A stretch of 64,000 nucleotides of DNA from NCBI GenBank assembly GCA_019695175.1, contig JAIBAM010000010.1, forward strand, positions 1 through 64,000. The letters are read 5' to 3'. The notes beneath the pieces are model-generated. The model searched no databases and had not been told where the DNA came from. It worked only from the letters and a program-made list of their open reading frames with translations. Shown one piece after another: positions 1-64,000 of this stretch. Both the position numbers and the translations under genes were made by a program. The stretch is from Bdellovibrionales bacterium (GTDB lineage Bacteria; Bdellovibrionota; Bdellovibrionia; Bdellovibrionales; UBA1609). Position 1 is the stretch's first letter, and every line of letters starts with the position of its first letter.

Positions 1-145
1 TTGTTGCCATCCTTAGTTGGTGTTTATGTTGCAATAAAATCAAACCAAGTTTTGCCCTTGAACCCAAAGATTTATTTATACCCTAGACCAATTATCCACA
101 TCTGACCGGCTATTTATAGAAAGTTCCAAAAGATTGTTGAGTTGG
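1..145. other. Window start with no recognisable gene
   Basis: I see no supported coding frame, RNA or repeat in this stretch. It lies downstream of the small minus-strand XRE-like ORF and is probably part of the same decayed accessory segment that continues to about 1.9 kb. Confidence 0.4.
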
Positions 146-325
146 CTACAAATCCTTTAGAAGATCAGAGGGACGAAGACTTAGAATTTCGCAAATGCTG
201 AGAAGGGTAGTGAACGTAATGTTCTTCTCCCCTTTTTCAACGGCCTGCCAGTACTGATAGTAACCAATACAAGTAGTTTTGTTTTCATAACCATTCCTCC
301 TTATGACCTTAGGAACATTGGCCAT
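146..325 (-). CDS. Small XRE-like helix-turn-helix protein, possibly degenerate (59 aa)
   Basis: A 59-codon frame opens with ATG at 325 and stops with TAG at 146. Its C-terminal two thirds match the XRE/HTH_3 pattern: a YWQAVEKGEKNIT segment (recognition helix followed by the usual E-x-G-x-x-N-I-T turn), then TLLSICEILSLRPSDLL, the typical last two helices. The segment before it is about three residues shorter than a normal HTH_3 fold and lacks a clear helix 2, so the protein may be a frameshifted or deleted remnant. A strong AAGGAGG at 297-303 lies inside this frame, ahead of a competing 35-codon ORF (288-181) that has no family features. Nearby MazEF and recombinase relics make a mobile-element origin likely. 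Confidence 0.5.
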   Translation of the reverse strand: MANVPKVIRRNGYENKTTCIGYYQYWQAVEKGEKNITFTTLLSICEILSLRPSDLLKDL

Positions 326-368
326 GCCATACTTAACCTATTGAAATATAAGGGATAATTAAGGCCCC

Positions 369-518
369 TTATTCGGGCTTTGCTGTGACACGGCATCCAT
401 CTGTCAAAATTTTAGCCAAATCTAAGGTGCGTTCTCCCATCATGCTGAGTTGGAGCACGTCGGAGCACGCTCCACCGACTCGTGCTCCGGCGAAAGTTTG
501 TGCTCCAAGCCCGTTCAT
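369..518 (-). CDS. Unrecognised 49-codon ORF in accessory DNA
   Basis: ATG at 518, TAA at 369. The C-terminal half (MMGERTLDLAKILTDGC) reads like a real amphipathic helix with normal codon use, but I recognise no family and see no good ribosome-binding site. It lies upstream of, and on the same strand as, the XRE-like ORF. It could be the surviving tail of a longer gene, because the amino-acid pattern upstream of the ATG is also protein-like. The function is unknown and its reality is uncertain. Confidence 0.25.
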   Translation of the reverse strand: MNGLGAQTFAGARVGGACSDVLQLSMMGERTLDLAKILTDGCRVTAKPE

Positions 519-707
519 GCGACTTCTAGCTCTCTGATAACATTGATATTAAAGTGGGCGTTCTTCCCGTATTCGGGTTGGCGCACCATTGTCTCATTTT
601 GAGACTTTATAAATTACCTCATAATTTCAAATATTTACATAATGGAGTGCGAAATTGATCCGCTTTATGCACGGTAGACGTAAAGCTCCTAACTCCTAAA
701 GTTTAGC

Positions 708-739
708 TTGATAAAAGTATAAACATTGTATATACTTTT
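708..739 (+). promoter_or_regulatory. mazEF promoter with overlapping operator palindrome
   Basis: TTGATA (708-713), 17 bases, then TATACT (731-736) is a near-consensus sigma-70 promoter 19 bases before the mazE start codon. A perfect 9-bp inverted repeat, AAAAGTATA (713-721) and TATACTTTT (731-739), spans the -35/-10 interval and covers the -10 box. MazE and MazE-MazF complexes are known to repress their own promoter through such palindromes, so this is the expected autoregulatory operator. The positions are seen in the sequence; the regulatory role is inferred. Confidence 0.7.
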
Positions 740-754
740 CGTAGAGGTGAAGCT

Positions 755-991
755 ATGTCAGTAAAAATTCAAAAGTGGGGCAACTCTCTTGGGGTCCGAA
801 TCCCAAAAACTGTGATTGAAAAAGTAAATTTAAGCGAAAACTCAGAAGTGGAAATTGAGTCTAAGAATGGAACCATTGTTATTTTTCCCGCAAAAAAAGA
901 ATATTCACTAGACTCTTTGTTGGAGCAAATCACAAAAAATAATTTACACTCAGAAGAAGACTTCAAGACCGAAGGCAACGAGGTCTGGTGA
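755..991 (+). CDS. mazE: MazE-family antitoxin (AbrB-fold)
   Basis: The 78-aa protein opens with the swapped-hairpin AbrB/MazE DNA-binding fold: KIQKWGNSLGVRIPKTVIE, followed by a VEIESKNGTIVI strand pair. This is the signature of MazE/PemI antitoxins. The acidic C-terminal tail (from about residue 55, LHSEEDFKTEGNEVW) is the part that in this family wraps and inhibits the toxin. The start is supported by AGAGGTGA five bases upstream of ATG. Its stop codon overlaps the toxin start (TGATG), giving translational coupling as in most mazEF pairs. It should repress the promoter just upstream. The length is normal for the family. Confidence 0.9.
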   Translation: MSVKIQKWGNSLGVRIPKTVIEKVNLSENSEVEIESKNGTIVIFPAKKEYSLDSLLEQITKNNLHSEEDFKTEGNEVW

Positions 992-1326
992 TGAGCTATA
1001 TACCAAATCGAGGTGACATTGTTTGGCTTAACTTTACTCCACAGGCAGGTCACGAACAAATGGGAACCCGTCCCGCACTGATTCTTTCTCCAGAGAAGTA
1101 TAATAAAAAAACAGGCTTAGCAGTCTGTTGCCCAATTACCTCGAATGTAAAGGGATACCCTTTTGAAGTAACACTCTCAGGCAAGAAAATTAACGGGGCT
1201 ATTTTGTCAGATCATCTGAAAAATCTCAACTGGAAAGTTAGAAAAGCCAAGTTTATAGAAACAGCTTCGAAAGAAGTAGTTGAGCAATGCACAATGAAAA
1301 TTTCTGCTCTAATTATTCAGGCATAA
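991..1326 (+). CDS. mazF: MazF/PemK-family endoribonuclease toxin
   Basis: MazF-like toxins are sequence-specific mRNA interferases. The 111-aa product has the family opening (IPNRGDIVWLNFTPQAGHEQMGTRPALILSP), the conserved arginine and PALILS strand, the VCCPITSNVKGYPFEV core containing the catalytic-region threonine, and SDHLKNLNWKVRKA near the end. I start it at ATG 991, which overlaps the mazE stop by one base; an in-frame GTG at 988 is also possible. No frameshift or missing motif is visible, so the module looks intact, unlike its decayed surroundings. It is co-transcribed with mazE from the 708-739 promoter. Confidence 0.92.
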   Translation: MSYIPNRGDIVWLNFTPQAGHEQMGTRPALILSPEKYNKKTGLAVCCPITSNVKGYPFEVTLSGKKINGAILSDHLKNLNWKVRKAKFIETASKEVVEQCTMKISALIIQA

Positions 1327-1586
1327 TTTACTCAGGCAGTTCGAAACTCCTCAAGTTGACTGCACCAGTTTTCAAAATTGCCCTTCACAGGAGATATTTC
1401 AAAATGTTGTGGATGAGAGATTATGAAACAGCAGTCTCGTGATGATTTTCACCAGGCATCATGATCCCATCTTTGTATTCAAGAACTTTCAAAAGATTTT
1501 TTATTTCTTCATGCCCTCGCAGCTTGCGCCACTTCTTTTGATATATTCAGCGAGAAGCTTAAGAGCCATGACGACTGCAGTCTCTT

Positions 1587-1781
1587 TTGACCCAGCACCC
1601 TTGGTCACCTTGGGCCGCAGCTTATCTGTCTCATTTGGTAAAAAATCATGCGCTCAATGATGGTAATAAAGGAATTGCCGCTATCACGACTGTGGTTTTT
1701 CTGGAAGCATACGAACTTCAAGTAATTGCGAAGGAAGACGAATTTGAACCCCTTGTCAAGAAGGCAGCACATTTGCACTAA
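1587..1781 (+). pseudogene. Doc/Fic-family toxin C-terminal remnant
   Basis: The frame reads AAAYLSHLVKNHALNDGNKGIA followed by an alanine/threonine-rich helix and FLEAYEL. This matches the C-terminal half of death-on-curing (Doc) toxins, whose Fic-type motif is H-x-F-x-(D/N)-(G/A)-N-K. The histidine and the D-G-N-K core survive, but the phenylalanine is leucine, the following R is G, and the N-terminal half of the protein is absent upstream. Directly after its stop codon begins, on the other strand, a serine-recombinase relic. I read this as a dead toxin fragment. No antitoxin partner is visible. Confidence 0.55.
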
Positions 1782-1868
1782 TACCGCGAATGGCTTTTTC
1801 AAAGTAAATCGCACATTTGCACCATCTAAAATCGGGTTCGAGAGTAACTTCTGTAAGAAAGCATGCCG
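1782..1868 (-). pseudogene. Serine-recombinase C-terminal relic (copy 1)
   Basis: The minus-strand frame from 1868 reads AFLQKLLSNPILDGANVRF then TLKKPFAVL. This is the highly characteristic tail of bacterial site-specific serine recombinases (pattern: ...SNxxLDGxxVRxxxxKPF..L). A stop codon lies just upstream at 1869-1871 and nothing of the catalytic domain remains. The same motif recurs at 5.8-6.0 kb with clear DNA similarity, so two related elements or two copies of one decayed here. Confidence 0.55.
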
Positions 1869-1966
1869 CTAAAGGTAACAGAGTGTCAGAGGTGCATCAA
1901 TATTTTAGATTTAGTGGATGGGTCCTTGGAATGATCCAATCCGACTACTAAAAGCAGGGTCGGAGA

Positions 1967-2920
1967 ATGGAAAATAGATTTGTAAAACCAAAGTACGTTG
2001 TAAATAATAAAGAAAATAGAAAACTAAAAAAACTGACAAGTCACAAAATGGAAAGAATGGAAAAAATGGAAAGAAAATACACAAAAGAAGAAATAGAAAA
2101 GTCAAAAAAAAGAACCCAACAATTTTTTATTATTTTTGTGGGAGTCTTGATCTTATCTTCGCTTACGGGGTGCCAAAGTGTTCCCGGTTTGAAAGAGCCT
2201 GATGAGACAGAAATTAATCTTCAAGCTCACAAAGCTTATATGGAAATAAAATCTAAAGCTAAGTTATCAAACCGACAGGATTGGCAAGCTCTCGTGAAGC
2301 GAGTTTCTGCTCGTATCGCAGAAGCCTCAGGGGAAAAGTTTCAATGGGAGGTGGTATTAATTGAAAGTCCAGAAGTGAATGCTTGGTGCATGCCTGGTGG
2401 AAAAATGGCGGTTTACACTGGAATTCTTCCTGTGGTTAAAAATGAGGCCGCTTTGGCGGCGGTTATGGGTCATGAGGTGGCCCACGCCACTTTGAGACAT
2501 GGTAAAAAGCGATATGCTCGAGCTATTAAGGAAAACGCTTTAGGATTAATAGTGGGAGGTGCAACGGCCTTGGGAGGACAGTTTTTATGCAAAACTAAAA
2601 ACTGTAAAATGTTTGCTGGTTTAGCTGGAGCTGCGGCAGGTTTTGCAGTGACTTTTTTCGATCGAAAATTTTCCCGTGGTGATGAATCCGAGGCCGATCA
2701 AATGGGTCAGTTATACATGGCTAAAGCTGGATACGAGCCCAGTGAAGCAATTCACCTTTGGGAGCGCATGGGTGCGCAGAGTAAGTCGCCTCCTGAATGG
2801 ATGTCCACCCATCCTTCGGAAGATCGGAGGAAAGAAAATTTACGTCAATGGTTGCCTAATGCAGATGCGGCATATCAAAATGCTAAACAAAAATTTGGAC
2901 ATGGTGAGCTCATACCCTAA
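1967..2920 (+). CDS. M48-family zinc metallopeptidase, lipoprotein (LoiP/BepA-like)
   Basis: The product is a predicted periplasmic M48 metallopeptidase tethered as a lipoprotein. The zinc motif HEVAH is at about residues 169-173 and the third ligand at about E240 within the usual S-R-x-x-E-x-E-A-D segment. A basic, hydrophobic leader (TQQFFIIFVGVLILSSLTGC) ends in a good lipobox. The annotated start leaves an unusually long 50-residue charged extension before the leader; ATGs at 2048, 2057 or 2066 would give a more normal signal peptide and may be the true start. E. coli LoiP, YcaL and BepA of this family act in outer-membrane protein quality control. It stands alone and faces the converging RNase H gene. 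Confidence 0.88.
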   Translation: MENRFVKPKYVVNNKENRKLKKLTSHKMERMEKMERKYTKEEIEKSKKRTQQFFIIFVGVLILSSLTGCQSVPGLKEPDETEINLQAHKAYMEIKSKAKLSNRQDWQALVKRVSARIAEASGEKFQWEVVLIESPEVNAWCMPGGKMAVYTGILPVVKNEAALAAVMGHEVAHATLRHGKKRYARAIKENALGLIVGGATALGGQFLCKTKNCKMFAGLAGAAAGFAVTFFDRKFSRGDESEADQMGQLYMAKAGYEPSEAIHLWERMGAQSKSPPEWMSTHPSEDRRKENLRQWLPNADAAYQNAKQKFGHGELIP

Positions 2921-2984
2921 GAGCTGGGTCGGCGAGGTTCAGTTTCAGTAGGATTGAGTGATTCTGATCCAGTAAGAGAGACCC

Positions 2985-3755
2985 TTAGGATTCAAAAATG
3001 GGAGTTTTTTGTGGGTTTAAGCCCCATTTTTTTATTATTTCTATTTCATCCTGAGCCGTTTGAGCTTTTTTGAATAGAGCACCTGGTTTTCCTTTTACAT
3101 GCTTTTCACACTCAGTCCAGCTCGAGTAACGAGACACGACGCCATTGATATAGGTTAAATATGAATAGGCCTTTTTAGGAGAGGAATGTTTGTGCATGGT
3201 AGGTAATGGTTCAAAATCAGGTAGAGACAATAGATCCAAATCATAATTGTCCAAAGGACCTTGATAAAATGAATAGGACCTATTATGACACATGGAAACT
3301 GCAATATGATCACACCTTTCATTGCCTGCGGTACCCACATGAGCTCTCACATATCTCCATTCAATGTCAGTGCTGTATTTTTTTTTTCGCTGCAAAACAA
3401 CCTCGGCGATTTGTTGCCAAAGATCATGGTTTGCCACAGACTTATTTTCGCTTGTTTGCCAATTATTTTTTTTCCAAGCAAAAATCCACTGAGTCATTCC
3501 ACGAATGACATAGGTGGAGTCTGTGAAAAGGAGGACGTTATTGGGCTGGTTTTCAATAAAACAAAGTGCGGAAAGAGCGGCTGTGATTTCCATCCTATTA
3601 TTAGTTGTTGAAGATTGTTTTCCTCCTAGCTCTGTAACTAAAAGATCTGGAGTTAAAATAACACAGCCCCATCCTCCAGGACCAGGGTTGCCGGAACAAG
3701 CACCGTCGGTGTAGATTAATAGGGTATCTTTTGGCAAAGAAGAGTTGTTTTTCAA
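2985..3755 (-). CDS. rnhA: Ribonuclease HI with C-terminal hybrid-binding-like (viroplasmin) domain
   Basis: RNase HI cleaves the RNA strand of RNA-DNA hybrids. All carboxylates are present: D in IYTDGACSGNPGPGGWG, E in NNRMEI, D in LFTDSTYV, D in GNERCDHIA, plus the histidine of VRAHVG. After the catalytic domain a linker leads to about 45 residues (YSYLTYINGVVSRYSSWTEC, then the VKGKPGALFKK segment) that resemble the caulimovirus viroplasmin/RNase H1 hybrid-binding domain, which in eukaryotic RNase H1 lies at the N-terminus. I prefer a TTG start at 3755 with AAAGGA five bases upstream; the frame is open to 3842 with another start. The gene is divergent from the CDF exporter. Confidence 0.88.
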   Translation of the reverse strand: MKNNSSLPKDTLLIYTDGACSGNPGPGGWGCVILTPDLLVTELGGKQSSTTNNRMEITAALSALCFIENQPNNVLLFTDSTYVIRGMTQWIFAWKKNNWQTSENKSVANHDLWQQIAEVVLQRKKKYSTDIEWRYVRAHVGTAGNERCDHIAVSMCHNRSYSFYQGPLDNYDLDLLSLPDFEPLPTMHKHSSPKKAYSYLTYINGVVSRYSSWTECEKHVKGKPGALFKKAQTAQDEIEIIKKWGLNPQKTPIFES

Positions 3756-3915
3756 AATAATCCTTTGGTTGGCAAAATTAAATGGAGTCGGTTCATAAAA
3801 TAATAAAATTTTAGAACCAGATCGAAAAACTGCGTCAGCCAATATAAATATAAGTATATAAATATAAGTAAAAGTAATCGATCCAAAATGGGCGAAGCAA
3901 GGAAATTATACAAAT

Positions 3916-4848
3916 ATGAGTAACAGTAAGGATTCACTTCATTCGTGTTCCCATCACCATCACCATTTACATGCCCACACCCATGGAACAACTACAAATA
4001 GTATGCAATCCATACGAAGAGCCTTTTTCATCAATCTAAGCTTTACTTTGATTGAAATGGTCGGAGGCTGGTGGACGGGTAGTGTGGCAATTATGGCAGA
4101 TGCCATTCACGATTTAGGTGATTCGGTGTCATTAGCTCTGGCACTGTATTTGGAAAAACAAAGTGATGTAAAGTCCTCGACCAAATTTACCTACGGTCTT
4201 AAACGACTTTCCCTTTTGTCGGCATTGATCACAGGTTGTGTTTTGGTTTCGGGCTCCATTTTGGTTGTATTTCACGCTTTACAACGCTTTTTTAGTCCTC
4301 CAGCTGAGATACATGGACTTGGTATGATTGGATTAGCCTTTTTGGGTTTAACAGTTAATGGTGTTGCCGCTTTACAATTAAGAAAAGGGAAAACTCACAA
4401 CGAACAAGTTCTCAGTTGGCATTTTATAGAAGATGTGCTGGGTTGGGCCGCTGTTCTCTTAGGGGCTATATTAATTAAATATTTTAATTGGATATGGGTG
4501 GATCCCATTTTAGCTTTAGCGATTGCAGCTTTTATCGGATGGAATGGATGTAAAAGTTTAGTTCAAACTATAAAAGTATTTTTGCAAAGTGCGCCATTGG
4601 ATATAGATCAAGTCGAGCTTAAAGCACAGTTAGTGCAAGTTAAAGGAGTTTTGGAAGTGCATGATTTGCATTTATGGAGTTTAGATGGATCTCGTCATGT
4701 GATGACTTTACACGCTGTGGTTGATGGGACACATCTTCTTCCTGAGATTAAGATCGAACTTAGAAAAGTGGCTCAGAGATACGGTGCCTTTTTTACCACC
4801 ATAGAGATTGAACTAAAGGAAGAAAACTGTGTTGAAAACTGTAATTAA
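3916..4848 (+). CDS. Cation diffusion facilitator (CzcD/ZitB-like zinc exporter)
   Basis: This is a six-helix inner-membrane metal/proton antiporter of the CDF family. A histidine-rich head (SCSHHHHHLHAHTHG) precedes the membrane part. The two metal-site motifs are present: ADAIHDLGD in helix 2 and SWHFIEDVLGW in helix 5. A cytoplasmic C-terminal domain with VLEVHDLHLWSLDG follows, as in CzcD. The length of 310 aa is normal. The H-x-x-x-D pairs suggest Zn/Co/Cd rather than Mn specificity. Its last 20 bases overlap the lipB start, so the two are co-transcribed, though no functional link is evident. Confidence 0.93.
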   Translation: MSNSKDSLHSCSHHHHHLHAHTHGTTTNSMQSIRRAFFINLSFTLIEMVGGWWTGSVAIMADAIHDLGDSVSLALALYLEKQSDVKSSTKFTYGLKRLSLLSALITGCVLVSGSILVVFHALQRFFSPPAEIHGLGMIGLAFLGLTVNGVAALQLRKGKTHNEQVLSWHFIEDVLGWAAVLLGAILIKYFNWIWVDPILALAIAAFIGWNGCKSLVQTIKVFLQSAPLDIDQVELKAQLVQVKGVLEVHDLHLWSLDGSRHVMTLHAVVDGTHLLPEIKIELRKVAQRYGAFFTTIEIELKEENCVENCN

Positions 4849-5554
4849 TTTATCCAATGTCCAAACTTCAAAAGTTTGGGTAGGAAGGGTTAGCTATCTT
4901 AAGGGGCTTGAACTGCAAGATGATGTTCTACAAAAGATGGAAAAAAATGAAGTTCAAACCTGTATCCTAGGTTTTGAACACCCTGGTGTTGTTAGCATTG
5001 GGGTAAGGGGCAGCGTGTCTCGGGATGTCTGTGTTTCAGCGCAAGAATTGCATAACCATGGTTTTGAGCTTTGCCAAGTTTCCAGAGGAGGGGAAGCCAC
5101 CCTTCATAATTTAGGGCAATTGGTCATTTATCCCATTCTTCCTTTGAAGAAGTTGGGGATAGGTGTCAGATCTTTTGTCCATATTCTCGAACAGGCAACT
5201 CGTCACTGTCTTGGAAGTTTTAATGTTCCACTCATTCCACAGCAGCAGGAACCAGGGGTTCATAGTATTCGTGGGAAAATTGGCTTTATTGGTCTACGCA
5301 TAAAAAAAGGAATTAGTAGTCATGGTGTCTCGATAAATGTTTGTAACAATTTATCTAATTTTACCCTGATTCGTTCCTGCGGAAAGTTGCATGGAAAACA
5401 TGATCGCATTATTGATTGGACTGACATGGTTGAACCTAAACAAGTTTACGAGCGATGGTGTGATTATTTTTTTCAAATATTGAAATCTTCCCAAACCTAT
5501 CCTAACGAAGCGAACGCACGTGAACTCCAAAAGACGAATTTTTGCAGTCAGTAG
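4829..5554 (+). CDS. lipB: Lipoyl(octanoyl) transferase LipB
   Basis: LipB moves octanoate from acyl carrier protein to the lipoyl domains of 2-oxoacid dehydrogenases and GcvH. Family motifs are clear: FEHPGVVSIGVRG, SRGGEATLHNLGQLVIYP, and the catalytic lysine in RGKIGFIGLRI (about K150) with the catalytic cysteine in SCG (about C184). The usual H-P/H-G pair of motif II is intact except that HNLGQ replaces HGPGQ. The 241-aa length fits. The gene overlaps the 3' end of the CDF exporter by 20 bases. The C-terminal 25 residues are non-conserved. Confidence 0.93.
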   Translation: MLKTVINLSNVQTSKVWVGRVSYLKGLELQDDVLQKMEKNEVQTCILGFEHPGVVSIGVRGSVSRDVCVSAQELHNHGFELCQVSRGGEATLHNLGQLVIYPILPLKKLGIGVRSFVHILEQATRHCLGSFNVPLIPQQQEPGVHSIRGKIGFIGLRIKKGISSHGVSINVCNNLSNFTLIRSCGKLHGKHDRIIDWTDMVEPKQVYERWCDYFFQILKSSQTYPNEANARELQKTNFCSQ

Positions 5555-5710
5555 CGGTTGATGCAGCATTTTAAGTCTAGCTCAGAATTTGTGAGTTGCA
5601 CTATTTTCAATCCGGATTTTAACCTGTGAAAAAAAATACTACAATTCTTAAAGCGTCCGTGTATAAAGAGGGTTCCATTTACAGAAGACAGAAATATTTT
5701 TTTAAAAAAT

Positions 5711-5787
5711 GCGCTCGTAGCTCAGTTGGTTAGAGTACGTGGTCGACATCCACGGGGTCCCCTGTTCGAGTCAGGGCGGGCGCACCA
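5711..5787 (+). tRNA. tRNA-Val (anticodon GAC), with C at position 33
   Basis: The full cloverleaf can be drawn by hand: a 7-bp acceptor (GCGCTCG/CGGGCGC with one U-G), D stem GCTC/GAGT, anticodon stem CGTGG/CCACG, loop TCGACAT with anticodon GAC at 5745-5747, variable loop GGGTC, T arm CCCTG-TTCGAGT-CAGGG, discriminator A and an encoded CCA. It closely resembles other bacterial tRNA-Val(GAC), but the loop has C where the nearly universal U33 belongs, and the D stem ends in a G-U pair. It may be functional, or an altered copy left by element integration: a serine-recombinase relic on the opposite strand reads directly into its 3' end. Confidence 0.9.
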
Positions 5788-5986
5788 TTCTTTGTTTCCG
5801 TTCATTTTCATCAGTACCGCAAATGGCTTTTTCAATTCATATCGCACGGTTAAGCCATCTAATACTGGGTTAGAGAGTGCTGTATTCAAGAACTTTCTAC
5901 GCTCATAGGCTGACCTATCAATCCATAACGATTTCGCTGATGTAGCCAGTTCTAAAACAGTTTTCGCCGTTTCCATTACTGCCCCT
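5788..5986 (-). pseudogene. Serine-recombinase C-terminal relic abutting the tRNA (copy 2)
   Basis: The minus-strand frame reads METAKTVLELATSAKSLW, then AYERRKFLNTALSNPVLDGL and TVRYELKKPFAVL. This is the C-terminal end of a site-specific serine recombinase (helical segment, YERR, SNxxLDGxxVRY, KPF). No catalytic N-terminal domain is present upstream; a perfect inverted repeat begins at 5987 instead. Downstream the frame continues without a stop into the antisense of tRNA-Val, giving the familiar spurious RPDSNRGP tail. The arrangement suggests a former element integrated at the tRNA 3' end and since mostly deleted. Confidence 0.6.
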
Positions 5987-6037
5987 GACTTCGTCGATTT
6001 GGAAATGAACGCAAGTCATTTCCAAATCGACGAAGTC
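5987..6037. repeat. Perfect 22-bp inverted repeat with 7-base spacer
   Basis: The arm 5987-6008 begins GACTTCGTCGATTTGG; the arm 6016-6037 is its exact reverse complement; the spacer is 6009-6015 (ACGCAAG). There is no T-run on either side and no intact gene ends here, so it is not an ordinary terminator. It sits exactly at the break between the recombinase relic and unrelated sequence. Confidence 0.85.
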
Positions 6038-6135
6038 AAGAGCTTTTAGTGCTGACACATGCTTTCGAACTTGTGTCTCATGAGGGCCTCCGCGCATATA
6101 CCCGATCTTTTTATAATTTTCCCCACACAAGATCT

Positions 6136-6415
6136 TCAGTAAACAGATCGAGCTATACTGTTAGAAATCGTCACCTTGGCTTTGTTTTTAGAGTCTAATT
6201 TGAACACCAGTTTATTGTATTTGGCCCGATAAAAAGATTTCCGCTTAGACTTTGCATTTTTTTTCATCTGATTGGTGGCCTCAGCTAAAATTCCCACGGA
6301 TAAAATTTTGTCTACGCCTGGAATCTCATCAAGTTTCTCGATCAAATGTGCATAAGGCTTTGCGACTTCATCTAGTTCTGATTCCACATCCTTGATTAAA
6401 TTTCGACCTCGTCCT
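6136..6415 (-). pseudogene. IS110-family transposase remnant with internal deletion
   Basis: The minus-strand frame NLIKDVESELDEV then IEKLDEIPGVDKILSVGILAE matches the region just before and at the helix-hairpin-helix (P-G-V/I) of IS110/IS116/IS902 transposases. It is followed immediately by KSFYRAKYNKLVFKLDSKNK and AKVTISNSIARSVY, which is the family's C-terminal end. The roughly 60-residue stretch that normally lies between them (serine-centred SAGKR motif) is missing, as is the N-terminal DEDD domain. I conclude this is a dead, internally deleted transposase copy. Confidence 0.6.
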
Positions 6416-6608
6416 CATGTCTAAATGCGAATGAAACTTTGGACTCGGCCATAAAAACTCCGACCTTTTCTTCTGGGTGATATGGACATAATTTTAACAA
6501 CAATAAATTCAAAGAAATAATTGATCACGAAACAAATTTTTGAAAAAAAATTTATCCTTAGAATACCTATAAGTGTAGAATGATTTTTAAACTGAATTTA
6601 ACTTATTT

Positions 6609-6626
6609 TCAGAATCGGCCCGCGCT
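6609..6626. repeat. GC-rich hairpin
   Basis: CCCGCGC-TCC-GCGCGGG is a perfect 7-bp stem with a 3-base loop directly ahead of the decayed HEPN gene. Its base composition is unlike the AT-rich surroundings. The role is unknown; it has no T tail. Confidence 0.5.
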
Positions 6627-6634
6627 CCGCGCGG

Positions 6635-7036
6635 GTGGGAGTTAAAAAACAACTTTTTCCCAAAAAGTACGCCAAAGAGGTTTTGAGAATTGCGGACGGT
6701 GATTTGGCTGCGGCGAAAAGGCTTTCCAAAGTCAATGACGGAGGCCGACCTGAAAACATGTTTTTCGCGCCCAACAAACCGTCGAAAAATACATCAAGTC
6801 CATTCTGGTCCACTTCGAAACTGCATTCCCATTGCTTTACGACCGGGGAGTTTTAGTTGCCCTCTTGCCGGATAAAAATGCTCGCTGAGGGTTTTGAACT
6901 GATGGAATTAAATCCTTTCGCTTCGGTCTGCCGTTGTCACAAAGGTAATGTCCCGCTGACAAAAGAAGAAATTGAAACTTCTTTGAAAGTGGCCCAGAAC
7001 ATTGCCAATTGGGCTAAGACTCACGCATCGGCCTAA
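6635..7036 (+). pseudogene. HEPN-domain protein, two frameshifts
   Basis: Three frames joined give a HEPN-like protein: KKYAKEVLRIADGDLAAAKR (helix 1) to about 6768, then AQQTVEKYIKSILVHFETAF to about 6870, then a third frame ending KEEIETSLKVAQNIANWAK and a stop at 7036. The order and spacing (D-x-x-A-A helix, Q-Q-x-x-E-K-x-x-K helix, final W helix) match HEPN proteins that pair with MNT nucleotidyltransferases as toxin-antitoxin modules. The usual R-x4-6-H RNase motif is not preserved and no MNT partner is seen. It is a pseudogene in the same decayed island. Confidence 0.5.
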
Positions 7037-7327
7037 ATCAATTCCCTTACAAATATCTATAAGGATAGAACCGCCAACTAGGCTTTAGGCTTGTTAGCTA
7101 AAACAAGTGCGCGCTTTCAAAAGTCGGAGCCACTGTTCTACTCATGATCGAACCGCGGCTTAAGAAGGTAAAAGGGCCCAAACATTTCACGGATCTGCCC
7201 ATGGCGATGGAGGAGCATCGCCGATGCAAAGAAACGAACAAAAGTTGTATATAAAGTAGCAAGCGCGTCATGAATCAATATCAACTCGAAAAAAACTTGC
7301 GCCTTCAGTGACATGTTGGGAACTTTA
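7037..7327. other. Non-coding stretch between HEPN remnant and tandem repeat
   Basis: No family is recognised. One short plus-strand frame (ATG at 7144, MIEPRLKKVKGPKHFTDLPM and onward, stop near 7253) looks protein-like but is only 37 codons and has no clear ribosome-binding site. I treat the stretch as more island debris. Confidence 0.3.
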
Positions 7328-7403
7328 CCTTAAACCTTAAACCTTAAACCTTAAACCTTAAACCTTAAACCTTAAACCTTAAACCTTAAACCTTAAACCT
7401 TAA
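7328..7403. repeat. (CCTTAAA)n heptanucleotide tandem repeat, about 10.9 copies
   Basis: Ten perfect consecutive CCTTAAA units run from 7328 to 7397, followed by a partial unit CCTTAA to 7403. The repeat is intergenic and ends 58 bases before the start of the VOC-protein gene. Perfect identity across all units points to recent expansion by slipped-strand replication. Confidence 0.95.
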
Positions 7404-7461
7404 GTTTGTGGTTTAAATGAAGAATTGAATCAGTTGTTACTCAAGACATGAGGGGGAGATT

Positions 7462-7833
7462 ATGAGTAAAAATCCAGTGTGTTGGTTTGAAATTTACGTC
7501 GATAATATGGACCGAGCTCGAAAATTTTATGAGTCTGTTTTTGAATACAAACTCGAGAAGATTTCCAGTCCAGAATATGAAATGTGGGTGTTCGGTGGGG
7601 ACAATAATACTTATGGAGCCCATGGGTCTTTAGTTAAAATGAAAGGGTTTTCAGCGGGAAAAAATAGCACATTGGTTTATTTTTCCTGTCAAGATTGTGC
7701 TGTAACAGAAAAGAGGGTCCAAGAGTTGGGTGGGAAGATTGAAAAGGCTAAATTTTCAATTGGACAACATGGGTTTATATCTTTGGTTCTTGATACAGAG
7801 AGTAATATGATAGGTCTGCACTCTCTCAAATAA
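7462..7833 (+). CDS. VOC (glyoxalase/bleomycin-resistance fold) protein
   Basis: The 123-aa protein has the vicinal-oxygen-chelate pattern: an opening WFEIYVDNMDRARKFYESVF strand-helix unit, an internal repeat with VYFSCQDCAVTEKRVQELGG, and an ending FISLVLDTESNMIGLHS. The four metal-ligand positions of true glyoxalase I are not all present, so it is a general VOC family member whose substrate cannot be told. ATG 7462 follows GGGGGAGATT, a strong ribosome-binding site. The heptamer array lies just upstream and could change promoter spacing if it varies. folE follows after 17 bases, probably in one transcript. Confidence 0.85.
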   Translation: MSKNPVCWFEIYVDNMDRARKFYESVFEYKLEKISSPEYEMWVFGGDNNTYGAHGSLVKMKGFSAGKNSTLVYFSCQDCAVTEKRVQELGGKIEKAKFSIGQHGFISLVLDTESNMIGLHSLK

Positions 7834-7850
7834 TAAAAACGAGGTTGATT

Positions 7851-8489
7851 TTGAAGGAGCACGCTTTTTCTGTTGAAGAAATTTTGGCTAATGTACGTCC
7901 AACTCCAGTGGTTCAAAATAATTTGAATTGTGAAACCCGAATTCAGATTGTAGCCGAAAAGTTTAAAGAAATTATGGAGGCCCTTGGCTTGGATTTGACT
8001 AATGAAAGTCTTAGGGATACTCCCCATCGAGTGGCTAAGATGTACGTCAATGAGATTTTTTCCGGATTGTGGGCGCAAAACTTCCCTAAAATAACGGTTA
8101 TAGATAACGAAATGGCCTATGACCAAATGATTGTGGTTAAACAAATAGAAGTGATGTCCACTTGTGAACATCACTTCGTGACCATAGATGGGATTGCTAC
8201 TGTGGGTTACATTCCAAATCAAAAAGTCATTGGCCTATCTAAGTTAAATCGAATTGTCCGATTTTTTTCCAAAAGACCCCAAGTTCAAGAACGATTGACC
8301 AAACAAATAGCGGATTGTTTAGTCTATATTTTGGGTACAGAACACGTTGCCGTTCATATAGAGGCTAAGCATTATTGTGTGGTTTCAAGAGGGGTTCAGG
8401 ACGGAAGAAGTCTTACTGTCACATCAGATTTACGAGGAGACTTTAAACGAAAAGCAGAAACCCGTGCTGAATTTATGAAGCAGTGTTAA
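7851..8489 (+). CDS. folE: GTP cyclohydrolase I
   Basis: FolE converts GTP to 7,8-dihydroneopterin triphosphate, the first step of tetrahydrofolate (and biopterin) synthesis. Visible motifs are RDTPHRVAKMYVNEIFSG, the zinc and active-site segment STCEHHFV, GYIPNQKVIGLSKLNRI, RFFSKRPQVQERLT, and the second cysteine in HYCVVSRGV followed by GRSLTVTS. I prefer the TTG at 7851, six bases after GAGG; an in-frame TTG at 7845 is possible. The 212-aa length is normal. It probably shares a transcript with the VOC protein and converges on the oxidoreductase genes. Confidence 0.95.
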   Translation: MKEHAFSVEEILANVRPTPVVQNNLNCETRIQIVAEKFKEIMEALGLDLTNESLRDTPHRVAKMYVNEIFSGLWAQNFPKITVIDNEMAYDQMIVVKQIEVMSTCEHHFVTIDGIATVGYIPNQKVIGLSKLNRIVRFFSKRPQVQERLTKQIADCLVYILGTEHVAVHIEAKHYCVVSRGVQDGRSLTVTSDLRGDFKRKAETRAEFMKQC

Positions 8490-8567
8490 ACATTGTACGA
8501 TAATAACAGTCGTTGCGATTTAAAGACTTCGATCCGAATTTTGAACTCTGGTTTTGTCTGAATTTAT

Positions 8568-9653
8568 TTATTTCCATTGTGATAAGGTTTGATGAAAATC
8601 CTCTTCTTTAGGACGCAGCTCTTTTTCTGTGAGTTGAACCAAGGGTGTGGAACTTAAATGAAGTCGATCTATAAGATGAGTGCAGTTTTGATTCCAGTAA
8701 AACAAACCGGTTAAAATCTCATTTTTTTGTTTAGAATTATTTAAGGCATTTTTGGCGGCTTGCAGATCTGTAATATCATGAAGATGAGATTCTATTTTTT
8801 TTAATATGAGAACTGAACCATCCACAAGCTTCACTGTTTGGTAGGATCCTTCTTCATAATCTACAAGGAGAGGTTCTTGCGGTTGGACGAATCCTAGTTC
8901 TTGTAAGTGATGGTTATGGGATTTCACGGCGTCATAGCTTTTTGTTGAGCCTTCATGATTTGCAAAGGTAATGCAAGGTGAGATCACATCAATAAGAGCC
9001 GTGCCATTGTGTCGAATGGCAGCATCAATCAATGGAACAAGTTGTTTGCTGTCTCCAGAAAAACTTCGTGCCACAAAAGAACAACCTAATTCAAGGGCAA
9101 GAGAGCAAAGATCAATAGCAGTAAATAAATTTCTCTCGCCTCCTTTTTTGATAGATTCAGCATCGGCTGTTGCTGAAAACTGTCCTTTTGTGAGACCATA
9201 AACCCCATTGTTTTCCACGATATAAATGATAGGAAGATTGCGTCGGATCATATGAATAAAGCTTCCTAAGCCAATACTAGCCGTGTCCCCATCTCCAGAA
9301 ATTCCTAAAATTTGAAGATGATGATTTGCCACTTTAACCCCAGTGGCTATGGGTGCCATTCTCCCATGAATAGTATTGAATCCGTGGGCTTGATTCATGA
9401 GATAAGCCGGAGTTTTGGAACTGCAGCCAATTCCCGATATTTTAACAACTTGGAAGGGGTTTACTCCGCTCTGGAAATAGGCTTTTATAATTTGTTGAGT
9501 GACGGAGTCATGACCACAGCCGGTGCAAAGAGTGCTTTTTCCTCCCACATAATCCGACTGAGATAGATTAATTTTATTTAAATTTGACTTTATTATTTGT
9601 GTTGATTCAGAGGAGGTGCTTTCGATGGAGGCTTCACTTTTTTGTTTGATCAC
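8568..9653 (-). CDS. korB: 2-oxoacid:ferredoxin oxidoreductase, beta subunit
   Basis: This is the thiamine-diphosphate-binding subunit of a KorAB-type 2-oxoacid:ferredoxin oxidoreductase, probably for 2-oxoglutarate. After a 35-residue non-conserved head, LCTGCGHDSVTQ carries the family's cysteine pair; the TPP-Mg motif is GISGDGDTASIG; and ENNGVYGLTKGQFSAT is the conserved strand-loop after it. The C-terminal part (about residues 250-361) is a loosely conserved tail. It lies three bases after the alpha-subunit stop, so the two are co-translated. No separate delta/ferredoxin subunit is present, as in other two-subunit enzymes. Confidence 0.93.
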   Translation of the reverse strand: MIKQKSEASIESTSSESTQIIKSNLNKINLSQSDYVGGKSTLCTGCGHDSVTQQIIKAYFQSGVNPFQVVKISGIGCSSKTPAYLMNQAHGFNTIHGRMAPIATGVKVANHHLQILGISGDGDTASIGLGSFIHMIRRNLPIIYIVENNGVYGLTKGQFSATADAESIKKGGERNLFTAIDLCSLALELGCSFVARSFSGDSKQLVPLIDAAIRHNGTALIDVISPCITFANHEGSTKSYDAVKSHNHHLQELGFVQPQEPLLVDYEEGSYQTVKLVDGSVLILKKIESHLHDITDLQAAKNALNNSKQKNEILTGLFYWNQNCTHLIDRLHLSSTPLVQLTEKELRPKEEDFHQTLSQWK

Positions 9654-9656
9654 AAC

Positions 9657-11483
9657 CTAGATTCCTTTTTTGGGAAAGATGTTTTGCGTTACAAAATGGG
9701 CGGTGATGGGCCATCCATCATAACAAAGAATACTTTTAAAGCGTGTGGTGTATTGGGGGTATTCTTCAGTTAAGAGAGTTTTCATTTGTGCATCTCGATT
9801 TTGTTCGACAACATAGATGGTTTGATGTTGGGAGATAAATTCTTCTACGGATCTTGGGAAGGGATAACTTTTTAAACAAATAGAATTCATTTTTAAATTT
9901 TGTTGAGCAAGCAGGTTTAAAACTTCATTAATAATAATGTCTGTAGATCCATAGCAAAGAATTGCTGAATCTGTGTCGTGAGTTTGTGAAATTTGTGGTT
10001 GAGGAACCCATTTCTTTGCGTTTTCCCATTTTTTATTCAGACGATCGAGATTGGTTCGGTACACCTCTGGATCTTCACTGTAACGGGATTGTTCGTCATG
10101 CCCTGTTCCACGAGTGAAGTAGGCGGCAAGGGGGTGTTCAGTTCCTGGTAAAGTCCTGTAGGTCCTTCCGTCGTTGTCCACATCGGAATAGCGTTCAAAT
10201 TTTCCACGCAATGTAAGTTCGTCTGCAGACAGTACTTTGCCGCGAGCATAGGGTTGGGTGGGATAAGGCCATTTTTTTGAACGATGGAAGTTCATCCCTA
10301 GATCCAGATCACTCATGACAATAACTAATGTTTGTAATGTTTCTGCAAGATCAAATGCAACTTGTCCGAAACTGAAGTGTTCTTCAGGGTTGGATGGAAA
10401 CAATAAAATATGTTTACTGTCTCCATGGGATAACTTGGCGGCAAATAAAACATCACTTTGCTGAGTTCGAGTGGGCAGTCCAGTGGAGGGTCCTGCTCGT
10501 TGCACTTCCCAAATCACCAAAGGAATTTCAGCGTAGTAAGCTAAACCGGCAGTTTCAGCCATCAGAGAAAGTCCAGGCCCTGAGGTGGCGGTTACAGCTC
10601 TGGCTCCGGTCCAACCTGCTCCTAAGGCCATGGCAACTGCAGCTAACTCATCTTCAGCTTGTATGATGGCAAGAGTGGAGTGGCCCGCTTTATCCTTCCT
10701 CCATTTTTGAGAAAATCCAGCTAGGTTTTCCATAACGGAACTTGAGGGTGTAATAGGGTACCAGGAAGCAAATGTACATCCGCCATAAATCAAACCCAAT
10801 GCGGCCGTTGTATTTCCATCAATTAAAACATACTGATCATTTCCTTCAGGAACTTCTTTTGCAGTGAATTTATTTAAAAACTCTGAGGGTAAATTCTGTT
10901 TAGCCCAATTCAGACCAATGGTGATGGCCTTAAGATTAGATTGAATTAATTCAGCTTTATTACCCAACTGATCTCGAACCGTTTGTTCCAAAACTTCCCA
11001 TTTTAACTGAAGTATTTGAGCTATGAGACCCACATAAATCATGTTTTGGAGCAGTTTTCTTGCTTTCACGGACTCTGTAGCTTCTTGGGAAAGTTGTCTA
11101 AAGGGTATGGAAATACTTATTATGTCTGAGCGCATTTTATGAGAAGGCAGTGCACATTCTGAATTATATAAAAATAAACCATTTGAACTGACAAATTTCT
11201 GATCTGAAAGTGCTGTGGAGGGGTTCAACGTAATCACGATATCTTGTTCATTTTTGCGACCAACAAACCCTTCCGGGTGAGCTCTAATGGTAAACCAAGT
11301 GGGTAGTCCTTGAATATTCGATGGGAAAAGATTTTTGCCACCCACCGGGATTCCCATACGAAAAAGAGTGCGTACAAGGATTTGGTTTGCTGATTGGCTA
11401 CCGCTCCCATTGATCGTAGCAATTTGTACAGTAAAATCGTTGACTCTGTTTTCTTTCATTCGGACAGGTTCGCTACTTATCAT
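9657..11483 (-). CDS. korA: 2-oxoacid:ferredoxin oxidoreductase, fused gamma-alpha subunit
   Basis: This 608-aa protein is a gamma-alpha fusion. The N-terminal ~190 residues form the gamma domain (TIRAHPEGFVGRKNEQDIVI). The alpha domain begins near VLIDGNTTAALGLIYGGCTF and has the substrate-loop motif ASWYPITPSSSVMENL, then QAEDELAAVAMALGAGWTGA and TSGPGLSLMAE, all characteristic of KorA/PorA. It oxidatively decarboxylates a 2-oxoacid to acyl-CoA with reduction of ferredoxin, together with KorB. The ATG at 11483 is preceded by a 12-bp hairpin whose 3' arm contains the ribosome-binding site AAGGTGGG, suggesting translational control. Confidence 0.93.
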   Translation of the reverse strand: MISSEPVRMKENRVNDFTVQIATINGSGSQSANQILVRTLFRMGIPVGGKNLFPSNIQGLPTWFTIRAHPEGFVGRKNEQDIVITLNPSTALSDQKFVSSNGLFLYNSECALPSHKMRSDIISISIPFRQLSQEATESVKARKLLQNMIYVGLIAQILQLKWEVLEQTVRDQLGNKAELIQSNLKAITIGLNWAKQNLPSEFLNKFTAKEVPEGNDQYVLIDGNTTAALGLIYGGCTFASWYPITPSSSVMENLAGFSQKWRKDKAGHSTLAIIQAEDELAAVAMALGAGWTGARAVTATSGPGLSLMAETAGLAYYAEIPLVIWEVQRAGPSTGLPTRTQQSDVLFAAKLSHGDSKHILLFPSNPEEHFSFGQVAFDLAETLQTLVIVMSDLDLGMNFHRSKKWPYPTQPYARGKVLSADELTLRGKFERYSDVDNDGRTYRTLPGTEHPLAAYFTRGTGHDEQSRYSEDPEVYRTNLDRLNKKWENAKKWVPQPQISQTHDTDSAILCYGSTDIIINEVLNLLAQQNLKMNSICLKSYPFPRSVEEFISQHQTIYVVEQNRDAQMKTLLTEEYPQYTTRFKSILCYDGWPITAHFVTQNIFPKKGI

Positions 11484-11484
11484 G

Positions 11485-11510
11485 TAATCCCACCTTTCAA
11501 GGTGGGATTA
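11485..11510 (-). promoter_or_regulatory. Hairpin sequestering the korA ribosome-binding site
   Basis: A perfect 12-bp stem (TAATCCCACCTT / AAGGTGGGATTA, 2-base loop) spans 11485-11510. Its 3' arm on the transcribed strand includes AGGTGGG, six bases before the korA ATG at 11483. Folding would occlude the ribosome-binding site. There is no U-run after it, so a plain terminator for the upstream gene is less likely. The role is inferred. Confidence 0.6.
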
Positions 11511-11532
11511 TCTTAATGCATGAAAAAATATT

Positions 11533-12417
11533 TTAGAAGTTATAAAGTTGAACTGGCTGGTTGGGATTCATTTTTTTTAAGTCTTGATTGATGTCTTGAC
11601 TGCAACGTTGAGTCAATAATCCATTAAGACTCAACCAAAGATCAGCATTGAGAAATTCAGCTTCAGAAACTTTAAGAGAAAGAAAAAGGGCTAATTTTTT
11701 ATCAAGATTTTGTAGAGTCCCACCAAAATGGCCTTTAGAAGCACAAGAAAACAAACCTAAAATTTGAGTTCGATGGGGGGACTTGAGTGCCTGGGTTAAA
11801 AGTTTGACCCCAGGTCGATTGGCTTCATACCACCCATAATCTACGTGAGACCCGTTCATTCTTGGAGGGCTGAAGTCAGGTCCACCCCCATTTCTGGAGT
11901 GGCCTGAATAAAAGATTACATCATACTTTTGGAAAGCCCTTACAAAAGAGGCCGTTGTTTCTTGGCTTTTAATTTTTTGTTCTGATAAAAATTGTTGGCG
12001 ATTGTCGCGATCATTAATGGAATAGGAGGAGTCTAAAATATCTAGATAGACTGTTGTTGTTAGTGACTGGTTTGTATTGGTTTTTACCAGTCGATTGGGA
12101 CTTAGTTGATGAAATCCACACAATTCAATGTTATCGGAATTGCAGGGTGCCGTCAGAGTATAAACCAAGCGATCTTTTTCAATTGAATCATTGGTCCAAA
12201 TTCCATCAAGTTTTGGACTCTCAACATCGCTGTAACCATAGGCAATCAAGATGCGAAGTTCCGCGCCATTTTGTGTTAATAATTGATATCTTGATTTACA
12301 TTGATCGGTTTGGACCCTTGGCGCACGATCCATGATCGAATATAAATCTGGATCCATGGCAGCATGTGCTGTACAGCCTAAAACAATAGATGACACAAAG
12401 GCAATAAACCCCATCAT
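11533..12417 (-). CDS. Exported caspase-like (clan CD-type) protein, unknown substrate
   Basis: The 294-aa product has a signal peptide (MMGFIAFVSSIVLGCTAHAA; VLGC could also serve as a lipobox). The body contains a His-Cys pair laid out as in caspase-like cysteine peptidases: YDVIFYSGHSRNGGG (H173) after a hydrophobic strand, and QILGLFSCASKGHFGG (C225) after the next. This resembles C14/C25-type and CHAT folds, but overall family membership is not proven. The start is the ATG at 12417, directly after nine consecutive Gs that separate AGAGAG from the start codon. A 13-bp inverted repeat lies just upstream. It precedes korA on the same strand by 50 bases but need not be functionally linked. 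Confidence 0.65.
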   Translation of the reverse strand: MMGFIAFVSSIVLGCTAHAAMDPDLYSIMDRAPRVQTDQCKSRYQLLTQNGAELRILIAYGYSDVESPKLDGIWTNDSIEKDRLVYTLTAPCNSDNIELCGFHQLSPNRLVKTNTNQSLTTTVYLDILDSSYSINDRDNRQQFLSEQKIKSQETTASFVRAFQKYDVIFYSGHSRNGGGPDFSPPRMNGSHVDYGWYEANRPGVKLLTQALKSPHRTQILGLFSCASKGHFGGTLQNLDKKLALFLSLKVSEAEFLNADLWLSLNGLLTQRCSQDINQDLKKMNPNQPVQLYNF

Positions 12418-12447
12418 CCCCCCCCCTCTCTTTGAATTTTTTCCCTT

Positions 12448-12508
12448 AACCTCCGCCATTAAAAATAATTCACGTTTGAATTTGGTGTTTTTTAAAATGG
12501 CGGAGGTT
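12448..12508. repeat. 13-bp inverted repeat with 35-base spacer
   Basis: AACCTCCGCCATT (12448-12460) and its exact reverse complement (12496-12508). It lies in the leader of the caspase-like gene, 31-91 bases ahead of its start. It could form a leader hairpin or bind a regulator. The remainder of the intergenic region to 12731 is AT-rich and shows nothing I can name. Confidence 0.7.
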
Positions 12509-12731
12509 CACCCCTACTGCGGGGCTAATACTCCACAGTTAAACTCTAGTAAAATCTAGCTAAAAACAGAAGGATTGAGATTAAAAAAAAATAAAGTAGA
12601 AAAGATTATAAATTTTATAAAACTAGCGCCAAATTGTGACTTTTTTTAATTCGACAAATTCAGAACTTACAAATTCCTAGACCAGGCAAACCTGTTCGCT
12701 TTGGGTATATAAAATGTGTCTCGAGAATAGC

Positions 12732-13799
12732 CTATGACTTTACAAGCTCATTATATTCCCTAACTTCTCGGTTAAGTTGAATTTCTTTTGGATACCAACG
12801 TTCTAAACTCTTTTGGTAGTGATATTGTTTTTTCTCTGAAGAATGGAGGTTCCAACTTGAGTGAGAATAGAGAGCTTTAATTAAAAAATCATAGAATAAA
12901 AAATGGCGACGATAGGTTCTTTTGACTCGATGTTTTTTTATGGGATTAAAAATCCCAAACCGTGAGAAAATTTGAATAGGGTTTTTTCGAACCCAAATCC
13001 AGGAGCCCATTTCTAGAGTTAAAGGTAGAAAAACAACATGAGGATTTTTTTTCATCAATTGAAGATACAGATAATCCCAAATGTCGCCGTGAAGTAAATA
13101 ACCCATGGATTGGGGTTCTATTTGATAAATGTGATAGGGGTGAGTCTGTTCGAAAAGATGAACGAGAGCGTGGAGTTCAGCAAGTTTTTCGAATGGTTTG
13201 CTGGTGTAGGAGTGGGGAAACCATATTCGATCCTTCATTCCAAAACCAGAGTGGAGATCGAGGGCAATAACACATTTACTTTGGTCACACTCCTGGTGAA
13301 AAAAACGGGATAAAGTATCTGTTTCCTGTTCGAGTACACCCTGTTGTCCCTGAAACCAGGGGAGAAGGGCCGAATATCTATGGCCACCCAAGAGAAATGG
13401 TGTTTTTTCTGTGGCGATTATGGGTGAGTTCCGCATCAGATCCACTCCATTCCCATTGCTGCGGATGCGATGAAGATAACCCACGGGATTGAGGAGTGGT
13501 AAAAAAACAAGTCGGATGTTTTTCAAGATTAAATGCAGTGCTTGATCCCAAATCAAGCGATCCACTGTGGACTTTAGCAGGCTCCAGGCGAGTTGGGACC
13601 CAATGCGTTCTAAGCCATGCACTCCCCCGACAATAAATAAGACCGGACTTTGTGGGTTTTTATTACCTAAGGTGAAGGAGTAAATAGGATAGGTTTGCTG
13701 ACGAAAGGTAACTTGTGAAAGTACTTGAGCCTGTACAAGTTGCTGTAAAGTGTTGTCCTGGTCGATGCGAAGGACTAATTTTTCCAGGTCGCGGATCAT
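12732..13799 (-). CDS. M14-family zinc carboxypeptidase (succinylglutamate desuccinylase-like)
   Basis: Metal ligands and catalytic glutamate are visible: H and E in GGVHGLERIG, the third ligand in ALDLHSGFG, and the catalytic E in PLTLEMGSW. NPVGYLHRIRSNGNGVDLMRN is the usual M14 substrate-binding segment. There is no signal peptide, so it is probably cytoplasmic. Related proteins trim peptides or deacylate amino acids; the exact substrate cannot be read. The C-terminal 80 residues are basic and non-conserved. It stands alone between the caspase-like gene and the acyltransferase. Confidence 0.83.
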   Translation of the reverse strand: MIRDLEKLVLRIDQDNTLQQLVQAQVLSQVTFRQQTYPIYSFTLGNKNPQSPVLFIVGGVHGLERIGSQLAWSLLKSTVDRLIWDQALHLILKNIRLVFLPLLNPVGYLHRIRSNGNGVDLMRNSPIIATEKTPFLLGGHRYSALLPWFQGQQGVLEQETDTLSRFFHQECDQSKCVIALDLHSGFGMKDRIWFPHSYTSKPFEKLAELHALVHLFEQTHPYHIYQIEPQSMGYLLHGDIWDYLYLQLMKKNPHVVFLPLTLEMGSWIWVRKNPIQIFSRFGIFNPIKKHRVKRTYRRHFLFYDFLIKALYSHSSWNLHSSEKKQYHYQKSLERWYPKEIQLNREVREYNELVKS

Positions 13800-13990
13800 A
13801 TAAACAAATCCTAACTATCATTTATCACTATCATTCATCGGGCGATGATCAAGCTCAGTTCCTAGAAAAATGGTGCAAAAGATTCCCGCAAATATGAAAA
13901 CCACGAAAAATATTTTTGGGATAATGAATTAGAGTAAAGTCAGAAAAATTACAATACAGCCGAAGGGTGCGAAAAATTTATGACTTGCCT

Positions 13991-14818
13991 CTAAGGCACC
14001 ATTTTAAACCTTTGCACTACATGATGACTCAAGTCCTTTTTTCTTAGCAAGGTTAACAAATCCACACAATTAAAATCTTGATCAAAGGCTGGTTGAGCAA
14101 TAATTTTAGCGCCAAGTTTGAAATAGGATTCAAGCAAGGGAGGGATAAGGCTTTGCGCCCGAATTTTTTGTGAATTATTTAGTCCTATTTTTAGAGTGTT
14201 AAAATGATAGGAAAAATCCGCAAATTGATATTTTGGTGTTGGGTTACAAAAATGATCGAGCTCCACTTTTTTTTCTTCAATCAAGTGTTGAAATACGAGA
14301 GCAGCTTCCCAGCTGGAATTTATTTTTAAGCTGGAACAGCCAAAAAGAAAGTCTGTTTGACTGCAATTCATATAGTTTGCGATTCCTCTCCATAAAAGAG
14401 CAATCACAGACCCTTTACGATAATTTTTATGGATGCAGGCTCGACCAAGCTCCAAAGCTTTTTCTTTTTGGTTTAAAAGTGATTCAATGTAAAACTCTTG
14501 TGCAACATAAGATTTGTCAGATTGACTTATCGAACAGACACGATAGGTGCCTATCAGTTGTTGGGTGGGTTTATGGATTATAATTATATGATCAAAAAGA
14601 TCGTCGAATTCATCTTGATCTAGACCACTTCCCGAAAGCCCACGAAATTCTTGATTAAAGATAGTGTGGCGTAATTTAAAGCTTTCTTTTCTTTCCCCAT
14701 CATCATCTGCGGTTTTGAGGTGATAAGGTCCAATCTCTAATGATAATTTATTTTTACTCGTATAGGTTCTGTGTTTTAGCTTCGAATAATAGGGTGATGG
14801 TTCTATTAAGTTAAGCAT
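13991..14818 (-). CDS. OlsB-like ornithine N-acyltransferase (GNAT/hemolysin type)
   Basis: The product resembles the OlsB/hemolysin-type acyltransferases that put a 3-hydroxyacyl chain on ornithine, the first step of ornithine-lipid synthesis: ESFKLRHTIFNQEFRG near the N-terminus, GLDQDEFDDLFDHIII, a QLIGTYRV core strand, ALELGRACIHKNYRKGSVIALLW (the acyl-ACP/CoA loop) and FLFGCSSL. ATG 14818 follows GGGAGGA by ten bases; ATGs farther upstream to 14863 are less well placed. It is divergent from a PlsC-family acyltransferase 247 bases away, which supports the two-step OlsB/OlsA reading. Its C-terminal ~90 residues include LIPPLLESYFKLGAKI, also conserved in this family. Confidence 0.78.
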   Translation of the reverse strand: MLNLIEPSPYYSKLKHRTYTSKNKLSLEIGPYHLKTADDDGERKESFKLRHTIFNQEFRGLSGSGLDQDEFDDLFDHIIIIHKPTQQLIGTYRVCSISQSDKSYVAQEFYIESLLNQKEKALELGRACIHKNYRKGSVIALLWRGIANYMNCSQTDFLFGCSSLKINSSWEAALVFQHLIEEKKVELDHFCNPTPKYQFADFSYHFNTLKIGLNNSQKIRAQSLIPPLLESYFKLGAKIIAQPAFDQDFNCVDLLTLLRKKDLSHHVVQRFKMVP

Positions 14819-15065
14819 CGGATTCATTCCTCCCATGGAATGGGTTGTAATATTTCTGCACAAGTCCTTAGAAGATAATAAGGGTATTTAAGGATTTTTC
14901 TTTTCTGATTTCTGTTAGTTTTTTTATTTTGTGGAATAAAAAAACAATCAAAATCCAACAGAAAGTGCCAAATCTTTTCTTTATAATGATTTTTCGAAGA
15001 AGAACTTTGATTTAATTCAAAGTAAAATCGAGTTTTCAAAAAACACCAAACTTGAAAGGCGCCTT

Positions 15066-15773
15066 ATGTTGGAAATCGAATCTGTTTTTAATTCCATAAA
15101 AGTATTCGCGGGAACCTATGGATATTTAAAAAAAGCTCAAGAGGGAAGGGGAGAGGTGGCGCAGCTTAAAATGGAGTGGGCCCAAGAGTTTCTAAAAAAA
15201 CTAAAAGTGGAGGTTAAAATCATGGGGAAAATCAGTCAAAGACCCGCCTTGCTCTACGTGGGAAACCACATTAGTTATTTAGATATTCTTTTATTAATGT
15301 CTTATGTTTATAAAATTTCATTTGTAGCTAAAAGTGAATTAGAGAGGTGGCCTATCATTGGGCCTGCTGCCCAAAAAGCGGAAACAGTTTTTGTAAAAAG
15401 GGAGAATGCAGAGTCCAGAATGCAGGCTCGACTTAAAATTCAACAAGGACTGCAAGAGGGTAAGCGAATTGCAATATTTCCTTCAGGAACGACTTGTATG
15501 TATGAGACTAAGCCCTGGAGACAAGGACCTTTTGTCATCGCCAAAGAGATTGATTGTTGGGTGCAGCCCTTTCGCTTAACTTACCGTCCTCTGCGTACGG
15601 CGGCTTACATCGATCGCGACTTCTTTCCAGTTCATCTCTATAACTTATTTAAACAGGTTAGCGTCCAGGCTTTTATAGAGTTTCATCCACCTGTGAAAAT
15701 CAAGGGCGATGTGGGTAAACAGTGTGAAAAGTGGGCAGAATGGTCTAGGCAAAATCAATGGTTGCAAAGTTAA
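15066..15773 (+). CDS. PlsC-family 1-acylglycerol-3-phosphate-type acyltransferase (OlsA-like)
   Basis: Motif I H-x4-D is intact in VGNHISYLDILLL, motif II in FVKRENAESR, and motif III appears as FPSGTT, where most relatives have FPEGT; motif IV-like PFRLTYR follows. Such enzymes acylate lyso-phospholipids or, as OlsA, lyso-ornithine lipid. With the divergent OlsB-like gene next door the ornithine-lipid role is the better guess; a general PlsC role cannot be excluded. The 235-aa length is typical. The glutamate-to-serine change in motif III is worth noting but occurs at a position that tolerates variation in some subfamilies. Confidence 0.82.
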   Translation: MLEIESVFNSIKVFAGTYGYLKKAQEGRGEVAQLKMEWAQEFLKKLKVEVKIMGKISQRPALLYVGNHISYLDILLLMSYVYKISFVAKSELERWPIIGPAAQKAETVFVKRENAESRMQARLKIQQGLQEGKRIAIFPSGTTCMYETKPWRQGPFVIAKEIDCWVQPFRLTYRPLRTAAYIDRDFFPVHLYNLFKQVSVQAFIEFHPPVKIKGDVGKQCEKWAEWSRQNQWLQS

Positions 15774-15830
15774 TGATCAGGAGTAGCATTTTATACAGAG
15801 TCTCTAAAATGGCTTTTCTAACATAAATTA

Positions 15831-15867
15831 TTAGAGCCTGTTCCAGGCTCTAAGCCTGAGCCTCAGG
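15831..15867 (+). promoter_or_regulatory. Two consecutive hairpins before the DUF1800 gene
   Basis: TTAGAGCCTG-TTC-CAGGCTCTAA (15831-15853) is a perfect 10-bp stem, followed by CCTGAG-C-CTCAGG (15855-15867). The first may terminate the olsA-like transcript, though it has no T tail. The 3' arm of the second overlaps the AGGTAGG ribosome-binding site (15865-15871) of the gene starting at 15879. Confidence 0.5.
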
Positions 15868-15878
15868 TAGGTGATCTG

Positions 15879-17405
15879 ATGAAGGATCAATTAAAACAGC
15901 TCATTTTAATAACGTCATTCTTTATAATTAGTGCATCTTTGCAGGCCCAAGAAAGCCCCAATTTTTCTGAGCGAGTGGATCATGCCATGAATCGCATGGC
16001 TTTTTCTGTGGGCGTGACTGAGCGAGCTCAGATTCTAGCCGGAGGGGAAGACGCTTTAAAGAAGTGGATTCAAGAACAATTAGAACCTGAAAAAATAAAT
16101 GATGGGTTTGTGGATACTCTTTTGTCTTCACATGAAACTTTATTTTTATCCATTGAAGAGTTGCAACAAAGATTTAAAAACAAAGAGAATCAAAACCTTT
16201 TGTCCAACAAAGATCCCAATGAAATTCGTTTGGACTGGTCTTCTGCTAAACTAGTTCGTGCGGTTTTTTCCAGAAGGCAGTTGTATGAACGGCTAGTGGA
16301 TTTTTGGTACAACCACTTTAACGTGGATCAAAAAAAGGGCAAGGTAAAGTGGTTTTTTGGTCCCTATGAACGGGATGCTATTCGTCCATTTGTATTTGGT
16401 CGTTTTATCGATATGCTTCGATCTACAGCTCGTCATCCCGCTATGCTTTTTTATTTGGACAATCACTTAAGCCGTGGACGAACTGGAAAACAGGGAAGGT
16501 CTTCAGGACTCAACGAGAATTATGGTCGAGAATTATTGGAGTTGCATACTTTGGGGGTCAATGGAGGATACACCCAACAGGATGTAATTGAAACCGCTCG
16601 AGTTTTTACTGGTTGGTCTATTGCAAATTTGGCTGAAAATGCGTCCTTCCAATTTAAACCGAACTTCCATGATCCAGGTCCTAAAAAAGTTTTAAACTGG
16701 GATTTCACTGCAGGTCATGGTGTTGAAGAGGGAGAAGAGCTCTTGCACAAATTGGCAGAACATCCTTCAACGGCAAGACATCTTTCTACTTTATTGGTGC
16801 AGTATTTTGTGGCCAACCCAGCTCCCGCAAGTCTAGTGACAAAAGTCAGTCAGGCCTTTCAAAACAGTCGTGGTTATCTACCCACAGTCTACCGCACTCT
16901 TTTTGAGTCGAGTGAGTTTTGGCAAAGCAAATATCACCGCTCGCTCTTGAAGGATCATTTCCAATGGTTGGTTTCTGCGATTCGTGTTTTAAATGGAGAA
17001 GTGATTTGGAAAAATTCTTTGATTGGATGGCTCAATCAATTGGGTACCCCACTGTATCAATGCTCACCACCTACGGGTTACAAATCACTTCCTGAGGACT
17101 TAATAAATTCAAACACATTAATTCGTCGACTGAATTTTGCTTTAAAACTGGCAGGTGGGCACGTGGATGGCGTTTACTTAGGGGAGAGTGGTTTAGGACA
17201 GACGAAGGCAGAAAATAGTGAGCAACTGATGCAATTATTGGCTACAAATATGGGTGTGCACCCACTTTCTTCATCTACAATATCTTCGCTTAAACAAGAA
17301 ATAATTAGTGGTCCTTGGCAAACTTTTGATAAAGCGGTGAGGCCTTTTGTGCTTTCTCGTCTGATTGGTTTGATTTTGGCGTCTCCTGAATTTCAGAGAA
17401 TGTGA
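15879..17405 (+). CDS. DUF1800 family exported protein
   Basis: A signal peptide (LILITSFFIISASLQAQ) is followed by a full-length DUF1800 domain: MNRMAFSVGVTERAQ at the start, LVDFWYNHFNV, RDAIRPFVFGRFIDML, RHPAMLFYLDN, the highly conserved NENYGRELLELHTLGV and GGYTQQDVIETARVFTGW, and a late YKSLPEDLIN. The function of DUF1800 is not known biochemically; the genes almost always precede a DUF1501 gene, as here (86 bases apart), and the pair is thought to act outside the cytoplasm. The length of 508 aa is normal. Confidence 0.93.
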   Translation: MKDQLKQLILITSFFIISASLQAQESPNFSERVDHAMNRMAFSVGVTERAQILAGGEDALKKWIQEQLEPEKINDGFVDTLLSSHETLFLSIEELQQRFKNKENQNLLSNKDPNEIRLDWSSAKLVRAVFSRRQLYERLVDFWYNHFNVDQKKGKVKWFFGPYERDAIRPFVFGRFIDMLRSTARHPAMLFYLDNHLSRGRTGKQGRSSGLNENYGRELLELHTLGVNGGYTQQDVIETARVFTGWSIANLAENASFQFKPNFHDPGPKKVLNWDFTAGHGVEEGEELLHKLAEHPSTARHLSTLLVQYFVANPAPASLVTKVSQAFQNSRGYLPTVYRTLFESSEFWQSKYHRSLLKDHFQWLVSAIRVLNGEVIWKNSLIGWLNQLGTPLYQCSPPTGYKSLPEDLINSNTLIRRLNFALKLAGGHVDGVYLGESGLGQTKAENSEQLMQLLATNMGVHPLSSSTISSLKQEIISGPWQTFDKAVRPFVLSRLIGLILASPEFQRM

Positions 17406-17491
17406 TGGAGTTAAGCGGGTTGGTTTGAAAGGGTAGTATTCATTGCATTAGTGTTAATTGCAGTCGGCTCTAAGAAAAAAGGAGGGGGTTT

Positions 17492-18814
17492 GTGACACGA
17501 CGTGATTTTTTAAAAATTTTGTCCCAGTCAGGACCTCTATCAGCTCTTTTGATGGATCGATTTTTCTTTCATGTGGCTTCTGCGGATGTAAAAGAAAAAC
17601 TTCATTTGCGATTGGAAAAAAATTCCCAGGAAGAGGGAAATCACAAAACAATATTATTTGTTTACTTAAGAGGAGGTATGGATGGTTTATCTATGACTCC
17701 TCCAGCAGCAGATCCAGATTATTTCCTATTAAGGCCACATATTTCAGTAGTTGAAAAAAACAATCGGAACTTGTCATTAGCTGATGGATTTGTAGTTCAT
17801 CCTGCGTTGAGTCGGTTGCATCAGATCGCTTTACGCCGGGAAGCTGGGTTTATTTTTGGAGCCGGAAGCTCAGCAGAAACACGTTCCCACTTTGATGCTC
17901 AAGATTGGATGGAACAGGGAGTGTCAACAAATATTATTAAAAATAGTGGATTAAATCCGAGTGGCTTTTTAGCTAGATATGCACGAGATACTTTTGCGAA
18001 ATCGGTTGAAGGTCAAATTATAGCGGTTCAAAATGGTTTTCCCAAGACTTTATCGGGTTGCTCCTCTGCGTTGGTTTTTAGTGACTTTAAATTTCTACAT
18101 GGCAAAAGTCCATTAACTAAGGACAAAATAAATTCCTCTCTAGAGACAAAAGCTCAGGGAGATGAAGTTCAAATGGATCCTGCTTTCTTTAGTTTGTTTA
18201 CCGAGTCCAATGATAGTCTTTTTCAACACGCCGCTAAAAGTTTATTAAAAGATTTGCCCATATTTCAACGAGCAGAATCAGATTGGAAACAATACGCTGA
18301 TAAGATTCCCAAAGGAGTTTTGGCCAAATCACTCGCTCAAATAGCCTCACTGATTCGCACTAATTTTGGATTGAAAATTGCTGTCACTGAAATGGGTGGT
18401 TGGGATACCCATGTCAATCAGGGTAATGGCAGTAAGGGTTACCTCTGGGAAAGATTTTTCGAACTTGATGGGGCCATGGGTTTTTTCTGGGATATTTTGG
18501 GTGAAAAGAGAGAGAATGTAACTGTGGTTGTGGTAACTGAGTTTGGGCGAACAGTAAAGGAAAACGGTGATTATGGTACTGATCATGGACATGGGTCCAC
18601 ATTTTTTATTTTAGATACGAAAATAAAAAAAACTATATTCCATCAATATCAAGGTTTGACAAACCACCTCTATGAAGGACGAGATTTACCAGTTCATTTC
18701 GATTATCGACAAATAATGTTAGAAGTTTTACAGCAACAAAAGATGGGTTCATCCATTGCTGCAGATGTTTTATTTCCAGGATTTACATCAAAACATATAG
18801 GTCTTTTTGTTTAG
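17492..18814 (+). CDS. DUF1501 family exported protein (sulfatase/phosphatase fold)
   Basis: DUF1501 proteins belong to the alkaline-phosphatase-like superfamily. The N-terminal RRDFLKILSQSG resembles a twin-arginine export signal. Characteristic segments follow: FVYLRGGMDGLSMTPP, the ETRSHFDAQDWMEQG metal-site segment, MGGWDTHVNQG, VVVVTEFGRTVKENG and TDHGHGSTFFIL. The start is GTG at 17492 with GGAGGGGG seven bases ahead. It forms an operon with the DUF1800 gene. The metal-binding D/H residues of the fold appear retained, so it is probably an active hydrolase of unknown substrate. Confidence 0.93.
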   Translation: MTRRDFLKILSQSGPLSALLMDRFFFHVASADVKEKLHLRLEKNSQEEGNHKTILFVYLRGGMDGLSMTPPAADPDYFLLRPHISVVEKNNRNLSLADGFVVHPALSRLHQIALRREAGFIFGAGSSAETRSHFDAQDWMEQGVSTNIIKNSGLNPSGFLARYARDTFAKSVEGQIIAVQNGFPKTLSGCSSALVFSDFKFLHGKSPLTKDKINSSLETKAQGDEVQMDPAFFSLFTESNDSLFQHAAKSLLKDLPIFQRAESDWKQYADKIPKGVLAKSLAQIASLIRTNFGLKIAVTEMGGWDTHVNQGNGSKGYLWERFFELDGAMGFFWDILGEKRENVTVVVVTEFGRTVKENGDYGTDHGHGSTFFILDTKIKKTIFHQYQGLTNHLYEGRDLPVHFDYRQIMLEVLQQQKMGSSIAADVLFPGFTSKHIGLFV

Positions 18815-18859
18815 ACGCAATACTTTGAATCGGATCTAAAAATGAGCTTTGCGATTTTC

Positions 18860-19510
18860 TTATCTAGGTGGCAGCACTCTCAAAAATTTCTTCATGTTTT
18901 TACAAACTATGTTTATAGCGGTCTGTATAAGATTTTCTTCTAATTGAATTGAAGCCAAACTTCCATAAGCAAATACTTTGAGCGTTGTGCTGTCGAATCG
19001 TTCGCAATGAAAAGTATTTTCCAAACCCAGTGAGATAATATTTTGAACTTTGGGGTGATCTAGAACCTGGAGTAAGTGAGGAACATCATTTTGTATTAAT
19101 TGCTTGGTTGAGTCCTGATCTCTGTATGAGATCAGCAAAACTCTTCTAGGCTCAACTCTAGTTCCATTTTCAAAGTTGAGGTTGGAATTAAAATAAATAG
19201 TATTTTCTTTTGGACAGTAACTATAATCTTCTTTTGAAATTTTCAATGGGTGATTGGAATAATCTGTTATTTCAAGGCCAACTTCGGGAGCTAATTGTTC
19301 ATTTAATCGGATTGAAGCTTCGCCAGTGTATACAAAACTTTGATTGGCCACAATAATAAGTTTTCCGAAAGGTAATTTTTTTGGATCCAATTCTGTGGCC
19401 TTTATTCTCTCAGAACTTGTTGCAGTAGAGATTGTTATGGCCCCGTTAGATTCGGATCTAGCGGTGATGGTTGAAATAGAAATTACAAATACTAGAATTA
19501 AAATTTTCAT
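18860..19510 (-). CDS. Secreted protein of unknown function
   Basis: A 216-aa product with an N-terminal signal peptide (MKILILVFVISISTITARS). The mature part is rich in strand-like segments (LIIVANQSFVYTGEASIRLN, ENTIYFNSNLNFENGTRV) and has two cysteines far apart near positions 90 and 165 plus one close to the end. I recognise no family. It converges with the DUF1501 gene, 46 bases apart. Codon use looks like the neighbours, so it is probably a real lineage-specific exported protein. Confidence 0.7.
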   Translation of the reverse strand: MKILILVFVISISTITARSESNGAITISTATSSERIKATELDPKKLPFGKLIIVANQSFVYTGEASIRLNEQLAPEVGLEITDYSNHPLKISKEDYSYCPKENTIYFNSNLNFENGTRVEPRRVLLISYRDQDSTKQLIQNDVPHLLQVLDHPKVQNIISLGLENTFHCERFDSTTLKVFAYGSLASIQLEENLIQTAINIVCKNMKKFLRVLPPR

Positions 19511-19951
19511 CGAAAGTAAAGTGCCCTTGTAATCACTTTTTTATAGTTAGGTCAAATTTAGTGTATAGAATATTTTTAAGGGAAGATTATAGTTCATTTG
19601 TTCTAAATTATAAAATAAATAATAAATATTTATTTTTCCTTAACTAAAGCTTAACTAAATATATTGTATATATTTTATGCATTGTATGTATTGTATCCAA
19701 AATATAAAAGCATACATATCCACTTGATTGGCCCAATTGCTTGCTTTGAAATACATTAGCTGCTTGTTGTTTAAACTCTAAAGTGTTCTAAAGTGTACTG
19801 ACGCTTTGCTTTCTTGCCCATAAATTCCTCCTTCGGTCTTGGACATAGTTCATCTAAAATTCCCTGACCGTCTCCGAAACGAAACATCCTTCGGATTGAG
19901 GTTCAGGTTAGATTCTGTGTCCACTAAAACGGGGGAGGGTCAGGGAGTCTA
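19511..19951. other. AT-rich intergenic stretch with long-range stem
   Basis: No gene is supported. The left part is very AT-rich with TTGTATGTATTGTATCC-like imperfect repeats around 19670-19700. At its right end TCCCTGACC (19861-19869) pairs with GGTCAGGGA (19938-19946), listed separately. Confidence 0.5.
19861..19946 (-). terminator. Probable structured terminator after msrBA
   Basis: On the minus strand the 9-bp stem TCCCTGACC/GGTCAGGGA encloses a 68-base loop that itself can fold (CCGAA...TTCGG), and the stem is followed by ATTTTAGA. It begins six bases after the msrBA stop codon. The long loop is unusual for a simple intrinsic terminator. Confidence 0.4.
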
Positions 19952-21160
19952 CTAATCCCTGATGTAATGACAGGTGTAGCCTCCAGGATTTTTTTCTAGA
20001 TAATGTTGGTGATATTCTTCGGCGGCATAAAAGGTCATGGCAGGGACAATTTCTGTCACAACTGGCTTGGGCCATTTTCCAGACTGGTTCACTTCAGATT
20101 TGATTTTCTCAGCAATGATTTTTTGCTCTTCATTTAGGTAAAAAATGGCCGAGCGATACTGCGTTCCGATATCATTTCCCTGTTGATTTTTTGTGGTGGG
20201 ATCATGGATGCGAAAAAAAAAGCGTAAGAGGTTCTCGTAAGAGGTTTTGTTTTTGTCATAAATAATTTTAATTGATTCCGCATGGCCACTTAAACCGGTT
20301 TTGACAATTTCATAGGAAGGGTTCGTTCCATTTCCTCCGGAGTACCCTACCTGAGTGCGAAGGACCCCGGGTTGTTTTCGGATGAGCTCTTCCATTCCCC
20401 AAAAACATCCTCCCGCAAGGATGGCTGTGTCTTCAGTGGCAGTTGGAACGTGTTCTTTTTGATGGGAGGAGTTTTTTTCAGGCTGAGTAGTAAAAAGGTA
20501 TAAATATTTTCCATAGCCTTTTTCTTTCAAGTCTTTCCACGGGATAAACTGCAGGGAAGCAGAATTGATGCAGTATCTCTTATTTGTAGGCTTAGGCCCA
20601 TCATCAAAGACATGGCCTAAATGATTTTGCCCATATTTGGATCGAACCTCGACGCGTTCACCAAATAATATAAATTTACGATCTTTTTTTAAGGTAATAA
20701 AGTCATCAGAAATGGGTTTGGTAAAACTGGGCCATCCCGTTCCAGAATCAAATTTATCCGTGGAACTAAAAAGTGGGGCTTTGGATTCAATATCGATATA
20801 AATTCCGGGCTCGTGATGATTCCAAAAATCATTTTTAAAAGGGGCTTCAGTATCTTCTTCTTGAGTTACGGAGTATTGTTTGGCAGTAAGAATTTTTTTT
20901 AATTCATCTCTGCTTGGTTTTTTATATTTAAGCCAAGGCTCATTTGTTGACATGGAGTCCTTCTTTATTTCAAGGTTGGGAGTCACCTGTTGGTGAGAGG
21001 TTGTTCTAGCATATAAATAAGGTAAGTTCACTATCGCAGAAAAATAGATCAAGATGACTTTAAAAATGAAACACCAATTCAGTTTGTTTCGTCTTTGAGG
21101 TAAGGTGATTTTTTTAAACTCTTGTTGAGTTGAATTAGTATTTGCCTCGATGTTAGTCAT
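19952..21160 (-). CDS. msrBA: MsrB-MsrA fusion methionine sulfoxide reductase, exported
   Basis: Both stereospecific reductases are in one chain. A hydrophobic anchor/signal (about residues 28-50) suggests action in the periplasm. The MsrB domain comes first (about 75-215): [15 protein letters not shown] and the catalytic cysteine in [12 protein letters not shown]. The MsrA domain follows (about 240-400): GGCFWGMEE with its catalytic cysteine, VGYSGG, GHAESI and [12 protein letters not shown]. MsrB lacks both zinc CxxC pairs, and the resolving-cysteine position in SGCGWPSF is threonine here. The order B-A is the reverse of Neisseria PilB. It repairs oxidised envelope proteins. Confidence 0.93.
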
Positions 21161-21348
21161 GCGGAAATCCTTTTTTTATTATAAAAACATAATATAAGAA
21201 TTTTCGTCTGAGGATGATTCTATGGCAAGATATTTGATTTTTAGAGCGTTTGAAGGCCTACCAAATTATTGAAGGTCCACCGAGGGCCTAATGAATCCGG
21301 TGGACCTTTTAAATTTTTATATGGATAGTATATTCTCAAAGCTAGAGA

Positions 21349-23817
21349 CTAGTTTTTACTATGGATTCTCATGCGGTAAAAGGATCTCCAAACGAAGTAA
21401 AGACCTATCACTAGCAGTATAGAGGCTATGACAACAGCTAAGCAAGAACCCTCACTAGGAATCCCTGTGGTGGATGCAGCAGGATGTTCGCCTCCAGATA
21501 GCTTGACCGCAATTTCCACAGCCAGCAATCCAAAAAGTGTCGTAAATTTAATAATTGGGTTTAGGGCCACACTCGCTGTGTCTTTATAGGGGTCGCCAAC
21601 TGTATCACCTACAACAGTTGCGGAGTGAAGCTCAGTTCCTTTTTCTCGTAAATCCACCTCGACTAATTTTTTGGCGTTATCCCAAGCTCCACCGGCATTG
21701 GCCATAAACATAGCTTGAAACAGTCCAAATACGGCAATTGATATTAAGTAACTTGCGAAGAAAGTTGGATCAAAGAAGGCAAAAGAAAGTGTTAAAAAGA
21801 ATATAACTCCAAAAATGTTGAACATTCCTTTTTGAGCATACTGAGTGCAAATTTTTACCACTTCTTTTGAGTCTTCAACAGAGGCTTTTGTAACGGAACT
21901 ATCCAGTTTAATATTTTTCTTAATAAACTCAACGGCTCTGTAGGCCCCAGTTACAACGGCTTGAATGGCGGCACCAGAGAACCAATAAACAACTGCACCA
22001 CCAGTAATTAAACCTAAAAGAACTTTGGGGTCTAGAAGGTCCAACTTTAAATTGAGCAGTAAAATGATAGAGAAAATCATTGTGGTGGCACCAATAACCG
22101 CCGTACCAATCAATACAGGCTTGGCAGTGGCTTTAAAAGTGTTTCCAGCGGAGTCGTTATCCTCTAAATAGTGTTTCCCTTTTTCGAAGTCAGGTTTAAA
22201 TCCATATTCTTTTTCAATACTTTGAGAAATATTTGGTAGAGTCTCAATTTGTGAAAGTTCAAAAACAGACTGAGCATTGTCTGTAACTGGACCATAGGAA
22301 TCCACAGCAATAGTTACAGGACCCATGCCGAGCATACCAAATGCGACCAATCCAAAGGCAAAAACTGCTGGATGGATCATAAACTGTTCTAACCCTTTAA
22401 GGCTTGTCCAATAAGCAACTCCCATCAATCCAACGATAACGATTCCCTTCCAGAAAGCAGAAAAGTTTCCAGCAACTAAACCACTTAAGACGTTAAGGGA
22501 GGCGCCACCTTCGCGGGAGGCTTGTACCACTTCGTTAACGTGTATAGATTTAGCGGAAGTAAATATTTTAGTTACTTCTGGGATCACTGCAGCAGCTAAA
22601 GTTCCACAGGAAATAATGGTAGAAAGCTTCCACCATAGTCCATATTCAAGCGGGCTTAAGAGTAAGTAGCTTACACCATAAGTAACACCGATGGATAAAA
22701 TGGAACTCACCCAAACAAGTGCGGTTAAGGGTGCTTCAAAATCAAAATGAGCCAAAGCACTGTATTTAGCTTTGGACACGGCTGATGTGACCCAATAGGA
22801 AACAATGGAGGTAACGACCATTAGAATTCTCATGGCGAAAATCCAAACAATAAACTTAGCTTGAAGGTCTTTTCCCACCTCCATCAAAGTTCTTTGTCCA
22901 TCAGATGAAACTTGCATTCCAACAGCTAAGACGATGAAGGAAATAAGTGCTACACCAGTGACGCCATAGGTTTCAAAACCGTCCGCTGTTGGGCCTACAG
23001 AATCACCTGCATTGTCGCCAGTACAGTCAGCAATAACACCAGGATTGCGTGCATCATCCTCTTTAATTTTAAAAACAATTTTCATTAAGTCAGAGCCTAT
23101 GTCAGCTATTTTAGTGAAGATACCTCCACAGACCCGAAGGGCACTAGCACCTAAGGATTCACCAATGGCAAAACCTACAAAACAAGCTCCAGCAGCTTCA
23201 GCTGAAACGGCAAGGAGAATAATCACCATAAGAATGAGTTCTACACATATTAACACAACACCTATGGACATACCGGATCTCAGCGGAATATCCATGACGG
23301 GATAGGGACGATTTTTGAGTGAAGCAAAACTGGTGCGACTGTTTGCGTAAGTATTCAATCGAATACCAAACCACGCCACCCCAAGGGAGCCTAAAATTCC
23401 CATAACTGACCACATGAGGATGAGTGCGACACGATCAATGCTGAGTCCTTGTAAGTACCCAAAGTAGGCCACTATACATACGGCAATACAAGCTTCCAAC
23501 AACAGGAGAAGTTTTGCTTGCTCGAAGAGATAGGTTTTACAAGTTTCATAAATCAAGTGGGAGACATCATGCATCGAGCGATGAACGGGAAGTGCTCGAA
23601 TCCCTAAAAATTCTTTGAGTCCAAAAATAATTCCAGCAAGAGCTACCAAAACACCAATCCATAAAATCTGCGTTCCCTGGATATTGCCCAATAAGGGAAA
23701 GGAGACATTGAGATTCGGGAGGACCAAGTCGGCTTCGCTGGCAAATGCACCATGGACGAAGAAAAGGCCAAAAGCCATAATTGAAAACAGAGAGAAACGC
23801 TTCAACATTTCCTTCAT
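21349..23817 (-). CDS. hppA: Membrane-bound proton-translocating pyrophosphatase
   Basis: HppA couples hydrolysis of pyrophosphate to ion pumping across the inner membrane. Catalytic acidic clusters are present: KEDDARNPGVIADCTGDNAG and DSVGPTADGFETYG, then NAGGAWDNAKK and VVGDTVGDPYKDTA near the C-terminus. About 16 membrane segments are visible. The segment SAGNTFKATAK has lysine after GNTx, the residue that in this family marks potassium-independent enzymes (alanine in potassium-dependent ones). ATG 23817 has GAGGG eight bases upstream and begins a signal-like helix; an upstream extension to 23865 is unlikely. The 822-aa length is slightly above usual, owing to the N-terminal leader. Confidence 0.95.
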   Translation of the reverse strand: MKEMLKRFSLFSIMAFGLFFVHGAFASEADLVLPNLNVSFPLLGNIQGTQILWIGVLVALAGIIFGLKEFLGIRALPVHRSMHDVSHLIYETCKTYLFEQAKLLLLLEACIAVCIVAYFGYLQGLSIDRVALILMWSVMGILGSLGVAWFGIRLNTYANSRTSFASLKNRPYPVMDIPLRSGMSIGVVLICVELILMVIILLAVSAEAAGACFVGFAIGESLGASALRVCGGIFTKIADIGSDLMKIVFKIKEDDARNPGVIADCTGDNAGDSVGPTADGFETYGVTGVALISFIVLAVGMQVSSDGQRTLMEVGKDLQAKFIVWIFAMRILMVVTSIVSYWVTSAVSKAKYSALAHFDFEAPLTALVWVSSILSIGVTYGVSYLLLSPLEYGLWWKLSTIISCGTLAAAVIPEVTKIFTSAKSIHVNEVVQASREGGASLNVLSGLVAGNFSAFWKGIVIVGLMGVAYWTSLKGLEQFMIHPAVFAFGLVAFGMLGMGPVTIAVDSYGPVTDNAQSVFELSQIETLPNISQSIEKEYGFKPDFEKGKHYLEDNDSAGNTFKATAKPVLIGTAVIGATTMIFSIILLLNLKLDLLDPKVLLGLITGGAVVYWFSGAAIQAVVTGAYRAVEFIKKNIKLDSSVTKASVEDSKEVVKICTQYAQKGMFNIFGVIFFLTLSFAFFDPTFFASYLISIAVFGLFQAMFMANAGGAWDNAKKLVEVDLREKGTELHSATVVGDTVGDPYKDTASVALNPIIKFTTLFGLLAVEIAVKLSGGEHPAASTTGIPSEGSCLAVVIASILLVIGLYFVWRSFYRMRIHSKN

Positions 23818-24018
23818 AATAAATACCCTCATTGTTTTGCTTTGTACCCAGGACGAATGAGCCACGGGTAGTTTTGATGTTGTTTTTTTTGAGCCTGAAC
23901 CTTTTAGCCAGAAGAAAGTTTGAAGTCAAAATGTCTTGGTGATATCTGACTTATCGAATGACTTCGACGCATTGAATCTCAGATGTTTGATACATTTTAA
24001 GGCAAATTTTTAGAAAAT

Positions 24019-24240
24019 TTACGAAATAATGTCCTTGTCCATCTCTTTGAGTTCAGGCCCTGACAACGGAAACGATCTTTTGAAGATTTGGTTCAAAGAC
24101 ATCCCTGCCCCGGTCGATGATGAGGCCGAATCCAAGCTTTTTTGACCAGCGTAAGTGCTGGCAACCTCGGAGATTCGAAATGAGTCAGCGGAAATTTCCG
24201 AACTTGTCCCAATTGTCGTTAGAGTTTGACCAGGCATCAT
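24019..24240 (-). CDS. Small serine-rich hypothetical protein
   Basis: A 73-codon frame beginning ATG ATG at 24240. The product is rich in serine, threonine and alanine (EISADSFRISEVASTYAG) and shows no motif I know. It lies between the terminator-like hairpin of the gliding operon and hppA. The ribosome-binding site is poor. It could be a real small protein or chance; the opposite strand has nothing better. Confidence 0.35.
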   Translation of the reverse strand: MMPGQTLTTIGTSSEISADSFRISEVASTYAGQKSLDSASSSTGAGMSLNQIFKRSFPLSGPELKEMDKDIIS

Positions 24241-24290
24241 TTGATGCTTAGACGGTCTGTTTTTGAGAGAGAATTCCGTTCAATTCTCAA

Positions 24291-24320
24291 TCAATAACCA
24301 TCCCGTGAGATGGTTATTGA
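24291..24320 (-). terminator. Hairpin downstream of the gliding operon
   Basis: TCAATAACCATC-CCGTGA-GATGGTTATTGA is a perfect 12-bp stem with a 6-base loop, about 100 bases after the stop of the last TolR-like gene. It has no T-run, so it may act as a transcript-end stabiliser or a weak terminator. Confidence 0.5.
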
Positions 24321-24418
24321 TAAACAAATTAACATTTCTAGACCCATCTGGATTATGCTCGTCGCATGATGGAAAAAAGTTGTACTGGGAAATTGTAATA
24401 AATTGTAATCAGGAAGTG

Positions 24419-24949
24419 TTATTTTCCTTCGTAAACCGCAAAATTAATGCCTGAAAAACCTTCTTGCGCTACCAAAGTCATTACTTTCTTTATTTTTTCC
24501 ACATCGGTGTTCTCATCAGCTTGTAAATTTATTTGCAATTTATTTTGAGAAGAGTTTTTGTAACTTCGCAAGGATTTTATTTTTTTTAAAGCGTCGGAGA
24601 GTAAGGGTAAATTTTGATTTACTTGCAAACCTTTGATCCCCACTTCTTGACTATCCAGTGTTATTGTTTTGTCAGTGATAGAAATAAGAGGGCCAGACTC
24701 AAGAGGGTGAACGTGAGTGGCTGTTGGGAGAGTCACTTGTTTATTGATAAAAAAGGCTTCTCCTGTACTGGAGAAGTTTAAAAGCAAAAAAATAACCAGC
24801 GTGGAAAACATGTCAATCATTGCCGTTAAGGAAAGACCGAAATCAACCGATCTTTTTTTCATCCGCTCTTTCCGCTGACGGAGCTTCGTCAAATCATAAT
24901 TTGCTTGAAGATGGTACCCAGGGCTTGCAATATATTTCTTTTTTTTCAT
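24419..24949 (-). CDS. ExbD/TolR-like protein 2 (AglS/AglV-like)
   Basis: ExbD/TolR proteins are single-pass inner-membrane partners of TolQ-type proton channels. KKRSVDFGLSLTAMIDMFSTLVIFLLLNF contains the membrane helix with the essential aspartate (AMID), about residues 35-60. The periplasmic part has LPLLSDALKKIKSL and LQINLQADENTDVEKIKKVM, typical TolR strands and helix. I start it at ATG 24949, five bases after the stop of the first TolR-like gene, where AAGG gives a ribosome-binding site. It is the last gene of a seven-gene minus-strand set that resembles the Myxococcus AglRQS motor plus Glt proteins. Confidence 0.85.
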   Translation of the reverse strand: MKKKKYIASPGYHLQANYDLTKLRQRKERMKKRSVDFGLSLTAMIDMFSTLVIFLLLNFSSTGEAFFINKQVTLPTATHVHPLESGPLISITDKTITLDSQEVGIKGLQVNQNLPLLSDALKKIKSLRSYKNSSQNKLQINLQADENTDVEKIKKVMTLVAQEGFSGINFAVYEGK

Positions 24950-24953
24950 TGGT

Positions 24954-25379
24954 TTACCTTGTGCTGACGCCCACATCGGGGAACTTTTGTCCCACCAGCT
25001 CGTCAAAGGTGTGAATCATCATTTTATAGGTCGTAGAATTTTCACTGTTTAAAGTCACATCTGTTTTTTGAGGATATTTTTTTTTCCATTGAATTAGGTT
25101 TTGAGCTAATGTGGCACGATCAATTCCATTGGGAAGATGAGCAATTTTTTTGATGAAATTATTTTCATTTAACTCAAGATACTTTTTTGTGATGGTAACA
25201 CTGAGATGAACTGGCTTTTGGGTGGAAGGGTTAAGGTTTTCGGTGGAGGGACTTGTTTCTGCCGACAAGACTGAGATTTGATTCCAAACCGCAGTCATTA
25301 ATAAAAAAACAATCAAAGTACTCATTAAGTCGATATAGGGAGTGAGGTTGAGCTCATATCGACTTCCGCTTGCAGACAT
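24954..25379 (-). CDS. ExbD/TolR-like protein 1 (AglS/AglV-like)
   Basis: A 141-aa TolR/ExbD family protein. RYELNLTPYIDLMSTLIVFLLMTAVW carries the N-terminal membrane helix with the key aspartate in PYIDLMS. The periplasmic region ends YPQKTDVTLNSENSTTYKMMIHTFDEL, a normal TolR pattern. The gene follows the TolQ-like gene by nine bases and is followed by a second TolR-like gene. Two TolR homologues behind one TolQ homologue is the arrangement of aglR-aglQ-aglS in Myxococcus xanthus, the proton-driven gliding motor. The role in gliding is inferred from context. Confidence 0.87.
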   Translation of the reverse strand: MSASGSRYELNLTPYIDLMSTLIVFLLMTAVWNQISVLSAETSPSTENLNPSTQKPVHLSVTITKKYLELNENNFIKKIAHLPNGIDRATLAQNLIQWKKKYPQKTDVTLNSENSTTYKMMIHTFDELVGQKFPDVGVSTR

Positions 25380-25388
25380 AAGTATCCT

Positions 25389-26036
25389 TTAATTTATTTT
25401 AATTCGCGATTTGTTGGCCAAAATAAAATTAAGAGTTGCCACACTGGCCTCGTGAATATCGTCGGTTAACTCTTGGGACTTTGACATAAGAAATCCAAAA
25501 GCAAATAAGAGCGGAATTGCAGCCAGAAGACCAAAGGCAGTGCAATTCATGGCTTCAGAAATGGAGTTAGCTAGAATTGTTGCTTTTTCTGATGGTGTCA
25601 CATTAGCGACGGCACCAAAGGCTCCAATCATGCCAAAAACAGTTCCAAGAAGACCTACTAAAGTGGCCACATTCGAAAGCATGGAAAGTAAACCTATACG
25701 TCGTTCTAACTTGGGAACTTCTCTTAGAGCCACTGCATCCATGGCGGTTTGAACTTCTTCTGCACCACCATTATTGGCAACTGCTACGAGTCCGGCACGA
25801 ACAATATTAGTCAGTGGATTTTTCGTCTGCGCTGAAACAGCAATAGCCTTATCCAAGTGACCTTGGAGAATATGGCTCTGAATGTGATTGAGGAGTTCTT
25901 CTTTGCGAATACTTCCCGCACTATTTAAAACTTTTAAGCGCTCAATGATAATGGCCACACCAATGGCGAGAGTTAATAAAATGATATGCATAAAAAACCC
26001 ACCCTCTGAATAATGGGTCATTATTTTTTGTAACAT
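25389..26036 (-). CDS. MotA/TolQ/ExbB proton-channel protein (AglR-like)
   Basis: The product has three membrane helices: FFMHIILLTLAIGVAIIIERL, then LSMLSNVATLVGLLGTVFGMIGAF and GLLAAIPLLFAFGFL, with the typical cytoplasmic segment ALREVPKLERRIGLLSML between. The conserved GLLGTVFGMIGAF and the threonine/glycine pattern are diagnostic of TolQ/ExbB/MotA channels. I start at ATG 26036 (GGGGTGGAGG nine bases upstream) rather than the longer frame from 26138. With the two TolR-like proteins it should form a proton-powered motor; the surrounding Glt-like genes suggest that the motor drives gliding rather than TonB or Tol functions. Confidence 0.9.
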   Translation of the reverse strand: MLQKIMTHYSEGGFFMHIILLTLAIGVAIIIERLKVLNSAGSIRKEELLNHIQSHILQGHLDKAIAVSAQTKNPLTNIVRAGLVAVANNGGAEEVQTAMDAVALREVPKLERRIGLLSMLSNVATLVGLLGTVFGMIGAFGAVANVTPSEKATILANSISEAMNCTAFGLLAAIPLLFAFGFLMSKSQELTDDIHEASVATLNFILANKSRIKIN

Positions 26037-26245
26037 AATGATTTTGCCTCCACCCCTTGGAAAGTTTAATTCGAAGGTCCATTCTATGTTCTCTTTGTCA
26101 ATGGGAGAAGTAAATGGAACCGAGCTCACTCTGGACATCTTTTAGACTTTGATTTTATGGCTTTAATTTAAAAAGAAAAGAATATGGGTTTAGAGAGGAA
26201 ATGGGTGTTAGTTTTGAGATAGGGGAGAGGAGAGGGGCTGCAGAA

Positions 26246-27835
26246 TTAAATGCGCCCAAAGGGGAATCCAATGGTGGCCAAGGTGGGTTCACCATTTTTT
26301 GCTTTGGGAAAGCTCATCCCTTTAAATATATTTTGTATACATAAATTCAGAGAGCCAGATTGGGATATGTCTGTTCTTTTGAGTTGAATCCATTTTACTT
26401 TTCCCGACGGAAAAATTTCCCAAATAAATTCCATTCGACCCATCATCTGTGGTTGATTCAACAAGGCCAGTTCATAGCACTGTTGAATTTTTCCCAGCGA
26501 CTGATTCACCACAGCTAAAACTTGTTGGGTTGTTAGACCTTCTTTTCGGCCCGAAAATGACAGTTTAGGGTCGCCTACAACAGAGCCTTCTACTTGCCTG
26601 TGTCCTGAACCACTTTTAAGATTTTGCACATCATAATTCAACTGGGTATTCAGTGCAGGTAGGGAATTTGACTTTATATTTGTAATTAAATTTTTTGAAT
26701 GATTTTGATTTAGACTCAAATTATTAATAATTTGAGTGGTAGAAACAGAAGAGGATTTTTCTTGTTTTAAATTCAAATTTCCCAAACTGATATTTTTAGG
26801 GTTTGAAGTGGAGGCCAAAATTCTTTCTAAAGATTCGTAAGCTTTAGGCTGGGAGTCTTTTAGGGATCCTGGTTTTTTACTTTTAACTATGGGTTGACTG
26901 GACTTTGGATTCGAAGACCGTATCGCAGTTATTGGGGGTGTTGGGGAAGATTTTATAGTTATTGGGGTAGGTTTTATATTTTTGGAAAGGCGATGTGGTG
27001 ATCTGGCTTTAATCATGTGAAGGACTTGTCGTCTTTCTGTTTTTGCAATTTTTTTCTCATTGCGAGGTCGAACAAGGGCGGATTGGATTTGTTTAGGTTC
27101 GGTTTTTAATTTATCTATTGGATTTTGATTTTGCAGCGGTGCTGGGGGTTCGATGATGACTCTAGCATTGCGATATTTTTTTATTTCTTCTGGGATTTTT
27201 GGGGTGTTAGAAATAAAAAATAAATTTATAAATAAAAAAATGGAATGTATAAAAAAGGACTCGAGAAGAGCTTGCTTAAAACTTTGTTCGGTTTTCTTTA
27301 AAAATGATTTTGTCAATTGACGAGGTCGAGACAGATATCGTGCATGAACTTGTAGGTTCAATCCCAGATCTAGAACTAAGCTTTCGTTTTGTTTGAGTTT
27401 AAGGGGAAAATATTTGTGATTTGGAAGCCCAGTTGTCTTTAAAATTTTTTCTAGAGCGATGGGATCATTGGAATCTTTTCGGAGGGTTCCCTTGGCGTTT
27501 TTATTTATTAAAAATGTAACTCCATCTTCGTCGTAGAAAATTTTGTTATTAATTTTAAAAAAAATAGGGAGATGAAAATCGTTTTGCTCTCCTTCCAAAT
27601 TAATGACTTCACCTGGAAAATAAATTCGCGAATCATATATTTGATCCTTCCAGGTTAAGAAAAGCTCCAATGAATTTTTTGAGGAGTGAGAGCTCGTGCG
27701 ACTTAAATTGAAAGCCATCTTGTGGTGGCTTTCCTTGCAATTAAAATAGAAATTTACAGGAGAAGAATGGTTCTCAGAGGATAGATCGGATGTATTAGAT
27801 TTTTCCAGAATGCTCATGTACATTTCCAATGACAA
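26246..27835 (-). CDS. AgmX/PglI-type TonB-like gliding protein (GltG/GltJ-like)
   Basis: The 529-aa protein has an N-terminal cytoplasmic domain with the pattern LTWKDQIYDSRIYFPGEVI and EGEQNDFHLP (FHA-like strands as in GltG), a single membrane helix near residues 190-210 (IHSIFLFINLFFIS), a long proline/lysine/serine-rich periplasm-spanning stretch (about 215-430), and a C-terminal TonB-like domain: LTTQQVLAVVNQSLGKIQQC, ELALLNQPQMMGRMEFIWEI, then FPSGKVKWIQL and FPFGRI, which is the AgmX/PglI C-terminal domain. In Myxococcus such proteins link the cytoplasmic motor to the outer membrane. The gene lies directly upstream of the TolQ/TolR-like motor genes in the same direction. Confidence 0.8.
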   Translation of the reverse strand: MSLEMYMSILEKSNTSDLSSENHSSPVNFYFNCKESHHKMAFNLSRTSSHSSKNSLELFLTWKDQIYDSRIYFPGEVINLEGEQNDFHLPIFFKINNKIFYDEDGVTFLINKNAKGTLRKDSNDPIALEKILKTTGLPNHKYFPLKLKQNESLVLDLGLNLQVHARYLSRPRQLTKSFLKKTEQSFKQALLESFFIHSIFLFINLFFISNTPKIPEEIKKYRNARVIIEPPAPLQNQNPIDKLKTEPKQIQSALVRPRNEKKIAKTERRQVLHMIKARSPHRLSKNIKPTPITIKSSPTPPITAIRSSNPKSSQPIVKSKKPGSLKDSQPKAYESLERILASTSNPKNISLGNLNLKQEKSSSVSTTQIINNLSLNQNHSKNLITNIKSNSLPALNTQLNYDVQNLKSGSGHRQVEGSVVGDPKLSFSGRKEGLTTQQVLAVVNQSLGKIQQCYELALLNQPQMMGRMEFIWEIFPSGKVKWIQLKRTDISQSGSLNLCIQNIFKGMSFPKAKNGEPTLATIGFPFGRI

Positions 27836-27906
27836 TATTTTTTACATTCCCTTTATGAAAGGAGATCACTTTTGTAAGGAAATGCCTTGAGCACTTTTCG
27901 GAGATA

Positions 27907-30900
27907 TTAGTGAGTTATTAAAGCTATATTAATGAATGATGAGAAAGGCCCTTGAGGTTGGCCCATGGCTTTGGCCTTAACCCAGAAGGGTCGAGCTTTA
28001 GTTTTAAAACCATACTTTTGGTATAAGTAAGAAAGTCCCCAGTAAGCTAAAGAAGGTTTATTTTTCGTATTTAAGGATTTTTTGAACCATTCATTTGCCA
28101 GCATGAGGTCCTGTTTATGTAGGTACACGACTCCCAATTCCGCCATTAGGGGGCCATTTTGTGGACTAAATTCTAGGGCTCTTTGGAGAATCATTTCACT
28201 CATGCCGTAATCTTGGCTCCTCAAGTAGTAGGAGGCTAATTGGGAATAATTCTCTGCACGACGAGGTTGCAAAATGATTTTTTGTCTCAATGCTTTAATT
28301 TCTGGGGATGTGCGCCCCTCCGCTGAAGACATCAGCGGACGATCTTTTTTTGGGTCGGGGATTATTTTTCCTGCACTATAACATCCCAAAGCGTATTGGG
28401 TGAGGATTTCATTCTTCTCAGCTGCAGCAGAACATTGTTGGAAGTAATTCAAAGAGCTCCGTTCATAACTTAGAATTTTACTGTCTAAAACAGAATTTAT
28501 TTTGAGTTTAGAAGCGGTGGCGGTGGCGGTGGGTTCCCTTAAGAGGGGATAATTTTTTAGAAAACTAGCAAACTCTTTATAGCTTTGCGCCAAGTGGAAG
28601 AGGGCGGCAATGGTCCAACGACCATTTTTAAGTTTTATCACTTGCATCAGTTGATCTGTTATCTGAGAGAGTAATTTATTTTTTTCAGCCAATAAAGAAT
28701 CCGCAGATTGTAGGGTTTGGAGGTTCCATTGGATTTTGTTAAAACGATCCATAAGTTGGACTGTGAGTAGAAATTGAGCCTGAGCCACTTTTTCCTCATC
28801 TTCCAAATTGTTAATTTTATTATGAATCACTTTTTTAAAAAAAATCTCAGCTAAATCAAGGTTTTGCAGATTTAAATGGGCCAAACCTAAAAAATAATCT
28901 GCTAAAATTCCCCGAAACCGGGTGGCTGAATTTTTCAAACCAATCCAATTTTCAGAGAGAAAGTCCATTCGAGCCACGCTAGCAAAATCAGAGAGTTTAC
29001 TATAGTCGTTGGCTGCCAACCTAAAGTCACCCAAAGTCTCTCTTATTTTTGCAGTCGTTTTTATGTAGGTTGGGGAGGATTTTTTATCCGAAGTTCGCTC
29101 TTGGTAAATTTCAAAATAAGTTCCGGCTTTTCTAAAGTCCACGGATTCCATAGCCAATTGGGCCAAACCATTTGCAACCTCTTCAGTGTGGGGACTTTTT
29201 TTATAATGAATAAGCAGTTGTTCGCCTGAAGAAAGAGCTCTCAGGTCCTTATGGTTTTTATAATTTTTAAAAGCTGTATAAAGTGCATTGTCCGCTAGGG
29301 AGGTTCCTTTATTTGCTTGAGCAATGGAAAGTAGTTGGGAAGTTTTATCAATGGAAGAATTTTTACTGATCTTTTTCTGAAGCATTTTCAATTCAGCTAA
29401 TTGAATAGTTTCTTTAATTTGATGAATTAAATTTGGTTCATTTATGTAATTATTACCGAGCATTTTTTTTCCATTGGCGATCAGCGAAGAATATTTTTCT
29501 AATTGTAAATCCGAATCTAATGAAAGATGGACAGCTAATTCTATTTTCTTATGTTGAGGATACTTTTTAATAAAATAGTCTAGATACTCTTTGGATTTTT
29601 CATAAAATCTTTCATCATAATAGGATTGTCCAATATTAAAAATAATTTCCGGTGTCGCTGGTTCTTTAAAGTATTTTTTTATATACTGTTTTCCAACTTC
29701 TCTTAATCCTTCTCTGGATTGGTTTAACTGAACTTGAGTAAGAGTGTTTTGATGGCGAAGGGCAAAGGTGTAAGATTCAATCGCTGAATCATAGAAGCTT
29801 TTTAAAATCTTTTTATTATTTGTAGCAGAAAGTAAATTTTCATATTCGATACCCGCTTCGTTCCATAAATTATTTTTAAAATATAATTCGGCTAGATTTA
29901 GTCTCATGCGACTGTGATAAGGGCTTTGAGGGAATAAAATAAGAAAAGCATTGTAACCTGAGATTATATCATTGAAATTTCCACTGGCTTTTGTGGGGTT
30001 TCCTTGACTGGACTTAGTTAAAATATTTCGTCCCACCAATTCCATTATTAAGAGGAGATTTTTTTTCTCTTCAATTTTGAAATCTGAGGATTCAGAAATT
30101 TTTATTATCATTTTTTGAAATTCTGAACTTAATGAAAAAGGCGGTAAAGGTCCTTTCCATTTGAGGAGTACGTCATTAATTCTTTTAAGTAAATCGGTTT
30201 GAAATACTAAATCATTGGAAAGGGAAAAGAGCTCGCGGTCAACAGCAAAGGCTTCAGTAAATCTGTTTTTTAAAATGAGCCTTTGGCTGAGACGGTCTAA
30301 TACTTTTTGATAAGAGGGAAGATCGTAAGATAATTTCTTAAAATAAAACAGTGGGTCGACTCTTTTTACAGTTATATCTATTTTTTTTAATTGTGTTGAG
30401 GTGAGTTCACAATAGGGCCAAACTAAAGCCGTTAAAGCTTCAAGACGTACATTGGTTTTACGATAAGTTTCAGGAAGTAAGTTTGTGTCAGAGCTCAATG
30501 AAAGAGCTTTTTCAAAACTCAAAAGGGCAGGTTGAAACTGATTTAATTTCATCTGACACCAACCCATTTTATAGTGGGCAAGAGCTGTAAATGGATTTGT
30601 CTCGCGTTCAATTATTTTTTTGTAATGAGATAAAGCCTTTTGTGGATTTTTTTGTTCTTCTAAGTAGTGGTCGGCTAAAATGATATGACTTTCTTCCCAA
30701 TAAATAGATTTAGGGAATTGATGGATGAGTTGCTCATAAGCTTTGATCATTTCTTCTGCTTGACCCAACTCACGCCACTCATGTGCTGTGAAAAAAAGAA
30801 TGCGATCTGAGTTTTCCAATTGAGGAAATTTTTGGTTTAAGAACCTATAAATTTCAATAGCTTCCAGTTTTGTTTTTTTTATATCTTCAATACTTGTGGT

Positions 30901-31188
30901 GCGAACGAAATTGGGTGAAGGTTCTATTTTTTGTTCAAGGATCTCAATCTGTGTCAGATATTTACTTTTTTCAATTAGGAGTTCTGCCAAAGAGAGATAC
31001 AAATTGGGAACAAACTTTGTATCACCTGGTTTTTTTAAAGTATTTTTTGTGTCGTTTATATTTCGTTCTAACTGGATGAGATGGCGCCGCAATTTTTCCA
31101 AACTTAAGGGCCCAGCGAACGGTTCCGAGTGAAGGACGGAAAAATTTAATAAAAAATAAAAGAAGGCAATTTTTTTTATTTTTATCAT
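27907..31188 (-). CDS. Large periplasmic TPR protein (GltD/GltE-like)
   Basis: A 1093-aa protein with a signal peptide (KIAFFYFLLNFSVLHSEPF) and many degenerate tetratricopeptide repeats, for example residues ~150-250 (EEMIKAYEQLIHQFPKSIYW, NPQKALSHYKKIIERETNPF) and near the end (AENYSQLASYYLRSQDYGMS, GPLMAELGVVYLHKQDLMLA). Large TPR proteins of this kind (AgmU/GltD, AglT/GltE) belong to the periplasmic part of the Myxococcus gliding machine. The start overlaps the upstream TPR gene stop by four bases, so they are translationally coupled. No enzymatic domain is visible. Confidence 0.8.
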   Translation of the reverse strand: MIKIKKIAFFYFLLNFSVLHSEPFAGPLSLEKLRRHLIQLERNINDTKNTLKKPGDTKFVPNLYLSLAELLIEKSKYLTQIEILEQKIEPSPNFVRTTSIEDIKKTKLEAIEIYRFLNQKFPQLENSDRILFFTAHEWRELGQAEEMIKAYEQLIHQFPKSIYWEESHIILADHYLEEQKNPQKALSHYKKIIERETNPFTALAHYKMGWCQMKLNQFQPALLSFEKALSLSSDTNLLPETYRKTNVRLEALTALVWPYCELTSTQLKKIDITVKRVDPLFYFKKLSYDLPSYQKVLDRLSQRLILKNRFTEAFAVDRELFSLSNDLVFQTDLLKRINDVLLKWKGPLPPFSLSSEFQKMIIKISESSDFKIEEKKNLLLIMELVGRNILTKSSQGNPTKASGNFNDIISGYNAFLILFPQSPYHSRMRLNLAELYFKNNLWNEAGIEYENLLSATNNKKILKSFYDSAIESYTFALRHQNTLTQVQLNQSREGLREVGKQYIKKYFKEPATPEIIFNIGQSYYDERFYEKSKEYLDYFIKKYPQHKKIELAVHLSLDSDLQLEKYSSLIANGKKMLGNNYINEPNLIHQIKETIQLAELKMLQKKISKNSSIDKTSQLLSIAQANKGTSLADNALYTAFKNYKNHKDLRALSSGEQLLIHYKKSPHTEEVANGLAQLAMESVDFRKAGTYFEIYQERTSDKKSSPTYIKTTAKIRETLGDFRLAANDYSKLSDFASVARMDFLSENWIGLKNSATRFRGILADYFLGLAHLNLQNLDLAEIFFKKVIHNKINNLEDEEKVAQAQFLLTVQLMDRFNKIQWNLQTLQSADSLLAEKNKLLSQITDQLMQVIKLKNGRWTIAALFHLAQSYKEFASFLKNYPLLREPTATATASKLKINSVLDSKILSYERSSLNYFQQCSAAAEKNEILTQYALGCYSAGKIIPDPKKDRPLMSSAEGRTSPEIKALRQKIILQPRRAENYSQLASYYLRSQDYGMSEMILQRALEFSPQNGPLMAELGVVYLHKQDLMLANEWFKKSLNTKNKPSLAYWGLSYLYQKYGFKTKARPFWVKAKAMGQPQGPFSSFINIALITH

Positions 31189-32774
31189 TTAAAATGCGTT
31201 TCCATTTTTTGCCATTCCATAGGAATGGTTTGCTGGCATTGACTGCTGGCATAGACTTCAAAATCATTTAACTCACTCCACCAATACTCTTTTGTGACTG
31301 GCCAATAGAGATGAGTAAAGTGAACAGGGGAAATAATGGGCTTTTCAGAAATATTTTCTTTTTCTGAATTATTAAGACGATGTCGATCTAATTGTGAAAC
31401 ATAACTAATAAATTGCATTTGATCATTGGTTTCCAAAACCATTTCAGCAACTTCCTTTGCTTTTTCTTCTAATTTCAAATCTAAAACTTTTTGCAGCCGT
31501 TGATCTTCATTACTGTATTCTTGAAAAAATGAATTTAAAAACGAATTTCCATTTAAATTTTTATCATTTAAAAACCTGAATTTTTCTTTTCTAATTAAAT
31601 CGATACTATTGGCTTCTATTTGAAGTGAATTTTCTAAAAGGGTCAAATTCAGTAACGTAGAATTTTCTCTGAGGGGTTTTCGAGATTTGATAGCAGAAAG
31701 GGTTGATGAAAAAACATTATTAAACTCATTAACTGTGGTTTGAACATCTTCGTAACGGCACAATTCCCTTAAAATAAGAACCTCTAGCACGAATCTTTCA
31801 GGAGATAAGGAATTTACAAAGTAGGGGGCTCGTAAGGCAGCTAGATGCCCTAATGCTTTAAAATAATCTTTAAGATAAAATTTAGTCCATGCCATTTCCA
31901 GATACAGTGCTCCCTGGTCCCTAAGCGATAAAGATTCTAATTGGGTGAACTCATTATAGGCTTCGTTGAACCGTCCTTGTTCAAAATAAATTCGGGCTAA
32001 TTGACGACGGGCCTGATTTTTAATTTTTATAGGGTTTTGATTGTTTTCTAAAATCATTTTAAATTGACCTTCTGCCTGAGAAAGATGATTGGATTTAACT
32101 AAATCCACAGCACTTTGAAATCGAAGCAGATAACTCCAGTAAGAGGGAGTTGAATTATCTTTATCTTTATCTTTATCTTTATCTGCTCCTTTCTCGTAAA
32201 TTTGGTTTTCCCCATCTAATAAATCCAGAGGTCGAGAGGGTTCTGGATCTATTAACTTTATTTGTTCTTTGACCCAGCCTGTGAAACCCTTTTTAAGAGC
32301 GTAAAAGGAGCGATACGTTGCAAGAAAGGCTGAAATTTCAGGATGAACAGGTCCAAAGTCATTTTGAATAATAAAATCTTCCTTATCAAAGGGATTAATT
32401 TCCATGGTTTTATCTAGTTGACTCAGTTCATAGAGTGCAGACTCAGCAACTGATGTTCCAGGATATTGCAAAGCTATTTTCTTTAAAATCAAGTAGGGCA
32501 AATACTCATACTTATTTCCCATGAGTCCTTGGGCCAAGGCAAGCTGGGCTTCAGCAGATTCAATGGTATTGTTGCTTTGAGCATTTTTTTTAAAAGAACT
32601 TAAGAGGACCTCATCAAATTTGTTTTGTGATATTTTATTTTGAGTTGTGTTCCAGAAAGATTTGTCTGCGGGATTATATTTAAAAGGAGCCTCGCTGCCG
32701 AGAGCATATGAATTGTATCCCTCTAACAGCAATGGAATCAGGATATAGCTCAAATTTTTAAAGAGGAATTTCAT
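31185..32774 (-). CDS. Exported TPR protein of the gliding locus
   Basis: The 529-aa protein begins with a signal peptide (MKFLFKNLSYILIPLLLEGY) and contains TPR-like helices, for instance ALAQGLMGNKYEYLPYLILK and RQLARIYFEQGRFNEAYNEF, then GALYLEMAWTKFYLKDYFKA. An in-frame (GAT AAA)n run near 32160-32185 encodes DKDKDKDKD, a simple repeat likely to vary in length. It overlaps both neighbours by four bases (ATGA), the mark of a tightly coupled operon. It probably scaffolds the periplasmic gliding complex with the larger TPR protein; this is inferred from context. Confidence 0.78.
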   Translation of the reverse strand: MKFLFKNLSYILIPLLLEGYNSYALGSEAPFKYNPADKSFWNTTQNKISQNKFDEVLLSSFKKNAQSNNTIESAEAQLALAQGLMGNKYEYLPYLILKKIALQYPGTSVAESALYELSQLDKTMEINPFDKEDFIIQNDFGPVHPEISAFLATYRSFYALKKGFTGWVKEQIKLIDPEPSRPLDLLDGENQIYEKGADKDKDKDKDNSTPSYWSYLLRFQSAVDLVKSNHLSQAEGQFKMILENNQNPIKIKNQARRQLARIYFEQGRFNEAYNEFTQLESLSLRDQGALYLEMAWTKFYLKDYFKALGHLAALRAPYFVNSLSPERFVLEVLILRELCRYEDVQTTVNEFNNVFSSTLSAIKSRKPLRENSTLLNLTLLENSLQIEANSIDLIRKEKFRFLNDKNLNGNSFLNSFFQEYSNEDQRLQKVLDLKLEEKAKEVAEMVLETNDQMQFISYVSQLDRHRLNNSEKENISEKPIISPVHFTHLYWPVTKEYWWSELNDFEVYASSQCQQTIPMEWQKMETHFK

Positions 32775-33487
32775 CCATCACCTTTTGGATTGGAAGAGGG
32801 GTTACTAAAAAGATTAAAACTGTAGCCAATAGTGAGCGATAAAGCGTGAGTGGGCCCTAAAGAGCTTTGTAAATAAACATTATCTCTAAAATCAAACTTC
32901 CAAGAATGTCCTGATTCGTTAAAAAAGCGCAAGTAAAATCCTCCTGAGAACATGCCTTTGGTTCCTGTGTGGGCAAAATGAGCGGCCCCATACCCTCCAA
33001 CCAGACTGAATTCTCCATGGATCACTTTCCTGTTAAATAAAAGATATTTTGTGTAAAATGGAGTGTAGACTAAGTTGCTTAAACCGTACCACTGGATATA
33101 GTCTAAAGCTCCATTAAATCCCACATTTTGAACTTCCAAGGCGCAGCAGTCCATAAGATCTTTTTTCAAATGGGTCGCTTGATTGAAGGAATAGTTGAGA
33201 TTCACAACTTCCCACCCCAAATAGGAATTAAAAAAATGCGTGTAACTTCCCCCAATAAGGTAACCCTTGTTAAAAGCGTCGGAGGGTAAGTAGCCAACAT
33301 GCATGGTAAGCTCTTTATTCGTTTGGTAACGGCGATTTTCAACAGCATAAATTTTAGGAACATCATATAAGTGGGAGCTGGGTTTCGCTAAAGTCTCGTT
33401 TACCCTTACGAAGAGAAGGGAACCTGCTACAATTATAGGAGTTAATTTCATTACATATTTTTTTTTCATTGATATAAATACTTTCAA
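32771..33487 (-). CDS. Outer-membrane beta-barrel-like protein (GltA/GltB/GltH-like role)
   Basis: A 238-aa exported protein (signal KLTPIIVAGSLLFVRVNETLA). The mature part alternates aromatic/polar strands typical of small outer-membrane barrels: ELTMHVGYLPSDAFNKGYLI, SYTHFFNSYLGWEVVNLNYS, SLVGGYGAAHFAH, GGFYLRFFNESGHSWKFDFR, and ends ALSLTIGYSFNLF. A C-terminal aromatic is near but not at the very end. It is the first gene of the coupled set running to the motor genes, so I assign it the outer-membrane role played by GltA/B/H in Myxococcus. The precise homologue is uncertain. Confidence 0.72.
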   Translation of the reverse strand: MKVFISMKKKYVMKLTPIIVAGSLLFVRVNETLAKPSSHLYDVPKIYAVENRRYQTNKELTMHVGYLPSDAFNKGYLIGGSYTHFFNSYLGWEVVNLNYSFNQATHLKKDLMDCCALEVQNVGFNGALDYIQWYGLSNLVYTPFYTKYLLFNRKVIHGEFSLVGGYGAAHFAHTGTKGMFSGGFYLRFFNESGHSWKFDFRDNVYLQSSLGPTHALSLTIGYSFNLFSNPSSNPKGDG

Positions 33488-33857
33488 TTTAAATATTTTT
33501 AAGTGATTTAATTCTTTTCATTTATGGTTTTCCCAAGAAGTGAAAAAAAATTTCCCCCTAGTCCCATTATTAAATGTTAATCTTTGTATCTAGATTTTTG
33601 TTAAAATTTTTACAGGTTGGTTTTATTTTTTTAAGTGGTGCAGATTTTTACTTTTAAACTCGACCTTAGTTATCATGCTTAGATAAAATACCCAGACTAA
33701 AGAGGAGTCTCATGGACCCCATTCTCTAGACAATGGGGTCCACTATAGAGGTTAGAGATGGATCGTATTAAAAATTCTATAATTTCCGCGGTTCCTTTTA
33801 TGAAACCTTATAAAAAGGCTCCTCCGTGGGTGAACAGCGCGGTTCAAGGCACAAAGC
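33488..33857. other. Intergenic stretch with an 11-bp hairpin
   Basis: It lies between the cglB-like stop and the barrel-protein start, both on the minus strand. It contains TGGACCCCATT (33713-33723) and its perfect complement (33732-33742), an 8-base-loop hairpin about 115 bases after the cglB-like stop, possibly ending that transcript. The rest is AT-rich; the promoter of the gliding operon should be here but I cannot fix it. Confidence 0.5.
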
Positions 33858-34970
33858 TTAACTCCCTAAACTTTGTGGATCAAAGTTCACTTGAATTGTG
33901 GCACCCGCACTGGGAATGTAGACACCTTGAAATACAATACTGTTTGAGCTTGAATCATAATACCATCCGCCGTCGTGGTTAGGATTTTCAGCAGTCTTAG
34001 GTATGGATTGACCATTAACAATAACAGAAATAGTAGAAGGGTTCGGGATTCGGTTAAGATAAAACTGGTTTGCTTGTTCTAAAATATTGTCTGCAATGAG
34101 TTCCAGTTCCGTTGCAAAATCATCACATAAAGAAAGATTCTTTCCTTGAGCCTTAAGGACTAAATCTTTAACTCTCGTTGCCTTTTTTTGATCGCTGGTT
34201 TTTAGTTGGCTTAAACAGGTTGAGTCTTGAATACTTATGGCGTTGACAGAATACCGTTTGCGGTCTGCGGTAGATCCCGTTAATGTGTCGAGATAACTAA
34301 TATAACTATCGGTGGTGTGTAAGGCTGTGCTGGTGTAATTACCATCTAGGAATGTAGTTCCATCGTGAGAAAAGTCATCTTCGTCAGTGACAATAATAAC
34401 AGCTAAATAACTGTTGTTGCGAACAAAACCAGTATTATAAGGACTCTCCAGTGCTGTTTTCATACTTTGAAAGGGACGTTCATCATAGTAACCCTTGGTT
34501 CCCAACTTCGCATTTGTAACGAACACACTACTTAAGTTTAACGTTAAAGGGTTGATTACAAAAATCCCTGTGTGGGCGATTTCATTGCCATCACGAAAGC
34601 GCGCCCATAGGTCCTGACTTTTACTTTTATAAAAGTTCTGACTATTGTAGATGCTAACCATACTTGGTAAGGCTATGAAGGCATCTGTACCTGTGACAGC
34701 AATTTGAAAATCGAGATTACGATTCTTAAATCCATCAATAAACACTGGGAAGTTATCAGCTAGGTTTTGCTGTGATGTGGCCATGGAACCAGAGTTATCC
34801 ACAACCCATAAAATATCTATTTTAGAATTGGAAGCCGAAGTATTCTGATAAAATGTGTCACTTGTGGGAAGTACTGAAAAGTCTGTGGAGTCACCACTAC
34901 ATCCGTTATTTAAAATCACTATGCCGGTCAGAGTCAGGCATGCGAGATTAATTAAAGTTTTTCTTTTCAT
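33858..34970 (-). CDS. CglB-like VWA-domain lipoprotein (gliding adhesin)
   Basis: The product resembles CglB, the outer-membrane von Willebrand A-domain adhesin of Myxococcus gliding. A signal peptide ends at ILNNGC (C24), a weak lipobox. The VWA domain starts at SKIDILWVVDNSGSM with an intact MIDAS D-x-S-x-S (D58, S60, S62); later LAVIIVTDEDDFSHDG supplies the conserved T-D strand. Four cysteines and a C-terminal strand-rich segment (GGWYYDSSSNSIVFQGVYIP) complete it. ATG 34970 has GAGGGGG five bases ahead. It is transcribed separately but in the same direction as the motor/TPR operon, 371 bases upstream. Confidence 0.83.
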   Translation of the reverse strand: MKRKTLINLACLTLTGIVILNNGCSGDSTDFSVLPTSDTFYQNTSASNSKIDILWVVDNSGSMATSQQNLADNFPVFIDGFKNRNLDFQIAVTGTDAFIALPSMVSIYNSQNFYKSKSQDLWARFRDGNEIAHTGIFVINPLTLNLSSVFVTNAKLGTKGYYDERPFQSMKTALESPYNTGFVRNNSYLAVIIVTDEDDFSHDGTTFLDGNYTSTALHTTDSYISYLDTLTGSTADRKRYSVNAISIQDSTCLSQLKTSDQKKATRVKDLVLKAQGKNLSLCDDFATELELIADNILEQANQFYLNRIPNPSTISVIVNGQSIPKTAENPNHDGGWYYDSSSNSIVFQGVYIPSAGATIQVNFDPQSLGS

Positions 34971-35738
34971 AATTTCCCCCTCTAGATTGCAAACGTCCAA
35001 GCTCTTGTAAAATCCCAAAATGAGAAGAGTCATTGATCTCATAAACATAAGACATTGAATAGTTTAGTTTCTTCTACTCTTTCTTTATGTTTTTATTTGA
35101 CGAGAAACATAAGGTCGATGTTTTGGAGGAAACGTACCACTAGACTCGTCTTTGGTCCTGATGTCTTATCGACACAGTTAGGAATCAGTAAAGTGTGAAG
35201 AGGTACCTGTGGATGCAATCTAACTCCTTGTATTGACCCGAGTATTTTTATGCACCAAACCGGACCACTCTAACTTGTTGATATTAATAAATTATATTTA
35301 CTAATAATAATTTAAATAATTAAATTTAATGTCTCAAAAAATAATTAATTAATGTTTTATTTAGATGTATTTTAGATAAAATGTCAAAAAACTAAATTAA
35401 TGTTGTTGTATTGCTGTAAGGTGAAGAAACTGCTCCCTTGGGTTTATTTAAAAAAATAAGTTGCGTAATAAAGTGAAACACTTTTACGATGAAGATGTAT
35501 TGTTTGGGGGGGCGATGTAAGGCTGGAGACCATGAGAAGCAAGGAAGCTTCACATCGCCTTTTTTGTGTGGTTTTATTATTTTCTTTTAAACTGCTGTAT
35601 TTTTCTTTTATGCAATAGGTACGCGATAGGCTTTCAGTCTTCAAATTTATCTTCACAATTTTTCGAGTTTTCGAGAACTTAAAAAGTGAATTCTTTTTTT
35701 AAAGAAGCAAAAAAAATGCCTTTTGACATTTTGAAAGA
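34971..35738. other. Long intergenic region, 768 bases
   Basis: It lies between divergent cglB-like and sufE genes. No coding frame is convincing. The central part (35280-35400) is extremely AT-rich. The one clear structure is the 35511-35566 hairpin with T-run, listed separately. Confidence 0.6.
35511..35566 (+). ncRNA. Orphan structured RNA / intrinsic terminator
   Basis: GGCGATGT (35511-35518) pairs perfectly with ACATCGCC (35552-35559), followed by TTTTTT. Inside, GAAGC-AAGGAA-GCTTC forms a second hairpin, and GG...CC a weak third, giving a possible three-way junction. No plus-strand gene ends within 1.9 kb upstream, so this must terminate a small RNA, or act as a leader attenuator for sufE, which starts 173 bases on. 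It matches none of the riboswitch or SRP patterns I know. Confidence 0.5.
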
Positions 35739-36200
35739 ATGAGAAGAAAACGCACCATGGATTTAATGACTTGCAGACAAAACGAGATTATTGCTTCGTT
35801 CTCTCAATATCTCACTTGGGAGGAAAAATATCGCCATATTATTGAGGTGGGAAAAAGTATGGAAACCTTTCCAGAGGTTTATCGCAGGGACAATTTAAAG
35901 GTTCCTGGTTGCCAATCTCAGGTTTGGCTGTATGCTCAGCTGGAAGAAGACGGAGTGGTAAAGTATTTTGCTGACAGTGATGCGCTAATTGTAAAGGGAT
36001 TGGTGGCCTTATTGTTAAAGTTGTTTTCACAGGCAACACCCCAGCAAATTCTAGTTACAAATCCCGACTTTATCCATGTGATTGAATTGGGACAACACCT
36101 CTCACCAAGTCGTTCCAATGGTCTCATCGCAATGATTAAACAGATAAAATATTATGCGGCGGCCTTCAAGGCCCTCTCTGAAAAGGGTTTGAAAAATTAA
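35739..36200 (+). CDS. sufE: SufE family Fe-S cluster sulfur acceptor
   Basis: SufE accepts persulfide sulfur from SufS and passes it to the SufBCD scaffold. The 153-aa protein shows the family line: WEEKYRHIIEVGKSME, the active-site cysteine in LKVPGCQSQVWLYAQ, then FADSDALIVKGLVALLLKLF and GLIAMIKQIKYYA. The first ATG encodes MRRKRTMD; a start at the second Met (35757) is possible. The gene stands alone, with no sufS or sufBCD alongside. All conserved positions look intact. Confidence 0.92.
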   Translation: MRRKRTMDLMTCRQNEIIASFSQYLTWEEKYRHIIEVGKSMETFPEVYRRDNLKVPGCQSQVWLYAQLEEDGVVKYFADSDALIVKGLVALLLKLFSQATPQQILVTNPDFIHVIELGQHLSPSRSNGLIAMIKQIKYYAAAFKALSEKGLKN

Positions 36201-36463
36201 ACAATACGGGAATGAGGTCAAGGCGACTCAGTGTCATTTGAGATGAGTCTGTTCATGCTTCCATTCGATGGGTAGGTCAATTTTTGCTTGGCAAAAAATG
36301 TCCCTGACCAATTTCTTTACAGCGAAATTATTTTTTAAGTCTTTCTAAGAAAGTGTATTATCTGCTTCTTTTATTCAAATGCAATTATTCAGTGGATTTA
36401 GATACAAAAATTTGTATCCTAGTGTGGCAGCTAACTTGCAGATATATTTATGTTTAGGTTGGA

Positions 36464-38026
36464 ATGATTATGGGCTTAATCTTAAGAATTATTTTTGTTC
36501 TCTTCATTTTGCTTTTGCAGGGGAGTTGTGCCAATCAAAATGAAGACTATCCCTGGGATGCAAGCGAATTCCAAAGTGAAGCTCATTTAGATCCTAAATC
36601 ATATTACAATGAACCCGTTCCTATTCCTACAGGTCGAAGATTTACAGATTTACATCCCCTACAGATTCCGCAACCTCCTAAAGGGCCTTCTAACCTTGGG
36701 ATTCAAACGTCACAGGTCACGACATTATCACCTGAAGTTCAACAAGTTATTCGTTCCTATGTTCCTGACGTTCCCTTCAAGATCGAAGATCATTCCATTT
36801 ACATAGATGGAGACAACCATTCTATAACATACACGGCAACAGTGGTGACAAAAGGAAATAAAAAAGAACTGGTTCAATTAAAGGGAACTTTTGATCCTAG
36901 AGAAGAAATTTTGCACAGCATACTTTATGCCACAGATGCTAAGGTGTTAAGTGAACGTCGAATGCAAGCTGTTGTTGAGTGTGATCAAGTAACATCTACT
37001 GATGATATAGGTAAGGGAAGCAAGCAGTGCTTAGGTATGGAACTGGATTTTTATTACAGAGTGGATGGACAAACACATAGACTTCGCGTGAATACATCGG
37101 GACTCAATCTCCAACGCGCTGGAAGTGGGGATGCTGTGGACGCTGACGAAGGACCTATTGTTGATGACGATAGTACAACAACAGAGCCACCCGCCCCTCC
37201 TACTTCCACTGATCAGGGTTCAGCCTCCAAAAAACCGCAGAAAGGCACTCCTCATTCGAGACAAAATTATAGAGCTAAGGAACAAACTCTCGCTTTTGAA
37301 TTCAATCCCCCTAGACCAATAGAATTTGTGCCAGATCCTAACACGATCATTGATCCAATCAAACCACCTCAGGTTAGTGCCAGACCTTTCGTAGCAAACG
37401 GACCAGACGATGTAGGTGCAAGTAGTGAGACCTTAGTGCAGGCCGTGAATTATCATAATAATGGCAGACTAGAGAATCCAAGGGAAATCATAAGCTCTGC
37501 GGGGTTGACTCTTCGCACTCTATCTCGGAATAGGAATTGGGGAACTAATCGTATGCATACTTTTATTGAAGACCTGGCTCAAAGATTGATCAAAGGGAGT
37601 CTTAATTTTTCGGTCGGTGATATTGCCCAAAGAAGAGGCGGGAAAATTGGGCATAGTAGCCATCAGACTGGACTTGATGTTGATATTGATTTTGCGAAAA
37701 CCTCAAACAATCGGTTTGATGTGCCCAAGAATTGGATATTAATGAAAGCTATAGTTGCAGACCATGAGGATTGGATTAGTGCTGCATTTATCAGTTCCGC
37801 GCTTAAAAGGTCCCTTTGTCTGCATGCTCAGAAAAACGAACCGGAAGCCTTAACCAATAAACAGCATATTGGGTACAAGGCCCTTCATTATATGGTTCCG
37901 GAGGAAGAACACACCTCCCATACCCACGTGAGACTCTTATGTCCCTCCAATATGTCTACAACCCAAAGAGTTAAAAAATGTTTAAATACGGTTGTTATTA
38001 TTCGAGAAGGAACGGGATGTTCATAA
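36464..38026 (+). CDS. MepA-like murein DD-endopeptidase lipoprotein with N-terminal extension
   Basis: The C-terminal ~190 residues form a penicillin-insensitive murein endopeptidase (MepA, LAS metallopeptidase) domain: LNFSVGDIAQRRGGKIGHSS, HQTGLDVDIDF with zinc ligands H and D, and HTSHTHVRLLCP with the last histidine. Such enzymes cut D-Ala-mDAP crosslinks. A lipoprotein signal (LFILLLQGSC) anchors it. Residues ~30-330 are an extra region absent from MepA, with a strand-rich domain (ITYTATVVTKGNKKELVQLK) and a proline-rich linker. The length of 520 aa compared with ~270 for E. coli MepA makes the fusion notable. Its role may be in wall remodelling during growth or predation. Confidence 0.85.
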   Translation: MIMGLILRIIFVLFILLLQGSCANQNEDYPWDASEFQSEAHLDPKSYYNEPVPIPTGRRFTDLHPLQIPQPPKGPSNLGIQTSQVTTLSPEVQQVIRSYVPDVPFKIEDHSIYIDGDNHSITYTATVVTKGNKKELVQLKGTFDPREEILHSILYATDAKVLSERRMQAVVECDQVTSTDDIGKGSKQCLGMELDFYYRVDGQTHRLRVNTSGLNLQRAGSGDAVDADEGPIVDDDSTTTEPPAPPTSTDQGSASKKPQKGTPHSRQNYRAKEQTLAFEFNPPRPIEFVPDPNTIIDPIKPPQVSARPFVANGPDDVGASSETLVQAVNYHNNGRLENPREIISSAGLTLRTLSRNRNWGTNRMHTFIEDLAQRLIKGSLNFSVGDIAQRRGGKIGHSSHQTGLDVDIDFAKTSNNRFDVPKNWILMKAIVADHEDWISAAFISSALKRSLCLHAQKNEPEALTNKQHIGYKALHYMVPEEEHTSHTHVRLLCPSNMSTTQRVKKCLNTVVIIREGTGCS

Positions 38027-38128
38027 CAAAGAAGTCAATTGTAGTCGACGTGACCTCATCGATTCGATTCTAAAATGTCTGAGGTTCTGGGTTGACTCAT
38101 TAAAGATCTCAGTCAAACATATTACCAG

Positions 38129-39340
38129 ATGATAGAACAAAAACCCTCCTTCAATCTGCTCTTACAAATCAATCGTCATGTGACATCTACGTGGCTTATG
38201 GGTTGTGGCGCTACTTTTGTTGTTGCTTTGGGTTTAGTGAAGCTTAGTTTAAGTTTGGGGATCATATGGAAACTATTTATTTTTTTATTATTTGTAACCC
38301 TGGTGACTATTCTGTTTCTTCTTTTTATGTATCTTTGGGACATTCATACGGGTCCAGGTTGTGGACTTGAACTAGATGAGTCTGGACTCATTGACCGAGC
38401 TTCTTTCTGTGATTTAGGATCTATTTCCATTACAAGTGTTGCAAATATACGTTTTGTGATGCGGTTTAATTTAGAATTTTTAATGATAGAGTTTTTTCAA
38501 TCCAAAAATCCCATTCTAAAGAAAAGGGGATTTAAAATGGATATTTATCATTTTTTATTTGGTGAAAAACTTTGGGTGCCACTGTTTTTTTTTAAGGTGT
38601 CTCGCGTGGACTTGGAGTCTCAACTTATCCATTTAGATCGTCTTTTACAAAAGAAAGAAAAGTTCGTAGCAAAAGAAGGATCTCCCAACTTCAAAGAAGC
38701 TATAAAAAATGAACCTCTAAAATTTGAGAAAAAAATCAGTGATAAAAAAAACCTGCCTCCTATTTTATCAGTTGTAGAGGAAGCCCCACCTCCATTGACT
38801 CAAGTTAGTTCAGAGCGAACTCTTATTATCGAAAAAATTGCAGAAATTAAGCGCCAAGTTAGAGAAAATAACTTTGATTTAAAGATAACCACGCTCTATC
38901 TGGATCATATTGCCCAATTTCCAGACTTGCTAAAACAAGCCCCAGAGTTGATTCCATCAGGGGTCAGTTCGATTCGAGTTCTCAAACAAAATGCGGACTA
39001 TGAGGAAGTTTCTTTTATCTTTAAGGGGAGTCATTTTACCTTTGCACTTCGTCGCGACATAGGGGAAAGCACAGAAGCTTTGCTCTCGGTTGGGTTGGGA
39101 GGACGGGTGCAGTTGAGTTTGAGAGTCAGAGTAGAGATTGGAGAGCTTGCTCCGCTAGAAATCGAAAGTTTTGTGGCTGGGCCTTGGCAAGAGCAATTGG
39201 ATGATTTGATATTGGAAGTACAGCGAAAGGGTAGAATGGGTGAAGGGCACACTACTACAGATATAACGGGGCACGTACAAGACTCAGAAACCTTGACCAA
39301 AACTAATTTGGAAAACCTAAAAAATCGGTTTGGGATATAG
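38129..39340 (+). CDS. Two-helix membrane protein of unknown function
   Basis: The 403-aa protein has two membrane helices near the N-terminus (about 20-42 and 45-70: LMGCGATFVVALGLVKLSLS and WKLFIFLLFVTLVTILFLLF). A cytoplasmic segment follows with SISITSVANIRFVMRFNLEF, resembling a PH-like strand pattern, then a charged linker and a C-terminal strand-rich domain (~250-360) with FTFALRRDIGESTEALLSVG. I know no family for it. Spacing to the downstream rpsN is 195 bases. Codon use matches neighbours, so the gene is real. Confidence 0.75.
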   Translation: MIEQKPSFNLLLQINRHVTSTWLMGCGATFVVALGLVKLSLSLGIIWKLFIFLLFVTLVTILFLLFMYLWDIHTGPGCGLELDESGLIDRASFCDLGSISITSVANIRFVMRFNLEFLMIEFFQSKNPILKKRGFKMDIYHFLFGEKLWVPLFFFKVSRVDLESQLIHLDRLLQKKEKFVAKEGSPNFKEAIKNEPLKFEKKISDKKNLPPILSVVEEAPPPLTQVSSERTLIIEKIAEIKRQVRENNFDLKITTLYLDHIAQFPDLLKQAPELIPSGVSSIRVLKQNADYEEVSFIFKGSHFTFALRRDIGESTEALLSVGLGGRVQLSLRVRVEIGELAPLEIESFVAGPWQEQLDDLILEVQRKGRMGEGHTTTDITGHVQDSETLTKTNLENLKNRFGI

Positions 39341-39535
39341 GCCGATTCAAGGGATTCTTGAAAGCTCAGAGTTTGTTCTGGAGCTGCGGCTAGCAAGTCA
39401 TGAAGTCTTTAAAGTCCCGATCTGCCAAAAAATATGTAAATTATGAATTTCTTTAGTAGACAGGTTAATTTGTGACCTGGTAAAACCGCGGCTTGATTTT
39501 AGTTAATTAAGTTTTAAGTAAAAGGATGTTAAAAC

Positions 39536-39841
39536 ATGGCAAAATTGAGTTCTGTTAATAAGAACGAAAGACGAAAAGCTTTGGCTAAGAAATATGGACC
39601 TGTTCGCGCAGAATTGCGTGCTAAGGCTTTAGATCAGAAATTAAGTGAAGAAGATCGTTACGCAGCAAGAATGAAACTCCAAAAAATGCCTCGAGACACA
39701 GCTCCCAGTCGAGTGAGAAACCGTTGCCGTCTTACCGGTCGTCCCCGTGGAAATTTGACTAAATTTGGTCTTTGTCGATTGTTATTTCGACAAATGGCTC
39801 ATAGGGGTTTAATTCCTGGAGTTACTAAGGCCAGTTGGTAA
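39536..39841 (+). CDS. rpsN: 30S ribosomal protein S14 (zinc-free type)
   Basis: A 101-aa S14 with the long-form pattern: [59 protein letters not shown] and terminal SW. It lacks the two CxxC pairs of zinc-binding S14, so it is the C-minus form. AAAGGATG lies seven bases before ATG. It is not accompanied by other ribosomal genes. In many bacteria a lone zinc-free S14 is a second copy used under zinc limitation, but here it may equally be the only copy, moved out of the spc operon. Confidence 0.97.
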
Positions 39842-39875
39842 ATCGACTCTTTTTTTTCAAATGTAAGAGCTTATT

Positions 39876-41372
39876 TTGAATTCTAACATCATTGTAAATA
39901 CACCATGCAAAAGTGGTGGTAACCAATCTTGGCCCCTGCTTTTTTTTCTATTTCTGTACCTCTGTGGAGGGCCATCTTGTTCTTCTGTAGATAAAAACTA
40001 CTTAGACACCAAAAGAGATCTAAATGACATTTGGCAGGGGAAATCCCTGTCTAATAAGACTGTTCTATCCATGTGTCGTAGAGGTGCTAATGCTCTTTGT
40101 GGTTTGACCAAGGGCGGTGCTCTTGTGGGGACTCATCCGTTGTCAATTATGCAAGGTCAAACGGATGAAAGTTCGGCAAGATTTACCATTGTCAGTAACA
40201 AAAATGTGCCACTAACCTACGTTGTTTTAACTTTAAAAAATGATGATAACTTGAAGATTCATCAAATCTTGGAGCCCCGATCTAGTTCCAGTAGAGAGTT
40301 TTCCAGCTGGCGGGTGGATCAGCTTTTAACTACTGACTTGGATCCAAAGCAAAAATATGAACTTTGGGTTATAGGTTCAGAGGGTAAGCTGTGGGATCGT
40401 CGAATTTTTGCAGCCCTGGATACGAAAAATAAATACCCAAAGATTGTTGTGACTTCTTGTATGGATGATTCATTTGTGGATGTGCAAGAAAAGGCCTGGA
40501 AAAAAGTGGTGGAGACCCAACCAGACTTGCTGTTCCTGATTGGGGATAATGTTTACGTAACAAAAAAAAACATGGCTGAGGTAACAGACCCCCACGTTAT
40601 TTGGGAGCGGTATGTTCAGACCAGGAACTCTCTTTATTTATTTAAAATTCTTCATTTAATTCCCATACAAGCTACTTGGGATGATAATGATTATGGGAAG
40701 AATAATGGGGATAGAGGGTTCCTTTTTAAAGAAGAAAGTCGGCTTGTTTTTGAAACTTTTTTTCCTCAACCAGAAAAAAAAAACTTATGGATCAAGGGGC
40801 CTGGAGTCTCTGGAATTTTAAACCTATTTAATTCCCATTTCGTATTTCTCGACAACAGAAGCTTTCGGTCACCGAATCAATTGGACTGGCCAGATCAGAC
40901 CCATTTGGGGGAAGAACAGGAGGCTTGGCTGTTCCATTTTATGCAAAATGCACAAAAACCAGTATGGTTATTGAGTGGAGATCAATTTTTTGGGGGATAT
41001 CATAATTTCGAATCCTATGAAGGAAGTCATCCTAAAAGTTTTATCCAATTTAAGAGTGAGTTTAAAAAGTTCAAAGTTCCCGTAGTGTTTTTGAGTGGGG
41101 GTCGGCATTTATTTGAAATTATGAAAATAAATAAAAAGGATATAGGTCAAAATACATTTGAATTTACTAGTTCAGGAATTCATAGCTTAACCTATGCTAA
41201 CGCCATAGAACGCAACCCCAATCCTAGGCGAGTGATGGGAATTTCAGGTCCTTATAATTTTATGGAAATTAATTTGTTACCAAGTCTTCCTCAACAGCGT
41301 TTAAGAATGACTGTAAAGGCTTGGGGTGTTGATCAAGGCATGCTTTATAAAAAAGATTTTTCATTCAAATAG
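39876..41372 (+). CDS. PhoD-like alkaline phosphatase/phosphodiesterase lipoprotein
   Basis: The 498-aa product has an exported lipoprotein head (LLFFLFLYLCGGPSC) and a PhoD-family metallophosphatase domain: VVTSCMDDSF, DLLFLIGDNVYVTKK, ATWDDNDYGKNNGDRGF, WLLSGDQFFGGY and VVFLSGGRHLFEI supply the metal ligands in order. The preceding ~150 residues form the Fn3-like N-terminal domain seen in PhoD (IMQGQTDESSARFTIV). The start is TTG at 39876 with GTAAGAG upstream. It would release phosphate from phosphoesters outside the inner membrane. It follows rpsN by 34 bases but is not obviously related to it. Confidence 0.85.
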   Translation: MNSNIIVNTPCKSGGNQSWPLLFFLFLYLCGGPSCSSVDKNYLDTKRDLNDIWQGKSLSNKTVLSMCRRGANALCGLTKGGALVGTHPLSIMQGQTDESSARFTIVSNKNVPLTYVVLTLKNDDNLKIHQILEPRSSSSREFSSWRVDQLLTTDLDPKQKYELWVIGSEGKLWDRRIFAALDTKNKYPKIVVTSCMDDSFVDVQEKAWKKVVETQPDLLFLIGDNVYVTKKNMAEVTDPHVIWERYVQTRNSLYLFKILHLIPIQATWDDNDYGKNNGDRGFLFKEESRLVFETFFPQPEKKNLWIKGPGVSGILNLFNSHFVFLDNRSFRSPNQLDWPDQTHLGEEQEAWLFHFMQNAQKPVWLLSGDQFFGGYHNFESYEGSHPKSFIQFKSEFKKFKVPVVFLSGGRHLFEIMKINKKDIGQNTFEFTSSGIHSLTYANAIERNPNPRRVMGISGPYNFMEINLLPSLPQQRLRMTVKAWGVDQGMLYKKDFSFK

Positions 41373-41397
41373 ATTCCCCTGGGCATGCCCGAGGTCC

Positions 41398-41909
41398 TAA
41401 GGGCACTCCGTGCCCTTACAGCTTCATTCGAAGTTGACCTGAATCCTGGCGTACCTGGTATTCAACATAGCGTCTGATAATTTCCTCATCCGACTTACGC
41501 TGCCCACAAAATACCCGGGCGACCACACGATGTTTTCTTTCCAATACACTTTCTCTAGAAACTTGAAGTTCTCTCTCATGACTGACGACGATTGGTTTTT
41601 CATTCTCCCCATGACTGCAGCGATGCTAAATTTTGGTGGAATACCCATCACCATGTGCAAGTGATCCTGATCAAAGCCAATCGTCTCAATCTTTACGCCC
41701 GGGATATTTTGTGCCAGCTGCGGCAAGATCCTGCGCAAGTAGCTGGAAACGTCAGGATTCAGGGTCCGTCGACGATATTTGCAGACAAACAACGTGGTAC
41801 TGCAAATAATAAACCCCATGAGCCGATTTGATGTATTCCATCAAGGCTATATACCATGGGTCTGCAAATGACGATCGGCGGGCTCATTCACCCACGGCTA
41901 AAGCCGTGG
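41398..41909 (-). mobile_element. Decayed IS200/IS605-family insertion sequence (tnpA only)
   Basis: A tnpA pseudogene is flanked by two hairpins in the positions expected of subterminal IS200/IS605 ends: 41892-41909 (CCACGGCT-AA-AGCCGTGG) 50 bases before the tnpA start, and 41398-41418 (TAAGGGCAC-TCC-GTGCCCTTA) at the tnpA stop. IS200/IS605 elements use such hairpins as single-strand recognition sites. There is no tnpB. The exact ends and target tetranucleotide cannot be fixed by eye. Confidence 0.75.
41416..41841 (-). pseudogene. tnpA: IS200-type TnpA (Y1 transposase) with two compensating frameshifts
   Basis: The N-terminus (ATG 41841) reads MEYIKSAHGVYYLQYHVVC, the usual IS200 opening. 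The frame then shifts to CKYRRRTLNPDV and continues IGFDQDHLHMVMGIPP (HUH motif with H-L-H) to WSPGYFVGSVS, and near 41495 returns to the first frame as DEEIIRRYVEYQVRQDSGQL then RMKL and stop at 41416. Thus start and end are in one frame and the middle in another; the catalytic tyrosine (RRYVEYQ) is out of frame with the HUH centre. The total length of 142 codons is normal, so decay is recent and limited to two small indels. Confidence 0.8.
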
Positions 41910-41976
41910 TACTCTGCCTGCGGCCGCATAGAGACCCGATTAAATATTGGGCTAAGTTGACTCTATAAATTTAACA

Positions 41977-42639
41977 TTAATGAGGGTCATCGCACCGGAC
42001 TGGTTTGAGGACAGCTTTATTTTTTAAAAAAATATTTTTTAAAAAACTCCAGGTAGGATCAATGCTCGTATTTCTGAAGTGAATTTGAACGATATGGGTG
42101 GTGTCAGCAGGCACACAAAGTTTTGACAAATCCAATGAGCTTTTACTTTTTAAAGTGACTTGTAAGGCAATGGGATCATCCCGCATCCAGACAGAATCCA
42201 AACGGTAGAGATGTTGTAGTTGAAATATTTCACAGTTTTCACCACAAAAAAGATGGGTAGGGGAGAATTGGACTTTCAAAGAGTTGACTGGAACTGTTGA
42301 ATCACCTTGAAGATCCCTATTGATACCCATGATACCCATGGGAATATTGGCGAAGGGCTGCAGGATATAAAAGGACCGGTTGAGAACATAATCGAAAAAA
42401 TCCCACTTAAAAAAAAGTTTTGCATTAAAAAACAAACAGTTCTGATGACACCAATTATTGCTTTTCTCAGTGAGAACGGCCTGGGAAGATATTGGCGAAA
42501 TTTTAATAACTATATTTTGTTTAATTAAGTCTTGCAGGTTCAATTTAACTGAAGCATCGTTATTTGCCGCAGAATAGGAGGATAAGAACGACCAAAGGAA
42601 GGAACTAATCAGAAACATTTTTTTCATTTCTATGTACAC
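41977..42639 (-). CDS. Secreted protein of unknown function
   Basis: A 220-aa product with a signal peptide (KKMFLISSFLWSFLSSYSAA). Cysteines pair by position (NNWCHQNC, FCGENC, LCVP ... VRCDD), suggesting disulfides in the mature protein. Strand-like segments (FYILQPFANIPMGIM, DPIALQVTLKSKSSL) dominate. I recognise no family. In character it resembles the other small exported proteins at 18860 and 44214. The true start is probably the second Met (MKKMF at 42627). Confidence 0.68.
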   Translation of the reverse strand: MYIEMKKMFLISSFLWSFLSSYSAANNDASVKLNLQDLIKQNIVIKISPISSQAVLTEKSNNWCHQNCLFFNAKLFFKWDFFDYVLNRSFYILQPFANIPMGIMGINRDLQGDSTVPVNSLKVQFSPTHLFCGENCEIFQLQHLYRLDSVWMRDDPIALQVTLKSKSSLDLSKLCVPADTTHIVQIHFRNTSIDPTWSFLKNIFLKNKAVLKPVRCDDPH

Positions 42640-42746
42640 TCACATTTTATGTTTTAATTTTATTTAATTACGAATCCTTATCTCAGCACAGTGAGATGCG
42701 GAAAGTGAAATAGACAAAATACAGAAACATTCTTTATTCTAATTTT

Positions 42747-42929
42747 ATGGACGAGTTTGTTTTACGTGTAGCACTTCTTTCCCTAAATAACAAGGGAGGC
42801 ACTTTATTTTTAAAGCTTATTTGGAATACAACTGTGACAGATGTTACTAGTTATAAAATTTTTAAAAATTTAGGTGGAAGGAAAAACTGTGAGTTAAGGA
42901 TCTTAGAACAAGTTTTGAAAAGACAATAA
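42747..42929 (+). CDS. Small hypothetical protein
   Basis: A 60-codon frame ending exactly where a 14-bp terminator-like stem begins. A possible -10 box (TATTCT) lies just before the ATG, so translation may be nearly leaderless; there is no ribosome-binding site. The product is basic (pattern VTDVTSYKIFKNLGGRKNCE) with no known motif. The abutting terminator is the main support. Confidence 0.35.
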   Translation: MDEFVLRVALLSLNNKGGTLFLKLIWNTTVTDVTSYKIFKNLGGRKNCELRILEQVLKRQ

Positions 42930-42964
42930 CTAAACTTCTTTAGAAGAAAAAAAGAAGTTTAGTT
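42928..42964. terminator. Bidirectional terminator-like hairpin
   Basis: AACTAAACTTCTTT (42928-42941) pairs perfectly with 42951-42964, with a 9-base A-rich loop. It sits between the small plus-strand ORF and the converging XRE gene. A-runs and T-runs flank the arms on both strands. Confidence 0.65.
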
Positions 42965-42979
42965 AAAAATAAATTATAA

Positions 42980-43270
42980 CTATTTAGATTTAGATTTTTG
43001 ACCTGACAAAGCACCAGTAAGAACTGACTTTTGTTCATCTAAAATAAGGCGGATCACTTCACCTGCATCGACGTGATACAATTTTACTAGCACCTTCAAA
43101 TTCTTTAGTGGAGGACTGCATAGACCGCGTTCAAAATTTGAAACGAATTGTGGGCTTGAGTAGCCTAATCTTTGAGCTATTTGAGCTTGTGTGAAGCCGG
43201 CAGACTCTCGTTTTTCCCTTAAATATTGTCCCAAATTATGGTGCAGCGCCGATTTTGTAGTAAGTTTCAT
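42980..43270 (-). CDS. XRE-family transcriptional regulator
   Basis: A 96-aa protein with one HTH_3 domain at residues ~12-67: LGQYLREKRESAGFTQAQIA, QRLGYSSPQFVSNFERGLCS, PPLKNLKVLVKLYHVDAGEV. The C-terminal 25 residues are a polar tail. Such small XRE proteins usually repress their own and neighbouring genes. A perfect palindrome, CTTGTTC-GATA-GAACAAG, lies 25-42 bases upstream of its start and is probably its operator. The divergent FMN-reductase gene could be co-regulated. Confidence 0.9.
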   Translation of the reverse strand: MKLTTKSALHHNLGQYLREKRESAGFTQAQIAQRLGYSSPQFVSNFERGLCSPPLKNLKVLVKLYHVDAGEVIRLILDEQKSVLTGALSGQKSKSK

Positions 43271-43294
43271 TTATCCCTCTCTTTTTATATTAAT

Positions 43295-43312
43295 CTTGTT
43301 CGATAGAACAAG
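43295..43312 (-). promoter_or_regulatory. Probable operator of the XRE regulator
   Basis: CTTGTTC (43295-43301), spacer GATA, GAACAAG (43306-43312): a perfect 7-bp inverted repeat. On the minus strand TTGTTC, 16 bases, then TATAAA fits a promoter whose -35 lies in the palindrome, ahead of AGAGAGGG and ATG. The assignment is inferred from position. Confidence 0.6.
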
Positions 43313-43577
43313 CCTTGAAATGGGACGTTCTATTGGCTAAACGAAAAAGAATCAAGTTGAACTTAATAAGTTTAGCAATATTAGTGATTTTTCACGGTTA
43401 AATTGTAAAAAATAATCATTTGTAATACGATCTGACCATGGGAAATCGTTTATTTACAATAAAATTAAACCTATTGAGTTCCAATAGTTGCGTGGTATTG
43501 AGTTGAATAAATGAAACTGCTGAGATCCATGGACTTCTAATGAAGTGTTTGCTCGCCTCAAAAGAAAGGATTTTATC

Positions 43578-44132
43578 GTGATAGTTATTTTATCAGGTAC
43601 AAACAGATTAAATTCAAGAACTCTTATTGTCGCAAAAAAAGTAAAAGAGTTTTATGACGAACTAAATGAAAAATCTGAACTCATGGACTTATCTTTAATC
43701 CCAATTGCCTATGGTAAAGAACAAAGTTATTCAGATCCTGTTGGAGCGGAGTTACGTCAAGCTATTGAAAAAATAAATAGTGCCAAAGGACTTGTGATTA
43801 TTTCACCGGAGTATAACGGCTCTTACCCCGGGGTTTTAAAATATTTTATAGACCACTGGAGTTATCCTAAATCTTTTGAATATAGACCGGTTTGTTTTAT
43901 TGGTCTCGGGGGGAGGTTTGGTGGACTCAGACCTGTGGAACATCTCCAACAAGTCTTTGGTTATCGAAATGCCTTCATGTTTCCCCAAAGAGTTTTTCTC
44001 TTTAATGTTTGGGATCTCATCAAGGAAAACACGCTACAAGATGAGTTTAGTTTAGAACTACTTAAAGGCCAATCCAGAGGTTTTATTCATTTTATCACAG
44101 CTCTAGGTCAGCAAGATTTAAAACCAAGGTGA
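43578..44132 (+). CDS. NADPH-dependent FMN reductase family protein
   Basis: A flavodoxin-fold reductase. The start IVILSGTNRLNSRTLIVAKK gives the FMN phosphate-binding loop (G-T-x-R-x-x-S), and LVIISPEYNGSYPGVLKYFI carries the typical PEYNGS-PG-LK segment of NADPH:FMN/azo reductases (SsuE/ChrR type). I start at GTG 43578, seven bases after AAAGGA, instead of the longer frame from 43545. The 184-aa length is normal. It is a cytoplasmic quinone/flavin reductase of uncertain physiological substrate. It is divergent from the XRE regulator, 307 bases away. Confidence 0.88.
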   Translation: MIVILSGTNRLNSRTLIVAKKVKEFYDELNEKSELMDLSLIPIAYGKEQSYSDPVGAELRQAIEKINSAKGLVIISPEYNGSYPGVLKYFIDHWSYPKSFEYRPVCFIGLGGRFGGLRPVEHLQQVFGYRNAFMFPQRVFLFNVWDLIKENTLQDEFSLELLKGQSRGFIHFITALGQQDLKPR

Positions 44133-44213
44133 AAAATAATTAAATCTTAAATCAACAAACCCGACCCAGCTGTTACAAGGTAAAAGATTCAAATGGAATT
44201 CATTTCTGTGGGT

Positions 44214-44702
44214 TTATAATTCATTTACTGAAACTGTGTCCTCCAGATTCCCGTCTTGAGTCCATTTATATTGAACCGCATATTTCCTGCTTGTTTTTGT
44301 TTGATCTTTATTTAGCCATAAACCACTTGTGTAAATAGTATTTAAATTCGAATCTATGGAAAATTCTTGAACTTCATCAAATGAGGCCACTTCTAAAAAA
44401 TGACGACAGGGTCTCAAGTCATCAGGGCAAATGCTAATTGTAATAAAGTGACCATTAGGGCTGACCCTTCCCCACATATCAAATACAGAAACGTCTGCTT
44501 TGAATGTTTTATTATTTTTAACTGTTGAAATGGTAAAACGTTTGAGCGACTGGACCATCCACAAAACGTCGTATCTCTCGGGCTCTTCAGCTTCAGCTCT
44601 TACTTTCTTTGCTACGAATGTTGGTTTATGACTGTATGAAGCCTCCACGATACCATCAGTGGATAAAACAAACATTATTGAAAACAATAAACTTTTTAAC
44701 AT
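44214..44702 (-). CDS. Secreted protein of unknown function
   Basis: A 162-aa product with a signal peptide (MLKSLLFSIMFVLSTDGIVEA). The rest is strand-rich (VSPNGHFITISICPDDLRPC, LNTIYTSGLWLNKDQTK) with two cysteines eight residues apart near position 90. I recognise no family. Its start is preceded by A-run + eight Gs + A + ATG, so the ribosome-binding site is a homopolymer tract, similar to the caspase-like gene at 12.4 kb. It is transcribed alone. Confidence 0.68.
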   Translation of the reverse strand: MLKSLLFSIMFVLSTDGIVEASYSHKPTFVAKKVRAEAEEPERYDVLWMVQSLKRFTISTVKNNKTFKADVSVFDMWGRVSPNGHFITISICPDDLRPCRHFLEVASFDEVQEFSIDSNLNTIYTSGLWLNKDQTKTSRKYAVQYKWTQDGNLEDTVSVNEL

Positions 44703-44949
44703 TCCCCCCCCTTTTTTTTAATTTAGTCCTATTTTGCGTCGGTTCGGGGATGGTACCTCAGCTATTGCCGGGTCTAAATTATAAAATTTATATTGGAAAT
44801 ATTTCAAAAAAACTATTTTTTCAGGCTTAAGGAGATGTAATTGAAACATAATATACCTTATCAGAACAATTTTAAGTGATAATATTATTAATTCTTCGAA
44901 ACCTTATTTCTTTTATCTCCTTAAAGTGGATTGAAAAAATTAATTAAAC

Positions 44950-45534
44950 CTAATAGTTAAAATTGAAGGAAGTTCCAATAATGTAAGTTTCATAACTGCC
45001 TTTTCTTACAGCGAGGGGCTTATAACGTTGCACTTTTGCAAACAGGTCCTTGGTCTGTTTGGCAACTTGTTCAGATTCTGGGCCTTCAAATAGCTTCATG
45101 ACGAGATTCCCACCTTTATCTAAGCGGCGTTTAGCAATGGAAAGAACAGTATAGCAAAGCTCTTCACTGAGAGCCTGGTCTCTGGACTTGATTCCTGAAG
45201 TGCTTGGGGCCATATCACTTAGGATTACAGAAAATGGACCCATCTCTTTAAGGTCGAGATTTAAAATGTCCCCAACAATAAATTGAGTTCTTTTAGTGGA
45301 GGAAATTGTGACTGGTTTGAGGTCTATTCCAGTTAGGAAGCCATTTTCGCCTATGATTTTAGCGGCCACTTGGCTCCAAGAACCCGGTGAACAGCCTAGA
45401 TCTAAAACTCGATCTCCAGGTCTGATAATTTTGTACTTTTGCTGTATTTCTTGAAGTTTGTAGGCGGATCTTGCCACAAACCCCTCTTTTTTCGCTTTGT
45501 GAAAATAATGATCTTTAGAATTATAGTGAGCCAT
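44950..45534 (-). CDS. rlmE: 23S rRNA 2'-O-methyltransferase RlmE (FtsJ/RrmJ)
   Basis: RlmE methylates U2552 in the A loop of 23S rRNA. The SAM-binding motif is VLDLGCSPGSWSQVA; the catalytic K-D-K-E tetrad is visible as K in ARSAYKL, D in ILSDMAPSTSG, K in NLVMKLFEG and E in GSYETYIIG. The 194-aa length is normal. It stands alone with normal codon use. It is a heat-shock-type gene in many bacteria but no such promoter could be identified here. Confidence 0.95.
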   Translation of the reverse strand: MAHYNSKDHYFHKAKKEGFVARSAYKLQEIQQKYKIIRPGDRVLDLGCSPGSWSQVAAKIIGENGFLTGIDLKPVTISSTKRTQFIVGDILNLDLKEMGPFSVILSDMAPSTSGIKSRDQALSEELCYTVLSIAKRRLDKGGNLVMKLFEGPESEQVAKQTKDLFAKVQRYKPLAVRKGSYETYIIGTSFNFNY

Positions 45535-45753
45535 GGCTAGGCAAGATAACGCATTCGTGTGAATAATTTCAATTTATTTTTTCAATACCAAGAGCCAGTT
45601 TAGTGAGACTGTATTAGTAGCTAGGGTTGCTAGATTCTGTAGAGAGAGAATTTATAATTTAATCAATCAAAGTCTAGAGTTAGAGTTGAAGAAGTAAATA
45701 GCCGATAGGAAATTCTAGAAATAGATTTTAACTAACTAATTGTTTTCACATCT

Positions 45754-46539
45754 ATGAGGTTATTTCTAAAACGAAAAAATATGTTTCACTGGAACTGGTT
45801 TAAACAATTTATAAAAATGTTTTACTTTGATCCTTCGCAAGATTCGGTTCTTTCTTTGGCCCGTAAACTTAATCTGGACCGCAGAGAGCAAGTAAGAATT
45901 CGTGTTCCAGAAATTCCATGTTCCCTAGCTCCACGGTTTCTCATAAGCGGTTCTGAATTTCCTCTCGTCAATATTAGTATGGGGGGAGTTTGTTTAAAAG
46001 ACATGCAAAACATCTTTTCCAATGAAGTGGGACAGGAGCTTGTCGTCACCATGAATTGGTTAGATACAACCTCCTTGGTTCGCTGTCGTATGGTTGCAAT
46101 TTCAAAACATGTTCAGAGACATTTGTGCTTTGTAGACCTTCCACCACATTTAAGTCAGAGAATTGGTAAAATGGTGGAGGCAGCAATGCCAGGAATAAAA
46201 CTTAGACCACTTCCAATATTAAAATACTCTCCAGCGCAAACTGAAGCCCTAGAACTTTGGACAGGGGTTGGAGGAGAAAGTTTGGCATTTTATGGTGCTG
46301 ATGATTTGGTCGCAGAATTGGTTACAGTTAATTTGACGTACAAATTTTTTCAGAAAATTCCACCAAGAGTTCAACTCAATGAAACTCCGACTCGCACTCG
46401 TCCCGTTAAACATCAGGAACTCTTTCAGGCTCTTTTATTATTAGAAAATGTGGAGCGACCCTCCTACCGAATTGTTCAACTTATAGTACATTTAATTGCA
46501 CAAAAAAACCTTTGGTCTCAGGTGGGAACAAAAAAATGA
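45754..46539 (+). CDS. PilZ-domain protein (c-di-GMP effector candidate)
   Basis: The 261-aa protein contains a PilZ domain: DRREQVRIRVP supplies the RxxxR motif (about residue 42) and VNISMGG the (D/N)xSxxG motif (about 73), both needed for c-di-GMP binding. The domain continues to LCFVDLPPHLSQRIG. The remaining ~115 residues are a non-conserved helical/strand domain. It overlaps the next gene (ATGA), a membrane protein with cyclic-nucleotide-binding domains, so the pair is co-translated and may join two second-messenger signals. Confidence 0.83.
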   Translation: MRLFLKRKNMFHWNWFKQFIKMFYFDPSQDSVLSLARKLNLDRREQVRIRVPEIPCSLAPRFLISGSEFPLVNISMGGVCLKDMQNIFSNEVGQELVVTMNWLDTTSLVRCRMVAISKHVQRHLCFVDLPPHLSQRIGKMVEAAMPGIKLRPLPILKYSPAQTEALELWTGVGGESLAFYGADDLVAELVTVNLTYKFFQKIPPRVQLNETPTRTRPVKHQELFQALLLLENVERPSYRIVQLIVHLIAQKNLWSQVGTKK

Positions 46540-48566
46540 AAAGACCTGTTGGTTTTGAAAAGTTCTGTCCTAAATTGAAAAAGGGGAAGATAGTAACCCA
46601 GGGACGTAGGCTCATTTACGAAACCTTAAACGGACATCAACAAATTGTTCTTCCGATTGAAATGGCTGATGTATTACTGCTTTCTACAGGTGAGTATTCA
46701 ATGACACAAATCATTGAAAAGGTTTTTAGAAGAAAGGGTTCCGTTCATTTTAGAACTGTATTTAAATCAATTCATCAATTGCGGGATCATAATTTTTTAG
46801 AAAATGGTCCAGAGCTCGAAACGCACCTTGGTTGGTCTTCGCCTTATTTTAATTCGACTCCTTGGATATTCACTATAAATTTACTCCACAAAACAAAATT
46901 GTCACGTCCTCATCCGATGAAGTTTTATTTCTTCTCACTTTTTATTATCACTTTGTTTGGGTTTTCCATATCTGAACTTCCTAGTTCTTTAATTTACGGC
47001 TCTTTAATTTATAAGGGCAATTCATTATTCTTAAGTTGGATTGGAAGTTTTGTACTTATTTCAATTCTTATTTCAGGACAATCCATACTAAAATCTTTTG
47101 GACAGCTTCTTTTAACAGGAAATTCTTTTGGTCTAAAACTTCAAATAACCCCCTGGGGCTTTTTTTTAAAAGCAATTGATGAGCCGGTATTTTTAATTAC
47201 AAATCGATTGTTTCTGACTCTTTACCACTTCATTGTTATTATAAGTCCTTATATTTTAATATGGCCAATTTCTTGGATGTTTCCGCAATATTTTGATTTA
47301 GCGGTTACGATTTCTATTATTATGACTTTATTCAATCTTTCACCTTTCGGAAATAGTGAGTTGATGCGAGTCGCTCGAGCCCTTTTTAGTTTGGGACAGA
47401 GTGATTTGGTGTCAGGCTATTTGAAAGATAATTCTCTCTTGTCTCTGCTTATGCCAGTGGGTCAATCCCCTAGAGTTAAGTCGCTGAAAAGTTGGTTATC
47501 ACTGTATGTTTGGTCGTGGTCACTTGTAATGATTTTTTATTTTGCCTATTTAATTAAAACAATTGCTATTTATTCTAGAAGCGAACCTGTGTTTGCCATA
47601 GGATTTTGGACCATAGGTGTTCTCATTGAGTTTTGGGTCCTTGTCCGTCTCATACAGTACAGCTATCAGACCCTTTGGCCCATCATGAGGTTCAGATTAT
47701 ATAGTTTAAGATCTATAAAAAATTACTTCCAAAAAACAGCCTGGAGTTTGCAAAAGCTCAATGATGAATTACCTAAACTACCTCTGTTTTCATATTTTAA
47801 CGGCTCTTCAATTGAAAAACTATTATTACAATCTGAAGTTCTTTATGTACGACCCAATACGCGAATCATTACTCAAGGGGAACTTGGTAAACATCTATTC
47901 GTATTGCTTGATGGAACTCTAATAGTGGAAAGAAATCATGCGAATGCGACCAAAGAAAGAGTGAGTCTGCTACGACCCGTTACAATCTTTGGTGAAATGG
48001 CAATAGTTGAAGAAAGTGAGAGAACTGCAAATGTGATAGTTAAAGACCGTGCTTGTGTTTTAAAAATTCCTGTGAGTGAATTGCGCGCCGAAGCACAAAA
48101 GTCCCAATTAGTTCGGGAAATTGAAGATTTTTGTAATGGAATTATGGTGAATCAATTTTTTACTTCGGCCCCAATGTTTAGAGAACTTTCAGAAGATACA
48201 ATTCATGACATTACAACTCGTTCTGTTTTGCGCTATTTCAAAACAGGAGATAAAGTCTTAAATCAAGGGGACCCTGGTAGAAGTTTCTTCATGGTCGTCC
48301 GAGGGCATGTAGACATTATTATTAATATGAAGCCAATTAAAAAAGTTTACCAGGGTGGGTTTTTTGGTGAAATTGCATTGATTGCTGATATTCCTCGGAC
48401 TGCAACGGTTGTTGCGGCAGAAAATACGGTTTTATTAGAAATGGCTGCCGCAAATTTTTGGGAAATTCTATGCCAAAACATAGAATTGGCTCTCTTCATC
48501 GAAGCTGTTGGAGAGTCAAGATTGACTGAAGACCTTCAGAGCAGTCTAGCTAAAAAAGTGGCTTGA
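46536..48566 (+). CDS. Membrane protein: PqqD-like domain, degenerate M50-like core, two cyclic-nucleotide-binding domains
   Basis: The start is ATG 46536 after AGGTGGG, overlapping the PilZ gene. Residues ~1-95 look like a PqqD-type winged helix (VTQGRRLIYETLNGHQQIVL, then ADVLLL and ITQIIEKVF-like helices). About 130-400 is a multi-helix membrane region resembling M50/YydH-type peptidases, but HExxH is replaced by SGQSILKSFGQ and the NPxxxxDG motif by NLSPFGNSEL, so it cannot be a normal metalloprotease. Residues ~425-545 and ~550-670 are two CNB domains, each with an intact phosphate-binding cassette (FGEMAIVEESERTANV; FGEIALIADIPRTATV). It is predicted to bind cAMP/cGMP-like nucleotides and act as a membrane sensor or regulator. 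Confidence 0.75.
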   Translation: MKRPVGFEKFCPKLKKGKIVTQGRRLIYETLNGHQQIVLPIEMADVLLLSTGEYSMTQIIEKVFRRKGSVHFRTVFKSIHQLRDHNFLENGPELETHLGWSSPYFNSTPWIFTINLLHKTKLSRPHPMKFYFFSLFIITLFGFSISELPSSLIYGSLIYKGNSLFLSWIGSFVLISILISGQSILKSFGQLLLTGNSFGLKLQITPWGFFLKAIDEPVFLITNRLFLTLYHFIVIISPYILIWPISWMFPQYFDLAVTISIIMTLFNLSPFGNSELMRVARALFSLGQSDLVSGYLKDNSLLSLLMPVGQSPRVKSLKSWLSLYVWSWSLVMIFYFAYLIKTIAIYSRSEPVFAIGFWTIGVLIEFWVLVRLIQYSYQTLWPIMRFRLYSLRSIKNYFQKTAWSLQKLNDELPKLPLFSYFNGSSIEKLLLQSEVLYVRPNTRIITQGELGKHLFVLLDGTLIVERNHANATKERVSLLRPVTIFGEMAIVEESERTANVIVKDRACVLKIPVSELRAEAQKSQLVREIEDFCNGIMVNQFFTSAPMFRELSEDTIHDITTRSVLRYFKTGDKVLNQGDPGRSFFMVVRGHVDIIINMKPIKKVYQGGFFGEIALIADIPRTATVVAAENTVLLEMAAANFWEILCQNIELALFIEAVGESRLTEDLQSSLAKKVA

Positions 48567-48605
48567 TAACTCCCCTATTTTAAATGAAAATCAAAACACT
48601 GTGCT

Positions 48606-48641
48606 ATTCCCTACGTTAACTTAGCTGCGAGGGAATAATTT
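48606..48641 (+). terminator. Possible terminator after the CNB membrane protein
   Basis: ATTCCCT (48606-48612) pairs with AGGGAAT (48630-48636), followed by AATTTTT. The 7-bp stem with a 17-base loop is weak but well placed, 40 bases after the stop codon. Confidence 0.4.
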
Positions 48642-48682
48642 TTAACCCGAATAGACAGGGTGTTTCAAAGAGGTAGGAATTT

Positions 48683-49564
48683 TTGAGATATTGGTTTTTT
48701 TTATTTTTTATAAGTTTTATGAGTTTTGTTTCGGCTTTTGCAGAAAAAAATCCTCCTTTAGACAAAGCAAATAACCATTCTAAAAGTGATCTTCAGGCCC
48801 TTTGTCAAAGGGATTTAGGCCAGATTTCCTCTGGAATGATAGAAAGTGAAATTCAGAGCCTGTGTGAGAAAGTTCAATCACTTGATGGTTGCTCCAGTGA
48901 AAAGGGAACTCCCATCTACCATTTTGAACGTCAAGGCACTGGTGGGCAAAAAATATTAGCCATGTCTTTAATTCATGGTGATGAGGGTCCTTCAGGAGAA
49001 GTCACTCGAGTCTGGGCGCAACGGTTAGAAAAGATCAACCCAAGAAATTCCTGGAGGGTGATTTTGGTCGCCAACCCGGATGGTTTTAAAATAAAAAAAC
49101 GCACGAATTCTCGTGGTGTGGATTTGAATCGAAATTTTCCTACCAAAGAATGGGAGAACTCAGCCCTTTTAGATTGGAAAACCAAGGCAAAATCTGATCC
49201 GCGTAGATATCCCGGAGCCCACTCTGCGAGCGAAAAGGAAACCCAGTGTTTGTTGCGTCACTTTGAAGAATTCAAACCAAATTTTATTATATCCATTCAC
49301 ACCCCAATTGGAGTTTTGGATTTTGATGGCCCTCGGGTAAAAGCACCTAAATCTTCACCTCTCCCCTGGTCTCCACTAGGAAATTATCCTGGAAGTCTAG
49401 GCCGCTACATGTGGAAGGATAAGAATATTCCCGTACTCACCATTGAACTTAAAGGGAATTCAGCTGTTGCACGGTTGCATGAACTGGATCAACTTCAAGA
49501 TATTTCAGGTTCATTGGCCATTGAATCAAGACAGACTTCATCTTTAAACGGGGTGAAAAATTAA
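48683..49564 (+). CDS. M14-type murein peptide amidase (MpaA-like), exported
   Basis: The zinc site is intact: H and E in LIHGDEGPSGE, the third ligand in IISIHTPIGVLDF, and the catalytic glutamate in VLTIELKGNSA. NPDGFKIKKRTNSRGVDLNRNFPT is the substrate pocket segment of M14 gamma-D-glutamyl-DAP amidases such as MpaA. Unlike cytoplasmic MpaA, this one has a signal peptide (WFFLFFISFMSFVSAFA), so it acts outside the inner membrane. The start is TTG 48683 behind AGGTAGGA. Such a peptidase could process host or self murein peptides. It is followed by cdd eight bases on. Confidence 0.85.
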   Translation: MRYWFFLFFISFMSFVSAFAEKNPPLDKANNHSKSDLQALCQRDLGQISSGMIESEIQSLCEKVQSLDGCSSEKGTPIYHFERQGTGGQKILAMSLIHGDEGPSGEVTRVWAQRLEKINPRNSWRVILVANPDGFKIKKRTNSRGVDLNRNFPTKEWENSALLDWKTKAKSDPRRYPGAHSASEKETQCLLRHFEEFKPNFIISIHTPIGVLDFDGPRVKAPKSSPLPWSPLGNYPGSLGRYMWKDKNIPVLTIELKGNSAVARLHELDQLQDISGSLAIESRQTSSLNGVKN

Positions 49565-49571
49565 AAATAAG

Positions 49572-49994
49572 GTGATAGAAACCAAGTTTAAATTTACTTT
49601 GGAGTTAGAAGAAGAGCTTTTTACAGCAGCAGAATTAGCCCTTAAAAACAGCTATTCTCCCTATAGTAAGAAAAAAGTGGCAGCAGCCATCCTGTGCAAA
49701 AGTGGAAAAATTTATTACGGTTGCAATATAGAAAACGCTTCCTATGGGGCCACTAATTGTGCTGAAAGGACAGCTCTATTTAAAGCTGTGAGTGAAGGCG
49801 AAAGAAATTTTAGTGCTATATTAATTCTCACTCAAAGCCGTGAGCCTTGGCCTCCTTGTGGTATTTGTCGGCAAGTCTTATTAGAGTTTTTTGATTTACA
49901 ATCTCCAGTGATACTAGCCACCACTCAGGGAAAAAGAAAAAAAACTACTTTGAAAAAACTATGCCCTGACTCCTTTTCCAAAAAAAACCTGTAA
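49572..49994 (+). CDS. cdd: Cytidine deaminase
   Basis: A 140-aa homotetrameric-type cytidine deaminase. The zinc site is GATNCAERTALFKA (C-A-E with the catalytic glutamate) and PPCGICRQVLLEF (C-x2-C). SYSPYSKKKVAAAIL is the usual N-terminal substrate loop. It deaminates cytidine/deoxycytidine to uridine in pyrimidine salvage. The start is GTG 49572 behind AAGG. It probably shares a transcript with the upstream murein amidase. The C-terminal tail is lysine-rich. Confidence 0.95.
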   Translation: MIETKFKFTLELEEELFTAAELALKNSYSPYSKKKVAAAILCKSGKIYYGCNIENASYGATNCAERTALFKAVSEGERNFSAILILTQSREPWPPCGICRQVLLEFFDLQSPVILATTQGKRKKTTLKKLCPDSFSKKNL

Positions 49995-49999
49995 GAGCC

Positions 50000-50278
50000 A
50001 TGAGATTGAAAATAACAAAAGTTTCAACTGTCCCCGTCTTTGGCGTAGAGCCCAAAAGCTTTAGAGGGCAAGGTACATTTTGTTTAAATTTAATGGGGGT
50101 ATCTAAAAAACCCTCTGCTGGATTATTATATTTTCGTCAGAATTATTTCTACGCGTCGAAAAATGGAAACTGCTATGACAGGTTTCAGTGGAATGCTTTT
50201 TTTTCATTAAAAATGAACTGGTTTACAAAAAGAACTTTAAGATCCGATAAGTTTAAAGGCCATCTTCAATTGGATTAA
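50000..50278 (+). CDS. Hypothetical protein after cdd
   Basis: A 92-codon frame starting six bases after the cdd stop. The product is basic and aromatic (LLYFRQNYFYASKNGNCYDR) with no recognised motif, signal or membrane helix. The ribosome-binding site is weak (GTAAGAG). The close spacing after cdd is its main support; it could be a chance frame. Confidence 0.4.
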   Translation: MRLKITKVSTVPVFGVEPKSFRGQGTFCLNLMGVSKKPSAGLLYFRQNYFYASKNGNCYDRFQWNAFFSLKMNWFTKRTLRSDKFKGHLQLD

Positions 50279-50438
50279 GTGGTATAAATCAATAAAAGTG
50301 ATATTCAGCGATTAGCCATGTGACTCCAATCGAAAACAGCAGATGGCGTTGGTATAATGAAACCTGTGTCTACTTTTTTTGGAAATACCAGATAAGAAGG
50401 TACTTTTTTAGAGGATCAAAATAGCTTAGGAGAACTGT

Positions 50439-52271
50439 ATGTCTAGACGATTCTACATAGCAACACTTCTTTTTTTTTCTTTATTTGAAAATGGATATGC
50501 TGACTATTGTCCAGATGATGTAATGAATAGTTTTTTAAATAAACAAGATTGTATCTATGATTTAAATTCAGAGGCTTGTTTGAGAGATGCATTGTTTGGA
50601 GTGAGCGGAGCCGTTGTTGGTGGTGTCGCAGGTAATTTTGGCGCATTTGTATTAAATTCACTTATTTCTTCTAGAAATGCTCAAGAAGCCCTAACCTTTC
50701 AAAGACTAATAGAGGCAATCAATGTTGCGAAAAGTGATTTAGCCGTAGCTAGAAAAATATTTAATGAGATTGCAGAGGCGATGGTTGATGGCATAGATAA
50801 AGAATTAATTTCGAAGTACGAAAGAGGACGTAAATTTTTAGCTCTCAGAGATCTGGCTAAGATTGAAATTGCAGCTCACAATATGTATGGAGGACCTGGT
50901 AATTCGTACGTTCCATATCCTAAAGTAGCAGTTGCATACGCTGAGGTTATTGAGAGGACATTGGCTTGGATTCAGACTCATACTATCCCAAATAGAGTTG
51001 TTGACGTGAGGCTAACTCCTAGAGTTTTAAGTATTCTTAACGCTACTGTTGGATTAAGTCAATTTGAACCAACAAGTTTGGTTTTGCTTGATCAATTGGA
51101 TCTGCTCTATCCGGAAGTGGATAAATATCTTAAAATTCGAATCCGTGAGCTTCAGGAAGCACAAGGTAGTGCAAACAAAAATTTATTAAGGGTGTTGAAA
51201 TCGAGAGATGATCCTGCCAGATCTGGGCTCAGGGCTGAATGGAAAGACTATTATTCTCGCTTATGGGACGCAAGTTCACAGGTAACTCAAAGAGCTGCTG
51301 GATTTGACTTAAGGGTGAGAATAGCAGCTTACGCCGCACTTGAAAGTCTTGGATTAAATTATTATCCTTCTTCAGGGAGTAACATATCACCTCCAATTAT
51401 TAGTAAAGTTAACCGAGGTAAAGCTGTTATAAAAGGAGTTGCTGCAGGCGTAGCATTAGCTGCTGCAGGACCCTTACTAGATGTTGCTGAAAATATAGTA
51501 GATAAAAAGAGGTTAGAAAACTGCAAGGATGAATTGAAATTGAATGATTATGATCTAAAGACTCTCCAAGGAAAATATTATCTTTTCAGCAAACAGAAAG
51601 CAGTCATCGTGGGACCAAAACTTACATCTTCTTGCAAAGATTTTATGTTGGTAGACGCAAGAGCTGTAATAGCTCAGTATGTGGCGGAGAATTATAGGGT
51701 CACAGATGGTCTTTGCAATATTATCTCAAACAGCAGCCAAAAGCTCATGAGTTTATGGAATGACGTCGTAGAAGGAAGTACTACAGAGGGAATTATTGTA
51801 ACCTGTGAAAGGTACAGTGATTTTCGTTCAGGCCTGTTTATTAATAAGGATTCAGCACCTAATTTTACCTATTTTTCAAGTGAAGGTTATTCTATTGAGG
51901 CGCCTTGGAATACAACTGAAAACTGGATTGATTACACGAAAGCTAAAGTTTTTAATTACTCCCCCAATAGAGGAATTAACTATGAACTTACAGAACGACT
52001 TCGAACTGATAATAGTAATTTTGGTTTATTATTCTCCGGTGAAACCTCAGCAATTGTGACTCAAGCCAAACGTGATATCGCATCAACCTGCAATAGCAAC
52101 AATAAAAATAGCCCAAAGAGTTGTGATTTTTTAAAGTCCCTAGTTAGGGCACGACACTATTATAAAATGTATAGAATGAGTTGTTCACCCGAGTCGAATG
52201 ACCGCAAAGTAAATTCGCTTAAGCAAAAGACCAAACAAAACCTAGAAAAAGAAAATCGATTAAAAAAATAG
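50439..52271 (+). CDS. Large exported protein of unknown function with two glycine-rich hydrophobic segments
   Basis: The 610-aa product has a signal peptide (FYIATLLFFSLFENGYADYC), with AGGAGAA ahead of the ATG. Two small-residue hydrophobic segments occur: GVSGAVVGGVAGNFGAFVLN (about 52-72) and KGVAAGVALAAAGPLLDVA (about 331-350), glycine-zipper-like and able to insert in membranes. Between them is a helical region (~80-300), and after them a cysteine-containing domain with LTSSCKDFMLVDARAVI. The tail is lysine-rich. I know no family. The zipper segments recall pore-forming or membrane-perturbing proteins, but nothing else proves that. Confidence 0.72.
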   Translation: MSRRFYIATLLFFSLFENGYADYCPDDVMNSFLNKQDCIYDLNSEACLRDALFGVSGAVVGGVAGNFGAFVLNSLISSRNAQEALTFQRLIEAINVAKSDLAVARKIFNEIAEAMVDGIDKELISKYERGRKFLALRDLAKIEIAAHNMYGGPGNSYVPYPKVAVAYAEVIERTLAWIQTHTIPNRVVDVRLTPRVLSILNATVGLSQFEPTSLVLLDQLDLLYPEVDKYLKIRIRELQEAQGSANKNLLRVLKSRDDPARSGLRAEWKDYYSRLWDASSQVTQRAAGFDLRVRIAAYAALESLGLNYYPSSGSNISPPIISKVNRGKAVIKGVAAGVALAAAGPLLDVAENIVDKKRLENCKDELKLNDYDLKTLQGKYYLFSKQKAVIVGPKLTSSCKDFMLVDARAVIAQYVAENYRVTDGLCNIISNSSQKLMSLWNDVVEGSTTEGIIVTCERYSDFRSGLFINKDSAPNFTYFSSEGYSIEAPWNTTENWIDYTKAKVFNYSPNRGINYELTERLRTDNSNFGLLFSGETSAIVTQAKRDIASTCNSNNKNSPKSCDFLKSLVRARHYYKMYRMSCSPESNDRKVNSLKQKTKQNLEKENRLKK

Positions 52272-52308
52272 AGTAAAGTCATTACTGCATGAATTGCAGG
52301 AATGATGA

Positions 52309-52713
52309 TCATTCCGAAATCCATTTTTTAAATCCCGCTTTTTCTGCTTCGATAAAGTTTTCTTCACTAATTTCATAAACATTTGCCATACCTGTTATTG
52401 AACCACAAACTTGTATATGGACCAACCCATCGGGTAAATTTGCGCTAGAAAAAACTTTGATTTTTCTTTGCTCCAAATCCAGTTGCATCTTTTCTAAAGG
52501 GATGAGCTTTCCTTTTCCACATTGTAGGCTTCCATCATACTTATAAACTTTAACGTGTCGAGCATTTGCTTTTGGGGGAATTCCGTCAGAGTTGGCGTTG
52601 ACCGCAGGGATTACGACTTCGCCAAGATTCCCGCTCCTTTTTAAATTGTGGCAACGCTCGTGGGTACACCCCAAAAGAAATCCAATGGAAAAAAAAAACA
52701 AAACCCAATTCAT
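52309..52713 (-). CDS. Small lipoprotein of unknown function
   Basis: A 134-aa protein with a lipoprotein signal (MNWVLFFFSIGFLLGC). Four further cysteines occur (ERCHN, LQCGKG, QVCGS). HVKVYKYDGSLQCGKGKLIP and IKVFSSANLPDGLVHIQVCG recall small periplasmic lipoproteins of unknown role. It overlaps the bamB stop by four bases, so it is coupled to that operon. A hairpin at 52299-52315 covers its stop codon. Confidence 0.72.
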   Translation of the reverse strand: MNWVLFFFSIGFLLGCTHERCHNLKRSGNLGEVVIPAVNANSDGIPPKANARHVKVYKYDGSLQCGKGKLIPLEKMQLDLEQRKIKVFSSANLPDGLVHIQVCGSITGMANVYEISEENFIEAEKAGFKKWISE

Positions 52714-53861
52714 AAATCAACCCCTTTTTCCCAAGGCCATAATTGATTTAAACGCCTCCATGATAATCCTAAAGTGTACAAATTGGCACCTCCTGACAGA
52801 AGAAAAAGTTCATTTTTAGACAAATCTAATGTCGGTGTGGAGGCTATACCCCATCCCGTTTCAAAGTGTTTAATAAATTGACCTGTATTTTTATTCAAAA
52901 AAACGAGGGCACCATGCATTTCCCCAAAAATTAAAATTTCATTATATACCACTGGCTTGGTTCCCATTCCGCCACGGGTATTGTAAGTCCACAATACCTT
53001 TCCTGAGTTTTTATCCAATGAAAGTATTTTTCCTGTAGAGGTAGGATAAAAAATAGTATTGCCTTCAATTTCAACTTCGGCATACCCACCTTCATCAAGG
53101 GACCATAAAACCTGTCCCGTATCAAGACGAAGACAGTAAAGGCTTCCATCGTAGCTAGAGATAAAAATTTTATCTGAGTCTATAACTGGATGTGCGTCCA
53201 CATCACGAAAGCGCTTGTTTTTATTGAGAAGAATTTCCCAAAAGACGGATCCTGTGTTTTTTTTAAGTGCGACAAGGTACCCATCACTAAAACCGATATA
53301 TACCAAGTCGCCAACAACATTGGGTTGGCTGCCCCCTCGAATAGAGATATTAGTTGGATCTCTTCGGGTGTAGACCCACACGAGCTTCCCAGTCTCAATT
53401 TCAACCGCATGAACCACATTGTTTCCAGAAATAAAATAAACGACTCCGCCTTCAGCAAAGGGAGCGGAGAGTCCTTCGCTATGAATTGGATAGGTCCACC
53501 GAATCTCGCCGTTATGAGCGTTTAGCGAATAAAAAAAACCGTCGCTCGCACCAAATAAAAGTTGATTATTATGAAGAATGGCGCCACCCTCAACACCGTC
53601 TTTTATAGACTTTCTCCAGAGCACTTTTGCAGAAGATCTATCGTAGGCGCGAATACCATCGATGGCATTCGCCACATAAATCGTCGTCTCCGTTATAATA
53701 GGTGAAAATCGATGTTGTCTTTTACCACCTAAATAATCGGCATTTAAAGTATTGCGCACCCATTTTTTTTCAATGTTAAATTGATTTTTCCCGAGGTATT
53801 GAAAAGTAAAACATCCAGATAAAAGAATTGAACCCAAAAAACACATCAAAAGACGCATCAA
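52710..53861 (-). CDS. bamB: BamB-like outer-membrane assembly lipoprotein (PQQ-repeat beta-propeller)
   Basis: BamB is a lipoprotein of the Bam complex. The 383-aa protein has a lipobox (CFLGSILLSGC) and repeated eight-bladed-propeller units with the W-x-Y/W pattern: AKVLWRKSIKDG, GEIRWTYPIHSEG, GKLVWVYTRRD, GSVFWEILLNKNKR, GQVLWSLDEGG, GKVLWTYNTRGG. It lies between the YfgM-like TPR gene and a small lipoprotein, overlapping each by four bases. The YfgM-BamB order is the common gammaproteobacterial one (there followed by der), which supports the name. Confidence 0.9.
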   Translation of the reverse strand: MMRLLMCFLGSILLSGCFTFQYLGKNQFNIEKKWVRNTLNADYLGGKRQHRFSPIITETTIYVANAIDGIRAYDRSSAKVLWRKSIKDGVEGGAILHNNQLLFGASDGFFYSLNAHNGEIRWTYPIHSEGLSAPFAEGGVVYFISGNNVVHAVEIETGKLVWVYTRRDPTNISIRGGSQPNVVGDLVYIGFSDGYLVALKKNTGSVFWEILLNKNKRFRDVDAHPVIDSDKIFISSYDGSLYCLRLDTGQVLWSLDEGGYAEVEIEGNTIFYPTSTGKILSLDKNSGKVLWTYNTRGGMGTKPVVYNEILIFGEMHGALVFLNKNTGQFIKHFETGWGIASTPTLDLSKNELFLLSGGANLYTLGLSWRRLNQLWPWEKGVDL

Positions 53862-54607
53862 TTCTTCCTTTGCTCTAAAAGCATGAGACGCAAATAACCT
53901 TTAGCCAAACGACTGGATTCACTATCTGGATATTCCACTCCAATACGCTGAAATATTTCCCTGGCACGTTCGAATTGGCCAAGTTTTTGTAAAGCCAAAC
54001 CCTTTTTTACAAGGGCTTCCCCATGTAAAAAGCTATAATTTTTATTTGCACCAATTTTTTCCAATAAAGCAAGAGATTCTTTGTAGTTGCGCTCATCCAT
54101 TTCTAAAGTGGCAATCTTAAAATCCAACATTGCTGCGAGGGTTTCATTATTTTTTACCTTTAATTGCTTAAGTAAATCGATTGCTTGGTTGGTCAACTTA
54201 TTTTTGGATAAAAAAGTTCCAAGATCCAATGCTGCGATAATGGCAGCATTGGAATGGGGATAATCATAAATGGCGTGCTTAAGCTCATGAACTTTTTCAC
54301 CATAGGTTTTCATAAAATCGACATCTAAGCTTTTCTTTTTTTCGCCCTCTAATTTCGAAAAATTACTTTTTAACTGGTCCAGTTCAGATTGAAGTTTGTA
54401 AATTACGGTGGAAGCTTTTTTTTCTCTATAATTCATCCACTGACCATAACCTAACCAAACAAGGGCTATGGCAAAAATCGTAATCCCCAAAGCCAAAATT
54501 ACCTGACTGTATTTTTCCAACCAAGAAACAAAAAGCTCTGTGAAAGTTTCATGACTGCTAGACGGACCCACTATTTTTTCGGTATTTTTTGAGTTCAAAT
54601 TGGTCAT
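53858..54607 (-). CDS. YfgM-like membrane-anchored TPR protein
   Basis: A 249-aa protein with one membrane helix near the N-terminus (VILALGITIFAIALVWLGYG, about 35-55) followed by TPR-like repeats (IDLLKQLKVKNNETLAAMLD, KGLALQKLGQFERAREIFQR). This is the layout of YfgM (TPR_21 family), an ancillary subunit of the SecYEG translocon that helps trafficking to periplasmic chaperones. It overlaps bamB and follows the leucine dehydrogenase gene by one base. Confidence 0.83.
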   Translation of the reverse strand: MTNLNSKNTEKIVGPSSSHETFTELFVSWLEKYSQVILALGITIFAIALVWLGYGQWMNYREKKASTVIYKLQSELDQLKSNFSKLEGEKKKSLDVDFMKTYGEKVHELKHAIYDYPHSNAAIIAALDLGTFLSKNKLTNQAIDLLKQLKVKNNETLAAMLDFKIATLEMDERNYKESLALLEKIGANKNYSFLHGEALVKKGLALQKLGQFERAREIFQRIGVEYPDSESSRLAKGYLRLMLLEQRKN

Positions 54608-54608
54608 T

Positions 54609-55727
54609 TTATTTCCGATTTGTCATTTCTTTTAGGGTTGAAAATGGACGGGAGGTTCGTCCATGTTGATGTTGCCGGATGCCCCCAATTAACTTAATTC
54701 TTTTTTCTGCTAAACGATCTGCAGCCTTATTTGTAGAAATATTTTCTGTGGAAGCGATTCGAAATACAGACATTAAATTATCATAAACTTGTTTTGTTTT
54801 TTCAAAGGCACGGTCTTGAGAGTACCCTTCCAGTTCAACAAACACATTCATCAGTCCACCAGCATTGGTAACGTAGTCAGGAGCATAAAGAATCCCCAAC
54901 TCCATCAGAGCGTCCCCATGTCTTTGCTCGGCCAACTGATTGTTCGCCCCGCCTGCAATGATTTTACAACGCAATTTATTTATTGTTTTATCGTTAATGA
55001 CAGCTCCTAAAGCACAGGGAGCTAAGACATCGCATTCACTGGTAACTATCTGATCAGCATCTACTGCAGTTACATTGTATTTTTCACTCATACGTTTCAC
55101 TTTTTCCGGATCAATGTCTGCAATAGTAACAATCGCTTTTTCTTTAATCAAATAATCTAACAAGTTTGAGCCCACACTTCCTAAACCCTGAACAGCTATG
55201 CGAACTCCGCTCAATGAATCAGTTCCTAATTTAAACTTAACGGCGGCTTTAATACCCATGAGAGTTCCATGGGCTGTATAGGGAGATGGGTCCCCTGATC
55301 CACCCAAGGATACAGGAATGCCTGTAACAAATGGAGTTTCCATAAAAAGGTATTCCATATCGTTAACTGTTGTCCCCACGTCTTCGGCTGTAATGTAACG
55401 CCCTTGCAGCGAGTTTATATAAGCTCCAAAAGCTCTAAATAGGGCTTCCGATTTATGCTTCTTAGGGTCACCAATAATAACGGCTTTACCTCCTCCTAAA
55501 TTCAAACCTGCAGCCGATGCTTTATAAGTCATTCCTTTTGATAGTCTTAAGACGTCAACCAAAGCTTCTTCTTCATTGGCATAAGGCCACATTCTTGTTC
55601 CGCCTAGAGCCGGCCCTAAAATGGTATTATGTATGGCTATAATAGCTTTGAGTCCAACCTCTTTATTGTAGCAATAAACGACTTCTTCGTGTTCCCCATG
55701 GATTTCAAAGAGTTCAAAAGGTAACAT
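54609..55727 (-). CDS. Leucine/valine-type amino-acid dehydrogenase
   Basis: A Glu/Leu/Phe/Val dehydrogenase that converts branched-chain amino acids to 2-oxoacids with NAD. GPALGGTRMWPYANEEEALV and LSKGMTYKASAAGLNLGGGK carry the substrate site and catalytic lysine; VAQGLGSVGSN-type VQGLGSVGSNLL is the Rossmann loop; CDVLAPCALGAVIND and AGGANNQLAEQRHGD follow as in leucine dehydrogenase. ATG 55727 has GGAGGATCC six bases ahead; a start at 55742 is less likely. The 372-aa length is close to Bacillus Leudh. The position before yfgM/bamB is not a known association. Confidence 0.9.
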   Translation of the reverse strand: MLPFELFEIHGEHEEVVYCYNKEVGLKAIIAIHNTILGPALGGTRMWPYANEEEALVDVLRLSKGMTYKASAAGLNLGGGKAVIIGDPKKHKSEALFRAFGAYINSLQGRYITAEDVGTTVNDMEYLFMETPFVTGIPVSLGGSGDPSPYTAHGTLMGIKAAVKFKLGTDSLSGVRIAVQGLGSVGSNLLDYLIKEKAIVTIADIDPEKVKRMSEKYNVTAVDADQIVTSECDVLAPCALGAVINDKTINKLRCKIIAGGANNQLAEQRHGDALMELGILYAPDYVTNAGGLMNVFVELEGYSQDRAFEKTKQVYDNLMSVFRIASTENISTNKAADRLAEKRIKLIGGIRQHQHGRTSRPFSTLKEMTNRK

Positions 55728-55904
55728 GATGGATCCTCCCATGAAAGTGCAAGCTCAGTTGATCTCTATAAAATTATTTGCGAGATTTTAAGAGGGAAGA
55801 ATAAATTTGCAACGTAAGTGCGGCAAGTAAAATTCCCTTATTTGAATTATTGCCGCACAGCACCCATCACCTATTATATCGACTTATATCGATCTGCTAG
55901 GGAG

Positions 55905-58655
55905 CTAATTTTGACAAGCTGGATTATTCCCAATCACGTTGGAACCATCAAAGACCTGCCCATCGGAGGCTCCAAGAGTCGAGCCAGCAGCTGCTGGGCC
56001 AGTCCCTGAAGCAACATCTGTCGTGAAGGAGGAAAGATTGTTCGAACAAATTAATTTATAAATTAATCCACCTCCTCCAGCTCCACCTTGGCCTGAGGTA
56101 TTAGAAGTGGAACTATTTCCACCTTTTGCTAAGACGCTCAAACTTCCATCCGCTTTATCTGACATGAGAAGGACTGTGCCACCCCCACCACCACCATGGC
56201 CGGTTGAGATTTGATTGCCACCTGAGACATTGATTGTCGAATTACTTCCTGCAGTTAAATATCTGGCAGCTATAAATATAATCCCACCACCAGAACCTCC
56301 GTAACCCCCACCACCACCTCCAAACATAAATTGAAGTCCACCACCTGGGCTCAGGGGAGCATTTCCGCCTCCACTTCCAATGTTTAAGTTTCCAAGAGAG
56401 TTTAGTCCTGAGCCACCCAAGGAGAAAGGCCCGGCTCCACCCCCGCTAATACCTGAGGCCGTATTCCCTCCACTGTTGGCGACTGTATTTCCACTGCTTG
56501 GAGCCTTTTTATGGCCAGCACCCGCGTAATTTCCTGAACCTCCACTGGCGAAACCTAAGGACGCGGCACTCATACTTACCCCAGAACTTATTGTTAACTG
56601 TTCACTCACACGAAATGGAACAATTCCTCCCCCATTGGTGGAGTAATTAAACCCTCCCACACTCAAATTGGCTCCCAGTGTCAGCGTGGTAAAGTGGGGA
56701 ACTTTTGTTGCAGTGACATAACAAAAATTTGCTGAATTGGAACTTGAAGCATATAAGTAGTTATTATTTATATCGTCCAAGAAAGTACCTTTGGGGATTT
56801 TGAGGTAGGAACCATCTGTTAAAAGGATTTTTGTAAAAGCCCTTATTCCAGGTTTAAGGCTCTGGCCTTGCGTTGTTCCACAGTCGCCTGTACTGCCTTC
56901 ACCAACGACAAGCAACATCACTTCACCGCCAGAGTCAGATGAAGTGAAATTACTTGGAGCAGTTCCGTTGAGAGTCAGAACCGTGTAAAGGTCATTTGAG
57001 ACACTTACATTCTCAACTCTCGCACTATGAACTCCAAGGGTTGATTCCGCAGAGCCAGAAGTTGAAACGGTAGCGGAAGTAATTCCCCAGCCAAAATGAT
57101 CCATCTCTCCACAGTTTTGCCAACTGCAATCTGACCTGATAGCGGCGCCTAGGTATTTTTTTTCATTGGATGAACTTGTTTTATATCCGCATAAGGCAAA
57201 CATATAGCCGAAGTGGTTTGTAGCGGATAACCCTGCTTCCGAGTATTCGTAGTGGTCGCTTCCGTCGGTCAGAGTTGCCACCACACTGTACCCTTGAGAA
57301 AGAAAGTTAGCACAAGTTGAATCTCCAGAAGTGTTAGATGTGCTCGTTGACGTTGAGCCACTGTTATAATTTTTCATCAGGATATCCACACCATTTAGAC
57401 CCGTTCCTGAAACAGCAGGAGCAGCTCCCCCCAAATACTTCCATTTAAGCTCAATGGTATTTGTTCCTAAAATGTACTTTTTTCGCAAATACCCACCGTA
57501 CATAGAGTAGGGATCTATTAAACGAAAGGGGGGTCTAAGTCCTGCAAACTCATCGGATCCATTTTTATTCCGATGATGATAATAAGTAAGTTGACTGCTG
57601 CTGTTATCCGCATTGCAACTTTCATTAAGTATCCATGAGGAATAGCTCACAGCTGTTCCTCCCACGGGCTTTAAATCTGAACTTGTACCCGAGGAGGAAG
57701 AATCATATTTTATTGGGGCTGAAAATTTGTCGGTGGCTCCATCGTAAGCTCCAAACCACCCTTGTAATCCCTCTTGAATATCATTTGCGTAGCATATTTT
57801 GTAGGTTGAGAGAGAAAGATTACTCATGCTGGGGTCTTTCAGAAATCCCAGATAATAATCACTTGCAACTTGGCGACGAACTTCAACGGCAGAGTTTCTC
57901 TGATTACGACGATAAAATGAAGGTACTTGCATATGTAGCAATTGTGGTCCCGAAGCTAAAAGTGAAGAATTCAAGGTCAAGGAACTAAAGAGGATCGTAT
58001 TTGTGTCACCGACTAGTTCGTAGGTAATTGGGATTGTATCCAAAGCAAAAATATTAAACCATCCTTCAATTATAGAGGACTTATCTAATGCCATTTTAGG
58101 TTTTCCATCGGGTATATAGTAAGCGATCAATGTGCCCGTAGGACCTGTTGGGTTGTTGGAATTATCAGTACGGTTAAAATATCTTCCGGCAATGCGTCCT
58201 TCTCTACTTGCTGATCCTGCCGCAGTTGCGGTTATATTAATTAAATTTTGACCACTGCCAATATCAGCCGCTGCATCACCATAAGTAAGCATGTAAGAGG
58301 CTCCATCAATTGTGGAAAAGACGCCCAAGAACTGAATAAGATAGCCTTTTCCTTGGGGAACATCATTCACAGTTAAATCAACAGTACTGCCCCACGGAAT
58401 AGGATTGTTTTCAAAGTCAAACTCTTGAACTAATGGCAAACTTCGACTTGGAATTTGTATATTAATGAACGCATGTCTCAGTTGATCCCCAGCGGATAAG
58501 CTGGCCTTTCCCTGACTCTGGCTGGTGTTAAACGGTAAGATCAATTTAACTGCTTTTGTAGATGCCCCTCGCGTGCACCCAACCCCGGTGATTGCTTGTA
58601 CGGATAGTAATAAAAAATAGACTATACCTAAAAGCTTTCCAGACTGATTCTCCAT
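55905..58655 (-). CDS. Glycine-rich surface lipoprotein of unknown function
   Basis: The 916-aa product has a lipoprotein signal (VYFLLLSVQAITGVGC). Most of the body is strand-rich with many serine/threonine/asparagine residues. The C-terminal ~220 residues are extremely glycine-rich (FGGGGGGYGGSGGGIIFIAA and the pattern GTVLLM), resembling the repeat strands of large Gly-rich surface proteins that precede GxGGG-type stalks. No enzymatic motif is seen. It is probably an exposed adhesin-like or coat protein. It is transcribed alone, downstream of the membrane-tailed HTH gene. Confidence 0.72.
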   Translation of the reverse strand: MENQSGKLLGIVYFLLLSVQAITGVGCTRGASTKAVKLILPFNTSQSQGKASLSAGDQLRHAFINIQIPSRSLPLVQEFDFENNPIPWGSTVDLTVNDVPQGKGYLIQFLGVFSTIDGASYMLTYGDAAADIGSGQNLINITATAAGSASREGRIAGRYFNRTDNSNNPTGPTGTLIAYYIPDGKPKMALDKSSIIEGWFNIFALDTIPITYELVGDTNTILFSSLTLNSSLLASGPQLLHMQVPSFYRRNQRNSAVEVRRQVASDYYLGFLKDPSMSNLSLSTYKICYANDIQEGLQGWFGAYDGATDKFSAPIKYDSSSSGTSSDLKPVGGTAVSYSSWILNESCNADNSSSQLTYYHHRNKNGSDEFAGLRPPFRLIDPYSMYGGYLRKKYILGTNTIELKWKYLGGAAPAVSGTGLNGVDILMKNYNSGSTSTSTSNTSGDSTCANFLSQGYSVVATLTDGSDHYEYSEAGLSATNHFGYMFALCGYKTSSSNEKKYLGAAIRSDCSWQNCGEMDHFGWGITSATVSTSGSAESTLGVHSARVENVSVSNDLYTVLTLNGTAPSNFTSSDSGGEVMLLVVGEGSTGDCGTTQGQSLKPGIRAFTKILLTDGSYLKIPKGTFLDDINNNYLYASSSNSANFCYVTATKVPHFTTLTLGANLSVGGFNYSTNGGGIVPFRVSEQLTISSGVSMSAASLGFASGGSGNYAGAGHKKAPSSGNTVANSGGNTASGISGGGAGPFSLGGSGLNSLGNLNIGSGGGNAPLSPGGGLQFMFGGGGGGYGGSGGGIIFIAARYLTAGSNSTINVSGGNQISTGHGGGGGGTVLLMSDKADGSLSVLAKGGNSSTSNTSGQGGAGGGGLIYKLICSNNLSSFTTDVASGTGPAAAGSTLGASDGQVFDGSNVIGNNPACQN

Positions 58656-58809
58656 AAACGCACCTCATGATTAAAGCCTCTCTGAACAGGCTCTAATCTA
58701 TTTCGGTTTAAATAGGACGAACCTCCAGTTTTTTGGGGCTAAATTTTAAAATGGTAGGTTGGTGTTTTAAACAGAGACAAATTTGACGAGCAAAATGAGA
58801 TCCCAATAT

Positions 58810-59262
58810 TTAAATGAATTTTATAAAAAGGATCAAGAGTGAGGTTACCAAGGTGTTTAATATTAAGAGTAGAACAATGGCTTTTTTTGACCATTGTGGG
58901 CCTTGTTGGAGTTGTTGTTCTATGGAACGCTTCCACTGGGACAAATCTTCGCTAAAAGCTTTGTCCTTTCCGAGGGTCATTTCTCGCCACCGAACCCAAG
59001 CTGGATTTTTACTTTCCAATTCTAGGTACCATTGTAAAGCCTTAACCACATGGGGAGGGACTTTAGTAGCGTCCTTAACCCATCTAGACCATGCTGAGGG
59101 ATCCACCAATAAAAGCTGACAGATTTTTCTTTGGCTTAAACCAAGGTTAGTCCTTATTTTCTCAAGTCCCCCCAGTTGATCCAATATAACCCGTGCTTCG
59201 GATTCATATTTTAAACGAAGAGATGTTTTAGATCGTGGTCTTTCTGTACTTAAATCTTCCAT
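58810..59262 (-). CDS. HTH protein with C-terminal membrane anchor
   Basis: The 150-aa protein has an XRE-like helix-turn-helix near residues 25-85 (GGLEKIRTNLGLSQRKICQL, LLVDPSAWSRWVKDATKVPP) and a single hydrophobic helix at the extreme C-terminus (AIVLLLILNTLVTSLLILFI), so it is probably tail-anchored in the inner membrane with its DNA-binding-like domain in the cytoplasm. ATG 59262 follows GGAGGG by seven bases; a TTG at 59277 overlaps the ribosome-binding site. RodZ and CadC show that membrane-tethered HTH proteins may be structural or regulatory; which applies here is open. Confidence 0.7.
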   Translation of the reverse strand: MEDLSTERPRSKTSLRLKYESEARVILDQLGGLEKIRTNLGLSQRKICQLLLVDPSAWSRWVKDATKVPPHVVKALQWYLELESKNPAWVRWREMTLGKDKAFSEDLSQWKRSIEQQLQQGPQWSKKAIVLLLILNTLVTSLLILFIKFI

Positions 59263-59277
59263 ATTCCATCCCTCCAA

Positions 59278-59716
59278 AGTGTTCCGTCATGTTTATAGAT
59301 CTAAATTTCCATACATTTATATAACTGGGCTGTTATTGCTGTTATTAAGGATAAATAACAGCCACTTCGTATTGACCAGTCATCATATAATATTGTATTT
59401 AACATTATAGTAATGTGAAATACAATATTATATGATGCTTTATGCTGCATAAACAAAGCTAAGTCCTAAAATTGTTTCTGTTGAAGTTTATGAAAATCTA
59501 ACCCATAACTATACAAGGCAATTTGCAAATTTGACTAGATATTATAACTATAAGTTTAAGTGTTAACTTATTGATTTTAAATGGTTTTATATTTATATTT
59601 TTTTTAGAACAAAAGCTTTGGAAAGCTTTTTTATGGTATTTTCACAGCTTTTTAGGTAATGCGCCGTTTATAAATAATATTTATTTATCTATAGTTTGTA
59701 TAATGCGGAGTGATAA
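59278..59716. other. AT-rich intergenic region holding a long palindrome
   Basis: No gene is present. It separates the divergent HTH protein and tyrosine recombinase. It contains the 59381-59437 palindrome and a short perfect palindrome TTTATGC-T-GCATAAA (59439-59453) right beside it. The rest, especially 59520-59700, is strongly AT-rich. Confidence 0.6.
59381..59437. repeat. 57-bp near-perfect palindrome
   Basis: The left arm 59381-59400 is the exact reverse complement of 59418-59437 (20 bp, beginning CATCATATAATATTG). Inside, ACATTA and TAATGT pair around the 3-base loop TAG. The two are separated by one A/G mismatch, so the whole 57 bases fold into a 27-bp arm hairpin. It lacks a T-run. 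It lies 280 bases before a catalytic-domain tyrosine recombinase gene. Confidence 0.9.
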
Positions 59717-60241
59717 ATGAGTCAGAAACGATACACTCTAACTACTAACAAATATCTCTTGGACCCCGAGGTGGAGAGGTTAGAAGTTATAATTGAGTCC
59801 TTTATGCACAAAGATCCCCGCAACTGTTTGTTGCTCACCCTTGCATTACAGACCGGTGCCAGAGCTCAAGAAATACTAAACCTTAAAGCTGAGGATTTAA
59901 ATGATTACGAAGAGAGTCTTTTTATAAGAGGACTTAAAGGAAGCAATGATAGAGAGCTCCCACTTCGCTCCTATTTGTATAAATTAGTAAGGACTCATCT
60001 TCCTGCATCAGGCCCTCTGTTTACAATTTCCTATCAAAGACTTTATCAAGTTTGGCAGCTCTATCGGCCGGTCCAGAAGAAATTTCACTCACTAAGGCAC
60101 ACTTTTGCCATTAGACTTTATCAAAAAACCAAAGATATACGACTGGTGCAAGTGGCGCTAGGCCATAGAAACATCACTAACACCATGGTCTATGCGGAAT
60201 ATTTATACAGTCAAAAAGAGCTCCGAAAATTAATCCTATAA
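59717..60241 (+). CDS. Tyrosine recombinase, catalytic domain only
   Basis: The 174-aa protein is a minimal tyrosine recombinase. The catalytic residues are all present: R49 in TGARAQEIL, K74 in GLKGSNDREL, H124 and R127 in HSLRHTF, H150 in LGHRNI and the nucleophile Y159 in MVYAEY. The N-terminal core-binding (SAM-like) domain of XerC/D is absent. It resembles the small orphan integrases found in integrative elements and in single-gene inversion systems. The 57-bp palindrome upstream is a plausible substrate. No integrated element, second recombinase or cassette array is visible nearby. Confidence 0.87.
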   Translation: MSQKRYTLTTNKYLLDPEVERLEVIIESFMHKDPRNCLLLTLALQTGARAQEILNLKAEDLNDYEESLFIRGLKGSNDRELPLRSYLYKLVRTHLPASGPLFTISYQRLYQVWQLYRPVQKKFHSLRHTFAIRLYQKTKDIRLVQVALGHRNITNTMVYAEYLYSQKELRKLIL

Positions 60242-60428
60242 CTCGGGATTTGTGAAGACACAGTCATCGATCCAACTTTAAATTTTTATTTTTATGGAAG
60301 TTTACCTTAACCAAAAAATAAGACCTTGGCCTAGAGCTCATATAAATGATTTTTAATTACCTTTTGCTTAAAAAAAACTGATGTTAAAGTTCAGTTGGGT
60401 CATTGGTTTTTTACGATGGGAGGGTAAA

Positions 60429-61163
60429 TTGAAGTTTTTTTTTCTTATAAGTGGGCTCCTAAATTGGTCTCAAAATATTGGGGCATTGCCATCAAGTTCC
60501 ATAAGCCCAGAAAATTTAATAAAAAAAGTAGATGAACATCGAGGCCTAACCACATCCCATTCTGTAACAGTGAAAATAATAGTAAATGACAACGGTGATA
60601 AGGAATTAAGTGGTTATAAGGTTTACGTTAAAGACTATCAAACTTCACTCGTGGAGCAAATTGAACCCAAAAAAAATAGTGACCGAAAAATACTGATGAA
60701 GGGTTTTGATATGTGGCTTTTTACTGCAACGACGAAAAGGCCGACACGGATTAGTTTAGAGCAAAAACTCTCTGGCGATGTTGCCAATGGAGACATTGCT
60801 CGAGCCCAGTATGCCAAGGACTATGATATTAAAATTCTTGGTGAAGAGTCCTTACAAAATCAAAAAGTTTGGAAGCTTGAGTTAAATGCTACCAATACAA
60901 AAGCCACTTATAACAAAATCCATTTATGGGTGAATCTGAAAAACTATCAACCTGTTGAGGCCGTTTACTTTGCTTTATCTGGAAAACCACTAAAAAAAGC
61001 GAAGTATTTAGATTTTAAAAAAATTAATGGATTGGAGCGATGTACGAAGATGGAAATTTATGACTATGTTCAAAAAAACAAGTTCTCCACATTGATTTAT
61101 ACAAATCATAAAATTGAGAAATTTGAAGACAGTAAATTTAACAAGGACCACATGGAGTTTTAA
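60429..61163 (+). CDS. Outer-membrane lipoprotein-sorting-like protein (LolA-related fold)
   Basis: The 244-aa exported protein belongs to the outer-membrane lipoprotein-sorting (LolA/LppX-fold) group: LIKKVDEHRGLTTSHSVTVK, FDMWLFTATTKRPTRISLEQ (the typical MWL-x-F-P patch), IARAQYAKDYDIKILGEE and LWVNLKNYQPVEAVYFALSG. A TTG start at 60429, four bases after GGGAGGG, gives a clean signal peptide (LKFFFLISGLLNW); the ATG at 60381 adds 16 residues. It precedes an ABC ATPase/permease pair by six bases. In this combination it probably receives lipids or lipoproteins extracted by the transporter. Confidence 0.82.
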   Translation: MKFFFLISGLLNWSQNIGALPSSSISPENLIKKVDEHRGLTTSHSVTVKIIVNDNGDKELSGYKVYVKDYQTSLVEQIEPKKNSDRKILMKGFDMWLFTATTKRPTRISLEQKLSGDVANGDIARAQYAKDYDIKILGEESLQNQKVWKLELNATNTKATYNKIHLWVNLKNYQPVEAVYFALSGKPLKKAKYLDFKKINGLERCTKMEIYDYVQKNKFSTLIYTNHKIEKFEDSKFNKDHMEF

Positions 61164-61169
61164 ACTTTA

Positions 61170-61862
61170 ATGAGCCTCATTGAACTAAAAAACGTATCAA
61201 AGTTATTTTCACTGGGAGATTTTAGTTTTCAAGCTTTAAATCAGATTCATCTTTCTATTTTTCCGCAAGAATTTGTGGGTATTATGGGGAAATCAGGATC
61301 AGGGAAAACAACTTTACTTAACTTGATCGGGGGCATTGATCGGCCCTCTCAAGGTGAAATTTGGATTCGAGGTCAAAATACAGCTCGACTCAACGATTAC
61401 CAACTCTCCCGTTTCCGTGCTCATGAGTTAGGATTTGTTTTTCAAACTTATAACTTAATGCCCGTACTGACGACTGTGGAAAATGTAGAGTATCCGCTCA
61501 TTTTACTTAATAAATCTCGTAAAGAACGTAGAGAAAAGGCCCTGCAAAGTTTGGCCAAAGTGGGTCTTGAAAAGTATGCCCACCATCTCCCTGCCCAGCT
61601 TAGTGGAGGACAACGTCAGCGCGTCGCTATTGCACGTGCCATTGTAAAAGACCCCCTAGTAATTTTAGCTGATGAACCCACAGCCAACCTGGACAGTACA
61701 ACAGGGGCTGAGGTTTTTAATTTATTATATAATTTGCGCCAAGAACTCAAAACTACTGTGATTTATTGCTCCCATGATCCTGAGTTATTAAAAAAAACCA
61801 GTCGTCTTATACTTATTCAAGATGGAAAATTGAGTGAAACAACAACTCTTCCACAATTTTAG
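61170..61862 (+). CDS. ABC transporter ATP-binding protein (LolD/MacB-like)
   Basis: A 230-aa ATPase of the MacB/LolD/FtsE class: Walker A GKSGSGKTTLLN, Q-loop FVFQTYNLMPVLT, signature LSGGQRQRVAIARAI, Walker B LVILADEPTANLD and the H-loop histidine in YCSHDPE. It powers the adjacent FtsX-type permease. The gene follows the LolA-like gene by six bases and precedes the permease by nine, so the three form an operon. The substrate is likely an outer-membrane-bound lipid or lipoprotein. Confidence 0.95.
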   Translation: MSLIELKNVSKLFSLGDFSFQALNQIHLSIFPQEFVGIMGKSGSGKTTLLNLIGGIDRPSQGEIWIRGQNTARLNDYQLSRFRAHELGFVFQTYNLMPVLTTVENVEYPLILLNKSRKERREKALQSLAKVGLEKYAHHLPAQLSGGQRQRVAIARAIVKDPLVILADEPTANLDSTTGAEVFNLLYNLRQELKTTVIYCSHDPELLKKTSRLILIQDGKLSETTTLPQF

Positions 61863-61871
61863 AGCTTTAAA

Positions 61872-63089
61872 ATGAAAATTAAAGTGGCTTTGCGCAATTT
61901 ATTACGACATAAGTTAAGAACCTTTTTAAGTTTACTAATGATTGTGGGATCTGTAAGCTCCATCATTATTTTCAGAGGATTTTCAGAATATATTCTCTGG
62001 GCTATTCACCTTATTTCTGCGGACAGCCAGTATGGTCATATCCAAGTGGCGACTCATCTTTACTGGGAAGCCAAAGGTGAATCGAGAAAAAAAATTCTTT
62101 TGAGTCGAGATGAAAAATTGAATCAAATTTTAAGAGAATTTCCAGAGGTTAAATCCATCTCGGGTCGACTCTCGGGATATGGATTGTTGAGCAATGGCAA
62201 TTACTCTATTTCCGTTAAAGCGGTGGGATTTGATCCGCAGGGTGAATCTAAGATGACCAAGTATATGAAATTCCCCCAAGGAGAAGTTTTTAAAACACCC
62301 ACAGAAACTTCAATTATTATTGGAAGTGGCTTACAAAAAAAGCTGTCAGTACAGCCTGGTCAGGATGTGACTTTAGTTGTATCAACCATGGACGGTGGAG
62401 TGAATGCTTTTGACCTTAATGTGGTGGGAATTTTCAGTTTGGGTTTGGATGAAATTGATCAACAATTGGTGTTTTTGCCATTGCAAATTGCACAAAAACT
62501 TTTTGATACCGAAAAGGTAGATCAACTCATCTTAACTACTAACGACTTTAACTTTGCAGATAAGCTTGCTAGTACAATCAATTATAAATTGGACTCTAAT
62601 AATATGGGGTTGAGGGCAAAGGGTTGGTGGACTCTGGCAGACAATGCACGAAAAATTGAGAATTTTTATAGGTCTCAAAATATAATGATTGAATCTATAT
62701 TAATCACACTTATGTTTTTAGGTATTATGAATACGGTGGGAATGTCGGTCTTTGAAAGAACAGGGGAAATTGGAACTCTGAGAGCTCTTGGAGTTACTCA
62801 GTTCCAAATTGTTAAACTATTTTTATTTGAAGGATTTTGTTTAGCTTTGCTCGGAATTATTGTTGGTTTTGGGGTGGGCTCCCTAGGGGCTTATTTAATT
62901 AATCAAGCCAAGATTGTTATTGAAATGCCTGGAGCTTCAACTCCCCTATCCATCCAAATCCATTATGTGTGGAGTTCCTACATAATAGCGGGTGTTATCT
63001 GTATGATCACAACACTTGCAGCCTCTGTCGTTCCCTCATTTCGCGCCGCCAAATTATCTATCGTGGAAGCGCTTAGGGCAAACGTATAA
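61872..63089 (+). CDS. FtsX-family ABC permease (LolC/LolE/MacB-like)
   Basis: The 405-aa protein has four membrane helices: one N-terminal (LRTFLSLLMIVGSVSSIIIF) then a ~240-residue periplasmic MacB-type domain (SADSQYGHIQVATHLYWEAK; IIGSGLQKKLSVQPGQDVTL), then three C-terminal helices with TLRALGVTQFQIVKLFLFEG and the terminal RAAKLSIVEALRAN, the hallmark of FtsX/MacB/LolE permeases. It works with the ATPase directly upstream. The single half-size permease implies a homodimer. It resembles LolE more than the tripartite MacB, but no lolC partner is seen. Confidence 0.92.
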   Translation: MKIKVALRNLLRHKLRTFLSLLMIVGSVSSIIIFRGFSEYILWAIHLISADSQYGHIQVATHLYWEAKGESRKKILLSRDEKLNQILREFPEVKSISGRLSGYGLLSNGNYSISVKAVGFDPQGESKMTKYMKFPQGEVFKTPTETSIIIGSGLQKKLSVQPGQDVTLVVSTMDGGVNAFDLNVVGIFSLGLDEIDQQLVFLPLQIAQKLFDTEKVDQLILTTNDFNFADKLASTINYKLDSNNMGLRAKGWWTLADNARKIENFYRSQNIMIESILITLMFLGIMNTVGMSVFERTGEIGTLRALGVTQFQIVKLFLFEGFCLALLGIIVGFGVGSLGAYLINQAKIVIEMPGASTPLSIQIHYVWSSYIIAGVICMITTLAASVVPSFRAAKLSIVEALRANV

Positions 63090-63118
63090 AGACTTACTGT
63101 TCTTAAAAAAGGAGATCT

Positions 63119-63841
63119 TCACTTTTTTAATAAGACTGTATTGGCAACAGTTTGAATGACAGCATTTAAATCCATACTGCTGGCATCTATTACAAGAGAA
63201 TCTTCAGGAATAACAAGTGGAGCGACTTTTCTTTCGCTATCTTGAGCATCGCGAGCCTTTTGTGCCGCTTTAATCAGATCTGGACTGGAACCTTCCTCTA
63301 GGGCTCGTCGTTCCGCACGCTGAGAACTTGACGCTGTCAAATATATTTTAACTTGCGCCTTTGGAAAAATAACCGAACCACAATCCCTACCCTCGGCTAC
63401 AAGTCCGGAACCCGCTTGGGCACAATCTCTTTGGGCTTGAAGTAAATGAGCCCTCACAGATTCAATAAGACTTACTTTACTCGCCCACTCCCCTACCTCT
63501 TCACGATAAATAAAATTTGTTATATCCTTTCCTTGAAAAACAACTCGGGTATTTTCTGGATCCATTTGAACTTTCCAAAGAGAACTTTGGCATAGTCGAA
63601 TGAGCTTATCTTCGATAAGAGGGTTTATCTTTTCACTGAATTCTGATTCAAAATCAATTTGTAACAACTTTGCAACATAGGCTAATCCTCTATAAAAAGC
63701 CCCTGTTGAAATCCAATTCCAACCAAACTTTTTTGCCACACCTCTTGCTACCGAGGTTTTCCCTGACGCAGAAGGACCATCAATTGTTACAATGAAGGGA
63801 ACTTTTTGATTTTTCATAGAGGAATGACTTGAGTTATTCAC
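63119..63841 (-). CDS. cmk: Cytidylate kinase
   Basis: Cmk phosphorylates CMP/dCMP. The P-loop GPSASGKTSVARGVAKKF is near the N-terminus, STGAFYRGLAYVA binds the monophosphate, VAEGRDCGSVIFPKAQVKIY and RAERRALE are the family's R-G-R-D and lid segments, and VIDASSMDLNAVI ends it. The start is GTG 63841 with AAGGAG nine bases ahead; an internal ATG at 63817 is also possible. The 240-aa length is normal. It follows the aminotransferase whose end lies just upstream, consistent with the aro/cmk clusters of many bacteria. Confidence 0.95.
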   Translation of the reverse strand: MNNSSHSSMKNQKVPFIVTIDGPSASGKTSVARGVAKKFGWNWISTGAFYRGLAYVAKLLQIDFESEFSEKINPLIEDKLIRLCQSSLWKVQMDPENTRVVFQGKDITNFIYREEVGEWASKVSLIESVRAHLLQAQRDCAQAGSGLVAEGRDCGSVIFPKAQVKIYLTASSSQRAERRALEEGSSPDLIKAAQKARDAQDSERKVAPLVIPEDSLVIDASSMDLNAVIQTVANTVLLKK

Positions 63842-63889
63842 TGTATTGTTCTCCTTCTTTGGAAAAAATTTCTGACTTCTTAATAGGAT

Positions 63890-64000
63890 CTATAATGTAG
63901 GAACTTCAGATAAGGCGGCACCCAAAGCCTCAATTCCTAATTTATTCTCTTCCGGAAGTCCCACGCTAAAACGTAAATGTGACATTAAATCATAGTTAGT
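63890..64000 (-). CDS. Class I/II aminotransferase, C-terminal end (HisC-like), cut by window edge
   Basis: The minus strand from the window edge reads NYDLMSHLRFSVGLPEENKL then GIEALGAALSEVPTL and TAG at 63890. LRxSVGLPEEN is the conserved C-terminal motif of histidinol-phosphate/aromatic aminotransferases (HisC-type). Only the last ~36 residues are inside the window. It ends 48 bases before cmk. In related genomes an aromatic-biosynthesis aminotransferase next to cmk is common, so the substrate may be an aromatic oxoacid rather than imidazole-acetol phosphate. Confidence 0.75.
   Translation of the reverse strand, partial: TNYDLMSHLRFSVGLPEENKLGIEALGAALSEVPTL

Follow-up and report, generated by a model that had tools for sequence, protein, structure and literature searches.

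The window, by which we mean the whole 64-kb stretch of DNA that was analyzed, contains a gene for a short tyrosine recombinase, a divergent gene for a helix-turn-helix (HTH) protein, a 57-bp palindrome and, ~100 bases beyond the latter, a smaller palindrome with an asymmetric right flank, which we refer to as the core (Table 1). The same layout of divergent HTH gene, operator array, core with right flank, and recombinase is common across genera.

Table 1. Positions of the features discussed, numbered from the first base of the window.
Feature	Position	Strand	Description
Candidate canonical XerCD dif	44841–44868	−	TGTTCTGATAAGGTATATTATGTTTCAA; very similar to the HD100 dif; lies 14.9 kb from the recombinase
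Divergent HTH gene, 155 aa	58810–59277	−	Weak HTH_31 match; C-terminal hydrophobic (putative transmembrane) segment
57-bp palindrome	59381–59437	.	Feature singled out by the first-pass annotation; holds two operator-like sites
Operator-like site 1	59392–59406	.	ATTGTATTTAACATT; 148 bp from the core; fits TTGTNNNNNACAA, as arrayed at orthologous loci
Operator-like site 2	59412–59426	.	AATGTGAAATACAAT; 128 bp from the core; phase class as in relatives
Core palindrome and right flank	about 59531–59574	+	GACTAGATATTATAACTATAAGTTTAAGTGTTAACTTATTGA at 59533–59574; putative crossover site
Tyrosine recombinase gene, 174 aa	59717–60241	+	PF00589 (1.9e-22), no other domain

A catalytic-domain recombinase linked to a divergent HTH gene

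As the first-pass annotation had stated, the recombinase keeps all six catalytic residues and lacks a core-binding domain: PF00589 is its only domain, and R49, K74, H124, R127, H150, and Y159 are invariant among the 16 orthologues compared. The core-binding domain is absent from all orthologues as well, and homology begins at RYxLNKNKYL in each of them. A split recombinase in the style of MpsA/MpsB was rejected, as no stand-alone core-binding protein was found and PF02899 is confined to full-length recombinases (7 genomes). The nearest folds to the AF2 model of the recombinase (pLDDT 88) are the catalytic domains of XerH, XerA, and phage integrases.

Orthologues are found in most Bdellovibrionales, one per genome, equally short and 53–71% identical; in a phylum-wide sample searched at a strict cut-off, all matches fell inside this order. 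Their tree unites them in one clade (95% of bootstraps), which agrees broadly with taxonomy and excludes the XerC and XerD proteins of these genomes. This clade is resident and vertically inherited. Full-length Xer-type recombinases are present in all 12 genomes tested, with XerD- and XerC-like pairs evident in most, and the module in the window is not the sole Xer system there, since XerD- and XerC-like proteins accompany it. For HD100, both xerCD and dif have been reported (PMC2731167, PMC11318664). In many species (loci L004, L006, L014, L028, L030, and others), the ~40 bp directly preceding the start of the recombinase contain a further conserved element, roughly CACTCGCGAGNTNNATGCGNNGCAT.

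The recombinase is missing from whole lineages whose relatives keep it, namely genus g33 (G042, G099, G100, G105, G107, and G111, including one closed genome) and the small-genome members of family f1. Where this was checked, the HTH gene is missing from these lineages too, and the absence may go with a different mode of growth or division. Across the relatives, the two genes are present or absent together with few exceptions, and in 20 further genomes HTH gene, recombinase, operators, and core are linked, apart from one core that was not found; G077, whose core is not matched by the search pattern, was excluded. The HTH protein has a hydropathy peak of 2.84 close to its C-terminus. No transfer genes were noticed at the locus. 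Conserved and vertically inherited, the module comprises HTH gene, operators, core, and recombinase, in place of the single-gene system envisaged at first.

The core as a conserved site of precise integration

The core consists of ACTNNNNCTTA-TAGTTA-TAAGNNNNAGT plus NNTWAAGTAYTTGA and occurs in some 60 Bdellovibrionales genomes. Its palindromic part can be read as a 28-bp site of 11-6-11 bp, which is the geometry of dif. Alignment of 44 cores revealed common TT..TA..TATA blocks, a T/A pair that keeps its place within the arms, and a right flank with a conserved TWA. Those arm positions that differ between cores co-vary, with complementarity in 193 of 258 outer pairs, compared with a permutation mean of 129 and a maximum of 153. 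The symmetry of the core is kept despite sequence change, as would be expected if two identical subunits read the site. The central four bases (59545–59548 in the window) are AGTT in most species and AACT in the window, G025, G034, G038, and L037, orientation being judged relative to the same right flank; the asymmetric center may be flipped in the AACT genomes. The genome of the window contains one core, and elsewhere there is mostly one convincing copy per genome. An invertible segment, and with it the inversion role that had been proposed for the recombinase, was rejected on the grounds that the genome holds no second core.

That recombination takes place at the core is well supported by two proviruses. 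In G053, a 9.47-kb provirus lies inside the core (L059:1200–10700) and encodes a 191-aa recombinase related to the resident one, together with an SLT lysozyme, a Collar-domain protein, a packaging-type ATPase, and a 368-aa capsid candidate. Its close relative G065 has an empty core with flanks that are 93% identical, which identifies the insertion in G053 as precise; both junctions have TAGTTATAT in common. In G093, a member of another genus, a related provirus occupies the same core (L099:8790–18150), and its junctions share TAGTTATAAGTG. The two insertions are independent, and each provirus carries its own related recombinase; these phage enzymes are the closest relatives of the resident clade. 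The crossovers in both genomes are consistent with TAGTTATA, which, in the 11-6-11 reading, would place them over the center. Because the phage half in G093, away from the recombinase gene, also carries TATTAAGTACTTGA, this flank is part of the site and not just a promoter of the recombinase. The core is a conserved site of precise integration, and we infer that the resident recombinase acts on it.

A third related provirus, on contig C3 of G065 (L101:12600–20000 and L102), does not lie at the core, and its att site was not found. The three elements of ~9–10 kb, all from Bdellovibrio relatives, each encode a capsid candidate together with a packaging-type ATPase, in two cases also a recognizable SLT lysozyme, and are possibly tailless phages. 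The capsid candidate is present in 3 of 141 genomes of the order and had no match in the phage collection; scans of viral contigs with both recombinases found no relatives.

Operator array, helical phasing, and terminus location

The 57-bp palindrome, in which the first-pass annotation had seen 27-nt arms with one mismatch, a 3-nt loop, and no T-run, is real and non-random: the arms (59381–59407 and 59411–59437) are 96% complementary, and the stem score of 23 is far beyond chance (≤12 in first-order simulated sequence). It is the joint strongest hairpin of the window, ends 279 bases before the start codon of the recombinase, in agreement with the ~280 bases noted at first, and has a single copy in the 2.6-Mb genome. 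Equal in strength is a perfect hairpin at 5986–6038 with 23-nt arms and a 7-nt loop. A function as terminator or structured RNA was rejected, given that the T-run is absent and that Rfam returned only sub-threshold look-alikes of plant and animal miRNA hairpins and no credible family. The single copy likewise disposes of a genome-wide dispersed repeat.

Orthologous loci usually contain three 15-bp operator-like sites, TTGTNNNNNACAA, at a spacing of 20–22 bp, and the 57-bp palindrome corresponds to two such sites with AT-rich extensions. The giant palindrome was seen in no other species scanned and the array is found in most of them, so that the former is a local form of the latter; the recurrence of the same palindrome beside recombinase homologues, which had been suggested as a check, was thus not observed. 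It probably represents two adjacent binding sites of the neighboring HTH regulator and is not the likely crossover site. Elsewhere, TTGTATTTCACAA occurs at or modestly above the count of a reversed-pattern control and with no obvious clustering, and operators as dispersed, terminus-wide binding sites were rejected on this comparison.

In 52 of the 53 genomes with a clear array, the third operator lies 105–109, 116–119, 128–130, or 139–140 bp from the core, and nothing falls between these four clusters; the lone exception was called automatically at 102 bp and reads 125 bp by eye. The spacing has a resultant length of 0.79 at a period of 10.8 bp, a value reached by none of 20 000 null draws, although it is based on 36 partly collapsed values and inflated by shared ancestry. 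Jumps by one helical turn do happen, because 106 and 117 bp both occur within one genus. The window, in which two operators are recognizable, belongs to the first phase class. Operators and core are phase-locked, and the fixed rotational phase suggests one joint nucleoprotein complex, which could provide recombination with accessory sites or else form a regulatory loop.

The candidate dif in the window has a matrix score of 39, compared with ≤18 in shuffled sequence, and is itself among the ten sites from which the matrix was built. Scanning of the flanks in 21 genomes placed canonical dif 8–22 kb upstream of the recombinase in 11 genomes, the window included, and found none in the other 10; in 13 further genomes with the recombinase, dif is likewise upstream, at 11–19 kb, which brings the genomes with dif 8–22 kb away to 24. 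In G061, the core is located near 1,934,676 and dif near 1,946,858; the other published HD100 coordinate, 1,940,732 (PMC2731167), is read as the skew shift. The GC skew of the window turns near 52 kb, and the orientation of dif relative to the recombinase gene varies between families. A conserved gene block separates dif and the module and partly explains their closeness; for this reason, selection for a terminus location is only suggested.

Comparison with Xer systems and other explanations

On balance, we lean towards reading the locus as a single-recombinase, Xer/dif-like site-specific recombination module in the terminus region, whose core is used as attB by small phages with relatives of the recombinase. 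The short recombinase would bind the two arms of the 28-bp core as identical subunits and exchange strands inside TAGTTA. The HTH protein would occupy the usually three 15-bp operators ~100–140 bp from the core on a fixed helix face, thereby joining or gating the recombination complex, and may control both promoters too; in the species of the window, two operators would have become the 57-bp palindrome. Because there is one core per chromosome, the sister chromosome is the obvious partner: The reaction would take place between sister copies and lead to resolution of dimers or multimers, or to terminus processing in multi-chromosome filaments, next to, yet separate from, XerCD/dif. The idea in the first-pass annotation of a recombination module made up of the recombinase and a linked site therefore stands in that such a module exists and is conserved through the order; its site, however, is the smaller palindrome.

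Several observations speak against this reading. Both integrations bring their own recombinase, so that they demonstrate recombination at the site but no part of the resident enzyme in it. Dimer resolution should already be provided by XerCD/dif, which these bacteria possess; the core-binding domain that Xer enzymes usually have is missing, and some lineages lack the whole module. Moreover, the helical phasing is also compatible with transcriptional control. The full catalytic set, a single-copy site of ~28–31 bp with inverted arms, and the terminus region are shared with single-recombinase Xer/dif systems, whereas the N-terminal core-binding domain and the position as the cell's only Xer system are not. 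Because the module lacks this domain, coexists with XerCD, and has a putative function, we do not call it a proven member, and our best reading is that it works like a single-recombinase Xer system. FimB/FimE invertases, which flip the DNA lying between two inverted repeats, have ~200 aa and no large N-terminal domain; the recombinase may be likened to them in its shortness, but a single core takes the place of two inverted site copies. Nor does the locus resemble that of a mobile-element integrase, being fixed beside cellular genes, with the proviruses additional to it.

The nearest precedent is XerL/dif of Legionellales (PMC9765430), where a single recombinase, found throughout the order, has a site with symmetric arms linked to the terminus; as here, an integrating mobile element revealed the system. 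XerL, however, is without a second Xer system in its order, and the protein is longer (catalytic Y387), whereas the enzyme described here consists of the catalytic domain only and coexists with XerCD/dif; in addition, our locus includes an HTH gene and phased operators, and the phages bring their own recombinase. According to PMC5357621, XerS/difSL of Streptococcus and Lactococcus and XerH/difH of Helicobacter and Campylobacter likewise combine one recombinase with one chromosomal site, and xerS adjoins its site as the recombinase does here. The same text gives XerS and XerH as proteins of ~355 aa that have a core-binding domain and replace XerCD, in contrast to the coexisting 174-aa enzyme of the window, and its passages on these systems describe no operator array like the one at our locus. 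XerH on the palindromic difH is the closest solved fold to the recombinase as modeled. XerCD/dif with its IMEX (e.g., CTX phage; PMC5357621) also shares the 28-bp 11-6-11 site, the terminus, and phage attachment, but employs two recombinases instead of one and differs from our core, which is truly palindromic; moreover, IMEX borrow the host recombinase whereas the phages here carry their own. MpsA/MpsB of SGI1 (PMC6414798) pairs a tyrosine-recombinase-like protein with a separate DNA-binding partner, as proposed here, but MpsB resembles the core-binding domain, of which no stand-alone version was found in our case. A search of a literature collection returned no description of this recombinase/core/HTH module.

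More tentatively, the catalytic-domain recombinase could work only in a phased complex with a membrane-tethered HTH protein on the operators, which would couple recombination at the core to envelope or division in multi-chromosome predatory filaments.

The succession of repressor, three operators, att site, and integrase is also that of a prophage, and the nearest kin of the resident clade are the recombinases of phages that use the same core. The locus could accordingly be a domesticated or relic prophage module with a CI-like repressor, which serves the host for a purpose different from chromosome resolution, such as the excision or exclusion of related phages, and whose att site is shared since all stem from one element. 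We consider this doubtful, given that one vertically inherited clade extends through many genera with every catalytic residue kept, that unoccupied genomes have no other phage genes at the locus, and that the C-terminal hydrophobic segment of the HTH protein is unusual for a CI-type repressor. A mainly regulatory core, which the recombinase or another protein binds for control of its own promoter while phages exploit the conserved sequence and the phased operators form a transcriptional loop, would agree with the promoter-like TTGA within the right flank, with the location between divergent genes, and with the helical phasing that activators and loops typically show. It is nevertheless unlikely: The right flank is found as well on the phage half in G093, at a distance from the recombinase gene, the recombinase lies 0.8–5 kb from the core in G046, G036, G022, and others while core and HTH gene remain together, and the catalytic residues are invariant. 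Finally, that the long, near-perfect, single-copy 57-bp palindrome upstream of the gene is itself the recombination or hairpin substrate, as first proposed, is hardly credible, since scanned orthologous loci have TTGTNNNNNACAA arrays in its place, the proviruses enter the other palindrome, and nothing was found that points to a folded single strand.

In the reading that we favor, predatory bacteria, probably including B. bacteriovorus HD100, have at this locus in the terminus region a second recombination module in addition to XerCD/dif, and this module is apparently undescribed. Predatory filaments replicate many chromosomes and must separate them, and the locus makes the question of dimer resolution in these cells testable. 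The module would show a recombinase working without the core-binding clamp, and its core would constitute the attachment site for a group of small Bdellovibrio phages.
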